Of a stretch of DNA of 47,651 nt, positions 1 to 47,651 are shown one piece after another. The stretch's first letter is position 1. Every line of letters starts with the position of its first letter. The position numbers were made by a program, and so were the translations under genes. The DNA comes from Candidatus Omnitrophota bacterium. GTDB lineage: Bacteria > Omnitrophota > Gorgyraeia > Gygaellales > Profunditerraquicolaceae. Where the stretch lies: the NCBI GenBank assembly GCA_028715415.1, contig JAQURX010000003.1, positions 1-47,651 of the forward strand, in the 5' to 3' direction. Below the pieces are notes generated by a model. That model had not been told where the DNA came from and did not search any database. It was given only the letters and a program-made list of their open reading frames with translations.

Positions 1-5
1 CTTAA

Positions 6-23
6 GTCAATAATTTTATTGAC
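6..23. repeat. Inverted repeat, possible operator of the FIST operon
   Basis: GTCAATAA and TTATTGAC form a perfect 8-bp inverted repeat around a 2-nt centre. Its right arm overlaps the -35 element (19-24) of the promoter for the FIST-kinase-regulator operon. This is the geometry of a repressor operator, but no regulator is known and this is inference. Confidence 0.4.
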
Positions 24-47
24 CCCTATCTCTTTACATTATATACT
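19..47 (+). promoter_or_regulatory. Sigma-70-type promoter of the FIST operon
   Basis: TTGACC (19-24) and TATACT (42-47) are separated by exactly 17 nt, an almost ideal housekeeping promoter. Transcription would start near 54. A GGAG ribosome binding site follows at about 64-67, before the ATG at 78. Confidence 0.7.
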
Positions 48-77
48 GATAAATCAAATAAAATGGAGCTTTAATCT

Positions 78-1280
78 ATGCAAATCGGCTTAGGAGTAAG
101 TACCGATAAAAATATTGCCTTCGCAGCGCAAGAAGCGGTAAAATTAGCAAAATCTGAATTAAAAAATGCCCCTGACTTAGCCATCGTTTTCAGCTCTACA
201 GACATGGCTTCATCCATCTTACTTAAAACCATTTCCGCAATTTTATCAGACATCCCGATTATAGGCGCCAGCGCTTCGGTTTTATTTGCCAATCAGGAAA
301 TACTTGAACATGGCGTTGCAATCTTGCTTGTTGATTTCCCGGATGGAGTGCATTTCAATACAGCTTTTGCAAAAGGAGTAAACGGCAGGTCAACATTAGC
401 TGCTGAAGAAATCGGAGAAGGCCTTCTATACGGTTTTAAAGATATACCCAGAATATTAAGCGTTGTACTTTCCGACGGCCTAACCGCTGAAAGCACAAAT
501 TTTATCGCCGGATTACAAGAAAGATTAGGCAGAAGTTTTCCTTTAACCGGCGCAAGCGCATCCGACCATCCGCTTTTAAAAAGCCAGCTTTTTTTTAATA
601 AAGAAACCTACAGCGATGCCTGTGTCGGCTTGCTCATTGGAGGAAAAATTAACTTCGGGTTAGGGATTAAACATGGCTGGAATCCTTTAGGCAAACCTCA
701 CATTGCAACAAAAACCAACGACAACCTCTTAATTGAAATTGACGGACAGCCTACAGTAGAATTCTATCAAGAATATTTAGGATGCGATCTTAAAAGGCTA
801 AAAAAAGACTTGAACAGAATATCTATTTTTTATCCGATTGGTGTGTACATACCCGGAGAAAAAGAATACCTTTTGCGTAACATCGTCTCCTTACAACCTG
901 ATGGAGCAATGCGCTTTCAAGGGAATATCCCGGAAAAAAGCACAATCAGAATCATGATTGGCACGAAAGAAACTTGCCTGGATGCAACAAGGCAGGCTGC
1001 AGAAGAAGCAATGAACAGCCTTTTATCAAAACCCTCAAAAGAAAACAAAAATGAAATCGGAAAAAAATTCGCGCTTGTCTTTAGTTCAATTTCAAGGCAC
1101 GAGCTCTTAAGAAGAGATGTCAAAAAAGAACTGGAGGCAATTAAGCAGGTTTTGGGAGATGATACCCCAATACTAGGCATCTACACCCACGGTGAATTAG
1201 CACCTTTAAAAGCAATAAGTTACCGTGGGCAGGTTTATTTTCATAACCAATCTATTGCCATTTTAATAATCGGAGGCTAA
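78..1280 (+). CDS. FIST domain signal-sensing protein
   Basis: This 400-residue soluble protein has the FIST_N plus FIST_C layout. The N-terminal half carries the IIGASAS and FPLTGASASDHP type repeats, and the C-terminal half carries LVFSSISRHELL and ILGIYTHGE. FIST domains are predicted small-ligand sensors (amino acids have been proposed) that usually work with histidine kinases or diguanylate cyclases. No transmembrane segment or signal peptide is seen. The start is fixed by GGAG about 10 nt upstream. The stop lies 4 nt before the kinase gene, so the two are surely co-transcribed, and this protein may feed its signal to that kinase. The family call is firm; the ligand is unknown. Confidence 0.85.
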   Translation: MQIGLGVSTDKNIAFAAQEAVKLAKSELKNAPDLAIVFSSTDMASSILLKTISAILSDIPIIGASASVLFANQEILEHGVAILLVDFPDGVHFNTAFAKGVNGRSTLAAEEIGEGLLYGFKDIPRILSVVLSDGLTAESTNFIAGLQERLGRSFPLTGASASDHPLLKSQLFFNKETYSDACVGLLIGGKINFGLGIKHGWNPLGKPHIATKTNDNLLIEIDGQPTVEFYQEYLGCDLKRLKKDLNRISIFYPIGVYIPGEKEYLLRNIVSLQPDGAMRFQGNIPEKSTIRIMIGTKETCLDATRQAAEEAMNSLLSKPSKENKNEIGKKFALVFSSISRHELLRRDVKKELEAIKQVLGDDTPILGIYTHGELAPLKAISYRGQVYFHNQSIAILIIGG

Positions 1281-1284
1281 CCTC

Positions 1285-2772
1285 ATGAACGCCGAATATA
1301 TCGTAAACATAGTGGGTTTAAGCGCATTATTTGCCATAATCTACCTTAGTATCCTTGTTATGTCAAAGATGAAGAAGATACAAGACTTAAACTCCGACGT
1401 AAACAGGCTGCAAAAAGCGCTTGAAGAAACCGATGAGCAGGCTAAATTAGTCGTTCGCACCGATATGGAATTAAACCGCGCTCAAGAAGAATTGGATAAG
1501 AAAATCAAAAGCCTCTATGCCTTACAAAATCTCTCCCGGGCAATGAGCACAACCCTTGAAGAAAACCAAATATTTAAGAAAATTGACCCTGCGATTATAA
1601 AAGAATTAGGCCTTGATAAATCCATGGCTTTTCTTTGGGAGGAAAATGCGAAAAAGTTCCAATTAACTCTTAGCGTAGGATATTCTGAGGCAGATGCCGA
1701 GGAAATAAGAAGTTTTTTGGATTACAATCAGGATGCCTATACTAATTTTATTAATGCAGAAAAAACCATTTCTTCTACGCTTTCAAAAAAAGACGATACC
1801 GGAAAATTGAATATTTATAATAAATTTAAGGTTAATTCTTTTGTCCTTTCGCCGATTTTACCAAAAGAAGGGTCTAAAGGGATTCTTTTTATGGGGACTG
1901 ATTATGCTGACGCACCCATTACTGAAGGAGACAAAGAATTAATTACAATACTGGCCAACGAATTAGGGCAAGCATTAGAAAATGCCCGGCTTTTTGAAAA
2001 AACATGGAAAGCACAACAAGAATTAGAGAAAAAAGTAGAAGAAAGAACTCATGAGCTTAGCCTTGCGCTTGAAGAGGTAAAAAAAGTAAGTGCGCGCAAA
2101 ACCGAATTTGTTTCCAGCGTATCTCACGAGTTGCGAACGCCTCTAACGTCTATAAAAGGGTACGCGTCGATCTTATCTACCGGTAAACTTGGGGCTATCC
2201 CGGAAGAAGTAAAATTGCGTATTGAAAAAATAAATAAACATAGCGACGAACTTGCTCAATTTGTAAATGACCTCTTGGATATTGCGCGCATTGAATCAGG
2301 AAGAATCAGCATGAGCCAATCATCCGAAGACCTTAAGAAGATAGTAGCGGAAGTAGCTGATTTGTTATCCCCGCAATTAAAAGAAAAACAAATTGAATTA
2401 AAATTCGACCTTCCGGCCGGATCAGATGTTGCTTATGTTGACCGCGGGCAGATAAAAAGAGTGTTTATCAATTTAATCAACAATGCAATTAAATTTACAC
2501 CTGAAAAAGGAACAATTACAGTTTCCAGCCACAAGATAAATAAAGATATCCAAATAGATATAAGCGACACCGGCTGCGGAATTCCTCAGGAAGCGCAAAA
2601 TGCGATTTTTGAAGAATTTTACCGCGTTGATAATCTTATTAACCAACAGCTAAAGGGAACCGGGCTCGGGCTTACTTTAGTAAAAAACATAATTGAGGCG
2701 CACAAAGGTAAAATTTGGGTAAAAAGCCAAGAGGCAAAAGGCTCTACCTTTAGCTTTACCTTACCGCAATAA
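1285..2772 (+). CDS. Membrane-anchored sensor histidine kinase with GAF domain
   Basis: This 495-residue protein has one N-terminal membrane helix (about 6-28), a coiled coil (about 30-75), a GAF-like domain (about 85-240), a second coiled coil (about 240-270), HisKA and HATPase_c. The H-box is SHELRTPLTSIKG with His281 as phosphoacceptor. The N-box is INLINNAIKF (about 395-404), followed by DTGCGI and GTGLGL ATP-lid motifs, so it should be catalytically competent. There is almost no periplasmic part, so sensing is probably cytosolic, through GAF or the upstream FIST protein. Its cognate regulator starts 4 nt downstream. Confidence 0.9.
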   Translation: MNAEYIVNIVGLSALFAIIYLSILVMSKMKKIQDLNSDVNRLQKALEETDEQAKLVVRTDMELNRAQEELDKKIKSLYALQNLSRAMSTTLEENQIFKKIDPAIIKELGLDKSMAFLWEENAKKFQLTLSVGYSEADAEEIRSFLDYNQDAYTNFINAEKTISSTLSKKDDTGKLNIYNKFKVNSFVLSPILPKEGSKGILFMGTDYADAPITEGDKELITILANELGQALENARLFEKTWKAQQELEKKVEERTHELSLALEEVKKVSARKTEFVSSVSHELRTPLTSIKGYASILSTGKLGAIPEEVKLRIEKINKHSDELAQFVNDLLDIARIESGRISMSQSSEDLKKIVAEVADLLSPQLKEKQIELKFDLPAGSDVAYVDRGQIKRVFINLINNAIKFTPEKGTITVSSHKINKDIQIDISDTGCGIPQEAQNAIFEEFYRVDNLINQQLKGTGLGLTLVKNIIEAHKGKIWVKSQEAKGSTFSFTLPQ

Positions 2773-2776
2773 AAGC

Positions 2777-3712
2777 ATGCCAATAAAAATACTCATTGTT
2801 GATGACGACCCTGATATCAGAGACGTTTTAAAACTCACGCTTTCAGAAGAAAACTACGAGGTATTGGAAGCCCTGGATGGAGAAGAGGCCTTAAAAATGA
2901 TCACTGCAAAATCTCCCAATCTGGTCTTATTAGATTATAAAATTCCTAAGGTTGACGGCCGCGAAGTCTGCCGAAGGATAAAAAGCGATTTATTAATGCG
3001 CCATCTCCCGATAATCATGGTTACAGGAAAGGGCGACATCACCGATAAAGTCCACGGGATTGACGCTGGAGCGGATGATTACGTGGTTAAACCATTTGAG
3101 CCAAAAGAATTATTAGCGCGCATTCGCATGGTTATAAGGCGCTCTGAAAGAGACCTGGAAGCAAACCCGCTTACCCGGCTTCCGGGTAACGTCTCAATTA
3201 TAAATGAAATTACAAAACGCATTGAAAACAAATGCCTTTTTGCTGTCTGCTACATAGACCTTGATAAATTTAAAGCCTATAACGATAAGTATGGTTTTGA
3301 ACACGGGGATGAAGTAATTAAGGAAACCGCGCGTATATTAATTAGAGGCGTCCAAGAACAAGGAAACAAAGATGATTTTATCGGGCATATAGGAGGCGAT
3401 GATTTTGTAATTATTACCCTGCCCTCAAATGCAGATAAAATTTGTGAAAAGGTTATTTCTGATTTTGATACTGCTTCTCCTTCATTCTATAACGAGTCTG
3501 ATAGAGAAAAAGGCTACATTCTCGCCCGCGACCGCAAAGGAGTTGAGCAACACATCCCCCTTCTTTCTCTTTCAATCGGAGTTGTGACAAATGAATTCCG
3601 CAAGATTGAACACGTCGCTCAAATTGGAGAGATTGGTGCAGAGTTAAAAGCAATTGCAAAGAGCCTTGAAAAAAGCAATTACGTAAAAGACAAGCGCAAG
3701 TTTGATAAATAA
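2777..3712 (+). CDS. Response regulator with REC and GGDEF-like output domain
   Basis: The 311-residue protein has a REC domain (1-118) with acidic pocket DDD (9-11), phosphoacceptor Asp53, Thr83 and Lys105. A diguanylate-cyclase-type domain follows (about 130-300), with PLTRLPGN, DLDKFKAYND and GDEVI. The signature is GGDDF (206-210), so the usual fourth-position Glu is Asp. The position expected for an RxxD inhibitory site reads NKDD. It may be a weak c-di-GMP synthase or a degenerate GTP/c-di-GMP sensor. It is the last gene of the operon, and its stop touches a long inverted repeat that separates it from a convergent tRNA gene. Confidence 0.88.
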   Translation: MPIKILIVDDDPDIRDVLKLTLSEENYEVLEALDGEEALKMITAKSPNLVLLDYKIPKVDGREVCRRIKSDLLMRHLPIIMVTGKGDITDKVHGIDAGADDYVVKPFEPKELLARIRMVIRRSERDLEANPLTRLPGNVSIINEITKRIENKCLFAVCYIDLDKFKAYNDKYGFEHGDEVIKETARILIRGVQEQGNKDDFIGHIGGDDFVIITLPSNADKICEKVISDFDTASPSFYNESDREKGYILARDRKGVEQHIPLLSLSIGVVTNEFRKIEHVAQIGEIGAELKAIAKSLEKSNYVKDKRKFDK

Positions 3713-3767
3713 TAGGGACACATCCTTTTTCTTCTCCTACAGGTTAAAAATCGGATGTGTCCCTATT
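3711..3767. terminator. Long inverted repeat between convergent genes
   Basis: A 15-bp perfect inverted repeat (3711-3725 and 3753-3767, arms beginning AATAGGGACACATCC) encloses a 27-nt loop. It lies between the regulator stop and the 3' end of the oppositely oriented tRNA-Leu, where a bidirectional terminator would sit, but no clear U-tract follows the stem. The GGGACAC-type arm also resembles REP-like palindromes, so a mobile repeat origin is possible. Confidence 0.5.
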
Positions 3768-3771
3768 TTAA

Positions 3772-3854
3772 TGCGAGGAGAGGGAGTTGAACCCTCACAG
3801 TCTTGCGACCAACAGCCCCTCAAACTGTCGCGTCTGCCATTCCGCCATCCTCGC
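3772..3854 (-). tRNA. tRNA-Leu(GAG)
   Basis: On the minus strand a full cloverleaf with a long variable arm is seen. The acceptor GCGAGGA pairs with TCCTCGC, followed by discriminator A. The anticodon loop TTGAGGG sits between ACAGT and GCTGT, giving anticodon GAG. The T-arm GGGTTCAACTCCC is present. CCA is not encoded. Confidence 0.95.
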
Positions 3855-3913
3855 GAAAAATATCTAAATCATCTTACTTTATCTGCTTACTTTCGTCAAG
3901 CAGCTTAATCTTT

Positions 3914-4330
3914 CTATTTCTTTATTACTGTAAAAGAGTCAAAACTTTTGTCGCTTTTCTGCCCGCCATAGGAAACTGCTTTTAGCGACCAGGTATATAC
4001 CTCACCCTCTTCAAAAACTTTTGATTCCACTTTAAAAGAAGACGTGTCAGAATCAATATTCTGCTTTAGAATCAAATTCTTTTCATACATTTCGTAACCC
4101 TTATATAATCTAAACTCGCAATTTCTGATTGTATAAGAATCTATTATAATCCATTTAAATTCCAAATAGTCTTTACCGCTTAAATCAACTTTCTCAGGAT
4201 AAGGAGCTACTAGCCTTGGCTGTGGAGGATTATAAAAAATACCATCCCCGCGTCCCGCATAAACAAATGTTGTTAATGATAAGAAGCAAACCGCAAGAAA
4301 CAATAACAAACTACTCTTCCTGTTTAGCAT
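3914..4330 (-). CDS. Small exported protein, possible fibronectin-III-like fold
   Basis: This 138-residue protein has a clear Sec signal peptide (about 1-25, hydrophobic core LLLFLAVCFLSL, likely cleavage after VYA). The mature part is a single beta-rich domain with LEFKWIIIDS, CEFRLYKGYEMYEKNL and GEVYTWSLKAV, a pattern typical of fibronectin III-like domains. A strong GGAGGAG ribosome binding site precedes the ATG. It stands alone between tRNA genes, just downstream of the tRNA-Asp terminator hairpin. Its function is not recognised. Confidence 0.7.
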   Translation of the reverse strand: MLNRKSSLLLFLAVCFLSLTTFVYAGRGDGIFYNPPQPRLVAPYPEKVDLSGKDYLEFKWIIIDSYTIRNCEFRLYKGYEMYEKNLILKQNIDSDTSSFKVESKVFEEGEVYTWSLKAVSYGGQKSDKSFDSFTVIKK

Positions 4331-4345
4331 CTTCTCCTCCTCTTA

Positions 4346-4379
4346 CAAGAAAACAGGCACCGCGGAATTTTCGGTGCCT
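4346..4379 (-). terminator. Intrinsic terminator after tRNA-Asp
   Basis: On the minus strand an 8-bp GC-rich stem (AGGCACCG with CGGTGCCT, + strand 4355-4362 and 4372-4379) is followed by a GTTTTCTT tract. It lies about 10 nt after the 3' end of tRNA-Asp and before the ribosome binding site of the next gene. Confidence 0.7.
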
Positions 4380-4389
4380 ATATGTAAAA

Positions 4390-4465
4390 CGGGGTCGACG
4401 AGATTTGAACTCGCGGTCTTCGCCGTGACAGGGCGATGTGTTAGACCAGGCTACACCACGACCCC
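4390..4465 (-). tRNA. tRNA-Asp(GTC)
   Basis: Acceptor GGGGTCG pairs with CGACCCC, with discriminator G. The anticodon loop CTGTCAC lies between TCGCC and GGCGA, giving GTC. The T-loop GAGTTCAAATCTC is present. It reads downstream of tRNA-Val on the same strand. Confidence 0.95.
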
Positions 4466-4520
4466 AAATTGAGAATGTTAATTATAACTGAAATTCCCCT
4501 GTTTGCAAACAAAATTTAAA

Positions 4521-4594
4521 TGGGCGATAGAGGAGTTGAACCCCTGACCTTCTGAATGTAAGTCAGACGCTCTAACCAACTGAGCTAATCGCCC
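4521..4594 (-). tRNA. tRNA-Val(TAC)
   Basis: Acceptor GGGCGAT pairs with ATCGCCC, with discriminator A. The anticodon loop CTTACAT lies between TCTGA and TCAGA, giving TAC. The D-arm AGCTCAGTTGGTTAGAGC and a normal T-arm are present. Confidence 0.95.
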
Positions 4595-4648
4595 AAGGGT
4601 TACTATTATAAAAGAAATAAATCCCCGCGTCAACTAATGAGTTAATGA

Positions 4649-4698
4649 GGGCACAACTTACGGAACGAGCGAAGCGAGTGAACGTAAGTTGTCTGCCC
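4649..4698. repeat. Inverted repeat downstream of pyrF
   Basis: GGGC plus ACAACTTACG (4649-4662) pair with CGTAAGTTGT and GCCC (4683-4698) with a 2-nt bulge. The 20-nt loop contains GAACGAGCGAAGCGAGTG. It lies in the 150-bp spacer between pyrF and tRNA-Val, so it may be a REP-like palindrome or part of transcription termination. Confidence 0.55.
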
Positions 4699-4704
4699 GA
4701 ATTA

Positions 4705-4727
4705 ATCCCGCAAGCTTTTTGCGGGAT
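4705..4727 (-). terminator. Hairpin at the end of the pyrimidine operon
   Basis: A perfect 9-bp stem (ATCCCGCAA with TTGCGGGAT) closes a 5-nt loop about 20 nt after the pyrF stop on the minus strand. No long U-tract follows, so it may stabilise the 3' end or terminate weakly. Confidence 0.5.
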
Positions 4728-4746
4728 AACGTCAACCTGTAGGGTT

Positions 4747-5412
4747 TTAAAGACTTTCTATTGCTCTCAATGGGTCTTTTGCTTCTAAGATTGGTCTGCC
4801 TATGACTAAAAAACTACTTCCTGCTTTTATAGCAGCTTCTGCTGTAGCAGTGCGCTTCTGATCATCTGATTTTGCTGATTTTGGCCTTATCCCCGGAGTT
4901 ACAATTACAAAATCGCTCTTAATTTTACTGCGCAGATATGCAGTTTCTTTTGGAGAACATACAATTCCATCTAAACCGCATTGAAGTCCAAGTTTTGCCA
5001 ATTTTAACACTCTTATCGGAGAAGATTTCTGACTAGTAAGCACTGTTACCCCGATTAAAAGGGGCCGTCTTAAACCTGTTTTGCAAGATTCATCCTCGGC
5101 AGCCTTAACTGCCGCCTTAAGCATCTCCTCTCCACCTTGAATATGAAGCGTTAACATTTTTACTTTTAGACGCACAGCTGAACGCACAGCATTGGCAACA
5201 GTATTAGGAATATCAAAAAATTTTAAATCCAGAAAAACCTCGCCACCTTTCTTCCTAACCACCTCAACAATCTTTGGCCCAATCGCAGTAAATAGATGGG
5301 AGCCGATTTTAAATATTTTTATATCAGGATAAAGCTTGTTAAGAAAATACTCTGCCTTTTTAAGGCTGTCCACATCCAAAGCAAGAATTATCTTTGAGTT
5401 TATATTTTTCAT
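4747..5412 (-). CDS. pyrF: Orotidine-5'-phosphate decarboxylase
   Basis: It catalyses the last step of UMP synthesis, decarboxylating OMP in the cytosol. The 221-residue length is normal for the short bacterial class. The catalytic signature FLDLKFFDIPNTV (about 60-72) supplies Asp62, Lys64 and Asp67. LALDVD near the N-terminus and VTPGIRP and VIGRPI near the C-terminus bind the phosphate and pyrimidine. It is the last gene of the pyr operon, and its ATG overlaps the pyrD stop by 4 nt, consistent with translational coupling. Confidence 0.96.
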   Translation of the reverse strand: MKNINSKIILALDVDSLKKAEYFLNKLYPDIKIFKIGSHLFTAIGPKIVEVVRKKGGEVFLDLKFFDIPNTVANAVRSAVRLKVKMLTLHIQGGEEMLKAAVKAAEDESCKTGLRRPLLIGVTVLTSQKSSPIRVLKLAKLGLQCGLDGIVCSPKETAYLRSKIKSDFVIVTPGIRPKSAKSDDQKRTATAEAAIKAGSSFLVIGRPILEAKDPLRAIESL

Positions 5413-6356
5413 TTTTCAATTGCACCTATTAGTTCTTTTATGTCGCGAATATTATTCTCTCGGCAATATTTTTCTATGCCTTTAATTATCTCAACTGTGG
5501 CCTTTGGATTAACAAAGTTTGCTGTGCCAACACTAATCGCAGTTGCACCTGCAAGAAAGAATTCAATCGCATTTGCAGTATCCATTATACCACCCATACC
5601 GATAATAGGAATTTTAACTTTTTGAAAACACTCCCAAATCATTCTTACAGCAACCGGCCTTATCGCCGGGCCGCTTAGGCCAGCGGTTACCATGGCAATT
5701 TTAGGTTTTCTTGTATTTATATCAATACTCATACCGGAAAGAGTGTTTATTAAAGCGAGTGCATCGCTTCCGGCTCTTTCTGCTGCCAGCGCAATCTCAA
5801 CAACATCCGTTACGTTTGGAGATAATTTAGTAATTAAAGGCTTGGTAGTCAACCTACGAACAACCTTCACTACTTCAAAAGTCGCCTTAGGGTCTTGAGA
5901 AATTAGGTGCTTTGTGCTTTTATCTTGAAACTTGAAACTTGAAACATGCGACTTTATATTGGGACAGGAAATATTTAATTCAATCGCGGAAATTTCTTTT
6001 ATTTTACTTAATCGCTCAACTAGGATACCAAATTCATCAACATCTGTTTCGGAAGCAATACTTACTATTATTGGTACCCCTAACTTTTTAAGATAAGGTA
6101 ATTTATTTTTAATAAATCCTTCTAACCCGGGATTCTCAAGCCCTATGGAATTAAGCATACCCGAAGGAGTTTCACAGGTGCGCGGCATAGGATTTCCCTG
6201 CCGGGGATTTAAGGTAATGGTCTTTGTTACAACAGCGCCTAACTTTTTTAAATCAATGAAGTCTTTGAATTCCTCAACATAACCAAAAGTTCCGGAGGCA
6301 ACCATTACCGGGTTTTTGAGTTTCAATTTTCCTATATGAGTATTTAAGTTAGTCAT
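5409..6356 (-). CDS. pyrD: Dihydroorotate dehydrogenase, catalytic subunit (class 1B)
   Basis: This is the FMN-binding subunit that oxidises dihydroorotate to orotate, working with PyrK to pass electrons to NAD. The 315 residues contain VMVASGTFGY, NSIGLENPG, ELNISCPNIK with catalytic Cys131, KLSPNVTD and GMGGI phosphate binding. The class 1B assignment is supported by the Cys and by pyrK in the same operon. Oddity: the loop that usually reads GGxxFGxDP just after CPNxK is replaced and lengthened by about 10 residues (136-153), partly encoded by a heptamer array at 5924-5944. Whether the enzyme keeps full activity cannot be seen here. Confidence 0.95.
   Translation of the reverse strand: MTNLNTHIGKLKLKNPVMVASGTFGYVEEFKDFIDLKKLGAVVTKTITLNPRQGNPMPRTCETPSGMLNSIGLENPGLEGFIKNKLPYLKKLGVPIIVSIASETDVDEFGILVERLSKIKEISAIELNISCPNIKSHVSSFKFQDKSTKHLISQDPKATFEVVKVVRRLTTKPLITKLSPNVTDVVEIALAAERAGSDALALINTLSGMSIDINTRKPKIAMVTAGLSGPAIRPVAVRMIWECFQKVKIPIIGMGGIMDTANAIEFFLAGATAISVGTANFVNPKATVEIIKGIEKYCRENNIRDIKELIGAIEK
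5924..5944. repeat. Heptamer array inside pyrD (3 units)
   Basis: Three consecutive CTTGAAA units on the plus strand, encoding part of the extra loop SSFKFQ in pyrD. It is related to the arrays in pyrK and pheT, which read as GTTTCAA/GTTGCAA units or their reverse complements. Confidence 0.85.
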
Positions 6357-6357
6357 T

Positions 6358-6717
6358 TTATTTTCCCAAAATCATTTGAAGCGCTACGACAGCGAGAAAA
6401 ATCCCAAATCCTTTCTTAAGCATTGGGTCGGAAATATTCTGAACCATACCCGCCCCAAAAAAAGCTCCGATAAAGAACCCCAGAGCAACAAGAAGCGAGA
6501 TTCCGATTTTTACATTCCCAGCCTGATAATATTTGATTGCAGCCAATAAACCGATAGGCAAAACCATTGCCGCTAACGTTGTCCCCTGCGCCTGATGCTG
6601 GCTTAACCCAAAAATATATACTAATGCAGGGATTATTATAATTCCACCGCCGATACCTAAAACCCCGCTTAAAAAACCTGCAGTCAAGCCTGTTAAAATA
6701 CTCAAAAATATCTGCAT
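6358..6717 (-). CDS. Half-size TauE/SafE (TSUP) membrane permease
   Basis: The 119 residues form about four membrane helices with the family motif GVLGIGGGIIIIPALV (about 19-34) and the HQAQGTTLAAM segment. Full-length TSUP transporters are about 250 residues with two such halves; this is one half, so it probably acts as a homodimer. It begins 10 nt after the pyrK stop and ends 1 nt before pyrD, inside the pyr operon. The substrate is unknown: members export sulfite, sulfoacetate or other organic anions. Both termini look intact, so this looks like a true half-size protein rather than a broken gene. Confidence 0.85.
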   Translation of the reverse strand: MQIFLSILTGLTAGFLSGVLGIGGGIIIIPALVYIFGLSQHQAQGTTLAAMVLPIGLLAAIKYYQAGNVKIGISLLVALGFFIGAFFGAGMVQNISDPMLKKGFGIFLAVVALQMILGK

Positions 6718-6727
6718 TTAACTCCTC

Positions 6728-7534
6728 CTAGTCCCAGACTATTTCCTGCGCATCAAAAACCGGGCCTTCCTTACAAACTCTTTTAAACCCATTTTTCGTA
6801 TTAACAACACAGCCCAAACACGCGCCTATCCCACAAGCCATATGTGCTTCAAGCGAAAGTTGCGCAGGGATTCTATGATCTCCTGCAACTCCTGATAAAG
6901 CCTTAAGCATAGGAGCTGGACCACAGCCAAAAATAGTTGCAGGTTTCAAGTTGCAAGTTTCAAGAAAAGATACCAATAAATCCGTAGCTATTCCTTTAAA
7001 TCCTTTAGAGCCATCGTCAGTTGCAATTTCTACCTTGCAACCTAAACTCTTAAACTCCTTCTCGCAGAGTATCTGATTTTTCGTTCTCGCCCCAATCAAT
7101 ATTATTGGTTTACCTGAAACCTGAAACTTGACACTTGAAACTATTTTCTCCGCCAGAAATAACAACGGTGCTACTCCCATTCCTCCTGCAATCAAAATAG
7201 GTTGCAGGTTGCAGGTTTCAGGTTGCAAGAAAAACCCATTTCCCAATGGCCCAATAACGTCTAAATATTCTCCTACCTTTCTCGTTGAGAGAATTTTAGT
7301 AGCCTGCCCTTTAATCTCAACTAAAACTTTAAAATTCCTTCCTTTAACACTATGGATTCCTAATGGCCTGCGCAATAATGGCTCTGCTGCGTCAGAAACT
7401 TTTATCTCAATAAATTGCCCAGGTAATGCCTTCTTCGTTATATCAGAAGACTCGAGCATCAATTCAAAGAAGTCTTTGCCGATTTTCTGATTTGCTAAAA
7501 TTTTTACTCTTTCCTTAAAAATATTTTTTATCAT
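6728..7534 (-). CDS. pyrK: Dihydroorotate dehydrogenase electron transfer subunit
   Basis: A FAD and 2Fe-2S flavoprotein that takes electrons from PyrD and reduces NAD. The 268 residues show a ferredoxin-reductase-like FAD domain (RRPLGIHS, 55-62), an NAD domain (IAGGMGVAPL, about 115-124; FGCGPAPML, 202-210) and C-terminal cluster ligands Cys234, Cys239, Cys242 and Cys254 in MACGIGACLGC. Oddity: three heptamer arrays encode residues about 102-112, 131-141 and 190-200, giving the repeated peptides ETCNLQP, KFQVSG and ETCNLKP at strand or loop junctions. It overlaps the upstream methyltransferase gene by 4 nt. Confidence 0.95.
   Translation of the reverse strand: MIKNIFKERVKILANQKIGKDFFELMLESSDITKKALPGQFIEIKVSDAAEPLLRRPLGIHSVKGRNFKVLVEIKGQATKILSTRKVGEYLDVIGPLGNGFFLQPETCNLQPILIAGGMGVAPLLFLAEKIVSSVKFQVSGKPIILIGARTKNQILCEKEFKSLGCKVEIATDDGSKGFKGIATDLLVSFLETCNLKPATIFGCGPAPMLKALSGVAGDHRIPAQLSLEAHMACGIGACLGCVVNTKNGFKRVCKEGPVFDAQEIVWD
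6936..6963. repeat. Heptamer array 1 inside pyrK (4 units)
   Basis: Four units: GTTGCAG, GTTTCAA, GTTGCAA, GTTTCAA. They encode the LETCNLKPAT stretch just before the NAD-binding CGP motif. Confidence 0.85.
7113..7140. repeat. Heptamer array 2 inside pyrK (4 units)
   Basis: Four units in the opposite orientation: CCTGAAA, CCTGAAA, CTTGACA, CTTGAAA. They encode the SSVKFQVSG stretch. Confidence 0.85.
7201..7228. repeat. Heptamer array 3 inside pyrK (4 units)
   Basis: Four units: GTTGCAG, GTTGCAG, GTTTCAG, GTTGCAA. They encode QPETCNLQP just before the NAD-domain IAGGMG motif. Confidence 0.85.
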
Positions 7535-8115
7535 ACTAATATAGAATTAAAAATGATCTTTGCTATGATTAAAAAAGCAAGTATCCAAGCCAAAGAAGAA
7601 AATTCTTTCTTAAGCCATTTGGGCTTAACTGAAAATATCCTATTCCCGCCCCTTTTAAACAATACTGAAAGGCTCGGGAAAAATTTTGGAGTATGTTTGC
7701 AGTAATTTTTAAAAGCCTCTCCAAATAAATTCTTTAGCTTTGCTTCTTCTTTTGTTATTTCAGGGATATATATTGAAAGATAAACTACAAGAAAAATAAC
7801 CGCTATCCACCATTTAAAAAGGAACAATATAACTCCCAGCCCGATTAAAAGCGTTCCAAAATACATCGGATTGCGCATTAGTTTATATACACCGGTAGTA
7901 ACCAGCGTTTTCCCGTCGGGATTCTCATCTGCCTTGTGCCCTCTTGCAATTATTCTTAAAAAATACCCTGAGATAACCAGTAACAATCCTATTCCCGAAA
8001 AAATCAGATTGGATAAACTGCTTTGGCCTTCTTGCAGAATTTGTTTATAGAAAAAAACCACTGCCATCACTGATAAAAATATCAAGAACCCTTGAATTTT
8101 AATACGTTTTTTCAT
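7531..8115 (-). CDS. ICMT/PEMT-type membrane methyltransferase
   Basis: The 194-residue integral membrane protein has about five hydrophobic segments and the isoprenylcysteine/phospholipid methyltransferase signature: LVTTGVYKLMRNPMYFG (about 90-106), then EITKEEAKLKNLFGEAFKNYC. Such proteins methylate carboxyl or amino groups of membrane-embedded substrates using SAM. The substrate cannot be told. Its 3' end overlaps the start of pyrK by 4 nt, placing it in the pyr operon without an obvious link to pyrimidines. Confidence 0.82.
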   Translation of the reverse strand: MKKRIKIQGFLIFLSVMAVVFFYKQILQEGQSSLSNLIFSGIGLLLVISGYFLRIIARGHKADENPDGKTLVTTGVYKLMRNPMYFGTLLIGLGVILFLFKWWIAVIFLVVYLSIYIPEITKEEAKLKNLFGEAFKNYCKHTPKFFPSLSVLFKRGGNRIFSVKPKWLKKEFSSLAWILAFLIIAKIIFNSILV

Positions 8116-8124
8116 GCTTAGTTC

Positions 8125-8925
8125 CTATTTTTGGCACTTTGCGCAGAAATAAGTTCCCCTTCCACCCAAAGCAATCCTTTTAATTGGCGTCTTGCAAACT
8201 AAACAAGGCTTATGTTCTCTTCCATAAACCTTGTGATACTTTGAATAATCCCCTTTTTCTCCGCTAAGCTGTATATAATTATCGACCGAAGAGCCTTTAT
8301 GTTTGATTGCTTCCTGTAAAGTATCATTAATTTCCTTAAATAACAGCTCTTTTTCTTTTTCAGTTAATCTCTGAGCTGGGCGAGCTGGGTTAATCTTCGC
8401 TCGAAACAATGCTTCCGCAGCATAAAGATTCCCTATGCCGGAGATAAATGTTTGATCCATTAATAACGGCTTAATCTTTGTTTTTTTAGCTCCAAGCATT
8501 TTTTTAAATTGCTCTAAGCTTATATCAAAAGGCTCCGGGCCTAATCCTTGGATAAATTTTAATTTGTGCCAATCATCAATAAGCCGCATTTCGGCAAATA
8601 ACCTCTGATCAAAAAAATCTAACAACTTGCCATCAGAGAATTTAAAAGTAACCCTGCTTTTTAAGCCTTCCCCCGGATAAACCAACTGCCCGGTCATTTT
8701 TAAATGGATAGATAAAGACTTACCATTTGATAATTCCAAAACCAAAAGCTTTCCTTTGCGCAAAATATTTTTTATTACTGCGTTTTTTAAACCGCTGACA
8801 AAATCTTTTTCTTTTGGCTCTTGGATGACTCTTGGGTTATTTACAATCACATCCGTAATTTTTTTACCCAAAATCGCCTGCTCTAATTCCCTTTTAATTG
8901 TTTCAACTTCCGGTAGTTCTGGCAT
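8125..8925 (-). CDS. mutM: Formamidopyrimidine-DNA glycosylase
   Basis: It removes oxidised purines such as 8-oxoguanine from DNA and nicks the abasic site. The start at 8925 gives the invariant MPELPEVE, where Pro2 after Met removal is the catalytic nucleophile and Glu3 follows; the frame is open 13 codons further upstream, but that start would bury Pro2. The 266 residues include the RKGKLL lysine, the helix-two-turn-helix (FISGIGNLYAAEALF) and a zinc finger with CLVC and CAKC and the GGRGTYFC arginine. It overlaps the 3' end region of the LOG-like gene. Confidence 0.95.
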   Translation of the reverse strand: MPELPEVETIKRELEQAILGKKITDVIVNNPRVIQEPKEKDFVSGLKNAVIKNILRKGKLLVLELSNGKSLSIHLKMTGQLVYPGEGLKSRVTFKFSDGKLLDFFDQRLFAEMRLIDDWHKLKFIQGLGPEPFDISLEQFKKMLGAKKTKIKPLLMDQTFISGIGNLYAAEALFRAKINPARPAQRLTEKEKELLFKEINDTLQEAIKHKGSSVDNYIQLSGEKGDYSKYHKVYGREHKPCLVCKTPIKRIALGGRGTYFCAKCQK

Positions 8926-8926
8926 A

Positions 8927-9376
8927 TTAGATTCTTCTCTTAACTTCCTTGACTGCTTCCTCAACTGTCTTGGCTTTAATGACGCCCGGGATGTCCCAAG
9001 ATTTTAAACTAACCACCGGTATGCCAAATTGCAGGCAATAAGCAATCTCTGACAATGTTCCGGCTTCACCGGGCAATGCCACAACCACGTCTCCCGCTTT
9101 TACTACTAAAACATTTCTTGCCAAACCTATACCCGTAGGGATAACAATGTCTATATGCTTATTTGCATCTTTTTTGTCGTAACCCGGTATAATACCTATG
9201 GTTAGACCACCTCCGGCCTTAAAACCGGCACTTACTGCAGTCATACAGCCTGTCAACCCTCCAGAAACGAGCACATCCGCCACTTTAGCGAGTTTTTTGC
9301 CTAAATTATGGGCTAATTGCTCCACTTCCTCAGTACAAGCCCTACCTCCTATGACACTCACGACCTTTTTTCTCAT
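8927..9376 (-). CDS. LOG/SLOG-family Rossmann protein (TIGR00725-like)
   Basis: The 149-residue single Rossmann domain has VSVIGGRACTEEV, VLVSGGLTGCMTAVSAG, IGIIPG and VVALPGEAGTLSEIAYC. The last motif corresponds to PGGxGTxxE of LOG cytokinin-activating enzymes and DprA-like SLOG proteins, with Gly changed to Glu. Members bind nucleotides or nucleotide derivatives; this short subfamily has no firm function. The gene lies just downstream of tRNA-Arg and upstream of mutM. Confidence 0.75.
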   Translation of the reverse strand: MRKKVVSVIGGRACTEEVEQLAHNLGKKLAKVADVLVSGGLTGCMTAVSAGFKAGGGLTIGIIPGYDKKDANKHIDIVIPTGIGLARNVLVVKAGDVVVALPGEAGTLSEIAYCLQFGIPVVSLKSWDIPGVIKAKTVEEAVKEVKRRI

Positions 9377-9386
9377 CTTTATTTAA

Positions 9387-9458
9387 TGCGCCTGGCGGGA
9401 ATTGAACCTGCACCACCAGCTCCGGAGGCTGGTGCCCTATCCGTTGGGCCACAGGCGC
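9387..9458 (-). tRNA. tRNA-Arg(CCG)
   Basis: Acceptor GCGCCTG pairs with CAGGCGC, with discriminator A. The anticodon loop CTCCGGA lies between CCAGC and GCTGG, giving CCG. The T-arm CAGGTTCAATTCCCG is present. The gene lies inside the pyr operon on the coding strand; its 5' 22 nt overlap the 3' end of the flavodoxin-like gene. Confidence 0.95.
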
Positions 9459-9931
9459 AAACCTTCTTTAATCTTTAATAAAACAATCTTTTGATCTTTA
9501 ACCTTAAACTGCTGAACAGAAAATTGCTGCAACTCTTTTACTCCCTTAGCAGCAAGAGATTCTCGCATATAATCCATACATCTTTGTTTGCCCGCACCTG
9601 ACCCATAGGTTGTAAAAATAACAACTTGTTTATTTTCTACACCTGTACATTTTGCCAAATAAGTATTTATTGCCGGCGCTGGCCCAAATGCCCAAACCGG
9701 AGAACCAAAACAAATCAAATCATACCCGGATAAATCATAGTTCGTTTCCTCTAATTTTGCTTTTGTATGGGAGAAGGCTCTCTTACATTGGCCAAGAAAA
9801 GATTTTGATTCATCCGGAGCTTTTAATTCTATTTGCTCAACACTTCCAAATTGTAACAAATACATAGCTAATGCCTCTGCTACTTTTCTTGTATTCCCGC
9901 TATATGAATAATACACAATTGCGCTTTTCAT
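9437..9931 (-). CDS. Flavodoxin-like FMN protein
   Basis: The 164-residue protein starts with the FMN phosphate loop YYSYSGNTRKVAEAL (about 7-21) and has FGSPVWAFGPAPA and FTTYGSGAGK, typical of the flavodoxin/NADPH-dependent FMN reductase group. It probably carries electrons or reduces quinones; its partner is unknown. The stop codon (9437-9439) lies inside the tRNA-Arg gene, so the last seven codons are also tRNA sequence. The start overlaps the stop of the endonuclease Q-like gene by one base (TAATG). Confidence 0.85.
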   Translation of the reverse strand: MKSAIVYYSYSGNTRKVAEALAMYLLQFGSVEQIELKAPDESKSFLGQCKRAFSHTKAKLEETNYDLSGYDLICFGSPVWAFGPAPAINTYLAKCTGVENKQVVIFTTYGSGAGKQRCMDYMRESLAAKGVKELQQFSVQQFKVKDQKIVLLKIKEGLRLWPNG

Positions 9932-11172
9932 TAAAATAGGCTTAACTGCTTTTCTCCCTGCTCTGGCTTATTGTTATTATCTTTGGCAATTGAAATAATA
10001 CCGTATTCCCCATCAAATCCGGCTTTAATATTAACCTTACCCTCGCGTACATTTATAACTGCTTCTGCAATTGCCTTTGGCAGCCCTTTTAATAGTTCTT
10101 CTTTTGAAGCCTTAAGAAGAATATTGAATTCTGTGCCAAATTTAGCAATTAACCCCATATATTCTCTTTCAACTGTCTGGGAAGCTTTCCCCATTCCCTT
10201 TACATCGGCAATGATTTCATCTAAAGGGATTAAATTTTTAAAAGGGATGCTGTTATCCGGCACAAATCCATCCGGCCTGTCTGCAAGCTGGTCTACGCGG
10301 TTCATGACACCTACGGTAACCGGTTTTCCGCATTTTGGGCACATGCCTTTATTTTTCTTGGTTTCTTCCGGGGATAATCTTGCATCGCAAAGCCTGTGGC
10401 CGTCAAAATGATATTTTCCTTCTTCCGGAAAAAATTCAATCGTATATAAAAATCTTTTTTTGTCTTTTGTCTTTAGTACTTCTCTTATAGTATTATAATT
10501 TAAATCGCAATTAAAAACATTCGCCTCTCTTCCTATCTTCTGCGGTGAATGCGAATCGCTGTTAGATATTAAACTAAATTTATCCAAAGCGCTCAAACGC
10601 CAATTCATTGCCGGATCGCTGGAAAGCCCGGTCTCAAGAGCAAATATCTTTGGAGTTGCTTTCTCAAAACAATCCTCAATTTTATCAAACCCTGACATTG
10701 AGCCAAAGAGAGAAAACCACGGTGTCCAAATATGCCCTGGGATAACCATGCAGTTTTCATCAATATCAAATACGATACGCGCAAGTTCCGCAGCATCAAG
10801 CCCTAAGATCGGCCGGCCGTCGCTAGAAAGGTTTCCGCAGCGGCTTAATGTTTCATTAATCTTATCGGTGGTTTTAAAAGAAGGGCTAAATATTAAATTG
10901 TGTATGCGGTAGGTCTTGCCTTTTTTAGAATAAATACTGCTGATTTCTGCGGTTAAAATAAAATTAATGCCGTTGTGCTTATACAAACCGTTGCCAGTAT
11001 CTTCTAAATTGTGTTTTAGTTCTTCAAGCCAAAGATGATGGGTAAAATCACCTGTCCCCATCAAAGTAATCCCTTTTAATTTAGCCCAATCAGCCAGATG
11101 CTTAATATCCATATCCCGGCTTGTTGCACGGGAATATTTTGAATGAATATGAAAATCAGCAATAAATTCCAT
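9931..11172 (-). CDS. PHP-domain endonuclease Q-like DNA repair protein
   Basis: The 413-residue protein matches the TIGR00375 family, now known as endonuclease Q. It has an N-terminal PHP phosphoesterase domain with metal ligands in DFHIHSKYS and GTGDFTH, then LILTAEISSIY, a middle zinc finger (CDARLS...MCPKCGKPVTVG) and the RVDQLADR segment. A C-terminal region resembles helix-hairpin-helix (FGTEFNILLKAS onwards). Characterised EndoQ nicks DNA 5' to uracil, hypoxanthine and abasic sites. It is known from Thermococcales and scattered bacteria. Its placement between pyrC and mutM is notable. An older annotation would be UvrD-like helicase, which the sequence does not support. Confidence 0.85.
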   Translation of the reverse strand: MEFIADFHIHSKYSRATSRDMDIKHLADWAKLKGITLMGTGDFTHHLWLEELKHNLEDTGNGLYKHNGINFILTAEISSIYSKKGKTYRIHNLIFSPSFKTTDKINETLSRCGNLSSDGRPILGLDAAELARIVFDIDENCMVIPGHIWTPWFSLFGSMSGFDKIEDCFEKATPKIFALETGLSSDPAMNWRLSALDKFSLISNSDSHSPQKIGREANVFNCDLNYNTIREVLKTKDKKRFLYTIEFFPEEGKYHFDGHRLCDARLSPEETKKNKGMCPKCGKPVTVGVMNRVDQLADRPDGFVPDNSIPFKNLIPLDEIIADVKGMGKASQTVEREYMGLIAKFGTEFNILLKASKEELLKGLPKAIAEAVINVREGKVNIKAGFDGEYGIISIAKDNNNKPEQGEKQLSLF

Positions 11173-11180
11173 TTTTTGGT

Positions 11181-12464
11181 TTAATCTAAATTTTGATATA
11201 CTATTTTTCCATTAAGAATAGTATATTTTACCACACCTTTGAGTTTTCTGTCTAAAAAAGGCGAGTTTTTTGATTTTGAAACGATTGTTTGTTTGGTAAG
11301 GATTACTTCTTGCTTAGGATCAACTATAATAATATCAGCATCACTGCCTGCACTTAATGCCCCTTTATTGATACCGAGTATTTTTGAAGGATTTAAGGAT
11401 ATTTTTTTAACCAAAGAACCCCAATCCAGGATATTTTTATCAATTAATTCCGTAATGCTCACCGCCAATCCCGATTCTAACCCGATTTTACCAAACTCTG
11501 CGCGGTCAAATTCAATATCTTTTTCATTCTCGGTATGCGGCGCATGATCAGATGCGATTGCATCAATAATGTCGTTTTTTAATCCCTCTTTGATTACCAA
11601 TACGTCCTCTTTTGTCCTTAAAGGAGGATTCATTTTCATATTGGTATCGTATCCTACCACATCATCCTCTGACAAAGCGAAATAATGAGGAGCTGTCTCA
11701 CAAGTAATCTTAATTCCTTTTTTCTTGGCCTTGCTAATTATCTCAACAGACTCTTTACAGCTTACATGCGCGATATGTATCGCTGCTCCTGCTTTTTCTG
11801 CCAAATCAATGTCGCGCTGAATACGCAAATACTCTGATTCTTTGGATATTCCCCGCAAGCCCAGCTTAGTAGAAATAAATCCTAAATTTATTACCCCATT
11901 ATTAGAGAGCGATTTATCTTCACAATGATCAATAACAAGGATTTTTTCTTTGGCTGATTTTTTAAGTGCTTCTAAGAACACTTTCTCGTCATCAACATTA
12001 GAGCCGTCGTCGGTAACAACAATTATGCCTGCCTTTTTTAGCTCAGCTATATTAGTAATTTCTTTCCCAAGGCGTCCAAGAGTAATTGCCCCGCTTATAA
12101 AAACATTGCACTTTGCATCTTTTTTTATTATCCTCTGCAGCAATTTCACATTTTCTACCGAATCAATTGCGGGAGTTGTGTTCGGCATTGCCAAGAGAGA
12201 AGTTACTCCTCCTTTAAGGGCGGCTTTAGTCCCAGTCAAAACTGTTTCTTTGTCTTCTCTGCCCGGCTCTCTTAAATGCACATGTATATCAACGCCTCCG
12301 GGCATAACAATCATACCTTTAGCATCAATAATATTATCAACCTTACTTTTAATATCTTTTCCGACCTGTGAAATCTTAGAATCATCAATTAAAATGTCAC
12401 AAATAGCGTCAATATTATTGGCCGGGTCAATCACCCTGCCGTTTTTTATAAGTATTTTAGACAT
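11181..12464 (-). CDS. pyrC: Dihydroorotase (type I)
   Basis: It closes carbamoyl aspartate to dihydroorotate. The start at 12464 gives MSKILIKNGRVID, the usual N-terminus, and overlaps the pyrB stop by 8 nt; the frame is open 7 codons upstream, but that would cut deeper into pyrB. The 427 residues show the metal site VDIHVHLREPG (His61, His63), KMNPPLR and DAIASDHAPHT. This is the long amidohydrolase class found next to pyrB in Gram-positive-type operons. Confidence 0.96.
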   Translation of the reverse strand: MSKILIKNGRVIDPANNIDAICDILIDDSKISQVGKDIKSKVDNIIDAKGMIVMPGGVDIHVHLREPGREDKETVLTGTKAALKGGVTSLLAMPNTTPAIDSVENVKLLQRIIKKDAKCNVFISGAITLGRLGKEITNIAELKKAGIIVVTDDGSNVDDEKVFLEALKKSAKEKILVIDHCEDKSLSNNGVINLGFISTKLGLRGISKESEYLRIQRDIDLAEKAGAAIHIAHVSCKESVEIISKAKKKGIKITCETAPHYFALSEDDVVGYDTNMKMNPPLRTKEDVLVIKEGLKNDIIDAIASDHAPHTENEKDIEFDRAEFGKIGLESGLAVSITELIDKNILDWGSLVKKISLNPSKILGINKGALSAGSDADIIIVDPKQEVILTKQTIVSKSKNSPFLDRKLKGVVKYTILNGKIVYQNLD

Positions 12465-13395
12465 CTTTAATATGCTCGTTTGCATGGGCGACTAAAAATA
12501 ATACTGCCATTCTTACGGCAATCCCATTTGTTACCTGTTCTAATATAACTGAATTCATTCCATCGGCTACTTCGCTTGACATCTCAACTCCACGATTTAT
12601 CGGCCCGGGATGCATTACAATAATATTCTTTTTTGCTTTTTGCAGCCTTTCGGAAGTTATCCCGAAATTCTTAAAATATTCCAGCTGTTTTGGAAAAGCA
12701 TTTTGTTCATCGCGCTCAAACTGCATTCTTAAAACATTTACCGCATCAGCTTTGGCAAGCGCTTCGTCTATATCGTGCGTTACTGTGACTCCCATTCTTT
12801 CTATCTGCGGAGGAATGAGTATTTTGGGCGCACAAACAGTTACATTTGCCCCCAGCTTAGTTAACCCCCAAATATTAGAACGGGCAACGCGCGAATGAGC
12901 TATGTCGCCTATTATGCTCACATTTAATCCTTGAATTTTTCCCAGCTTTTCTCTTAAAGTGAAAATATCTAACAGTGCCTGCGTTGGATGCTCATGCCAG
13001 CCGTCGCCGGCATTAACTACGCTTGCATGCACATTTTTTGCAAGCATTACTGCAGCACCCGAATAATTATGGCGCATTACAATAATATCAATCTTTAATG
13101 CCTCAATATTTTTCCCTGTATCAATAAGGGTTTCGCCCTTCTTCACGCTTGAAGTTTCAGTTGCAATATTAATTACGTCAGCTGATAATCGTTTTGCAGC
13201 TACCTCAAAAGAAACCCTTGTCCGGGTAGATGGCTCATAAAATAAATTTACAACAGTCTTACCGCGCAGAGCTGGTACTTTTTTGATTTCTCTCGTTGAA
13301 ACTTCTTTAAATGAATCGGCAGTATCCAAGATTTGTTCAATCTCTTCCTTGCTTAATTCTTCAATCCCCAGAAGGTCTTTTCTCTCCCAACTCAT
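12457..13395 (-). CDS. pyrB: Aspartate carbamoyltransferase catalytic subunit
   Basis: It condenses carbamoyl phosphate with aspartate, the committed step of pyrimidine synthesis. The 312 residues have the carbamoyl phosphate loop YEPSTRTRVSFE (STRTR at 56-60), HPTQALLD and VMHPGPINRGVE. No regulatory pyrI is nearby, so control probably comes through the PyrR attenuator. It begins 4 nt after the pyrR stop. Confidence 0.97.
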   Translation of the reverse strand: MSWERKDLLGIEELSKEEIEQILDTADSFKEVSTREIKKVPALRGKTVVNLFYEPSTRTRVSFEVAAKRLSADVINIATETSSVKKGETLIDTGKNIEALKIDIIVMRHNYSGAAVMLAKNVHASVVNAGDGWHEHPTQALLDIFTLREKLGKIQGLNVSIIGDIAHSRVARSNIWGLTKLGANVTVCAPKILIPPQIERMGVTVTHDIDEALAKADAVNVLRMQFERDEQNAFPKQLEYFKNFGITSERLQKAKKNIIVMHPGPINRGVEMSSEVADGMNSVILEQVTNGIAVRMAVLFLVAHANEHIKDV

Positions 13396-13399
13396 AAGC

Positions 13400-13939
13400 T
13401 TATTCCTTTTCTACAATAACCACTTCATCAGCACCGTCGACTTCTTCCAAATGCACTTCAACTCTTTCATCTTGTGCAGTGGGGATATTTTTCCCGACGT
13501 AATCCGCACGGATAGGAAGCTCTCTGTGTCCGCGATCAACAAGCACTGCCAATTGGATAACCTTTGGCCTTCCAAAATCAATTAAAGCATCCAAAGCAGC
13601 CCTAATCGTCCTTCCGCTATATAACACATCATCAACCAAAATCAGGTTTTTATTGGTAATATCAAAATCTATCTCTGTTTTATGTACTACGGGTTGAGTT
13701 GAAATCAACGTTAAATCATCTCTGTATAAAGTTATATCCAGAATACCTACTGGGATTGTTTCATTATCAATTTCTTTGATATACATACTAAGCCGCTTAG
13801 CAAGTAAATCTCCCCGATTCCTTATCCCAACAAGGCATAAATCCTGCGTTCCTTTATTTTTCTCTAAAATTTCGTGGGCAATCCTGCGCAAGGACCGATT
13901 TAAAGCTTCCTTATCAAGTATCTTTGCTTTTGTTTTCAT
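13400..13939 (-). CDS. pyrR: Pyr operon attenuation regulator / uracil phosphoribosyltransferase
   Basis: The 179-residue PRTase-fold protein has the PRPP motif [13 protein letters not shown] (99-111) and the [15 protein letters not shown] segment typical of PyrR. In Bacillus, PyrR with UMP binds leader RNA and favours termination; it also has weak UPRTase activity. It is the first gene of the operon, and the leader just upstream carries both a PyrR-binding-loop-like sequence and an intrinsic terminator, so self-controlled attenuation is well supported. Confidence 0.95.
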
Positions 13940-13960
13940 ATAATCCCTATCCTTGTAGTC

Positions 13961-13996
13961 AAAAAAAATCCCAACCGGTTACTTTCTACGGTTGGG
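13961..13996 (-). terminator. Attenuator terminator of the pyr operon
   Basis: On the minus strand, CCCAACCG pairs with CGGTTGGG (8 bp, 11-nt loop) and is followed by eight U residues, ending about 20 nt before the pyrR start codon. It is a textbook intrinsic terminator in a 5' leader. Confidence 0.88.
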
Positions 13997-14032
13997 TTAC
14001 AATTTTGAACACTATGTATTTCATTTTATTTA

Positions 14033-14064
14033 CCTTGCCAGCTTCTCTGAGCTAGGCTTAAAGG
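14033..14064 (-). promoter_or_regulatory. PyrR binding loop in the pyr leader RNA
   Basis: The minus-strand leader forms an interrupted stem, with CCTTTAAGCC and AGC pairing against GCT, GGC and AAGG around the loop TCAGAGA. The CAGAGAAGCT core closely matches the Bacillus PyrR recognition CAGAGAGGCU. The order promoter, binding loop, terminator, pyrR is the expected one. Confidence 0.75.
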
Positions 14065-14082
14065 CCCTTTATTATTTCTTTA

Positions 14083-14111
14083 AATATAACATCTAAACCC
14101 TGCACTGTCAA
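14083..14111 (-). promoter_or_regulatory. Promoter of the pyr operon
   Basis: On the minus strand TTGACA (14106-14111) and TATATT (14083-14088) are separated by 17 nt, with an extended -10 TG. The predicted start near 14076 gives a leader of about 137 nt before pyrR. Confidence 0.8.
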
Positions 14112-14185
14112 GGTCAAATAATATTGAAGGGGGGCGCCTTAGGACGGCCTTTGGGCTGATAAACCTAAGGCTGGGGCACCCCTCC
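14110..14185. repeat. GC-rich inverted repeat downstream of the giant gene
   Basis: GCGCC/CCTTAGG and CCTAAGG/GGGGCACCCC segments can fold into an imperfect GC-rich hairpin just after the giant ORF stop on the minus strand. The usual U-tract is absent. It also contains one copy (14154-14168) of a 15-bp sequence that recurs inverted upstream of the gene. Confidence 0.5.
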
Positions 14186-14193
14186 TCCAAAAT

Positions 14194-17100
14194 CTATGGT
14201 TCAACAGTTATCAATCCTTCGGATGTAATATTTATCTTATTCAAAGCTAGAATTAAATCTTTACCGGTTTTATCAGATTCCAACACAACTAACAATTCTT
14301 TTAAATCAGAATTGGTTGTTACCACCCTCTCCTCCTCAATACGCAAAATATCCGCGATACAGCCAATAACCCTGTCTATATCGAGATTAGCATCTTCTTT
14401 TAAACAACACTGTTCTAAATATTCTTTGATTCTCCGGGTGGAAGGAACGATCCCGGAGTTTAGCATATTTTGTATAGCTATCCATTCCGCATCTAAGCTA
14501 TTATTTAACCTTAATGCTTGTGGGCGGTGGGCTGTAGGCTGTGGGCCAACCATTGGTTGAACTACAAAAGGCGTTGCCCGGAAATCAATACCGCCTACTT
14601 TTGCAGCGCTATTTTGAAGTTCTTTTGTTTCTTTTGGCGCTGGAGGTAAACTATTTTTATCCTTTCTTGAAACTACAACCTTTGTCCCTTTAACACCATC
14701 AATCTGTTGTCGCGAATAATCCCAGTCTTTCATAATCTCTTCAACTCCAACACTCTCGCCACCCAAGCCATCATCTTTCGCTTTTTTAGCCTCAAGAGCA
14801 CTTATCTTTCTTTTAGAATTGTTATCATAAACCTCAAGCCTTAAAATACCCCTATTGTTTTTACTTACTTCGATAGACAGATATATCAGCAAAGAAAAAT
14901 CAAGCCTATTGCCATGATAAAGAGCGTTCTTGATAACCTCTTTAATCATAAATTCCGCATCTTCTTTTTCTTTATTACTCCGCATAATATTAAACCTTTG
15001 ACTCAACATTACCCCTATTGTCTTTATAATCTCGTTTACATGGCGATAGTCATTCTTTACATCTAAAGGAAGACGGTCAAAGTTTAAAGCAACCATTTTG
15101 CCTTGTTCAAGCGCACGCACTATATCAACAAAATAATTCCTACTTGAAAGGTCTACCGTCACAATTTCATATTTATCCTTAAGATATCCTTCCAAAGTAT
15201 TCGTCTTATTACCGGAGCGGTAACCTAAAGCTTCTTTTAATTTTAAGCCATTTAATCCTAACTCTAACTGTTGCAATAAATTTTCTCCGTCCTGGCTAAG
15301 TCCATTTTTAGAATTTAACTGCCTTAAGAGCGGCAAAACAAAATTATCAACCTGCTCTACTATATCTGCAATAGGAAATCCTGAAGCATCATTCTCTTCA
15401 AAATCATTAGTCCTCAGCAGATTGACTGCCTCATCAACTTTAATTTTTGCCAACGAGACATTACCAGCATCAAAAGCTTTTTTAGCTTCCAAAAGAAAAT
15501 CGTGCACTCTATTACCAGTATGGCCGAAATAAATAGTAGGCTCTTTAAAAACAGCTCCTGAATTATTATAGATATCCATCACCACTCTTTTTAGCTCTTC
15601 TCTGGACTGGGCCAAAACAAAGTCGTATTGTGCTTTTGCTGCCCTGTCAACAACAGGAGAAGGCATATGGCTTATAAACTGCTCAAGTTTAATTTTATCT
15701 TTAACTAAGGAAAACAAAATTTCGTTATCTTTAAGAATCCTAATAAACAAATCCTGCAGGCTTCCTGCTCTACGATTTAAATCTATTTCAACAACTTCTA
15801 ATGCATCCAAATTGCTTAATAATAACGACCCAACGAAAATATTTAAGATAGAATCTCCCAAGAGCCGAATTTTATGTTTATCCGCATCTAATGAAACTAC
15901 ATAATCAAAATCATGTATTACTAAATCGCCGGTTTCAGTAAGCCCATAGTTCTCAAACTTTGCATCACCGTCAAAAAAACCCTGTTTCCAGATTTCCTTC
16001 TGCAAAATTACAAACCTTTTCAGTAGTTTTTCAACTAAAGACAGGTCTTTATTGCGCAGGGCGGTTTCCAGTGCTTTATCTAAAGGCGTAACTGTTTCCT
16101 GCCAAAGAGCCGGACTATCCAAAACAACATCTTCGCCAAAAAGATTAACCTTGTTTCCCTTATTCAACAATCTGCTTCTTGCTGCTAATTGCTTTCCTTT
16201 TTTGTTAAGCTCTTCGCTTATGTAAACCTGCTGCTCTCTTGTTGTCACATTGTTTCTCTGAGCTCTCTCTTTTTGCAGGCTTGTCTGCATTTTAATAACA
16301 CTCTTTTTGTCGCTTGCTTTATATACGGTTGAAAATGTACCTTCAACCCTATCGCCATAAACAACCCTTCCATCCATTGACAAATCTTCTTTTTCACCTA
16401 AATGTGCTTCTCGCCGCTTGGCCTCATTTACCCTTATCCCTTCCATGTCTATTGCAACATCATCCGCATACTCATCAGGACGGTTTCTTTGCATCCAATC
16501 AGCCATAGCTTCATGCATCAAAATATCTAATTTTTCCCCCTCGCTTAAACTCTCCCAATATTCTTCCTCCACCAAAACTAAATTACCTTGCCTTAAAACT
16601 CTTCTACCGGGCATATCTAACCTTGTTAAGAGACGTATTTCCGGAAGATAAAAATCCCCTCCTAAAATAGAATCCCTAAAAACTTGCTTGTGTTCGGAAG
16701 AAATACTTACAGGTATGGCCTTCTGCCATAAAATATCAAAAGTATCTTTGTTAACCTCTGGAAACCTTCCATCAAAAGAGACATCTACCCCGGAACCCCT
16801 CCTTTTAAGCTCTTCTTTGATAAGTTCACGGGATATTTTATTGGTTAAAGCCGCATATCTTGCTCTTAAAGAAACAGCGTCAAGAGTAACTCCTTTAAGA
16901 GCCTCTTTGTAAAGCTCGAACACTGCGCGCGCTGCCCCCAACCCATAAATTTGACCAACGAAATCAGAATTAGTTGAAAATTCAATTCCAGCTACAATTA
17001 TTTCCTCTGCAAAATCTCCCTCTTTAAGTAAATCCAAGAATTCATTGGCTATCTTTAGACGGCTGGCAATACTTTTCTTAGAAAACATTGCTGCTTCCAT

Positions 17101-20001
17101 CAGCGTTAAGCCTAATTTGTATTTTATTATATGGTGTTTCTCGTTTCCTGCTTTCTGCGAAAGCTTAATTAACATATCCACAGCCTCTCTGCCAAACAAT
17201 GCCTCAAGCTTCTGCAAGTCTCCGGTTACAAGAAAATCATAGATATCCTGCAAAGCACTTTCTTTCAAATTTCCCATTGCTTTTAAAAGAGCCCTCTCTT
17301 TGATGTAAGATACAAAAATCGTTCTACTTAAAGTGGCGGCTAATGATTTTTGGCTGGTAGCTGCCCCTACAATCATAGCCATTATTTTTTCATCGGCAGA
17401 CGTTCCCCCTAAAATCCTATCTCTAATCTTTTTGTTTCTCTGGGCAACATCCTCCATAATGGCAATTGACTGGCCTTCTGTCATCGCTTCTTCTAAAATA
17501 CGATAAAGAAGCCCTGCTTGAGGATTATCCCTTGCTAATATACTTCTTCCCTCTTCAAATCGCTTATGTAAAACCTCGTGAAGAATGACCTTGACCGTTT
17601 CAATAACTGAGAGTTCGGCGCTTATAAAGACTAAATTGCTCTTATTCCCTTGGCTATCTTTAATCGTATAAATAACTCCACCCTTATGGAAAAATTGGAA
17701 TATTCTGGCAATCCATGAATTAGTTGGCACAAAAATTACCTCATTCGGATCAAATTCTATATTAGGGTATTTCTTAAGAACTTCTTTCATATCCCTAAGT
17801 GCTGCGCTATGCTGTAACCCCTGCGATAGTTGCATAGGATTATACTTTTCACAGTCTTCCCTTAAAATTTTTATAATTTCTCCGACGGTTTTTCCTTCTG
17901 AGCGCTCTTTTAACTCTTTGAGCCTCTCCAGCGCCTCAATACTTTCCTTCAAATCATTTTCAGCAATCTTGTTAGACCTTTTTGCTTCTAGAAAATCATC
18001 CCTTCTTCTTTGCATTACAGAAGAAGTGGGTTTTATCAACCCACTCTTAGTTATAAAATCCATGGTTTTCATTTGTTCTTCAAGAACTTCATTTATCCGG
18101 GCTATCTCCTTCCTTGCAATAGCTATATTTTTCTCAAGCTCGGCTAAAGCATCCGCAAAAAACTCCTCAATATTGCCTCCAGAAAATCCATAATCTTGGC
18201 CCTCTAACTTACCCTCTTTCTCTTTCTTCTGTGCAAAATACCTGTCTAACTGCCTGCGCCGATTCAAATCCTGCAGCGATGTTTCATCTTTCCAATCTGC
18301 AATAATAATTCTTTCCACCTGCCTTGCCAACACATGGCCCAAGGCTTCTCTATGAGAAACTTCTTTTGGATTGTTCTTCTGCCAGTTTTCCAAATCAAAA
18401 ATTTCATTTCCATTCTTATCCACATCAATCAAGGCGTCGTATCCATTTATAAATACCCATGCTGCCACATATTCATGAGCAAGGATAATAAGTGCTTTTT
18501 TATCGCCATTTTTTATAGCTTGGGCTAACTCACTACTTACTACAATTATTTCTTCTCTGCCAAAATTATATCTTGCAGCAGTCATGCCGGAAGCTTTGCG
18601 TTTACCAAACTCGTCTTGGGCCTGCACAAGGATTCTTGGAATCATATACCTTCTACTACCATCCTTATTTGTTGAAAGGCCTATTATTGCCACAATCGCG
18701 GCATTTAAATTATTTGGAAGAGAAATTTCTTTACCTTTGCGCAAAGCTTCTTCTGCAAGCCTTTGTGCGGCCTGACTATCCATGTCTCCGTAAAAACTAT
18801 TGTCTGAGGCAGTATTTTGTGCAGCTTCATTAAGACTAACTCCCATCTGGCCCGCATTTAAGGAAACAACTGGGCTGCCTTTTACTGAATTAACCAAATC
18901 CCTACGTGCATTACCGACAATTGAAGACACATTATTTTCAGTCATTCCTGGACGAGGGATTGGCAAGGTCGCAGCAAGATCAATTCCTCCGCTAAAATAC
19001 GTTCTAATCACCTGCCCATAAACAGTATTTACTGCTTCTTTAAGATTGTACTCACCGTCTTTAAACGACTTAACATATTCGTTAAAATAAGTGTCTTTCG
19101 ACCACGGTTCTTTAGAAACTAAGCCATCAAGATTTTTTCTATCTATGAGGCTGCAATATTTTCCATTCTTTCCGTTAAATCTTGCTTTAAACCAACGGGC
19201 AAGAATCAATGAATAATAAACCTGCCTTAAGGGAGCATATTTTTTTTCGGTATTAACTGCTTTCGTTAGTTCAGGCAGGATTGATTCGCGCATTAAACTT
19301 GATGCATATGTATTTAATTCTTTTTGACGCTCATCATTAAAATCATACACAAGAGAGTTCTTTAAATGGTCTTCTTCAAGCATTACTTTAAGAGTTGCTT
19401 TATAAATATAGGCATTGTCTTTTGTTTCTCTAAGAACAATCTCCCCCGGGACAATCCATGGACGGCAAAGCGTAGGAATAGTTAAGTTATCCGAGCCAAA
19501 CAACTCTCCTGCTTTTTGATAAAGCTTATTCCAATATTCTCGTCCTATAGGAGTTTCCGGAGAGGTTAAATGCGCGGTGTCTTTTTTTAACTGAAGATCG
19601 GCTTCGAGAAGGATTTTCCCAAAATCAGTTTTAGTTAAATCGTCATCAATAATATTACTTGCGGCATCGGGTTTTAAATTTACCCAGAAAGCTTCATCCG
19701 GAAGAGTAACCCCTGTAAAGAAATAATTAAGAAGCTTGTTTGCAGCTTCTTTTACTTGTTCGGTTCTAACATTTTTTAAATCACCTTTATCTAAAAGTAT
19801 TTTTAGGTTATTGTTTTGATTGTCATAAGAAAGGTATCGTAAATGGAAGGGCCGGAATTTTGCCTGAAGCGCGGCTTGATGCAACTGATCAATGTGCCCT
19901 GAAATATTAAGCTGGCCTGCAATTTGAGCAAAACCGCTGCTTTCAAACAAAAAACAAAAAGACAAAATGAGCGCAATAATTTTTTTTAATTTTTTAGCCA
20001 T
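14194..20001 (-). CDS. Giant exported multidomain protein (peptidase-like, kinase-like and GHKL-like segments)
   Basis: The 1935-residue protein begins with a clear Sec signal peptide (1-25, core IIALILSFCFLF, likely cleavage after GFA). An N-terminal module (about 30-350) resembles one I associate with large Omnitrophota proteins. Three zincin-like modules follow, around HEYVA (509-513), HEVLH (808-812, full HExxH with Glu about 25 residues on) and HEAMA (1163-1167). A kinase/APH-like domain (about 1210-1380) has IK at about 1237, GDAKFEN (1345-1351) and HDFD (1363-1366). A GHKL ATPase-like domain (about 1610-1780) has EVIKNALYHGN (1688-1698), VYDN and GLGGESVG. A short helical tail ends it. 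ATP-type domains behind a signal peptide are puzzling. It appears to be a single-gene unit; the true function is unknown. Confidence 0.8.
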   Translation of the reverse strand: MAKKLKKIIALILSFCFLFESSGFAQIAGQLNISGHIDQLHQAALQAKFRPFHLRYLSYDNQNNNLKILLDKGDLKNVRTEQVKEAANKLLNYFFTGVTLPDEAFWVNLKPDAASNIIDDDLTKTDFGKILLEADLQLKKDTAHLTSPETPIGREYWNKLYQKAGELFGSDNLTIPTLCRPWIVPGEIVLRETKDNAYIYKATLKVMLEEDHLKNSLVYDFNDERQKELNTYASSLMRESILPELTKAVNTEKKYAPLRQVYYSLILARWFKARFNGKNGKYCSLIDRKNLDGLVSKEPWSKDTYFNEYVKSFKDGEYNLKEAVNTVYGQVIRTYFSGGIDLAATLPIPRPGMTENNVSSIVGNARRDLVNSVKGSPVVSLNAGQMGVSLNEAAQNTASDNSFYGDMDSQAAQRLAEEALRKGKEISLPNNLNAAIVAIIGLSTNKDGSRRYMIPRILVQAQDEFGKRKASGMTAARYNFGREEIIVVSSELAQAIKNGDKKALIILAHEYVAAWVFINGYDALIDVDKNGNEIFDLENWQKNNPKEVSHREALGHVLARQVERIIIADWKDETSLQDLNRRRQLDRYFAQKKEKEGKLEGQDYGFSGGNIEEFFADALAELEKNIAIARKEIARINEVLEEQMKTMDFITKSGLIKPTSSVMQRRRDDFLEAKRSNKIAENDLKESIEALERLKELKERSEGKTVGEIIKILREDCEKYNPMQLSQGLQHSAALRDMKEVLKKYPNIEFDPNEVIFVPTNSWIARIFQFFHKGGVIYTIKDSQGNKSNLVFISAELSVIETVKVILHEVLHKRFEEGRSILARDNPQAGLLYRILEEAMTEGQSIAIMEDVAQRNKKIRDRILGGTSADEKIMAMIVGAATSQKSLAATLSRTIFVSYIKERALLKAMGNLKESALQDIYDFLVTGDLQKLEALFGREAVDMLIKLSQKAGNEKHHIIKYKLGLTLMEAAMFSKKSIASRLKIANEFLDLLKEGDFAEEIIVAGIEFSTNSDFVGQIYGLGAARAVFELYKEALKGVTLDAVSLRARYAALTNKISRELIKEELKRRGSGVDVSFDGRFPEVNKDTFDILWQKAIPVSISSEHKQVFRDSILGGDFYLPEIRLLTRLDMPGRRVLRQGNLVLVEEEYWESLSEGEKLDILMHEAMADWMQRNRPDEYADDVAIDMEGIRVNEAKRREAHLGEKEDLSMDGRVVYGDRVEGTFSTVYKASDKKSVIKMQTSLQKERAQRNNVTTREQQVYISEELNKKGKQLAARSRLLNKGNKVNLFGEDVVLDSPALWQETVTPLDKALETALRNKDLSLVEKLLKRFVILQKEIWKQGFFDGDAKFENYGLTETGDLVIHDFDYVVSLDADKHKIRLLGDSILNIFVGSLLLSNLDALEVVEIDLNRRAGSLQDLFIRILKDNEILFSLVKDKIKLEQFISHMPSPVVDRAAKAQYDFVLAQSREELKRVVMDIYNNSGAVFKEPTIYFGHTGNRVHDFLLEAKKAFDAGNVSLAKIKVDEAVNLLRTNDFEENDASGFPIADIVEQVDNFVLPLLRQLNSKNGLSQDGENLLQQLELGLNGLKLKEALGYRSGNKTNTLEGYLKDKYEIVTVDLSSRNYFVDIVRALEQGKMVALNFDRLPLDVKNDYRHVNEIIKTIGVMLSQRFNIMRSNKEKEDAEFMIKEVIKNALYHGNRLDFSLLIYLSIEVSKNNRGILRLEVYDNNSKRKISALEAKKAKDDGLGGESVGVEEIMKDWDYSRQQIDGVKGTKVVVSRKDKNSLPPAPKETKELQNSAAKVGGIDFRATPFVVQPMVGPQPTAHRPQALRLNNSLDAEWIAIQNMLNSGIVPSTRRIKEYLEQCCLKEDANLDIDRVIGCIADILRIEEERVVTTNSDLKELLVVLESDKTGKDLILALNKINITSEGLITVEP
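14520..14547. repeat. Heptamer array inside the giant gene (4 units)
   Basis: Four units: GTGGGCG, GTGGGCT, GTAGGCT, GTGGGCC. They encode GPQPTAHRPQ in the linker between the GHKL-like domain and the C-terminal helices. The unit length and array size match the pyrK and pheT arrays, but the unit sequence differs. Confidence 0.8.
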
Positions 20002-20238
20002 TTTAAAGATTTTTTTGTAAAATTATGAAGAAAAATTAGGTTTATCAGCCTTATGTAAAGTATCATATATTATTAATATTAATACAATACTATATCGGGC
20101 TTTTTTGGAAGCGCTTTCTACTGGAGACAAGAAGAGTGAATTTTATAAAAGGAGAGCTTCAATAATCAAAATTTCTTAATTAAACCGATTTTATTCAGAT
20201 TGGACATTTTGATGCTCAAAATTCCTGGGGAAAGCTGG
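20002..20238. other. Spacer between rsmI and the giant gene
   Basis: The 237-bp AT-rich spacer holds no ORF. It contains the inverted partner (20036-20050) of the 15-bp repeat at 14154-14168, and a CAGATTGGACATTT repeat copy (20196-20209). A weak minus-strand promoter-like pair (TTGTAT, 17 nt, GATACT) lies about 90-70 bp upstream of the giant gene. No clear terminator for rsmI is seen. Confidence 0.5.
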
Positions 20239-20892
20239 TTAGATTATAACCACAAATTCGCCGCGGGGCTTGGAATTCTTGAAAGAATCAATGATTACGC
20301 TTGTTTTTTCACGCTTTACCTCTTCAAATTTCTTCGTTAATTCCCTGGCTACTACTATATCCTTATCTCCGAAGACTTCCTTAATATCTTCAAGGGTAGA
20401 CAAAATTCTATGACAAGATTCATAAAAGACAAGTGTATATTCAGAATTTGAGAGTTCTTTTAGCCTATTTTTCCTACTTATTGGTTTATTGGGCAAGAAA
20501 CCTTCAAAGATAAACTTATGTGCGGGTTTACCGGACAAAACCAAAGCATTTACAAAGGCTGTTGGCCCGGGGATAAAAGTAATACCGATATTATTTTGAA
20601 TTGCTAAATTAATAATATTGTAACCGGGGTCAAGAATCCCAGGAGTCCCTGCATCAGATACAAGAGCAACAGACTTACCTTCCTGTAAAACTTTTAACAA
20701 ATATTGCGCTTTGGTGATTCTGTTGTGTTGAAAAAAACTTGTAGTTGGAGTCTTAATTCCGTAATGATCAAGCAGGATTTTCGTATGACGGGTATCTTCG
20801 CAGGCAATCAGGTCAGCCGATTTCAAGATTTCAACTGCCCTGAAAGTAATATCTTTTAAATTCCCAATTGGGGTTGATACTATATAAAGCAT
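20239..20892 (-). CDS. rsmI: 16S rRNA (cytidine-1402 2'-O)-methyltransferase
   Basis: A tetrapyrrole-methylase-fold enzyme that 2'-O-methylates C1402 in the ribosomal P site. The 217 residues carry YIVSTPIGNLKDIT, CEDTRHT, SDAGTPGILDPG, IPGPTAFVNALVLSG and FYESCHRI. It is shorter than the E. coli enzyme (about 286), lacking the C-terminal helical extension; short forms are common. Its start overlaps the glmS stop by 1 nt (TAATG). Confidence 0.95.
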   Translation of the reverse strand: MLYIVSTPIGNLKDITFRAVEILKSADLIACEDTRHTKILLDHYGIKTPTTSFFQHNRITKAQYLLKVLQEGKSVALVSDAGTPGILDPGYNIINLAIQNNIGITFIPGPTAFVNALVLSGKPAHKFIFEGFLPNKPISRKNRLKELSNSEYTLVFYESCHRILSTLEDIKEVFGDKDIVVARELTKKFEEVKREKTSVIIDSFKNSKPRGEFVVII

Positions 20893-22733
20893 TATTCCAC
20901 TGTTACGGATTTTGCTAAATTCCGAGGCTGGTCTACATCACAGCCTCGCTTTATCGCAATATGATATGCTAATAACTGTAATGGAAGCGCGACAATTAAC
21001 GGTGAGAAAAATTCATCAATCTTAGGGATTAATATAACTTCTTTTGTCAGAGATTTAATCTTTGTATCGGCCTGTGTTGCAATGGCGATGATTTTTCCCC
21101 GACGGGAACGGATCTCTTGAATATTAGAAACCATCTTTTCGTATATTTTTGAATTTGGCGCAATACAGACTACTGCTCGATATTCATCAATAAGCGCAAT
21201 CGGCCCGTGCTTCATTTCTCCGGCAGCATAACCTTCGGCGGGGATATAAGAAATTTCCTTTAATTTCAATGCTCCTTCCAAAGCAGATGGATAATTTACA
21301 TTCCTTCCTAAAAACAAAAACGATCCGAAATGTGAATGCCTCAAAGCAATTGATTTAATTGAATTTTGATCCTTAAGAATTTCTTTTTGTAAATTAGGGC
21401 ATGCTTGCAAGTTTGAAATAGCAGAAACGAGCTCGGCATCATTTATAGTTTTTAATTCATAGGCAAAATAAAATGCAAATAGATATAAAATAGCAAGTTG
21501 TGCTGTATATGCTTTAGTAGAAGCAACCCCTATTTCCGGGCCGGCATGGGTATAAATTACACCGTCGGACTCCCGCACTAAACTAGACCCCAAAACATTG
21601 CAAATTGCTAAAACCTTGGAGCCTTTTTTCTTCGCTTCCCTAACTGCAGCTAAAGTATCGGCAGTTTCTCCCGACTGGCTAATCGCAATAACTAAGGTAT
21701 CTTTATCAACCAGGGGATCGCGGTAACGAAATTCACTGGCCAGATCAACTGCAACCGGCTTCTTACAGAATTCTTCTATTATATACTTGCCCTCAAGGCC
21801 AGCATGGTATGCGGTTCCACAAGCGACAATCATAATATTTTTTACAGAAAGGAGTTCCGCAATATCAATCTTCAATTCTTCAAAGAACACTTTCTTTTTC
21901 CCATTAGGTACTCTTTGATTTAAAATTCCCTCTAAGACCCGTGGCTGCTCATTAATCTCTTTTAACATAAAATGCGGCCAGCCTTGTTTTTGTGCCTGAG
22001 AAACATCCCATGTCACATGCACAACCTCATGCTTAACAGGCTCTCCAGAAATCTTAGATACTTCAATTTTATCTTTTGTCAATACTGCCATCTCATTATC
22101 GCCTAAGAAAATGGCTTCTTTAGTCGCATCAAGAATAGCAGGCACATCCGAAGCAAGAAAATTTTCGTTTCTTCCAACACCGACAACTAACGGGCTTCCA
22201 AACCTTGCTCCGATTAACTTGTCAGGTTCTTTCTTTGAAATAGCAGCGATAGCAAAAGACCCTTCCAAACAAGATAATGCTTTTCTTACCGCTGATTCAA
22301 AACCAGCAGAATTTTTATAAAACTTCTCGATTAAATGTACGATTACTTCTGTATCGGTTTGACTTTTAAATTTATGCCCTTCTTTAATCAACTCGCTTTT
22401 TAACAAAGCATAATTTTCAATTATCCCATTATGAACTATAACAATTTCGTTCTTGCAGTCAAAATGGGGGTGGGCATTAATTTGATTTGGCGCTCCGTGA
22501 GTCGCCCAACGGCAATGGCCTATACCGACAGTGCCGGTTAAAGGGCGTTTCTTAAGAAGAGCTTCCAATAATTTAATTTTCCCGGGTAGCTTTCTAACTG
22601 AAAGGTTTTTTTTATTGCTTAGGTAGGTGGCAACTCCGCAAGAATCATATCCGCGGTACTCAAGGCGTTTAAGCCCGTTTAACAGGATGGGCTGTGCTTC
22701 TCTTTCTCCAATATAGCCGATTATCCCACACAT
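20892..22733 (-). CDS. glmS: Glutamine-fructose-6-phosphate aminotransferase
   Basis: It makes glucosamine-6-phosphate for cell-wall and LPS amino sugars. The 613 residues start MCGIIGYIG, where Cys2 becomes the N-terminal nucleophile of the glutaminase domain (to about 240), with CRWATHG and NGIIEN. Two SIS domains follow, with ACGTAYHAG, SQSGETADT and a LARNLAKSVTVE-type C-terminus. The 5' leader (22734-22826) can form a GGCGGGAT hairpin but shows no glmS ribozyme core. Confidence 0.97.
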   Translation of the reverse strand: MCGIIGYIGEREAQPILLNGLKRLEYRGYDSCGVATYLSNKKNLSVRKLPGKIKLLEALLKKRPLTGTVGIGHCRWATHGAPNQINAHPHFDCKNEIVIVHNGIIENYALLKSELIKEGHKFKSQTDTEVIVHLIEKFYKNSAGFESAVRKALSCLEGSFAIAAISKKEPDKLIGARFGSPLVVGVGRNENFLASDVPAILDATKEAIFLGDNEMAVLTKDKIEVSKISGEPVKHEVVHVTWDVSQAQKQGWPHFMLKEINEQPRVLEGILNQRVPNGKKKVFFEELKIDIAELLSVKNIMIVACGTAYHAGLEGKYIIEEFCKKPVAVDLASEFRYRDPLVDKDTLVIAISQSGETADTLAAVREAKKKGSKVLAICNVLGSSLVRESDGVIYTHAGPEIGVASTKAYTAQLAILYLFAFYFAYELKTINDAELVSAISNLQACPNLQKEILKDQNSIKSIALRHSHFGSFLFLGRNVNYPSALEGALKLKEISYIPAEGYAAGEMKHGPIALIDEYRAVVCIAPNSKIYEKMVSNIQEIRSRRGKIIAIATQADTKIKSLTKEVILIPKIDEFFSPLIVALPLQLLAYHIAIKRGCDVDQPRNLAKSVTVE

Positions 22734-22826
22734 CGAGCACCTACTGTTTTTATTTAGCGAGATCCCGCCGAGTTTAAATTTTTCCGCGCAAACGAAGGCG
22801 GGATTATAAGTTTCATATTATTTAAA

Positions 22827-22900
22827 TGTCCCCACGGGGATTTGAACCCCGGCCGAGAGCTTGAAAAGCTCTTGTCCTGACCAGGCTAGACGATGGGGAC
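22827..22900 (-). tRNA. tRNA-Glu(TTC)
   Basis: Acceptor GTCCCCA pairs with TGGGGAC, with discriminator A. The anticodon loop TTTTCAA lies between AGAGC and GCTCT, giving TTC. The T-arm GGGGTTCAAATCCCC is present. It begins 4 nt after the gyrA stop on the same strand. Confidence 0.95.
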
Positions 22901-22904
22901 GAAA

Positions 22905-25337
22905 TTATTCTTCTTCCTCTGCAATTACAGGAGCAACACAAGACACCTTATCTTTATCCTGCAATTTAATTAAGCGCACTCCCTGCGCAGAGCGGCCGGT
23001 TTCCCGGATGTCTTTAACTGCGCAGCGCAAGAACATACCATTTTGGGTTATAACCATAAGCTCGTCATTATCGCTTACAGTTTTAAGATTTACTGCTTCG
23101 CCATTCTTCTCTGTTACTTTAATGTTTATAACCCCTTTGCCGCCTCTTGACGTAAGCCTGTATTCATCTACAGTTGTGCGTTTTGCAAAACCTAAAGAAG
23201 TGACAGTCAAAATCGCAGCATCCTTATGCGGTAAAACCATATCTATAACTTCATCTTTTTTAGCTAACGAAATCCCCCGGACACCCTTTGCTCCGCGCCC
23301 CATATCCCTAACTTTTGATTCGGGGAACCTAATCGCCTTGCCTTGCCGCGTACCGATCAAAAGTTCCTGGTTTCCATCGGTTAATTCAACACCGATTAAT
23401 TCATCATCTTTCTCAAGGGTGATACCTATTATACCACCTTTTCGTGGATTGCTATATGCTTCAAGTTTTGTTTTTTTGATCAAACCTTGTTTTGTAACCA
23501 TCACCAAATATTTTTCTGGAGAAAATTCTTTCACCGGAATTGTAGAGCTGATTTTCGCGCCCGCCTCCATCTGGATCAAATTAACTACTGCCTTACCTTT
23601 TGAAATCCTACTTGCCTGAGGGATCTCATAAACTTTTACCCAATGTACCTGTCCTTTTCCGGTAAAAACCAATAGAAAATCTTTGGTTGAAGCTACAAAA
23701 AGATGCTCTATAAAATCTTCTTCTTTAAGCTCGGCACCTGATGCGCCTCTGCCGCCGCGTTTTTGTTTGCGATACGCGCTAACTGGAAGCCTCTTTATAT
23801 ATCCCCCGTGGCTGATTGTAACAACCACGTCTTCTTCGGCAATCAAATCTTCCACTTCAAGTTCTTCTACTTCTGCGACGATATCCGTCCTTCTATCATC
23901 GCCGTATTTCTGTTTTAATTCCTCCAGCTCTTCTTTAATAATACCTTCTATCTTTTTCTCAGAAGCTAAAATCGCTCTGCATATTTCAATCTTTTTAAGT
24001 AGTTCTGCGTATTCTGCATCAATCTTATCGCGCTCAAGAGCAGTTAATCTTTGAAGTTGCATTTCAAGAATAGCCTGTGATTGGATTTCAGAAAGATCAA
24101 ACTCTTTCATCAAGCGTTCTCTGGCCTGGTCGGTATTCTTAGAAGTTTTAATTACTTTAATGATCTGGTCAATGAATTTAAGGGCTATCTTTAACCCTTC
24201 CAGGATATGAGCTCTTTTTAATGCCTTATCCAATTCAAACTGCGTGCGGCGACGGATAATAACTTTGCGATGCGCAATATAACAATCAATAACCTGGCGC
24301 AGGTTTAAAACCTTTGGCCTATTTTCAACCAGGGCGAGCATTATAATGCCGAATGTAGTTTCTAATTGAGTATGCTTAAATAGCTGATTTAAAACTATCT
24401 GGGGCTCGGTGTCACGCTTAAGCTCAACAACGATGCGCATGCCATCTTTATCCGACTCATCACGTATATCTGAGATACCTTCAATCTTTTTATCATCTAC
24501 GAGGGCAGCAATTGCTTCAATTAAAGATGATTTCTGAACCTGATAGGGAATTTCTGTTATTACAATCAGGCCTTTCCCGTTTTTCTGATGCTCAACTGTC
24601 GCCTTTGCACGAACCGTTAATTTTCCTCTTCCGGTATTATAAGCATCCTTAATCCCTTGTTTCCCACAGATTACTCCACCCGTCGGAAAATCAGGGCCTT
24701 TAACAAACTTCATCAAATCTTTTATCTGGGCATCCAGGTTGTCTAAAACATAAATAATTGCATCCGCCACCTCATTAAGATTATGCGGAGGGATATTTGT
24801 TGCCATACCAACGGCGATACCACTTGAGCCATTAACCAAAAGATTAGGAAGTGAAGCTGGTAACAAGAGCGGCTCTTTTAAAGAAGCGTCAAAGTTCGGC
24901 CCAAAGTTAACTGTTTCTTTATCAATATCTGCAAGCATGACATCGGAAATCGCGGCCAGGCGAGCTTCTGTGTAACGCATTGCTGCTGCAGAATCTCCGT
25001 CGACGGAACCAAAGTTTCCCTGTCCATCAACTAAGGGGTATCGTAGAGAAAAATCCTGAGCCATTCTTACCAACGTATCATAGACTGCAACGTCTCCATG
25101 CGGATGGTATTTACCTAAGACTTCTCCGACGATACGGGCGCACTTTTTGTATGGTTTGGAGTGGTCAAGGTTTAACTCCTGCATTGCATAAAGTATGCGC
25201 CGATGAACCGGCTTAAGCCCGTCACGCACATCGGGAAGCGCGCGGCCGACAATAACACTCATCGCATAGTTTAAATAGGAGTCCTTTACTTCTTCTTCAA
25301 TATAAACTGGAATTATTTTTTCGTTTCGAGTATACAT
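22905..25337 (-). CDS. gyrA: DNA gyrase subunit A
   Basis: The DNA-cleaving subunit of gyrase. The 810 residues align without gaps to E. coli GyrA at the N-terminus, placing the catalytic tyrosine at Tyr122 ([11 protein letters not shown]). The GyrA box reads QKRGGRG, marking gyrase rather than topoisomerase IV. The quinolone-determining region is [11 protein letters not shown], with Val at position 83 and Asp at 87; the Ser common at 83 is absent. It starts 1 nt after the gyrB stop. Confidence 0.97.
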
Positions 25338-25338
25338 A

Positions 25339-28055
<2,717 letters not shown>

Positions 28056-28057
28056 TA

Positions 28058-29149
28058 CTAACTAAGCCGCATTGGTAAAACTATGTAAACATATCCGTCG
28101 GTACGAACTACTCCGGGTTTTTCGGAATCGGTTAATTCCAACTCAACCTTTTCTGTTGAAAGGTTTTTCAAAACATCTATTAAATAGTTAGGGTTAAAAC
28201 CAATCATTAACTCCCTGCCTTGATACTCAACCACCACCTCTTCCCTTGACTCGCCTACATCAGGAGTTGATTTTGAAACAACCAACTTGTTTTTAAAAAC
28301 CTCTAATTTTACAGCCTGATAATCAGGCGTAGAAAGTAAAGATGCTCTTTTAGCAGCCAACAAAAATTCCGAACGGTCAATCTTCATCTTATTAGAAGAA
28401 ACCGGAGGAACAACCTGTTTATAATCAGGAAATTCACCTTCAATTAAACGCGAAATAATAATCATGCCATTTAAATCAAACAAAACCTGATTTGTCCCCA
28501 ATGTTAAAGATAGCTCCCCCGAATCTTTAAGATTACGATTTAACTCGTGGATAGTTTTTATTGGGATAATAATTGAAATATCTTTACCTGTATCTTGTTC
28601 AATCTTTTTATCTACTATCGCCAGCCGCTTACCATCGGTCGCAACTAAAGTGATATTGTTTTTGTTAACACGAAAAAGGATTCCGTTTAAAATATAACGA
28701 GATTCGTCAGATGAAACTGAAAATGCGGTTAATCGTAGCATTTCTTTCAAAACACCCTGATCAATCTTAATAACTTCCTTATCTTTAAACTCAGGCAGTT
28801 TTGGGAATTCTTCCTTAGCTAACCCCATAATCTTAAACTGGCACGATTCTGTTTCAATGATAATCAAATTATTTTTTTTAGTAGTAATAACTATATTTTC
28901 CCCTGGCAATTCTTTAATAATATCGCTAAATCTTTTAGCTGGAACGGTAATTGAACCTACTTCCAGGATATTAACAGGAATTACACAGCTTATACCTATG
29001 TCTAAATCTGTCGCAGTTAATCGTAAACTACTCTGTTGAGATTCAATTAAAATGTTTGATAATATAGGTAAATTTGCCTTTGTTGTTATAACATTTTGAA
29101 CGGTTTGAATTGCGTTTAACAACACATTCTTTTCCACATTTAACTTCAT
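28058..29149 (-). CDS. dnaN: DNA polymerase III beta sliding clamp
   Basis: The clamp that holds polymerase on DNA. The 363 residues have three clamp repeats, with LPILSNILIE early, RYILNGILF and ATDGKRLA in the middle, and the C-terminal VYIVLPMRLS. A good AGGAGC site precedes the ATG. It lies 144 bp downstream of dnaA on the same strand. Confidence 0.97.
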   Translation of the reverse strand: MKLNVEKNVLLNAIQTVQNVITTKANLPILSNILIESQQSSLRLTATDLDIGISCVIPVNILEVGSITVPAKRFSDIIKELPGENIVITTKKNNLIIIETESCQFKIMGLAKEEFPKLPEFKDKEVIKIDQGVLKEMLRLTAFSVSSDESRYILNGILFRVNKNNITLVATDGKRLAIVDKKIEQDTGKDISIIIPIKTIHELNRNLKDSGELSLTLGTNQVLFDLNGMIIISRLIEGEFPDYKQVVPPVSSNKMKIDRSEFLLAAKRASLLSTPDYQAVKLEVFKNKLVVSKSTPDVGESREEVVVEYQGRELMIGFNPNYLIDVLKNLSTEKVELELTDSEKPGVVRTDGYVYIVLPMRLS

Positions 29150-29267
29150 TAAAAGCTCCTTCTATTATTATTTATTTAATAAAGAAATACATATAATATT
29201 AGTATTAATAGGCTTAGGATTCTGTTTAAAACTCTGTAATTGTTTCAACTACTTATATTTACAGAAA

Positions 29268-29293
29268 TAATTACCTTTGGATTACCTTTGGAT
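29268..29293. repeat. Tandem 11-bp repeat after dnaA
   Basis: Two consecutive copies of ATTACCTTTGG lie immediately 3' of the dnaA stop in the dnaA-dnaN spacer. The rest of the spacer is AT-rich and should hold the dnaN promoter; no strong element is clear. Confidence 0.6.
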
Positions 29294-30634
29294 TTACTGC
29301 TTAATTACCTGCATAACTCTTTCTATCTTTTCTTTCAAGGTCCCATCTTTTGTAATTAACTCTTTAATTTTATTAAAAGAATGCAAAACTGTGGTATGGT
29401 CTTTTCCGCCAAAAAATCCTCCTATTTCCGGTAAAGACATATCGGTTAACTCCCTGCTTAAATACATCGCAATTTGCCTAGGCAGTACAATTGTTTTATT
29501 TCTTCTTTTAGTTTTTAATTCCTGTAAAGATATGCCGAATTCTTCCGAAACACAACGTTGAATAAAGTCTACGGTAATTAATTTTTTCGGTTCTTTTAAT
29601 AAATCCTTTAAAACCTCTTTCGTTAAATCTAATGTTACAGGCTTTTCTTCTAATAAGGAATATGCGATTGTGCGAATCAAAGCCCCCTCTAGTTCCCGGA
29701 TGTTTGTTTTGATAAGTTGGGCGATAAAAAATATAACATCGTCTGGGATAGAAACCGGCTCCCTTTCAACCTTTTTCTTTAGTATGGCAATCCTGGTTTC
29801 CAGATCCGGTGTTTGAATGTCAGTTGTTAACCCCCAGCCGAAACGGGAAACAAGCCTGTCTTGTAGGTTTGAGATTTCCTTAGGCGGCCTATCCGACGAG
29901 AAAATAATTTGTTTATGCGCGTCGTAAAGCGCGTTAAAAGTATGGAAAAATTCCTCCTGAGTGGATTCTTTTCCCGCGATAAAATGAATGTCATCAATTA
30001 CCAGGACATCTACATTCCTATATTTTTGTCTAAAACTATTTGTAGAGTGGTGTTGTATAGCATCAATTAATTCGTTAGTGAATTTTTCACTTGAGATGTA
30101 GCAGATTTTTGGATTACCCGTTGAATTTTCTTTAATCCTATGGCAGATCGCTTGAATTAAATGAGTTTTTCCTAACCCCACGCCCCCGTAAATAAAAAAT
30201 GGATTGTAGTTTTTAGCCGGTGCATCCGCAACTGCCAATGAATAAGCGTGCGCATGGCGGTTTGAAGAACCGATTACAAAGTTTTCAAATGTATAACGTG
30301 CATTTAGGTTGTTTGTGCTTCCAGTATCCTTAATCTTTACTTGGGCTGAAGGAGTATTTGCGCTAAGGGCGGGTTTTGCTTTGTTGGGGTCAACTTCCAA
30401 TAAAATAGATGTTTTCCTGTCCGGGACGGTTTTAAGCAAAGCGTCTTCAATGGCTTCTTTATAATGGTTTTCTATCCAATCTTTAAAAAAAACATCCGGA
30501 GCTTCAAAGACCAAACACCCCTCTTCTTTTAATGAGGCTTTTAAGGGGGATATCCAGGTATTAAAAACAGTATCTCCGAGCCTGTCTTTTAATAAAGCCT
30601 TTGCTTCTTCCCAAATTTTCGGTGAATTTAGCAT
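29294..30634 (-). CDS. dnaA: Chromosomal replication initiator DnaA
   Basis: The AAA+ initiator that opens oriC. From the ATG at 30634 it is 446 residues; an in-frame TTG four codons upstream (30646) is a possible alternative. It has domain I (IWEEAKALLKDRLGD, FNTWISPL), Walker A GGVGLGKT (about 150-157), Walker B VLVIDDIHFI, the arginine-finger region SRFGWGLTTDI, and the DnaA-box-binding signature GGKDHTTVLHSFNKI at the C-terminus. It faces away from rpmH, with the origin between them. Confidence 0.97.
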   Translation of the reverse strand: MLNSPKIWEEAKALLKDRLGDTVFNTWISPLKASLKEEGCLVFEAPDVFFKDWIENHYKEAIEDALLKTVPDRKTSILLEVDPNKAKPALSANTPSAQVKIKDTGSTNNLNARYTFENFVIGSSNRHAHAYSLAVADAPAKNYNPFFIYGGVGLGKTHLIQAICHRIKENSTGNPKICYISSEKFTNELIDAIQHHSTNSFRQKYRNVDVLVIDDIHFIAGKESTQEEFFHTFNALYDAHKQIIFSSDRPPKEISNLQDRLVSRFGWGLTTDIQTPDLETRIAILKKKVEREPVSIPDDVIFFIAQLIKTNIRELEGALIRTIAYSLLEEKPVTLDLTKEVLKDLLKEPKKLITVDFIQRCVSEEFGISLQELKTKRRNKTIVLPRQIAMYLSRELTDMSLPEIGGFFGGKDHTTVLHSFNKIKELITKDGTLKEKIERVMQVIKQ

Positions 30635-30679
30635 CAAATTACTCAAGGTTGCCTTTTATAAGTCTTTTGTTCGCGGCTT

Positions 30680-30685
30680 ATTATA
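30680..30685 (-). promoter_or_regulatory. Possible -10 element of dnaA
   Basis: TATAAT on the minus strand about 46 bp upstream of the dnaA ATG; the -35 is weak. The box-like TGTGGAAAA at 30731-30739 lies about 50 bp upstream, placing DnaA autoregulation within reach. Confidence 0.4.
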
Positions 30686-30730
30686 GGGATTTCTACAGAA
30701 TTAACAGATTATTAACATCTTGAATAAATC

Positions 30731-30739
30731 TGTGGAAAA
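30731..30739 (-). promoter_or_regulatory. DnaA box (one mismatch)
   Basis: TGTGGAAAA, reverse complement TTTTCCACA, one base off the consensus TTATCCACA, upstream of dnaA. Confidence 0.55.
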
Positions 30740-31024
30740 CTCTTCGTGCAGAAATCTATAAAAACCAACAATTGTTTCTCTAATGCTATCCGGGCTTGTT
30801 TAGAAAAACAATTAAATAAAAACACAGCCAGGGAGTATTTTAGCAGAAACTAAAAAGCTTGCAAGTAAAATAGTTTAGTTTCAACTATTATATAGCAATT
30901 TTTACACTCGTCAACAAAAATAACGATTGGCTTGCTGCTACTCGGCGCCAGATTAGAAAAAAATTAGGATTTGTTTTAAAAAAATAGTATTGGTTAATCG
31001 GTTAAAATGTAAGCCTGTAATAAT

Positions 31025-31033
31025 TGTGGATAA
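31025..31033 (-). promoter_or_regulatory. DnaA box (perfect)
   Basis: TGTGGATAA, reverse complement of the consensus TTATCCACA, inside the dnaA-rpmH origin region. Confidence 0.8.
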
Positions 31034-31211
31034 CTCGGTGTAGTTGTTAACAGTTGTTGCAAAAAACACCGGCGGACAGGAAAGAAATCCGAAATTAACA
31101 GGGGTTGATGCTTAGCGGTAAAGTTAACTATAAATTTCCTTGACTGGTGGGTAATCCTGTGATAAGATTTCGCTCTCGGTAAAAATTTAATTAGAGACGA
31201 AAGTTAATGAG

Positions 31212-31239
31212 TTGACTTAATTTAAGAATATGTTATAAT
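31212..31239 (+). promoter_or_regulatory. Promoter of rpmH operon
   Basis: TTGACT (31212-31217) and TATAAT (31234-31239) are separated by 16 nt, with an extended TGT before the -10. The AAGGAG ribosome binding site at about 31292 follows. Confidence 0.75.
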
Positions 31240-31302
31240 TACTTTTTAACTAATTTGGCTCTATTGGAGATGCCTGAATTATTGAATACATAAGGAGAAA
31301 AA

Positions 31303-31440
31303 ATGAAGAAGAATCTTAATACGCCCTCAAATATCGTCGGAAAGAGAAAGCATGGTTTTCGCAATAGGATGGCCAAGAAATCCGGTAGAAAACTACTGGC
31401 TCGCAGACGGTTGAAGGGAAGAAAGAAACTCTCTATTTAA
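31303..31440 (+). CDS. rpmH: Ribosomal protein L34
   Basis: This 45-residue, very basic protein starts [19 protein letters not shown] and continues through [16 protein letters not shown] to GRKKLSI, matching L34 over its whole length. It is preceded by AAGGAG and a strong promoter. Its stop overlaps the yidD start (TAATG). The usual next gene, rnpA, is missing. Confidence 0.96.
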
Positions 31441-31655
31441 TGCTGGTGGCACTTTCGCTTAAAATAATCGCTTTTTATCAGAGCTATATAAGGGTTTTTT
31501 TACCTTGTAGCTGTCGTTTTGTTCCGAGCTGTTCAGATTATGCTAAAGCAGCTATTTTAAAATATGGATTTATAAGAGGAGGGATTAAGGCTTGTAAAAG
31601 GCTTTTAGCTTGTCATCCATTTTCAGGCAGAGCCGGTTATGATCCGTTAGTTTAA
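31440..31655 (+). CDS. yidD: Membrane protein insertion efficiency factor YidD
   Basis: The 71-residue protein has the family core FYQSYIRVFLPCSCRFVPSC, SDYAKAAILKYGFIRGG and RLLACHPFSGRAGYDPL. YidD assists YidC-mediated membrane insertion from the cytoplasmic side. The start overlaps the rpmH stop, and yidC follows after 5 nt. Confidence 0.94.
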   Translation: MLVALSLKIIAFYQSYIRVFLPCSCRFVPSCSDYAKAAILKYGFIRGGIKACKRLLACHPFSGRAGYDPLV

Positions 31656-31660
31656 TTATT

Positions 31661-33208
31661 ATGGAAAAACGCTCATTAATTGCAGTTGCATTGTCTATAG
31701 GGGTTTTAGTGTTGTGGTCAGTTTTGTTTCCTCAATCGCATCCTATTGCAAAAAAAGAAGTTATAGAAAAAACAGAGGCGAATTCTCCCGTTGCTTCTGG
31801 TACGATAAAGGCTCTTCCTGTAGAAAAACCAATTATAGCAGTTACTGATACCGCTGATGATATTAAAAGCCTGCCAACTTTTACTTATTCAAGAGAAGGT
31901 ATGGATATTGTCTTTATTGAATCAAGGGCGGCTATAAAAGAGATTGATTTTAAGAATCACGAGAATTACAAATTCAATTTGGGAGAGGGATTTTTGAGCT
32001 CTGGTTCTAAGGAAAATTTTAAGTTATATTCTAAAGATGCTAATAAGGTTGTGTTTGTATTTTCCGACGGAATTAAAAAGATTTTTAAAGAGTTTATTTT
32101 TTCTAACACTAATAATAGCATAGAATTAGTAATAAATGTCCAAAATGTAAGTAGTAACAAAATCGAGTTAGAAAACTCGGTAATTTTAGGCAGATTGGAC
32201 ATTTCTCCTGTGGGCCATCAGCAGAGTTTCTTGGGAACGGTTTTGTCTTCTGAAGAAAAAACTCTTCATATCGGTCTTAATAAAGAAGTAACTCTTAATA
32301 ATGCTACTTTTGTGGGGTTAAAAGAAAAATATTTCTGTGCAATAATTGAAAATAAAACAGAAAAATCTACCGGATTTGTGCGAAGATTTAACGGTAAAGT
32401 TTTTGATGTTGGACTAACTGGTAATGTTTTAAGCGTGTTACCCGGCAAACAAGTAAGTCAAAATTTTCAGATCTATTTGGGGCCGTTGGATTTACGAATA
32501 ATTAATCAAACTAAGCCAAGTTGGGCAACAATAATCCATTATGGTACCTTTGATTTTATCGCCCAGATTTTGTTGCAAGCTTTGGAATTTTTCCATAAAT
32601 TAGTTCATAATTGGGGCTTAGCTATTATTCTGCTTAGTTTGGCAGTATATTTACTACTTTATCCGCTTTCTATAAAGCAGATGAAGTCAATGAAAGAGAT
32701 GCAGATTTTGCAACCAAAGATTGAAGCTTTACGTAAAACCTATAAAGATGATGCGCAAAAATTAAATAAAGAAATTATGGAGCTTTATAAGGAGCACAAG
32801 GTTAATCCTTTTGGAGGTTGTTTACCTTTGCTTTTGCAGATGCCGATTTTCTTTGCGCTTTATCAGGTTTTATTGCGCTCTTTTGCTTTAAAAGGCTCGA
32901 GCTTTCTCTGGATAAAAGATCTTTCAGAACCGGATCGTTTATATACGTTACAAAACGCGATTCCTTTAATGGGGAAAGATATTAATATTCTTCCTGTTAT
33001 TATGGCTATAGGTATGTTTGTTCAGCAAAAACTTACCATGGCTAAATCAGGAGGAGAGGCTGCTGAGCAACAAAAAATTATGTTAATTGTGATGCCCATA
33101 ATGTTCGGCGTCATTTTTTACAATATGCCTGCGGGGCTTGTGCTATATTGGTTTGTTAATAGTATTCTCATGCTTATTTCGCAATTACGCATGAATGCAA
33201 CCAAATAA
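31661..33208 (+). CDS. yidC: Membrane protein insertase YidC
   Basis: The Oxa1-family insertase. The 515 residues have an N-terminal anchor (about 5-24), a large periplasmic P1 beta domain (about 55-300) as in Gram-negative YidC, and the conserved membrane core from about 320 (NWGLAIILLSLAVYLLLYPL, KMQILQPKIEALRK-like loop, NPFGGCLPLLLQMPIFFALY). The P1 domain supports a two-membrane cell. A CAGATTGGACATTT repeat copy lies within the gene at 32191-32204. Confidence 0.97.
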   Translation: MEKRSLIAVALSIGVLVLWSVLFPQSHPIAKKEVIEKTEANSPVASGTIKALPVEKPIIAVTDTADDIKSLPTFTYSREGMDIVFIESRAAIKEIDFKNHENYKFNLGEGFLSSGSKENFKLYSKDANKVVFVFSDGIKKIFKEFIFSNTNNSIELVINVQNVSSNKIELENSVILGRLDISPVGHQQSFLGTVLSSEEKTLHIGLNKEVTLNNATFVGLKEKYFCAIIENKTEKSTGFVRRFNGKVFDVGLTGNVLSVLPGKQVSQNFQIYLGPLDLRIINQTKPSWATIIHYGTFDFIAQILLQALEFFHKLVHNWGLAIILLSLAVYLLLYPLSIKQMKSMKEMQILQPKIEALRKTYKDDAQKLNKEIMELYKEHKVNPFGGCLPLLLQMPIFFALYQVLLRSFALKGSSFLWIKDLSEPDRLYTLQNAIPLMGKDINILPVIMAIGMFVQQKLTMAKSGGEAAEQQKIMLIVMPIMFGVIFYNMPAGLVLYWFVNSILMLISQLRMNATK

Positions 33209-33215
33209 TCCCATT

Positions 33216-33404
33216 ATGAAAATTGAATTTGAAGGAAAAACCGTAGAAGATGCCATAAAGAAAGCTTTAAAGGAATTAAAATTACCTCGTAAGCAAGTTA
33301 AGATTGAGGTGCTTGCCGAGGAGGAAAAGGGTCTTTTTGGAATGGCTGGAGCTAAACCCGCAAAAGTCAGGATTAGTGTAATAAATAGCAAAAAAAGTGC
33401 TTGA
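33216..33404 (+). CDS. Jag/KhpB N-terminal domain protein (short)
   Basis: The 62-residue protein MKIEFEGKTVEDAIKKALKE through EEEKGLFGMAGAKPAKVRI matches only the Jag-N domain. The KH and R3H RNA-binding domains of full Jag/KhpB are absent, and the following 100 bp do not encode them. The ATG at 33216 gives the normal Jag-N start; the frame is open back to 33195 within yidC. Jag next to yidC is the usual order. It may be a natural short form or a remnant. Confidence 0.75.
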   Translation: MKIEFEGKTVEDAIKKALKELKLPRKQVKIEVLAEEEKGLFGMAGAKPAKVRISVINSKKSA

Positions 33405-33479
33405 CTTAAATTGTAGTTTTTAGATAATAAAGCTTGTAGATATATAAGTTAAATAGAGTGGGGTTAAGTATGTAGATCA

Positions 33480-33493
33480 GTTCCGCGTGGAAC
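33480..33493. promoter_or_regulatory. parS centromere-like site
   Basis: GTTCCGCGTGGAAC is one base from the perfect palindrome GTTCCACGTGGAAC, the common bacterial parS core. It lies 17 bp before the parA start and 2.5 kb from oriC, as expected for a ParB loading site that may also autoregulate parAB. Confidence 0.8.
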
Positions 33494-33510
33494 CTGGATA
33501 ATCCAATACT

Positions 33511-34338
33511 ATGGGCAAAGTAATAGCAATTTGTAACCAAAAAGGTGGCACTGGTAAAACAACCTCAGCAATCAACATTTCTGCGTATTTGGCTTTGGCA
33601 AAAAAGAAAGTAATGTTGATAGATTTGGATCCTCAGGGAAATGCAACTAGCGGTTCAGGAATCAACAAACATAATATCCAAAAAAGCTCATATCATGTTC
33701 TTCTGGAAGAGCTAAATATTGAAGAAACTCTGCAACCTACTGCAATTAATGGGTTTCAGATAGCGCCGGCTAATCTTGATTTAACAGGTGCAGAAGTTGA
33801 GTTAGTCAGCGTCTTGGGCCGGGAATATAGATTAAAACGAGCATTAAGCAAGGCGAGAGAAGAGTATGATTTTATTATTATTGATTCACCACCTTCTTTA
33901 GGCTTATTGACAATAAATTCTCTAAGTGCTGCAGATTCTGTAATTGTTCCTGTTCAGTGTGAATATTATGCTCTTGAAGGCGTGACACAACTCGTTAATA
34001 CGATTAATCTGGTAAAAGAGAATCTTAATCCAGCTTTGTTTATTGAAGGCGTTTTGCTTACAATGGCAGATTTTAGAACCAATCTGACAAAAGAAGTAGT
34101 AGAAGAAGTAAGGGCTCATTTTAAAGAAAGAGTTTATAAGACAGTTATTCCTAGGAATATCAGGCTTACTGAGGCACCAAGTTTTGGTAAGCCGATTGCT
34201 CTATATGACAAAGAGTCAATAGGCGCAAAGAAGTATGAAGAATTAGCTAATGAAATATTAGAAATCAGATTGGACAATTCCAGATTGGACAATTCCGAAT
34301 CTAAAGAGCTGTTAGAGCAAAGAGAACCGGGAGAATAA
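33511..34338 (+). CDS. parA: Chromosome partitioning ATPase ParA (Soj)
   Basis: The deviant Walker ATPase that drives origin segregation with ParB. The 275 residues begin with NQKGGTGKTTSAIN (about 9-22), then MLIDLDPQGNATSG, DFIIIDSPPSLGLLT and a FGKPIALYDKES end. The C-terminal tail (about 253-275) is added sequence, with RLDNS repeated, encoded by a 15-bp tandem repeat (34266-34295). parB follows after 1 nt. Confidence 0.96.
   Translation: MGKVIAICNQKGGTGKTTSAINISAYLALAKKKVMLIDLDPQGNATSGSGINKHNIQKSSYHVLLEELNIEETLQPTAINGFQIAPANLDLTGAEVELVSVLGREYRLKRALSKAREEYDFIIIDSPPSLGLLTINSLSAADSVIVPVQCEYYALEGVTQLVNTINLVKENLNPALFIEGVLLTMADFRTNLTKEVVEEVRAHFKERVYKTVIPRNIRLTEAPSFGKPIALYDKESIGAKKYEELANEILEIRLDNSRLDNSESKELLEQREPGE
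34266..34295. repeat. Tandem 15-bp repeat at the parA 3' end
   Basis: Two exact consecutive copies of CAGATTGGACAATTC, encoding RLDNS twice. The CAGATTGGACA core also occurs at 20196 (intergenic) and 32191 (inside yidC). Confidence 0.85.
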
Positions 34339-34339
34339 A

Positions 34340-35194
34340 ATGGAAAGAAGAGCATTAGGCAAAGGCATAAGCGCATTGATTCCAGAAAAAGAAAATGATT
34401 CTCGTGAGTCAATTGTTTTTTTAAAAGTAGATCAGGTAAAAGCCAATCCTTATCAGCCGCGAGAGGATTTTGATACTCAAAGCTTGGAAGAGCTAATGCA
34501 GTCAATAAAAGAAAAGGGAGTTATTCAGCCCATTCTCGTACGAAGAAAAGGTGACTATTATGAATTGATTGCTGGAGAGAGAAGATTGCGCGCAGTCACA
34601 GCATTAAATTTAGGGGAAGTTCCAGCGATTGTAAAAAATGTTGAAGACCAGGACTCTTTGGAATTATCTTTAATTGAGAATATCCAAAGGCAAGAACTTA
34701 ATCCTATTGAAGAAGCAAAGGCGTATCAATATCTTATTGATAAATTTAACTTAACACAGGAAAGAGTCAGTGAAATTTTAGGGAAAGCAAGGGTTACAGT
34801 AACTAACACATTGCGGCTGTTGAGGTTACCGCAAGAGATTCAAGAAGACGTACGCAGAAACCGTATTTCTTTAGGCCATGGTAAAGCACTGCTTGAAATT
34901 GAAGATAATCATTTGCAAAGACGATTAGTAAACGAAGTTGTCACCAGAGGATTGTCAGTAAGAGAACTTGAAAATTTAATTAAGAATCAAAGGAGAGGAG
35001 GAGAAAAAAAGCGGGCGCTTAAAACAAATTCGGATCCTTTGATTGGCACAATTGAAGCAGAATTGCAACAGATCCTTGCGACGAAAGTCAGGATTAGTAA
35101 AAAAAGCAAGAGAGGCAATATTCAAATTGAGTTTTATTCACCAAGTGACTTGGAGAGAATTTTAAATAAAATCAGGGGAGGTATTACAACATGA
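34340..35194 (+). CDS. parB: Chromosome partitioning protein ParB (Spo0J)
   Basis: The parS-binding CTP-dependent clamp. The 284 residues have the arginine-rich CTPase motif GERRLRAVTAL (about 75-85), SLIENIQRQELNPIEEAKAY, a helix-turn-helix (VSEILGKARVTVTNTLRLLRLP) and a C-terminal dimerisation domain. The N-terminal ALGKGISALIP is the usual ParA-interacting peptide. Its stop overlaps ndk by 4 nt. Confidence 0.96.
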   Translation: MERRALGKGISALIPEKENDSRESIVFLKVDQVKANPYQPREDFDTQSLEELMQSIKEKGVIQPILVRRKGDYYELIAGERRLRAVTALNLGEVPAIVKNVEDQDSLELSLIENIQRQELNPIEEAKAYQYLIDKFNLTQERVSEILGKARVTVTNTLRLLRLPQEIQEDVRRNRISLGHGKALLEIEDNHLQRRLVNEVVTRGLSVRELENLIKNQRRGGEKKRALKTNSDPLIGTIEAELQQILATKVRISKKSKRGNIQIEFYSPSDLERILNKIRGGITT

Positions 35195-35694
35195 GTCAAG
35201 CAGTCTTAATCCTTATTAAACCGGATGGATTGATAAAATCTTTAACCGGGAATATCTTAACAAGATTGTCTGAAACAAAACTTGAAATTGTTGCTGCAAA
35301 AATGGTGCGCGTTTCTCAGAAACTCGCCGAGGATCATTACCAGCATTTAAAAGATAAGCCATTTTTCGGAGAGTTGACGAAATATTTAAAAGGAGAGCTC
35401 CACGATCGAAAAAAAGTAATGGCTTTGGTTTATTGGGGCAGCGATGCAATTAAAAAATGCAGGGAATTAGCCGGAGCAACAAACCCCGAAGAAGCAGAGC
35501 CGACATCTATCCGCGGCTCCTACGGCCGTATTACCACAGCCGGCCTTTACGAAAACGTTATCCATGTGTCATCAAATCCGGATGAAGCAAAAAGAGAAAT
35601 TCAATTATGGTTCTCGCCGGAAGAAATCATTGTTGATTTATATCCACATAAAGAAATTGTTTTAGAGAAAGTAAAAAAGCTTTCCTGGTTATAA
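35191..35694 (+). CDS. ndk: Nucleoside diphosphate kinase
   Basis: It transfers the gamma-phosphate from ATP to NDPs through a phosphohistidine. The 167 residues have LILIKPDGL, SIRGSYGRI and NVIHVSSNPDEA with catalytic His125. It is longer than the usual 140-150 residues because of a segment before RGSYG (about 60-100) and a C-terminal extension, a pattern seen in some lineages. It overlaps parB by 4 nt. Confidence 0.93.
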   Translation: MSQAVLILIKPDGLIKSLTGNILTRLSETKLEIVAAKMVRVSQKLAEDHYQHLKDKPFFGELTKYLKGELHDRKKVMALVYWGSDAIKKCRELAGATNPEEAEPTSIRGSYGRITTAGLYENVIHVSSNPDEAKREIQLWFSPEEIIVDLYPHKEIVLEKVKKLSWL

Positions 35695-35709
35695 ACTAAG
35701 GAGAATTTG

Positions 35710-36537
35710 ATGCTGCGAAGCATGACAGGTTTTGGTAGCAAAGAAGCGAAAGTCAATCCTTATGGAAAAATTTCTGTTGAGATTAGAAGCACGAACCATA
35801 AATTTTTAGAGACGATAGTGCATATGCCAGAAGGGTTTATGTCTCTGGAAGAAAAAGTAAAAAAGGAAATTGAAGGCAGATTAAAACGAGGTAGGGTTGT
35901 TTGTTCAATTAATATCTCGGGTTGTAAATCCAACAACGTTTTTATTAATACGCAGTTGTTGAATAAATACTCCAATGCTTTTAAGAAAATAAGAAAAGAG
36001 TTCAAGTTAAAAGACGATTTAAGCTTGGACACTGTGGTGCATCTTCCGGGTGTGTTAGCGCTTGAAGGCTGCTCGACGGATAAAGAGCTTGTTTGGGCAA
36101 GTTTAAAAGGCGTTGTTGCCCAAGCAATGAATAGCCTGCTTGCAATGAGTAAAAAAGAAGGGAATGCTTTAGAGAAGTGTTTAAAAACCCTTTCGCATAA
36201 ATTAAAAAAAGAAATTGAAGCTATAGAAAACAGATTTTGCGTTGCCATCAAAAAAAAGTCAGCTGAGTTAAAAACCGATGAAGAAAGATCAAGTTTTTTG
36301 AACAACTCGGATATTACCGAGGAGTTGGAACGTTTGGCTTTTCACGTCGGTAATTTGACTAAGAAGCTTTCTAACACAGGGCCGGTTGGGAAAGAATTGG
36401 ATTTTATTGCGCAGGAAATGCAGAGGGAAACTAATACTATTGGCGCCAAGACTTGCGATGCTTTGGTTTCGTCAAAAGTAGTTGAGGCAAAGAGCCTTAT
36501 TGAGAAAATTCGTGAACAGGTGCAGAATATTGAATAG
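35710..36537 (+). CDS. YicC family endoribonuclease-like protein
   Basis: The 275-residue protein begins MLRSMTGFG, has SVEIRSTNHKFLE and ends with GKELDFIAQEMQRETNTIGAK, typical of YicC. E. coli YicC is reported to be an RNase acting on a small RNA. The ATG at 35710 follows AAGGAG at good spacing. It precedes gmk, as in many bacteria, and overlaps its start. Confidence 0.92.
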   Translation: MLRSMTGFGSKEAKVNPYGKISVEIRSTNHKFLETIVHMPEGFMSLEEKVKKEIEGRLKRGRVVCSINISGCKSNNVFINTQLLNKYSNAFKKIRKEFKLKDDLSLDTVVHLPGVLALEGCSTDKELVWASLKGVVAQAMNSLLAMSKKEGNALEKCLKTLSHKLKKEIEAIENRFCVAIKKKSAELKTDEERSSFLNNSDITEELERLAFHVGNLTKKLSNTGPVGKELDFIAQEMQRETNTIGAKTCDALVSSKVVEAKSLIEKIREQVQNIE

Positions 36538-37117
36538 ACGCGGCAAAATCTTCGTAATTTCAGGTCCTTCAGGTTCAGGAAAAACTACCCTTGCGGCGGG
36601 ATTGTTTAAGGACAAGTTCTTAAGAAGAAAAATCATCCGTTCAATCTCATATACAACGAGGCCAAAGAGAACGCAAGAAAAGCATAGCAGGCATTACTTT
36701 TTTATAAGCGAGCCAGATTTTAAGCTTAAGTTAAAAGCTAAAAAAATTCTTGAATGGACCAAGTATTTGGGGTATTATTACGCAACGCCTAAAGAGTTTA
36801 TAGAGAAGAAGTTAAAAGAATCTAAGGGTATTGTTTTGTGTTTGGATTTAAAAGGTGCTTTGAAAATCAAGAAGCTTTATCCGAAAGAGGCAGTTACTAT
36901 TTTTATTGTGCCGCCATCCGTAGGCATTCTTAAAAAAAGAATTGCAGGCCGTTGCAGTAAAACCAGTGCCAAAGAGATTAGGGGAAGGTTAATGTTGGCA
37001 CGCAAAGAGATGGCTTGTAAGCATAAATATGGCTATCGTGTTGTAAATAATGATTTAACAAAAGCATTGGATGAGCTAAAAGGGATTATTCATAAAGAAA
37101 TTAGCAATAATAATTAA
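36530..37117 (+). CDS. gmk: Guanylate kinase
   Basis: It phosphorylates GMP to GDP. The protein has the P-loop VISGPSGSGKTTL, SYTTRPKR and HYFFISEPDF, and a lid with RRGRL-like residues (about 195 residues from the TTG at 36530, which yields MNRRGKIFVISGPSG). An AGGTG site lies about 8 nt upstream. An in-frame GTG at 36512 is a possible alternative. The gene overlaps the yicC 3' end by 8 nt. Confidence 0.93.
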   Translation: MNRRGKIFVISGPSGSGKTTLAAGLFKDKFLRRKIIRSISYTTRPKRTQEKHSRHYFFISEPDFKLKLKAKKILEWTKYLGYYYATPKEFIEKKLKESKGIVLCLDLKGALKIKKLYPKEAVTIFIVPPSVGILKKRIAGRCSKTSAKEIRGRLMLARKEMACKHKYGYRVVNNDLTKALDELKGIIHKEISNNN

Positions 37118-37129
37118 AGAGAGGATAAA

Positions 37130-37333
37130 ATGGAATATGTTGCATTAGAAAAATTATTAAGCAAGAAAGAAGATTCAGTTTACAAGTTAGTTAATCTAGC
37201 TGCTCAGCGTGCTTTTGAAATTGCTGAAGGTAAACCGAGGCTCGTCGAGGTTAATCCGAATATGAAGCCTTCCACGGTTGCTTGTTTTGAAATCGCTGCG
37301 GGAAAAGTATATTGGAAGAAGTTACCACATTAA
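37130..37333 (+). CDS. rpoZ: RNA polymerase omega subunit
   Basis: The 67-residue protein YVALEKLLSKKEDSVYKLVNLAAQRAFEIAEGKPRLV has the conserved omega helix pattern for RNA polymerase assembly. Its place between gmk and coaC is the standard gmk-rpoZ-coaBC order. Confidence 0.9.
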   Translation: MEYVALEKLLSKKEDSVYKLVNLAAQRAFEIAEGKPRLVEVNPNMKPSTVACFEIAAGKVYWKKLPH

Positions 37334-37349
37334 GCTTTGAAAAAATCTT

Positions 37350-37892
37350 ATGGCAGCAAAAAAAGAAATTATCTTAGGAGTTACCGGCAGTATTGCAATA
37401 TATAAGGCCTGTGAAATTGTCCGCCGGCTTAAAGAAAAGTCCTTTTCCGTAAACGTGGTTATGACTTCTTCTGCGCAAGAGTTAATTAGGCCGATTGTAT
37501 TCTCAAGTCTTTCGGGAAATAAAGTTTGTAGCGGAATGTTTGATGCTCAAGAAACCTGGGAGATAGAGCATGTTTCTTTGGCTGATAAAGCAGATTTAGT
37601 TTTGATTGCCCCGGCAACCAATAATATTATCGGGAAAATTGCTTCCGGGATCTGCGATGATCTTTTGACTTGTGTGGTGAGTGCTACGAAAGCCCCGGTT
37701 TTAATTTGTCCTGCGATGAACGCAAATATGTTTAATAATAAAATTACGCAGGATAATATCAAGAAGTTAAAAAGTCATGGTTATAAGTTCGTTGAACCAA
37801 AGAAAGGTAAACTTGTGTGCGGTAAGGTTGGCGTTGGCTGTTTAGCAGAGATTGAGCAGATAATCCAAGCAGTAGAAAATTTGGCGACGTAG
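37350..37892 (+). CDS. coaC: Phosphopantothenoylcysteine decarboxylase (CoaC only)
   Basis: The 180-residue flavoprotein decarboxylates phosphopantothenoylcysteine in CoA synthesis. It has ILGVTGSIAIYKA, IEHVSLADKADLVLIAPATNNIIGKIASG, CPAMNANM and GCLAEI. Most bacteria fuse it to CoaB, the synthetase half (about 400 residues in all); here the frame stops after CoaC, with its stop codon inside the tRNA-Cys gene. CoaB must be elsewhere or was lost. Confidence 0.92.
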   Translation: MAAKKEIILGVTGSIAIYKACEIVRRLKEKSFSVNVVMTSSAQELIRPIVFSSLSGNKVCSGMFDAQETWEIEHVSLADKADLVLIAPATNNIIGKIASGICDDLLTCVVSATKAPVLICPAMNANMFNNKITQDNIKKLKSHGYKFVEPKKGKLVCGKVGVGCLAEIEQIIQAVENLAT

Positions 37893-37957
37893 CCAAGTGG
37901 CAAGGCAGCTCTCTGCAAAAGAGCTATTCAGCGGTTCGAATCCGCTCGTCGCCTCCA
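37883..37957 (+). tRNA. tRNA-Cys(GCA)
   Basis: Acceptor GGCGACG pairs with CGTCGCC, with discriminator U and an encoded CCA (37955-37957). The anticodon loop CTGCAAA gives GCA. The T-arm GCGGTTCGAATCCGC is present. Its 5' 10 nt overlap the coaC 3' end. Confidence 0.95.
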
Positions 37958-37974
37958 TACTTTAAATTAAATTT

Positions 37975-38057
37975 GGGCAAGTGGTGGAATGGCATACACG
38001 ACAGACTTAAAATCTGTTGACCGCAAGGTTGTAAGGGTCCGACTCCCTTCTTGCCCA
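37975..38057 (+). tRNA. tRNA-Leu(TAA)
   Basis: Acceptor GGGCAAG pairs with CTTGCCC, with discriminator A. A long variable arm is present, and the anticodon loop CTTAAAA between ACAGA and TCTGT gives TAA. Confidence 0.95.
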
Positions 38058-38098
38058 TTAGTTTGCATTGACTCGTTAGATTGTGTGTATTGGTGCTC

Positions 38099-38213
38099 GG
38101 GCTCATAGCTCAGTCCCGCAAAAAACATGCGGGATTCCTCAGCCCCGCCGAAAGGCGCGTGGCTTCGTCATTGGTAAGAGGTGTTCGCTATGAGCAAAGT
38201 AGTGAAATGATTT
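38099..38213 (+). repeat. tRNA-Val 5' fragment and palindromic insert
   Basis: The first 16 nt of the downstream tRNA-Val (GGGCTCATAGCTCAGT) are repeated exactly at 38099-38114. They are followed by a CCCGC/GCGGG hairpin and a GCTATGAGC (38187-38195) complementary to GCTCATAGC. No full cloverleaf can be formed, so this looks like a duplicated tRNA start joined to a palindromic element. Confidence 0.65.
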
Positions 38214-38290
38214 GGGCTCATAGCTCAGTTGGTTAGAGCGTTGCGTTGACATCGCAAAGGTCTGAGGTTCAAGTCCTCATGGGCCCACCA
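38214..38290 (+). tRNA. tRNA-Val(GAC)
   Basis: Acceptor GGGCTCA pairs with TGGGCCC (one G-U), followed by A and an encoded CCA. The anticodon loop TTGACAT between TTGCG and CGCAA gives GAC. D- and T-arms are normal. Confidence 0.94.
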
Positions 38291-38307
38291 TTTTAAAGGA
38301 GAAGCTG

Positions 38308-39381
38308 ATGGAAACTACATTTGATTTAGGGCCGGTAAAAAGCCTTATGGATGATCCTCAGGTTTCCGAAATAATGGTTAATGGCGCAGGGAAGATTTTT
38401 GCCGAAAAAAACGGGAAAAAATCCCTGACCGACGCAAGGTTTTCGTCGGAAGAAGAGCTGGTTGCTTTTGTTCAGAAAATTTACGAGAGATTTGGTAAGA
38501 GGGTAAGTAAATATGTTCCATACGCGGATGTTTGTATGGATGATGGCACGCGTATCAATGCAATTATTCCGCCGATGTCCAGATTTGGGACATCCTTGAC
38601 ATTTAGAAAATTCTCCAAAGACATAAGGATGCTGGAGGATTTAATTAGGAATGAAACCATCACTGAGAGGGCGGCCGAATTTTTAATCGCTTGTATCAAG
38701 GGAAAGGTGAATATTATTTTTTCCGGCGGCACCTCAACCGGAAAGACGACACTGCTGCAGATGCTTTCGCGTTATTTCGGAGAAGGCGAAAGAGTAATAA
38801 CTATTGAAGATGCGGCAGAATTAAAATTAGACCAGGAGAACCTGATTTCATTGGAAACAAGAGTCCCCGATGAAACTGAAAAAGGGGAAGTTACGCTGCG
38901 CGATTTAATCCGCAACTCTCTTCGTATGTCTCCTGACAGGTTGGTCATCGGTGAAGTTAGAGGCGCAGAGGCAATTGATCTTTTACAGGCTATGGCAACC
39001 GGGCACAAAGGGGCAATAGGCGTTATCCATGGAAATTCTCCGAAAGATATCGTCTCTCGGCTTGAAACAATGGTGCTCATGTCGGGGATTCAGCTTCCTC
39101 TTTGGCAGGTAAGAAAAATTATTGCTTCAACTATAAATTTAATTGTGCATCACGAACGCCTTCAGGATGGAAGCCGTAAAGTAACTTATATTACTGAGGT
39201 GCGAGGTTTAGAGAAAGAAGAAGTCATATTAAACGATTTGTTCACGTTTAATTTGGAAAAAGTTGATGAGAATGGAAAAGTTATTGGTAAATTGAAACCT
39301 TCATTAAGATACTATCCTTTATTTTATCAGCGATTCCGAAAAATGGGATTGTTAGACGATAAGACGTTTGTAAGCGAGTAA
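38308..39381 (+). CDS. CpaF/VirB11-type secretion ATPase
   Basis: The 357-residue AAA-like ATPase of the type II/IV secretion superfamily. It has an N-terminal domain (DPQVSEIMVNG, DGTRINAIIPP, TFRKF), Walker A GGTSTGKT (140-147), an Asp box (ITIEDAAELKL), Walker B RLVIGEVRG and the His box ATGHKGAIGVIHGNSP. Such proteins power tad pili or related machines. No other pilus gene is beside it; it sits alone between tRNA-Val and thrS. Confidence 0.9.
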   Translation: METTFDLGPVKSLMDDPQVSEIMVNGAGKIFAEKNGKKSLTDARFSSEEELVAFVQKIYERFGKRVSKYVPYADVCMDDGTRINAIIPPMSRFGTSLTFRKFSKDIRMLEDLIRNETITERAAEFLIACIKGKVNIIFSGGTSTGKTTLLQMLSRYFGEGERVITIEDAAELKLDQENLISLETRVPDETEKGEVTLRDLIRNSLRMSPDRLVIGEVRGAEAIDLLQAMATGHKGAIGVIHGNSPKDIVSRLETMVLMSGIQLPLWQVRKIIASTINLIVHHERLQDGSRKVTYITEVRGLEKEEVILNDLFTFNLEKVDENGKVIGKLKPSLRYYPLFYQRFRKMGLLDDKTFVSE

Positions 39382-39387
39382 AAAATT

Positions 39388-41106
39388 ATGGATCTAGATA
39401 TTTTAAGGCATTCTTGTTCGCATGTCATGGCTGAGGCGGTAAAATCAATCTGGCCTGAAGTAAAATTAGGTATCGGGCCTTCTATTGAAGATGGCTTCTA
39501 TTATGATTTTGATAAAAAAGAGCCTTTCACCGACGCTGACCTTGCAGCGATTGAGAAAAAAATGCGCGAGATTATTTCTAAGGATGAGCCTTTTACGCGG
39601 GAAGAATTAAATAAGCAAGAGGCGGTAGATTTGTTTTCCAAATTAAAAGAAGATTACAAAATAGATTTGATAAAAAATCTTGCAGATGAAAAGGTTTCTA
39701 TATATAAAACCGGGGTTAATTTTATTGATCTTTGCCGCGGCCCGCATGTTGAGTCAACGGGAAAATTAAAAGCCTTTAAATTATTATCAGTTGCCGGAGC
39801 CTACTGGCATGGGATAGAAACAAATCCAATGCTGCAGAGAATTTACGGGACTTGTTTTGAAACCCAAGGCGAGTTGGACAATCACCTTGCAAATCTTGAA
39901 GAAGCAAAACTAAGAGACCATAGAAAATTAGGGCCGGCTTTGGAACTTTTTGATATTTATCATGAAGAAGCAGGAGCCGGGCTTGTCTTTTATCATCCCA
40001 AGGGCGCAATCTTACGCAAGATTGTCGAGGATTATGAAAAAAATGAACATTTAAAGCGCGGCTACCAACTGGTAGTAACTCCGCATATTATGCAAGCTGA
40101 GCTTTGGAAAACAAGCGGGCACTATGATTATTACAAAGAGAATATGTATACGCTTAAGGTTGATGATAAAGAGTTTGTTTTAAAGCCGATGAATTGCCCG
40201 GGGCATATCCTGATATATAAATCAAAATTAAGAAGTTATAAAGATTTGCCGATAAGATTATTTGAATTGGGTACGGTTTACCGCCATGAAAAAGCAGGTG
40301 TGTTGCATGGCATGTTGCGAGTGCGCGGATTTACACAGGATGACGCCCACATCTTTTGTCTTCCCGAGCAAGTACGCGATGAAATCAAAAAAGTTATAGA
40401 TTTTGTTTTTGATACGATGAAAGTCTTTGGTTTTAATGATGTCGGGATTGAATTAAGCACACGCCCGGAAAAATACATCGGTTCTCTTGAAGACTGGAAA
40501 ATGGCGACAGATGCCTTGGAAGATTCCTTAAAAGACAAAGGCCTGAAATATGATATCAATGAGGGCGATGGCGCTTTTTACGGCCCCAAGATAGATATAA
40601 AATTAAAAGATGCCTTAAAAAGGTCATGGCAGTGCGCAACCATTCAGTGTGATTTTGCGCTTCCTAAGAGATTTAATCTGACATATATTGATGCGCAAGG
40701 AAAAGAACAGCAACCGATAATGCTGCATCGGGTTTTGTTGGGAAGTGTTGAGCGTTTTATCGGGGCTTTGGTTGAGCATTACAAGGGAGAATTTCCTTTA
40801 TGGCTTGCACCTGTTCAAGTTTTAGTCGTCCCTGTTAAAGAATCGGCTTTTGAATACGCAACAAAAATCAAAAATGTATTAGAAGAAAATTCATTCCGGG
40901 TGGAAATCGACAGTCGTAATGAAACTCTTGATAAAAGGATTAGAAATGCCGAGCTAAACAAGATTCCTTATTGTTTAGTTGTGGGGGATCGCGAGGCTAA
41001 GGCAGAAAATGTGTCAGTGAGGAAAAAGGGCAAAGGGGATTTGGGTGTTATGCCTTTTGATAGTTTTGTAAAGCAAATTAAAGAAGAGGTTTCTTTAAAA
41101 AAGTAA
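39388..41106 (+). CDS. thrS: Threonyl-tRNA synthetase (no TGS domain)
   Basis: Charges tRNA-Thr. The 572 residues start directly at the editing-like N2 domain (HSCSHVMAEAVKSIWPEVKLGIGPSIEDGFYYDFD), so the usual N-terminal TGS domain (about 60 residues) is missing. The class II core has MNCPGH (zinc Cys), ELGTVYRHEKAGVLHGMLRVRGFTQDDAHIFC and HRVLLGSVERF, followed by the anticodon domain. It begins the thrS-infC-rpmI-rplT-pheST cluster. Confidence 0.96.
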   Translation: MDLDILRHSCSHVMAEAVKSIWPEVKLGIGPSIEDGFYYDFDKKEPFTDADLAAIEKKMREIISKDEPFTREELNKQEAVDLFSKLKEDYKIDLIKNLADEKVSIYKTGVNFIDLCRGPHVESTGKLKAFKLLSVAGAYWHGIETNPMLQRIYGTCFETQGELDNHLANLEEAKLRDHRKLGPALELFDIYHEEAGAGLVFYHPKGAILRKIVEDYEKNEHLKRGYQLVVTPHIMQAELWKTSGHYDYYKENMYTLKVDDKEFVLKPMNCPGHILIYKSKLRSYKDLPIRLFELGTVYRHEKAGVLHGMLRVRGFTQDDAHIFCLPEQVRDEIKKVIDFVFDTMKVFGFNDVGIELSTRPEKYIGSLEDWKMATDALEDSLKDKGLKYDINEGDGAFYGPKIDIKLKDALKRSWQCATIQCDFALPKRFNLTYIDAQGKEQQPIMLHRVLLGSVERFIGALVEHYKGEFPLWLAPVQVLVVPVKESAFEYATKIKNVLEENSFRVEIDSRNETLDKRIRNAELNKIPYCLVVGDREAKAENVSVRKKGKGDLGVMPFDSFVKQIKEEVSLKK

Positions 41107-41143
41107 TTTAAATTTGGCCACAGTAATTTATAAACAATAAGAA

Positions 41144-41193
41144 GCACCTTGCCATATCGGATTGGCAAGTGTGCATTTCTATGCAAGGAGGTG
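41144..41193 (+). promoter_or_regulatory. infC leader with two alternative hairpins
   Basis: GCAC plus CTTGCC (41144-41153) pair with GGCAAG and GTGC (41164-41174) in one hairpin with a bulged T. The same CACCTTGC can instead pair with GCAA and GGTG (41183-41193), burying the AAGGAGGT Shine-Dalgarno. The two folds exclude each other, a plausible translational switch, here read from sequence only. Confidence 0.5.
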
Positions 41194-41199
41194 GTTGCT

Positions 41200-41706
41200 A
41201 TAAATAAGTATATCCGCATTAATGAAAGGATTCGCGTTCCGCAGGTCAGGCTTATCGGCCCTGATGGGAATCAATTTGGGGTAGTGATGATTCAAAGAGC
41301 CCTGGAGCTTGCTAATGAATATGAGTTAGATTTAGTTGAGGTGGCTCCCACTGCTAATCCTCCGGTCTGCCGCATCATTGATTTTAGCAAATTCAAGTAT
41401 GACCAGGAGAAAAAAGAACGCGAGGCCAAGAAACATCAAAAACACGGCCGTCTAAAAGAAATCCGCCTTAAGCCCAATATTGATGAACATGATTTTGCAA
41501 CTAAAGTAAAACAAGCAACAACTTTCTTGAAAAAAGGGGATAAGGTTAAGATAAATCTTTTTTTCCGCGGGCGCCAGATGGAACATTTGGACATAGGAAA
41601 AAAAGTTCTAGATAAATTTGTTAGTGATGCACAGGATGATGGGTTATTAGAAAAAGGCCCAATGCTTGAAGGAAGAGTTATGATGGTGGTAATCTCACCA
41701 AAATAA
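41200..41706 (+). CDS. infC: Translation initiation factor IF-3, AUA start
   Basis: IF-3 proofreads start codons and splits ribosomes. The 168 residues have NKYIRINERIRVPQVRLIGPDG at the N-terminus and VEVAPTANPPVCRIIDFSKFKYDQ and LKEIRLKPNIDEHDF downstream. The perfect AAGGAGGT (41185-41192) lies 7 nt before an ATA codon; no ATG, GTG or TTG fits at that spacing. The in-frame ATG at 41149 would add 17 atypical residues and lacks a ribosome site. A rare start codon for infC is known from E. coli (AUU) and permits IF-3 autoregulation. Confidence 0.9.
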   Translation: MNKYIRINERIRVPQVRLIGPDGNQFGVVMIQRALELANEYELDLVEVAPTANPPVCRIIDFSKFKYDQEKKEREAKKHQKHGRLKEIRLKPNIDEHDFATKVKQATTFLKKGDKVKINLFFRGRQMEHLDIGKKVLDKFVSDAQDDGLLEKGPMLEGRVMMVVISPK

Positions 41707-41727
41707 TCTAAAATTACGGAGTAAAAA

Positions 41728-41925
41728 ATGGCAAAACTAAAAACAAAAAAGGGAGTTGCTAAACGCTTTAAGTTAACAAAAAAAAGAAAAATCAAGTTTA
41801 CACCGGGAGGTAAATCCCATCTTATGACCAGCAAGACTACAAAAAGGCTGCGCAGGATAAGGCGGGCAAAGGTGTTAAATGACAAAAAAGAAAAGAATCT
41901 AAAAAGGATGCTGCCTTACGGTTAA
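41728..41925 (+). CDS. rpmI: Ribosomal protein L35
   Basis: The 65-residue basic protein MAKLKTKKGVAKRFKLTKK through GKSHLMTSKTTKRLRRIRR matches L35. It follows infC by 21 nt, in the E. coli order. Confidence 0.96.
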   Translation: MAKLKTKKGVAKRFKLTKKRKIKFTPGGKSHLMTSKTTKRLRRIRRAKVLNDKKEKNLKRMLPYG

Positions 41926-41932
41926 TTAGAAC

Positions 41933-41958
41933 CCCTGTTCCTATCTGATGGAACAGGG
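41933..41958 (+). promoter_or_regulatory. Hairpin between rpmI and rplT
   Basis: CCCTGTTCC and GGAACAGGG form a perfect 9-bp stem with an 8-nt loop just before the rplT ribosome site (AAAAGGAG). It could be a processing or L20 feedback element. No U-tract follows, so it is not a terminator. Confidence 0.5.
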
Positions 41959-41990
41959 TGAGCTTGTGCTCAAAAGGAGAGTTAAGTAAA

Positions 41991-42341
41991 ATGGCAAAAA
42001 TTAAACATAGTGTTGCAACAAGAAAAAGAAAGAAGAAGGTATTAAAGCAGGCTAAAGGCTTTTGGCTTGACCGTAGTAAGCAATTCCAGCAAGCAAGGCG
42101 TGCTTTATTGCATGCGCTCAAATATTCTTATCGCGACAGGCGTGTAAAGAAAAGAGAATTCCGTGCTTTGTGGATTGCGCGTATTAATGCAGCCTGCAGG
42201 CTGGAAGGCATTTCTTACAGCGTCTTCATGAACGGCCTTAAAAAAGCAAAGATTGTACTAGACAGAAAAGTCCTTGCTGATTTGGCAGTTAAAGATGCAG
42301 CGGTATTTAAGAAATTAGTTGAGTTGGTTAAGGCGAAATAG
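41991..42341 (+). CDS. rplT: Ribosomal protein L20
   Basis: The 116-residue basic protein from ATG 41991 ([19 protein letters not shown]) includes [15 protein letters not shown] and [19 protein letters not shown], matching L20. The AAAAGGAG site supports this start; an in-frame ATG 11 codons upstream (41958) is less likely. In E. coli, L20 represses its own operon. Confidence 0.95.
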
Positions 42342-42360
42342 TTACCGTGTCGTCACCGAT

Positions 42361-42386
42361 GTAGCCGCCATTTAAATGGCGGCTAC
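42361..42386. repeat. Perfect 26-bp palindrome before pheS
   Basis: GTAGCCGCCATTT and its exact reverse complement form a 13-bp stem with no loop, in the 57-bp rplT-pheS gap. It lacks a U-tract, so it may be a REP-like palindrome or a read-through or processing element. Confidence 0.6.
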
Positions 42387-42398
42387 AATAATAAATAA

Positions 42399-43421
42399 AT
42401 GCCTAATATTAATATTGAGGAAATTAAATCCGTTTTAGCGCAGGAAATCAAAGATTCCAATTCTGCGCAGGATTTAGAAGCATTGCGCATTAAATACCTC
42501 GGAAGAAAGGGAGTTGTTGCCCAATTGATGAGCCAGATTCCCGGCCTGCCGCAGGAAGAGCGCGTTTCTTTTGGCCAAACAGCCAACGCACTAAAGAATT
42601 TTGCCGCCTCGCTCATTGATGAAAAAAATAAATCAATAAATGCAAGCAATTCTGGAGCTACGGTAAGTTCATTTGATATTGGAATGCCTGGTATTGCGCA
42701 AGAATTGGGCCAGTTGCATCCCATTACTCAAATCATTGATGAGATCTGTAAAATTTTTACCCGGATGGGTTTTTCTATTGTAGAAGGCCCTGAGATTGAA
42801 ACCGAGTATAATAATTTTACGGGCTTAAATATCCCGCTTGACCATCCCTCACGCGATGCATTTGATACTTTTTATCTCAAAGACACCCCACATTTATTGT
42901 TGCGCAGCCATACTTCGCCGGTCCAGATCCGCGCTATGAAAAAATATAAGCCGCCTTTGGCAATCGTTGTCCCGGGGAGAGTTTATCGTCCGGATGCCAC
43001 AGATGCAAGCCACCTTTTCATGTTTAATCAAGTAGAGGGTTTTGTTGTTGATGAAAATATTACCTTTGCGGATTTAAAAGGGACTCTTGAAACTTTTGCA
43101 AAAGCGGTTTTTGGGGAAGATATTAAGATGCGCTTTAGGCCGCACTTTTTCCCTTTTACCGAGCCATCAGCAGAGGTGGATATCTCTTGTGTAATCTGCA
43201 AAGGGAAAGGTTGTTCGTCTTGCGGGAGAAAAGGATGGCTTGAGATTTTGGGCAGCGGCATGATTCACCCCAATGTATTTAAGCACGTTGGGTATGACCC
43301 GAAAAAATATACAGGTTTTGCTTTTGGCATGGGGATAGAAAGAATCGCAATGCTAAAATATGGGATAAAAGATATAAGATTGTTTTGTGAAAACGACCTA
43401 AGATTTTTGAAGCAATTTTAA
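42399..43421 (+). CDS. pheS: Phenylalanyl-tRNA synthetase alpha subunit
   Basis: The catalytic alpha subunit. The 340 residues have an N-terminal coiled coil, HPITQIIDEICKIF, GPEIETEYNNF, LRSHTSPVQIRAM (motif 2 region), and the C-terminal FGMGIERIAMLKYGI (motif 3). A four-Cys cluster (CVICKGKGCSSCG) is present in the middle of the catalytic domain. pheT follows after 3 nt. Confidence 0.97.
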   Translation: MPNINIEEIKSVLAQEIKDSNSAQDLEALRIKYLGRKGVVAQLMSQIPGLPQEERVSFGQTANALKNFAASLIDEKNKSINASNSGATVSSFDIGMPGIAQELGQLHPITQIIDEICKIFTRMGFSIVEGPEIETEYNNFTGLNIPLDHPSRDAFDTFYLKDTPHLLLRSHTSPVQIRAMKKYKPPLAIVVPGRVYRPDATDASHLFMFNQVEGFVVDENITFADLKGTLETFAKAVFGEDIKMRFRPHFFPFTEPSAEVDISCVICKGKGCSSCGRKGWLEILGSGMIHPNVFKHVGYDPKKYTGFAFGMGIERIAMLKYGIKDIRLFCENDLRFLKQF

Positions 43422-43424
43422 ATT

Positions 43425-45461
43425 ATGAAATTTACTTACAGTTGGTTAAAAGATTTTGTAGAAGTTAAGATTCCCGCCCGTTCTTTGGCTGATAAGCTTA
43501 CTATGGCAGGGCTCGAGGTAACTTCATTAGAAGAGAAAGACGGAGATTTTGTTTTTGAGATTGAGATTACTTCAAATCGTCCTGACTGGCTAAGCGTTGT
43601 AGGTATTGCCAGAGAAGTAGCGGCGATAACTGGAAGTAAAATAAAAGTTTCAAGTTGCAAGTTTCAAGTGTCAAGCCGAAAGCCGTCAAAAAATACCGGA
43701 ATAGAAATTAAAATAGAAGACAAGAAGGATTGTTCTCTCTATACAGCTAAAATAATTAGAGATGTTTTGGTTGGGCCGTCTCCTGAATGGCTTAAGAAAA
43801 GATTGGAGCTTATCGGTTGCCGCAGTATCAATAATGTAGTAGACATCACAAATTATGTATTGTTTACTTTTGGCGAGCCGCTACACGCTTTTGATCTCGA
43901 TAAATTAAATACCGATTCAATAAACATAAGAAGGGCAAGGGCCGGAGAAAAGATTACTACTATAGATGAAAAGGAAAGAATCCTTGATGAGGGCGTTTTG
44001 GTTATCGCTGATAAAACTAAGCCGGTGGCTATCGCAGGTGTCATGGGTGGAAAAGATACAGAAGTTACAGAGTTAACAAAGAATATCTTATTAGAAGCAG
44101 CAATATTTAATCCGGTTGTAATAAGAAGGGCAAGGCAGAAATTTGGCATTCAAACAGATTCTTCGTATCGTTTTGAAAGAGGCATTGATGCCAGGGTTGC
44201 CATAGAAGCTTCTTGGCAGGCTTTGGGTTTAATTGAGAGCCTGGCTTGCGGAAAATTATCCGGTGAGAAATCAATAGGAACAGTAAGGGATTCTAAGAAA
44301 ATTATCAGCCTTAATTTGTTATCAATAAATAAAATTTTAGGCAAGGCAGTGCCCTGCGCAAAAATAAAAAACAGTTTACAGCATTTAGGTTTCAAGGTAG
44401 CAACTAAGTCAAAAGATAAATTTACAGTTACAATCCCTTCATTTAGGCAGGATGTTTCAGGAGAGATTGATTTGATTGAAGAGGTTGCGCGTATAACAGG
44501 TTATGAATCTCTTCCTGTCAGCCTTCCATCTGTTAGGCATAAGCTAAACATTGAAAACACAAAGGATTTAGCTTCTCAGATAAAAAATTTACTTATCGGT
44601 TTAGGCCTTAGCGAGGTTATAACTTATAGTCTTATAGATAGGCTTTCTCTGGATGGATTCAATTTAAATTTTTCCTCTCCAGTTGAAGTGCAAAATCCTT
44701 TAAGTAAAGAGCAGGAGGTTTTAAGGCCGACGCTTATTCCTTCCCTTAGCAAATGCGTAGCTTATAACTTAAATCAAAAACAGAGCCTTGTGAACATATT
44801 TGAAATCGCCAAAGTTTTTCTTAAAAGACAAAATTCTCTTCCGATTGAAGAGTTGGTCTTAAGTATTGCTTTATGCGGCCAAAAATCAGCGCTTTTAGAG
44901 AACGGATTGGTAAAGGATGAGATGACCCCTTTGCATTTAAAAGGGATTTTAGAAAATGTTTTTAAGTCTCTGGGGATAACTAAATATAGTTTTGATTCCA
45001 TAAATGCATTTTGCGTATCGGTGCGCGTAGGAGATGATGTGGTAGGAATGCTGGCGAAGTTGCAAAAAAGCACTTTAAATATGCTGGATATAAAGAATAG
45101 AGATTTAATCGTGTCTGAGATAAACTTAGAAAAGGTTTTAAAACACGCAAATTTAAAAAAACAATTTACCCCGCTTTCTTTTTACCCGGCGATCTTAAGA
45201 GACATAAGCCTTTTACTTAAGGAAGATATCAAGATTGATGATGTGTATAGCATAGTCAGAGAAAATGCGGGTAATTTGCTAAACCAGGTTAAAGTGGTGG
45301 ATTTTTATAAAGGTAAGCAGATTCCTGCGGGTTTCAAAAGTTTGACTATTTCTTGTCAATATCGTTTGGAAGAACGAACTTTAACTGAAGCAGAAGTTGA
45401 TCCGAAGCACGCTGTGGTTTTAAGTGCGCTCACAGAGAAGTTAGGCGCAAAAATCCGTTAG
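43425..45461 (+). CDS. pheT: Phenylalanyl-tRNA synthetase beta subunit (no OB domain)
   Basis: The beta subunit (678 residues, against about 790 usual). The N-terminal KFTYSWLKDFVEVK passes directly to EEKDGDFVFEIEITSNRPDWLSVVGIARE, so the EMAP/OB tRNA-binding domain of about 110 residues (normally after residue 40) is missing. The B3/B4 editing region (HAFDLDKL), B5, and C-terminal ferredoxin-fold anticodon domain (FYPAILRDISLLL) remain. A 28-bp heptamer array (43647-43674) encodes KVSSCKFQVSSR in a loop after the ITGSK segment. Confidence 0.96.
   Translation: MKFTYSWLKDFVEVKIPARSLADKLTMAGLEVTSLEEKDGDFVFEIEITSNRPDWLSVVGIAREVAAITGSKIKVSSCKFQVSSRKPSKNTGIEIKIEDKKDCSLYTAKIIRDVLVGPSPEWLKKRLELIGCRSINNVVDITNYVLFTFGEPLHAFDLDKLNTDSINIRRARAGEKITTIDEKERILDEGVLVIADKTKPVAIAGVMGGKDTEVTELTKNILLEAAIFNPVVIRRARQKFGIQTDSSYRFERGIDARVAIEASWQALGLIESLACGKLSGEKSIGTVRDSKKIISLNLLSINKILGKAVPCAKIKNSLQHLGFKVATKSKDKFTVTIPSFRQDVSGEIDLIEEVARITGYESLPVSLPSVRHKLNIENTKDLASQIKNLLIGLGLSEVITYSLIDRLSLDGFNLNFSSPVEVQNPLSKEQEVLRPTLIPSLSKCVAYNLNQKQSLVNIFEIAKVFLKRQNSLPIEELVLSIALCGQKSALLENGLVKDEMTPLHLKGILENVFKSLGITKYSFDSINAFCVSVRVGDDVVGMLAKLQKSTLNMLDIKNRDLIVSEINLEKVLKHANLKKQFTPLSFYPAILRDISLLLKEDIKIDDVYSIVRENAGNLLNQVKVVDFYKGKQIPAGFKSLTISCQYRLEERTLTEAEVDPKHAVVLSALTEKLGAKIR
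43647..43674. repeat. Heptamer array inside pheT (4 units)
   Basis: Four units: GTTTCAA, GTTGCAA, GTTTCAA, GTGTCAA. The unit family is the same as in pyrK and pyrD, 36 kb away and across the origin. Confidence 0.85.
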
Positions 45462-45487
45462 GTTTCCCGCGCATCTTTAGGGGAGAG

Positions 45488-45516
45488 TTGAATTCGGTTT
45501 TGACATGTGTTATACT
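45488..45516 (+). promoter_or_regulatory. Promoter upstream of candidate 6S RNA
   Basis: TTGAAT (45488-45493) and TATACT (45511-45516) are separated by 17 nt. Transcription would start near 45523, just before the structured RNA. Confidence 0.65.
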
Positions 45517-45534
45517 TCATTTGTAAGAAGAGGT

Positions 45535-45703
45535 TTTATAGATTCCCTGCGGTGCGCGTTGGAAGCTTGATAATTGTTGAACCAACACCAATTAAAAGGG
45601 TACCTGCATTTTAAGTCGCTGTTAGCGTCTTAAAGAGGGTGCCCACCTGAAACCAAAACGGTTCAGACTATCATTCTAACGGCACATTGCGGGGATTTTT
45701 TTT
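45535..45703 (+). ncRNA. ssrS: Candidate 6S RNA
   Basis: The region folds as a long rod. ATTCCC and GCGGTG at the 5' end pair with the 3' CATTGC and GGGGAT, followed by eight U residues. An internal TGATA/TATCA and TGAACC/GGTTCA arm follows, then a large A-rich bubble (AACACCAATTAAAA opposite ACCTGAAACCAAAAC), and a terminal GGGTACC/GGTGCCC stem. Size (about 170-180 nt), central bubble, own promoter and position before rarA fit 6S RNA, which traps sigma-70 RNA polymerase. Primary-sequence identity was not tested, so another structured RNA is possible. Confidence 0.62.
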
Positions 45704-45731
45704 CTCCGCCTTTGGCGGAGAAAAAAATCCC
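45692..45731. terminator. Palindromic terminator-like hairpin
   Basis: CTCCGCC, TTT, GGCGGAG flanked by an eight-T run and a seven-A run, with GGG and CCC at the ends, forms a near-perfect long palindrome usable on either strand. On the plus strand the T run follows the 6S-like closing stem. Confidence 0.6.
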
Positions 45732-45765
45732 GAGCCGCTGTTATGAACTTTCACCGGCTCGGGAT
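45727..45765. repeat. Hairpin in the rarA 5' region
   Basis: ATCCCGAGCCG and CGGCTCGGGAT form an 11-bp perfect stem with a 17-nt loop, ending 14 nt before the rarA start. Confidence 0.6.
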
Positions 45766-45779
45766 ATCGTATACTACTT

Positions 45780-47090
45780 ATGGACCTCTTTATCCAAGAA
45801 AATAGACCAGCCTTAAAAGACCTCCCTCTTGCTGTCCGTATGCGTCCGCAAACTCTTGATGCATTTGTAGGACAAGAGCACATTATCGGAGAAGGAAAAC
45901 TTTTACGCCGCGCGATTGACGCCGACCGTTTAAGCTCCGTAGTTTTATTTGGCCCTCCCGGAGTCGGCAAGACTTCACTTGCTTTTTGCATTGCGAACAC
46001 CACAAAGGCATATTACGTCTCAATAAACGCAACAACTTCAAATGTTGAAGAATTACGCCGCATCATTACGCAAGCCAAACAAAGAAAATCAGGAAATGGC
46101 CCAAAAACAATTCTTTTTATTGATGAAATTCATAGGTTTAATAAAGCCCAGCAGGATGTTTTGCTTCCTGATGTGGAAGACGGGAATCCTATTTTAATCG
46201 GTGCTACTGTGCACAATCCGTTTTTTTCTATGGCCTCAGCTCTTTTATCCCGTTCTCTCGTATGTGAATTAAAATCATTAGGAGAAAATGACATCTTAAA
46301 AATTCTTAACAATGCTTTAGAAGATAAAGAAAAGGGGTTAGGGAATTTTAAAATTAAAGCGGATAAAAAAGCGCTTGTTCATTTAGCTAAAACCTCTGAA
46401 GGGGATGCAAGAAGGGCTTTAAGTGCTTTAGAAATTGGCTGTTTGACTAGTGCCAAATCAAAAGAGGGAGTAGTTAATTTTGATTTAGGGGTTGCGCAGG
46501 AATCAATCCAGAAAAAAGCAGTTATTTATGATAGAGATGAGGATGGGCATTATGATACTGCTTCTGCATTTATCAAATCTATGCGAGGGTCTGACCCCGA
46601 CGCTGCTTTATATTGGCTAGCCAAAATGCTTTATGCCGGAGAAGATCCGCGTTTTGTTGCACGGCGCATATGTATTTTAGCTGCTGAGGATGTCGGAAAT
46701 GCCGATCCCTTAGCGCTTGTTTTGGCAAATGCTGCGTATCAAATTGCGGAGTTTGTTGGAATGCCAGAGGCAAAGATTCCTCTATCACAAGCATGTATCT
46801 ATGTTTCTTGTGCGCCAAAATCAAACGCAAGTTATTTAGCAATCGCCAAAGCCTATAAAGATATTGAGGAAGAAAAGGTCCAGGAAGTTCCGGATCATCT
46901 TAAAGATGCCCAATATGCAGGTGCTAAAGATTTAGGCCATGGTGAAGGCTATAAGTACGCCCACGATTTCCCGGGGCATTATGTAAAGCAAAAATACACG
47001 CGGAAAAAAGTTATATATTATGAGCCGACAGATATCGGGTTTGAGGCGAAGATTAAACAGCGCATGGAAAAATTAAAAAAGGAGAGATAA
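45780..47090 (+). CDS. rarA: Replication-associated recombination protein A
   Basis: An AAA+ clamp-loader-like ATPase acting at stalled forks. The 436 residues have AVRMRPQTLDAFVGQEHIIG, Walker A GPPGVGKT (58-65), FIDEIHRFNKAQQD Walker B, and the C-terminal MgsA tetramerisation domain (YDRDEDGHYDTASAFIKSMRGSDPDAALYWLA). No Shine-Dalgarno is seen. A TATACT at 45770-45775 lies only 4 nt before the ATG, so the mRNA may be leaderless. Confidence 0.95.
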   Translation: MDLFIQENRPALKDLPLAVRMRPQTLDAFVGQEHIIGEGKLLRRAIDADRLSSVVLFGPPGVGKTSLAFCIANTTKAYYVSINATTSNVEELRRIITQAKQRKSGNGPKTILFIDEIHRFNKAQQDVLLPDVEDGNPILIGATVHNPFFSMASALLSRSLVCELKSLGENDILKILNNALEDKEKGLGNFKIKADKKALVHLAKTSEGDARRALSALEIGCLTSAKSKEGVVNFDLGVAQESIQKKAVIYDRDEDGHYDTASAFIKSMRGSDPDAALYWLAKMLYAGEDPRFVARRICILAAEDVGNADPLALVLANAAYQIAEFVGMPEAKIPLSQACIYVSCAPKSNASYLAIAKAYKDIEEEKVQEVPDHLKDAQYAGAKDLGHGEGYKYAHDFPGHYVKQKYTRKKVIYYEPTDIGFEAKIKQRMEKLKKER

Positions 47091-47091
47091 A

Positions 47092-47550
47092 ATGAATAAG
47101 GGATTAAAATTATTTTTGTGTTTAGGTTTGTTATTTTCTCTGACAGGCTGCCAAAATGCTAAAACAAGAGCTCCGGAGGGAGCAGTAATTGGTGGGCTTC
47201 TAGGAGCTGCTGCCGGAGGGATTATCGGGCATCAAAGCCATAGCGGTGCAGAGGGGGCTGCGATTGGCGCTGCCGCAGGAGCAATTACAGGAGCAATTGT
47301 CGGGGCGCAAATAAATAAGCCTCAGCCAGCACAAACTACTCCTAGTGGACAAATAGCCCAAGCTAACAATCCAAATCAAATGCCTATTGATCAAGTAATA
47401 AATTTAAGTAAACAAGGTGCTCATGAAAGTGTCATTATTGACAAGATTAGATTGTCAAATTCAAAATATACGTTAAGCGCAACAGATATTGATAATTTGA
47501 AAAAGCAGGGAGTGAGCCAAAAAGTAATTGATGAAATGCAAAAGCCATAA
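47092..47550 (+). CDS. Glycine-zipper lipoprotein
   Basis: The 152-residue protein has a lipoprotein signal (1-20) with lipobox LTGC and Cys20. A glycine-zipper region follows (about 29-75: GAVIGGLLGAAAGGIIGHQ and GAAIGAAAGAITGAIVGAQ), likely to insert into or span a membrane. The C-terminal part (about 100-152) has two short helical repeats (VINLSKQGAHESVIIDKI and IDNLKKQGVSQKVIDEM). It is probably an envelope stress or structural lipoprotein. It starts 1 nt after the rarA stop, with GGAGAG upstream. Confidence 0.85.
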   Translation: MNKGLKLFLCLGLLFSLTGCQNAKTRAPEGAVIGGLLGAAAGGIIGHQSHSGAEGAAIGAAAGAITGAIVGAQINKPQPAQTTPSGQIAQANNPNQMPIDQVINLSKQGAHESVIIDKIRLSNSKYTLSATDIDNLKKQGVSQKVIDEMQKP

Positions 47551-47568
47551 TAATAGGTAAATAAAAAT

Positions 47569-47651
47569 ATGAGTTTAATCTTTCAGGTTTTAATAGTTGG
47601 CGGAGCGGGTATGGTGGTGTATGCGATATTTGGCATATTAAGCGCGCCTAC
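47569..47651 (+). CDS. Partial ORF at the window edge, membrane protein start
   Basis: An ATG opens a frame running off the window: MSLIFQVLIVGGAGMVVYAI and then FGILSAPT. The 28 residues seen are one hydrophobic helix. It is too short to identify. Confidence 0.45.
   Translation, partial: MSLIFQVLIVGGAGMVVYAIFGILSAP

Follow-up and report, generated by a model that had tools for sequence, protein, structure and literature searches.

Heptamer arrays with genome-specific words at fixed enzyme loops in a class of Omnitrophota

Introduction

How can a single conserved enzyme gene hold three separate arrays of a seven-nucleotide unit, each 28 bp long and thus one nucleotide more than a multiple of three, and still keep its reading frame? 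The question is raised by pyrK in a stretch of 47,651 nucleotides from a Candidatus Omnitrophota bacterium (contig JAQURX010000003.1 of assembly GCA_028715415.1; class Gorgyraeia, family Profunditerraquicolaceae), which we call the window. Degenerate heptamers are known from STRRs, which are mainly intergenic, and in-frame insertion into unrelated protein-coding genes is known from the Rickettsia palindromic elements, which are long palindromes of one sequence family. An earlier note, based on the letters of the window, had found the pyrK arrays to be more like the latter and had suggested, together with arrays in pyrD and pheT, a dispersed, actively spreading family of protein-coding repeats. 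Here we follow the arrays through the genome, the class and the phylum and ask how they arise.

Results

Arrays in pyrK and elsewhere in the window

The genes and arrays concerned are the following (window coordinates).

6728-7534, minus strand: pyrK coding sequence (dihydroorotate dehydrogenase B electron-transfer subunit), supported by open reading frame, Pfam, PDB and AlphaFold; hosts three arrays
6936-6963, plus strand: heptamer array 1, GTTGCAG GTTTCAA GTTGCAA GTTTCAA; peptide ETCNLKP, PyrK loop 3 (residues ~191-201)
7114-7141, minus strand: heptamer array 2, GTTTCAA GTGTCAA GTTTCAG GTTTCAG; peptide KFQVSG, PyrK loop 2 (residues ~133-143)
7201-7228, plus strand: heptamer array 3, GTTGCAG GTTGCAG GTTTCAG GTTGCAA; peptide ETCNLQP, PyrK loop 1 (residues ~103-113)
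5925-5945, minus strand: three-unit GTTTCAA array inside pyrD (coding sequence 5409-6356, minus strand; Pfam DHO_dh)
43647-43674, plus strand: array GTTTCAA GTTGCAA GTTTCAA GTGTCAA inside pheT (coding sequence 43425-45461, plus strand; Pfam B3_4/B5)

The pyrK product matches Pfam DHODB_Fe-S_bind (E 3.7e-17) and NAD_binding_1, and its top PDB match is 1ep3_B PyrK (E 4.3e-35). We could confirm that the gene carries three in-frame arrays of four units in both orientations with the peptides given above; one unit of array 2, GTGTCAA, is imperfect. Runs of at least three NTTNCAN units occur four times in the window and runs of at least four units twice, compared to 0.025 and 0, respectively, in first-order shuffles. 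The arrays in pyrD and pheT are likewise real and in frame, and the one in pheT belongs to the same word family as those in pyrK.

In the AlphaFold model of PyrK (pLDDT 86) all three arrays fall into turns linking secondary structure elements, where the confidence dips: loop 1 connects strand 90-97 to strand 113-117, loop 2 is the turn from helix 118-133 to strand 144-149, and loop 3 the turn from helix 183-193 to strand 201-204. A search of the window with Rfam returned nothing beyond tRNAs and 6S RNA, the latter at 45541-45699 (plus strand) just 3' of pheT, with eight tRNA matches elsewhere in the window.

An array family dispersed through the genome

The pattern (GTTKCAR)x3 matches 30 times in the 1.85-Mb genome and (GTTNCAR)x2 61 times, while the reversed controls of both have no match. 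Counted as at least two exact adjacent units, the two-unit matches resolve into 27 GTTKCAR arrays, with none for the reversed control; this count, far above the control, bears out the dispersed repeat family suggested from pyrK, pyrD and pheT. The arrays lie on both strands, and their units vary at two positions only (K and R), each with two states. An array caller that allowed one mismatch per unit, run on the fetched sequence of this genome, yielded 29 arrays: 22 of them have four units, three have three, three have five and one has six. Under a geometric distribution of equal mean only about seven four-unit arrays would be expected (p about 1e-8).

More than half of the arrays (16 of 29) lie within open frames of at least 200 codons, many of these inside conserved genes; the hosts are pyrD, pyrK (three arrays), pheT, purD, folC (two), porA, leuS and other long frames. 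Further arrays are located between genes, some of them in spacers near start codons. The description as a protein-coding family consequently holds for the majority but not for the whole, since the arrays outside genes, often convergent pairs, belong to it as well. Sites are clustered: among 23 independent sites seven neighbour gaps are shorter than 5 kb (1.3 expected, p 0.0002), and contig C3 holds ten of the 23 (2.2 expected, p 2e-5). As to active spreading, recent dispersal is strongly implied, but it is deduced from the arrays; movement itself was never observed. A second word, GGCACAA/TTGTGCC, is present in this genome at L218:4236-4330 and L366:1279-1296, near GTTKCAR arrays or apart from them.

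Convergent pairs between genes

Outside genes, arrays are often paired in convergent orientation; this genome contains five such pairs. When close pairs on opposite strands (within 150 bp) were collected from this genome, Flavobacterium, other phyla and viral contigs, 32 of 34 were convergent with GTTKCAR first; not all of the 34 are independent, and the p value of 7e-8 is optimistic because some of the viral and Flavobacterium loci are related. The outer ends of the pairs are sharp, 5'-GTTTC...GAAAC-3', in very different hosts. The phase is fixed too: the first base of an array is the G of its unit, and extension upstream through the C of the unit is rare. Hairpins are found only for the intergenic pairs, and the copies in coding regions are solo direct repeats of ~28 bp. 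Since the arms of the C4 pair, judged by eye, fail to compensate each other, we make no claim of a selected hairpin.

The same loops carry different words in relatives

Three-unit GTTKCAR arrays are present in only 13 of 384 genomes of the phylum and in none of roughly 70 other members of the family. They are also found in many other phyla and in viral contigs, but as the reversed word likewise forms arrays in 8 of the 384 genomes, this sharing is not strong evidence for transfer. The viral contigs L250-L345 include long GTTKCAR runs (L301, L312, L315) and convergent pairs. Reversed control patterns match several times in G203, G264, G322 and G348, all of one genus, and in G232 and G388, i.e. 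these genomes have further genome-specific heptamer words.

The PyrK genes of the same family have arrays at the identical three loops, built from different words: CCCAAAA and ACTATCG in G104, ACTTACA in G089, CCAAACA in G384, AAACGCA in G244 and CAGCTTA in G108. Other families and orders of the class show arrays at the same PyrK loops, for instance AACTCTC in two loops of G057, and PurD and FolC behave likewise, with period-7 arrays at the same loops and differing words. In 110 PyrK, PurD and FolC genes (118 kb) we detected 72 arrays of period 7, eleven of period 8 and one of period 10; synonymous-codon shuffling of the same genes, which keeps the protein, left 3.6 period-7 arrays. Nearly all arrays fall at residues 103-113, 133-143 and 191-201 of PyrK, 376-386 of PurD and 94-103 and 210-221 of FolC. 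The conserved feature is the 7-bp period (rarely 8) at fixed loops; the words, one or a few per genome, are genome-specific. Neither of the two outcomes that would have contradicted the note was obtained: relatives do not share the PyrK peptides through other codons, and the genome-wide count lies far above the control. The GTTGCAG/GTTTCAA-type word is the version of this genome only.

Random 20-kb samples showed an excess of period 7 in some genomes (G063, G108 and G120) and none in others; array activity is therefore uneven. Some loop arrays of the relatives (PyrK L230, L232, L238 and L242; FolC L447 and L455) enclose a further short element, a GC-rich palindrome of CCTGCCTRYCCGGCAGGCAGG type or a comparable GC-rich inverted repeat.

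Words recur at unrelated loci of one genome

The 72 period-7 arrays comprise 56 distinct words. A common consensus of all words, suspected by eye, was dropped, because the chance fit is high and the words are so many. Of 49 pairs of arrays at different loops of one genome, 13 (27%) have the same word, allowing for one mismatch, against 3.5% after permutation; labels were shuffled within loops, and none of 2000 permutations reached the observed value. Words recurring at unrelated loci of a genome have therefore been copied about. The pattern CAGCTNN illustrates this with 37 matches in G063, 32 in G120 and 13 in G108 (all CAGCTTA), compared to none in the genome of the window. Eleven of the CAGCTTA arrays of G108 were fetched (L512-L522); they are perfect, 31-38 bp long and all located in open frames. 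Several of them, translated as LTAYSLQ repeats, apparently make up the hydrophobic core of a signal peptide. Array words do not fit the loop in which they occur, in its empty versions, any better than they fit empty versions of other loops, and in this comparison of words and loops no microhomology between word and site was detected.

Net length change and reading frame

The PurD loop is 17 amino acids long in 15 genomes, none of which has an array there, and 24 amino acids long in ten genomes, six with a detectable array and four in which it looks decayed. Across relatives loop 2 of PyrK is mostly 13 or 20 amino acids long and loop 2 of FolC mostly 16 or 23-24. In all three cases the length classes lie seven residues apart, and the net gain therefore is 21 bp or three units. 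The repeat run in coding loops spans 25-35 bp and exceeds this gain; the part beyond 21 bp replaces, or coincides with, host loop sequence. The puzzle posed by a 28-bp insertion is resolved in this way: the frame is kept, but the net gain relative to empty relatives is 21 bp and not 28.

In 27 PurD genes from Bacteroidota, Acidobacteria, Gammaproteobacteria and Nitrospirota, taken from genomes selected for carrying GTTKCAR arrays elsewhere, the loop is 17-18 amino acids long and holds no 7-bp array. The insert is therefore derived in the lineage studied here, and the empty loop is the ancestral-like state.

Discussion

Comparison with known repeats

Heptamer arrays dispersed in bacterial genomes have been described previously. 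Those of Xanthomonas (GGGAATC) and Nostoc (GGGGA(C/T)T) are 89-93% intergenic and were discussed as G-quadruplex formers (Rehm et al. 2015, PMC4692102). They resemble the arrays reported here in having a 7-bp unit with fixed and variable positions, dispersal on both strands, a four-unit mode, frequent convergent pairs and prominent arrays that are poorly conserved between species (PMC4692102). In contrast, the word of the genome studied here is not G-rich, over half of its arrays are coding, some of them in essential genes, and a given loop holds different words in different genera. The TAACTGA direct repeats of Beggiatoaceae, cyanobacteria and Bacteroidetes (MacGregor 2015, PMC4679880) are likewise short dispersed heptamer arrays, patchy over phyla, often in spacers, occasionally in frame and suspected to be mobile; however, they are mostly found just 5' of start codons, where a translational role has been proposed, and their in-gene copies lie mainly at protein ends (PMC4679880). 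The arrays described here are located in internal enzyme loops, in both orientations and with turnover of the word. The arrays are thus similar to the heptamers dispersed in Xanthomonas, Nostoc and Beggiatoaceae, from which they differ in not being mostly intergenic.

P6b repeats share the degenerate heptamers, a hairpin of complementary arms and a varying copy number; they sit in an intron RNA stem, unlike the present arrays. The Rickettsia palindromic elements turned out to be a poor model. In-frame insertion into unrelated coding genes is common to both, but the coding copies here are direct heptamer repeats of ~28 bp with an arbitrary word and a net gain of 21 bp, and not long palindromes; they work only loosely like the Rickettsia elements and are not members of that group. 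An earlier survey, as far as it is cited in PMC4692102, found heptameric simple sequence repeats to be over-represented in bacteria and treated them as slippage products. To the extent of that citation the excess of period 7, which is not a multiple of three, is the same, but the words studied here are common to several loci and the unit number is set near four. In the literature searched, with subscription papers outside its scope, we found no account of heptamer arrays that occupy fixed enzyme loops throughout a class and switch their word.

How the arrays arise

Local replication slippage, a hypothesis quoted in PMC4692102, would explain the 7-bp step as the footprint of the polymerase, and an array would grow from a heptamer already on site and be filtered for frame. 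Over-representation of period 7 in many bacteria (PMC4692102), copy number shifts in frame-keeping steps and the variation of units within arrays are in agreement with it. We nevertheless regard slippage as improbable, since unit counts peak at four without a geometric fall-off (p about 1e-8), words are common to separate loci of a genome and they fit their own site no better than others. Arrays could also be selected sites. They might be bound by an RNA-binding or nucleoid protein, a role suggested for the TAACTGA repeats, or serve as uptake or segregation words, and would persist in genes where they are tolerated. The restriction of variation to two states at K and R, the arrays in spacers near start codons, as in Beggiatoaceae (PMC4679880), and the resemblance of species-specific words to uptake sequences point in this direction. 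However, a genome holds no more than about 27 arrays, which lie in both orientations; words turn over completely between related genera, the closest relatives lack the word, and many copies, some apparently decayed, lie in loops of unrelated enzymes. Selection for a site therefore has little probability in our view.

The convergent pairs raise the possibility of a non-autonomous mobile element moved in trans, with the pair G(TTKCARG)n-loop-(CYTGMAA)nC as its unit and the solo genic arrays as half-elements, comparable to REP/BIME or miniature transposons. The near-constant convergence of close pairs, their sharp outer ends in very different hosts, the fixed phase and the four-unit mode fit such an element, and Y1 transposases, which accompany REP/BIME (RAYT), are present in the genome of the window. 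Yet 15 of 17 genomes have Y1_Tnp matches irrespective of their arrays: in G210 arrays occur without a match, and in G051, G216 and G236 matches go with few arrays or none. The lack of a correlation makes a Y1 transposase unlikely as the driver. Furthermore, no gene family recurs beside the arrays in more than four of ~130 loci, the coding copies are solo and not hairpins, and words that change between genomes leave no fixed recognition sequence, which argues against a sequence-specific transposase; a mobile element thus seems rather unlikely. An enzyme of the DRT10 type, which synthesises tandem-repeat DNA with 9-nt repeats on a short RNA template (PMC12632851), could in a telomerase-like reaction generate cDNA that is captured at breaks, and would account for words that are specific to a genome and lie in both orientations. 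The presence of several unrelated words in one genome speaks against it, and RVT_1 is absent from the genome of the window and from 15 of 16 other genomes searched, array-rich ones included, with G108 as the only one to have it. Telomerase-like reverse transcription was rejected for this reason and has a very small probability.

In our best reading the short dispersed arrays behave like sequence-arbitrary insertion cassettes, and we favour, with a probability of about one half, a model in which about four units at a time are copied and inserted in the course of replication or repair, with reading frame and fold acting as filters. Donor arrays as the source, as opposed to slippage on site, are supported by the words shared between loci, by the local clustering of arrays and by the absence of a better fit between a word and its own site. 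In this model a donor array already present would supply about four units (about 28-33 bp) that are inserted elsewhere, preferentially nearby, and the resulting array would then decay by mutation. Purifying selection would eliminate copies that break frame or fold, so that survivors would be those in surface turns, signal peptides and gene spacers. A function of the arrays in the host protein would not be required. Among the genomes examined, one per species, no pair of donor and recipient was caught. Template switching alone leaves the fixed number of four units, the fixed phase and the sharp ends of convergent pairs unexplained, and these features look more element-like. It might be possible, and we suggest this tentatively, that a dedicated cellular process, indifferent to sequence and working in inherent steps of seven nucleotides, copies some four units of whichever array is resident to new genomic sites, provides each genome with a word of its own and is a major source of new loop sequence in essential proteins throughout the class.

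Taken together, the data point to a putative, hitherto undescribed process of copying, by which proteins throughout a bacterial class would continue to be edited. The bacterial excess of 7-bp repeats has been noted before, without a tested explanation. The arrays described here lie in conserved genes that can be aligned, so that one can measure whether a loop is empty or filled, what its net length is and which word it carries, making slippage, copying, transposition and selected sites directly testable. A defined process at the DNA level repeatedly gives rise to insertions in surface loops of core enzymes, and peptides such as FQVSSFK and NPKPETR in these lineages are consequently footprints of DNA repeats and not conserved motifs.
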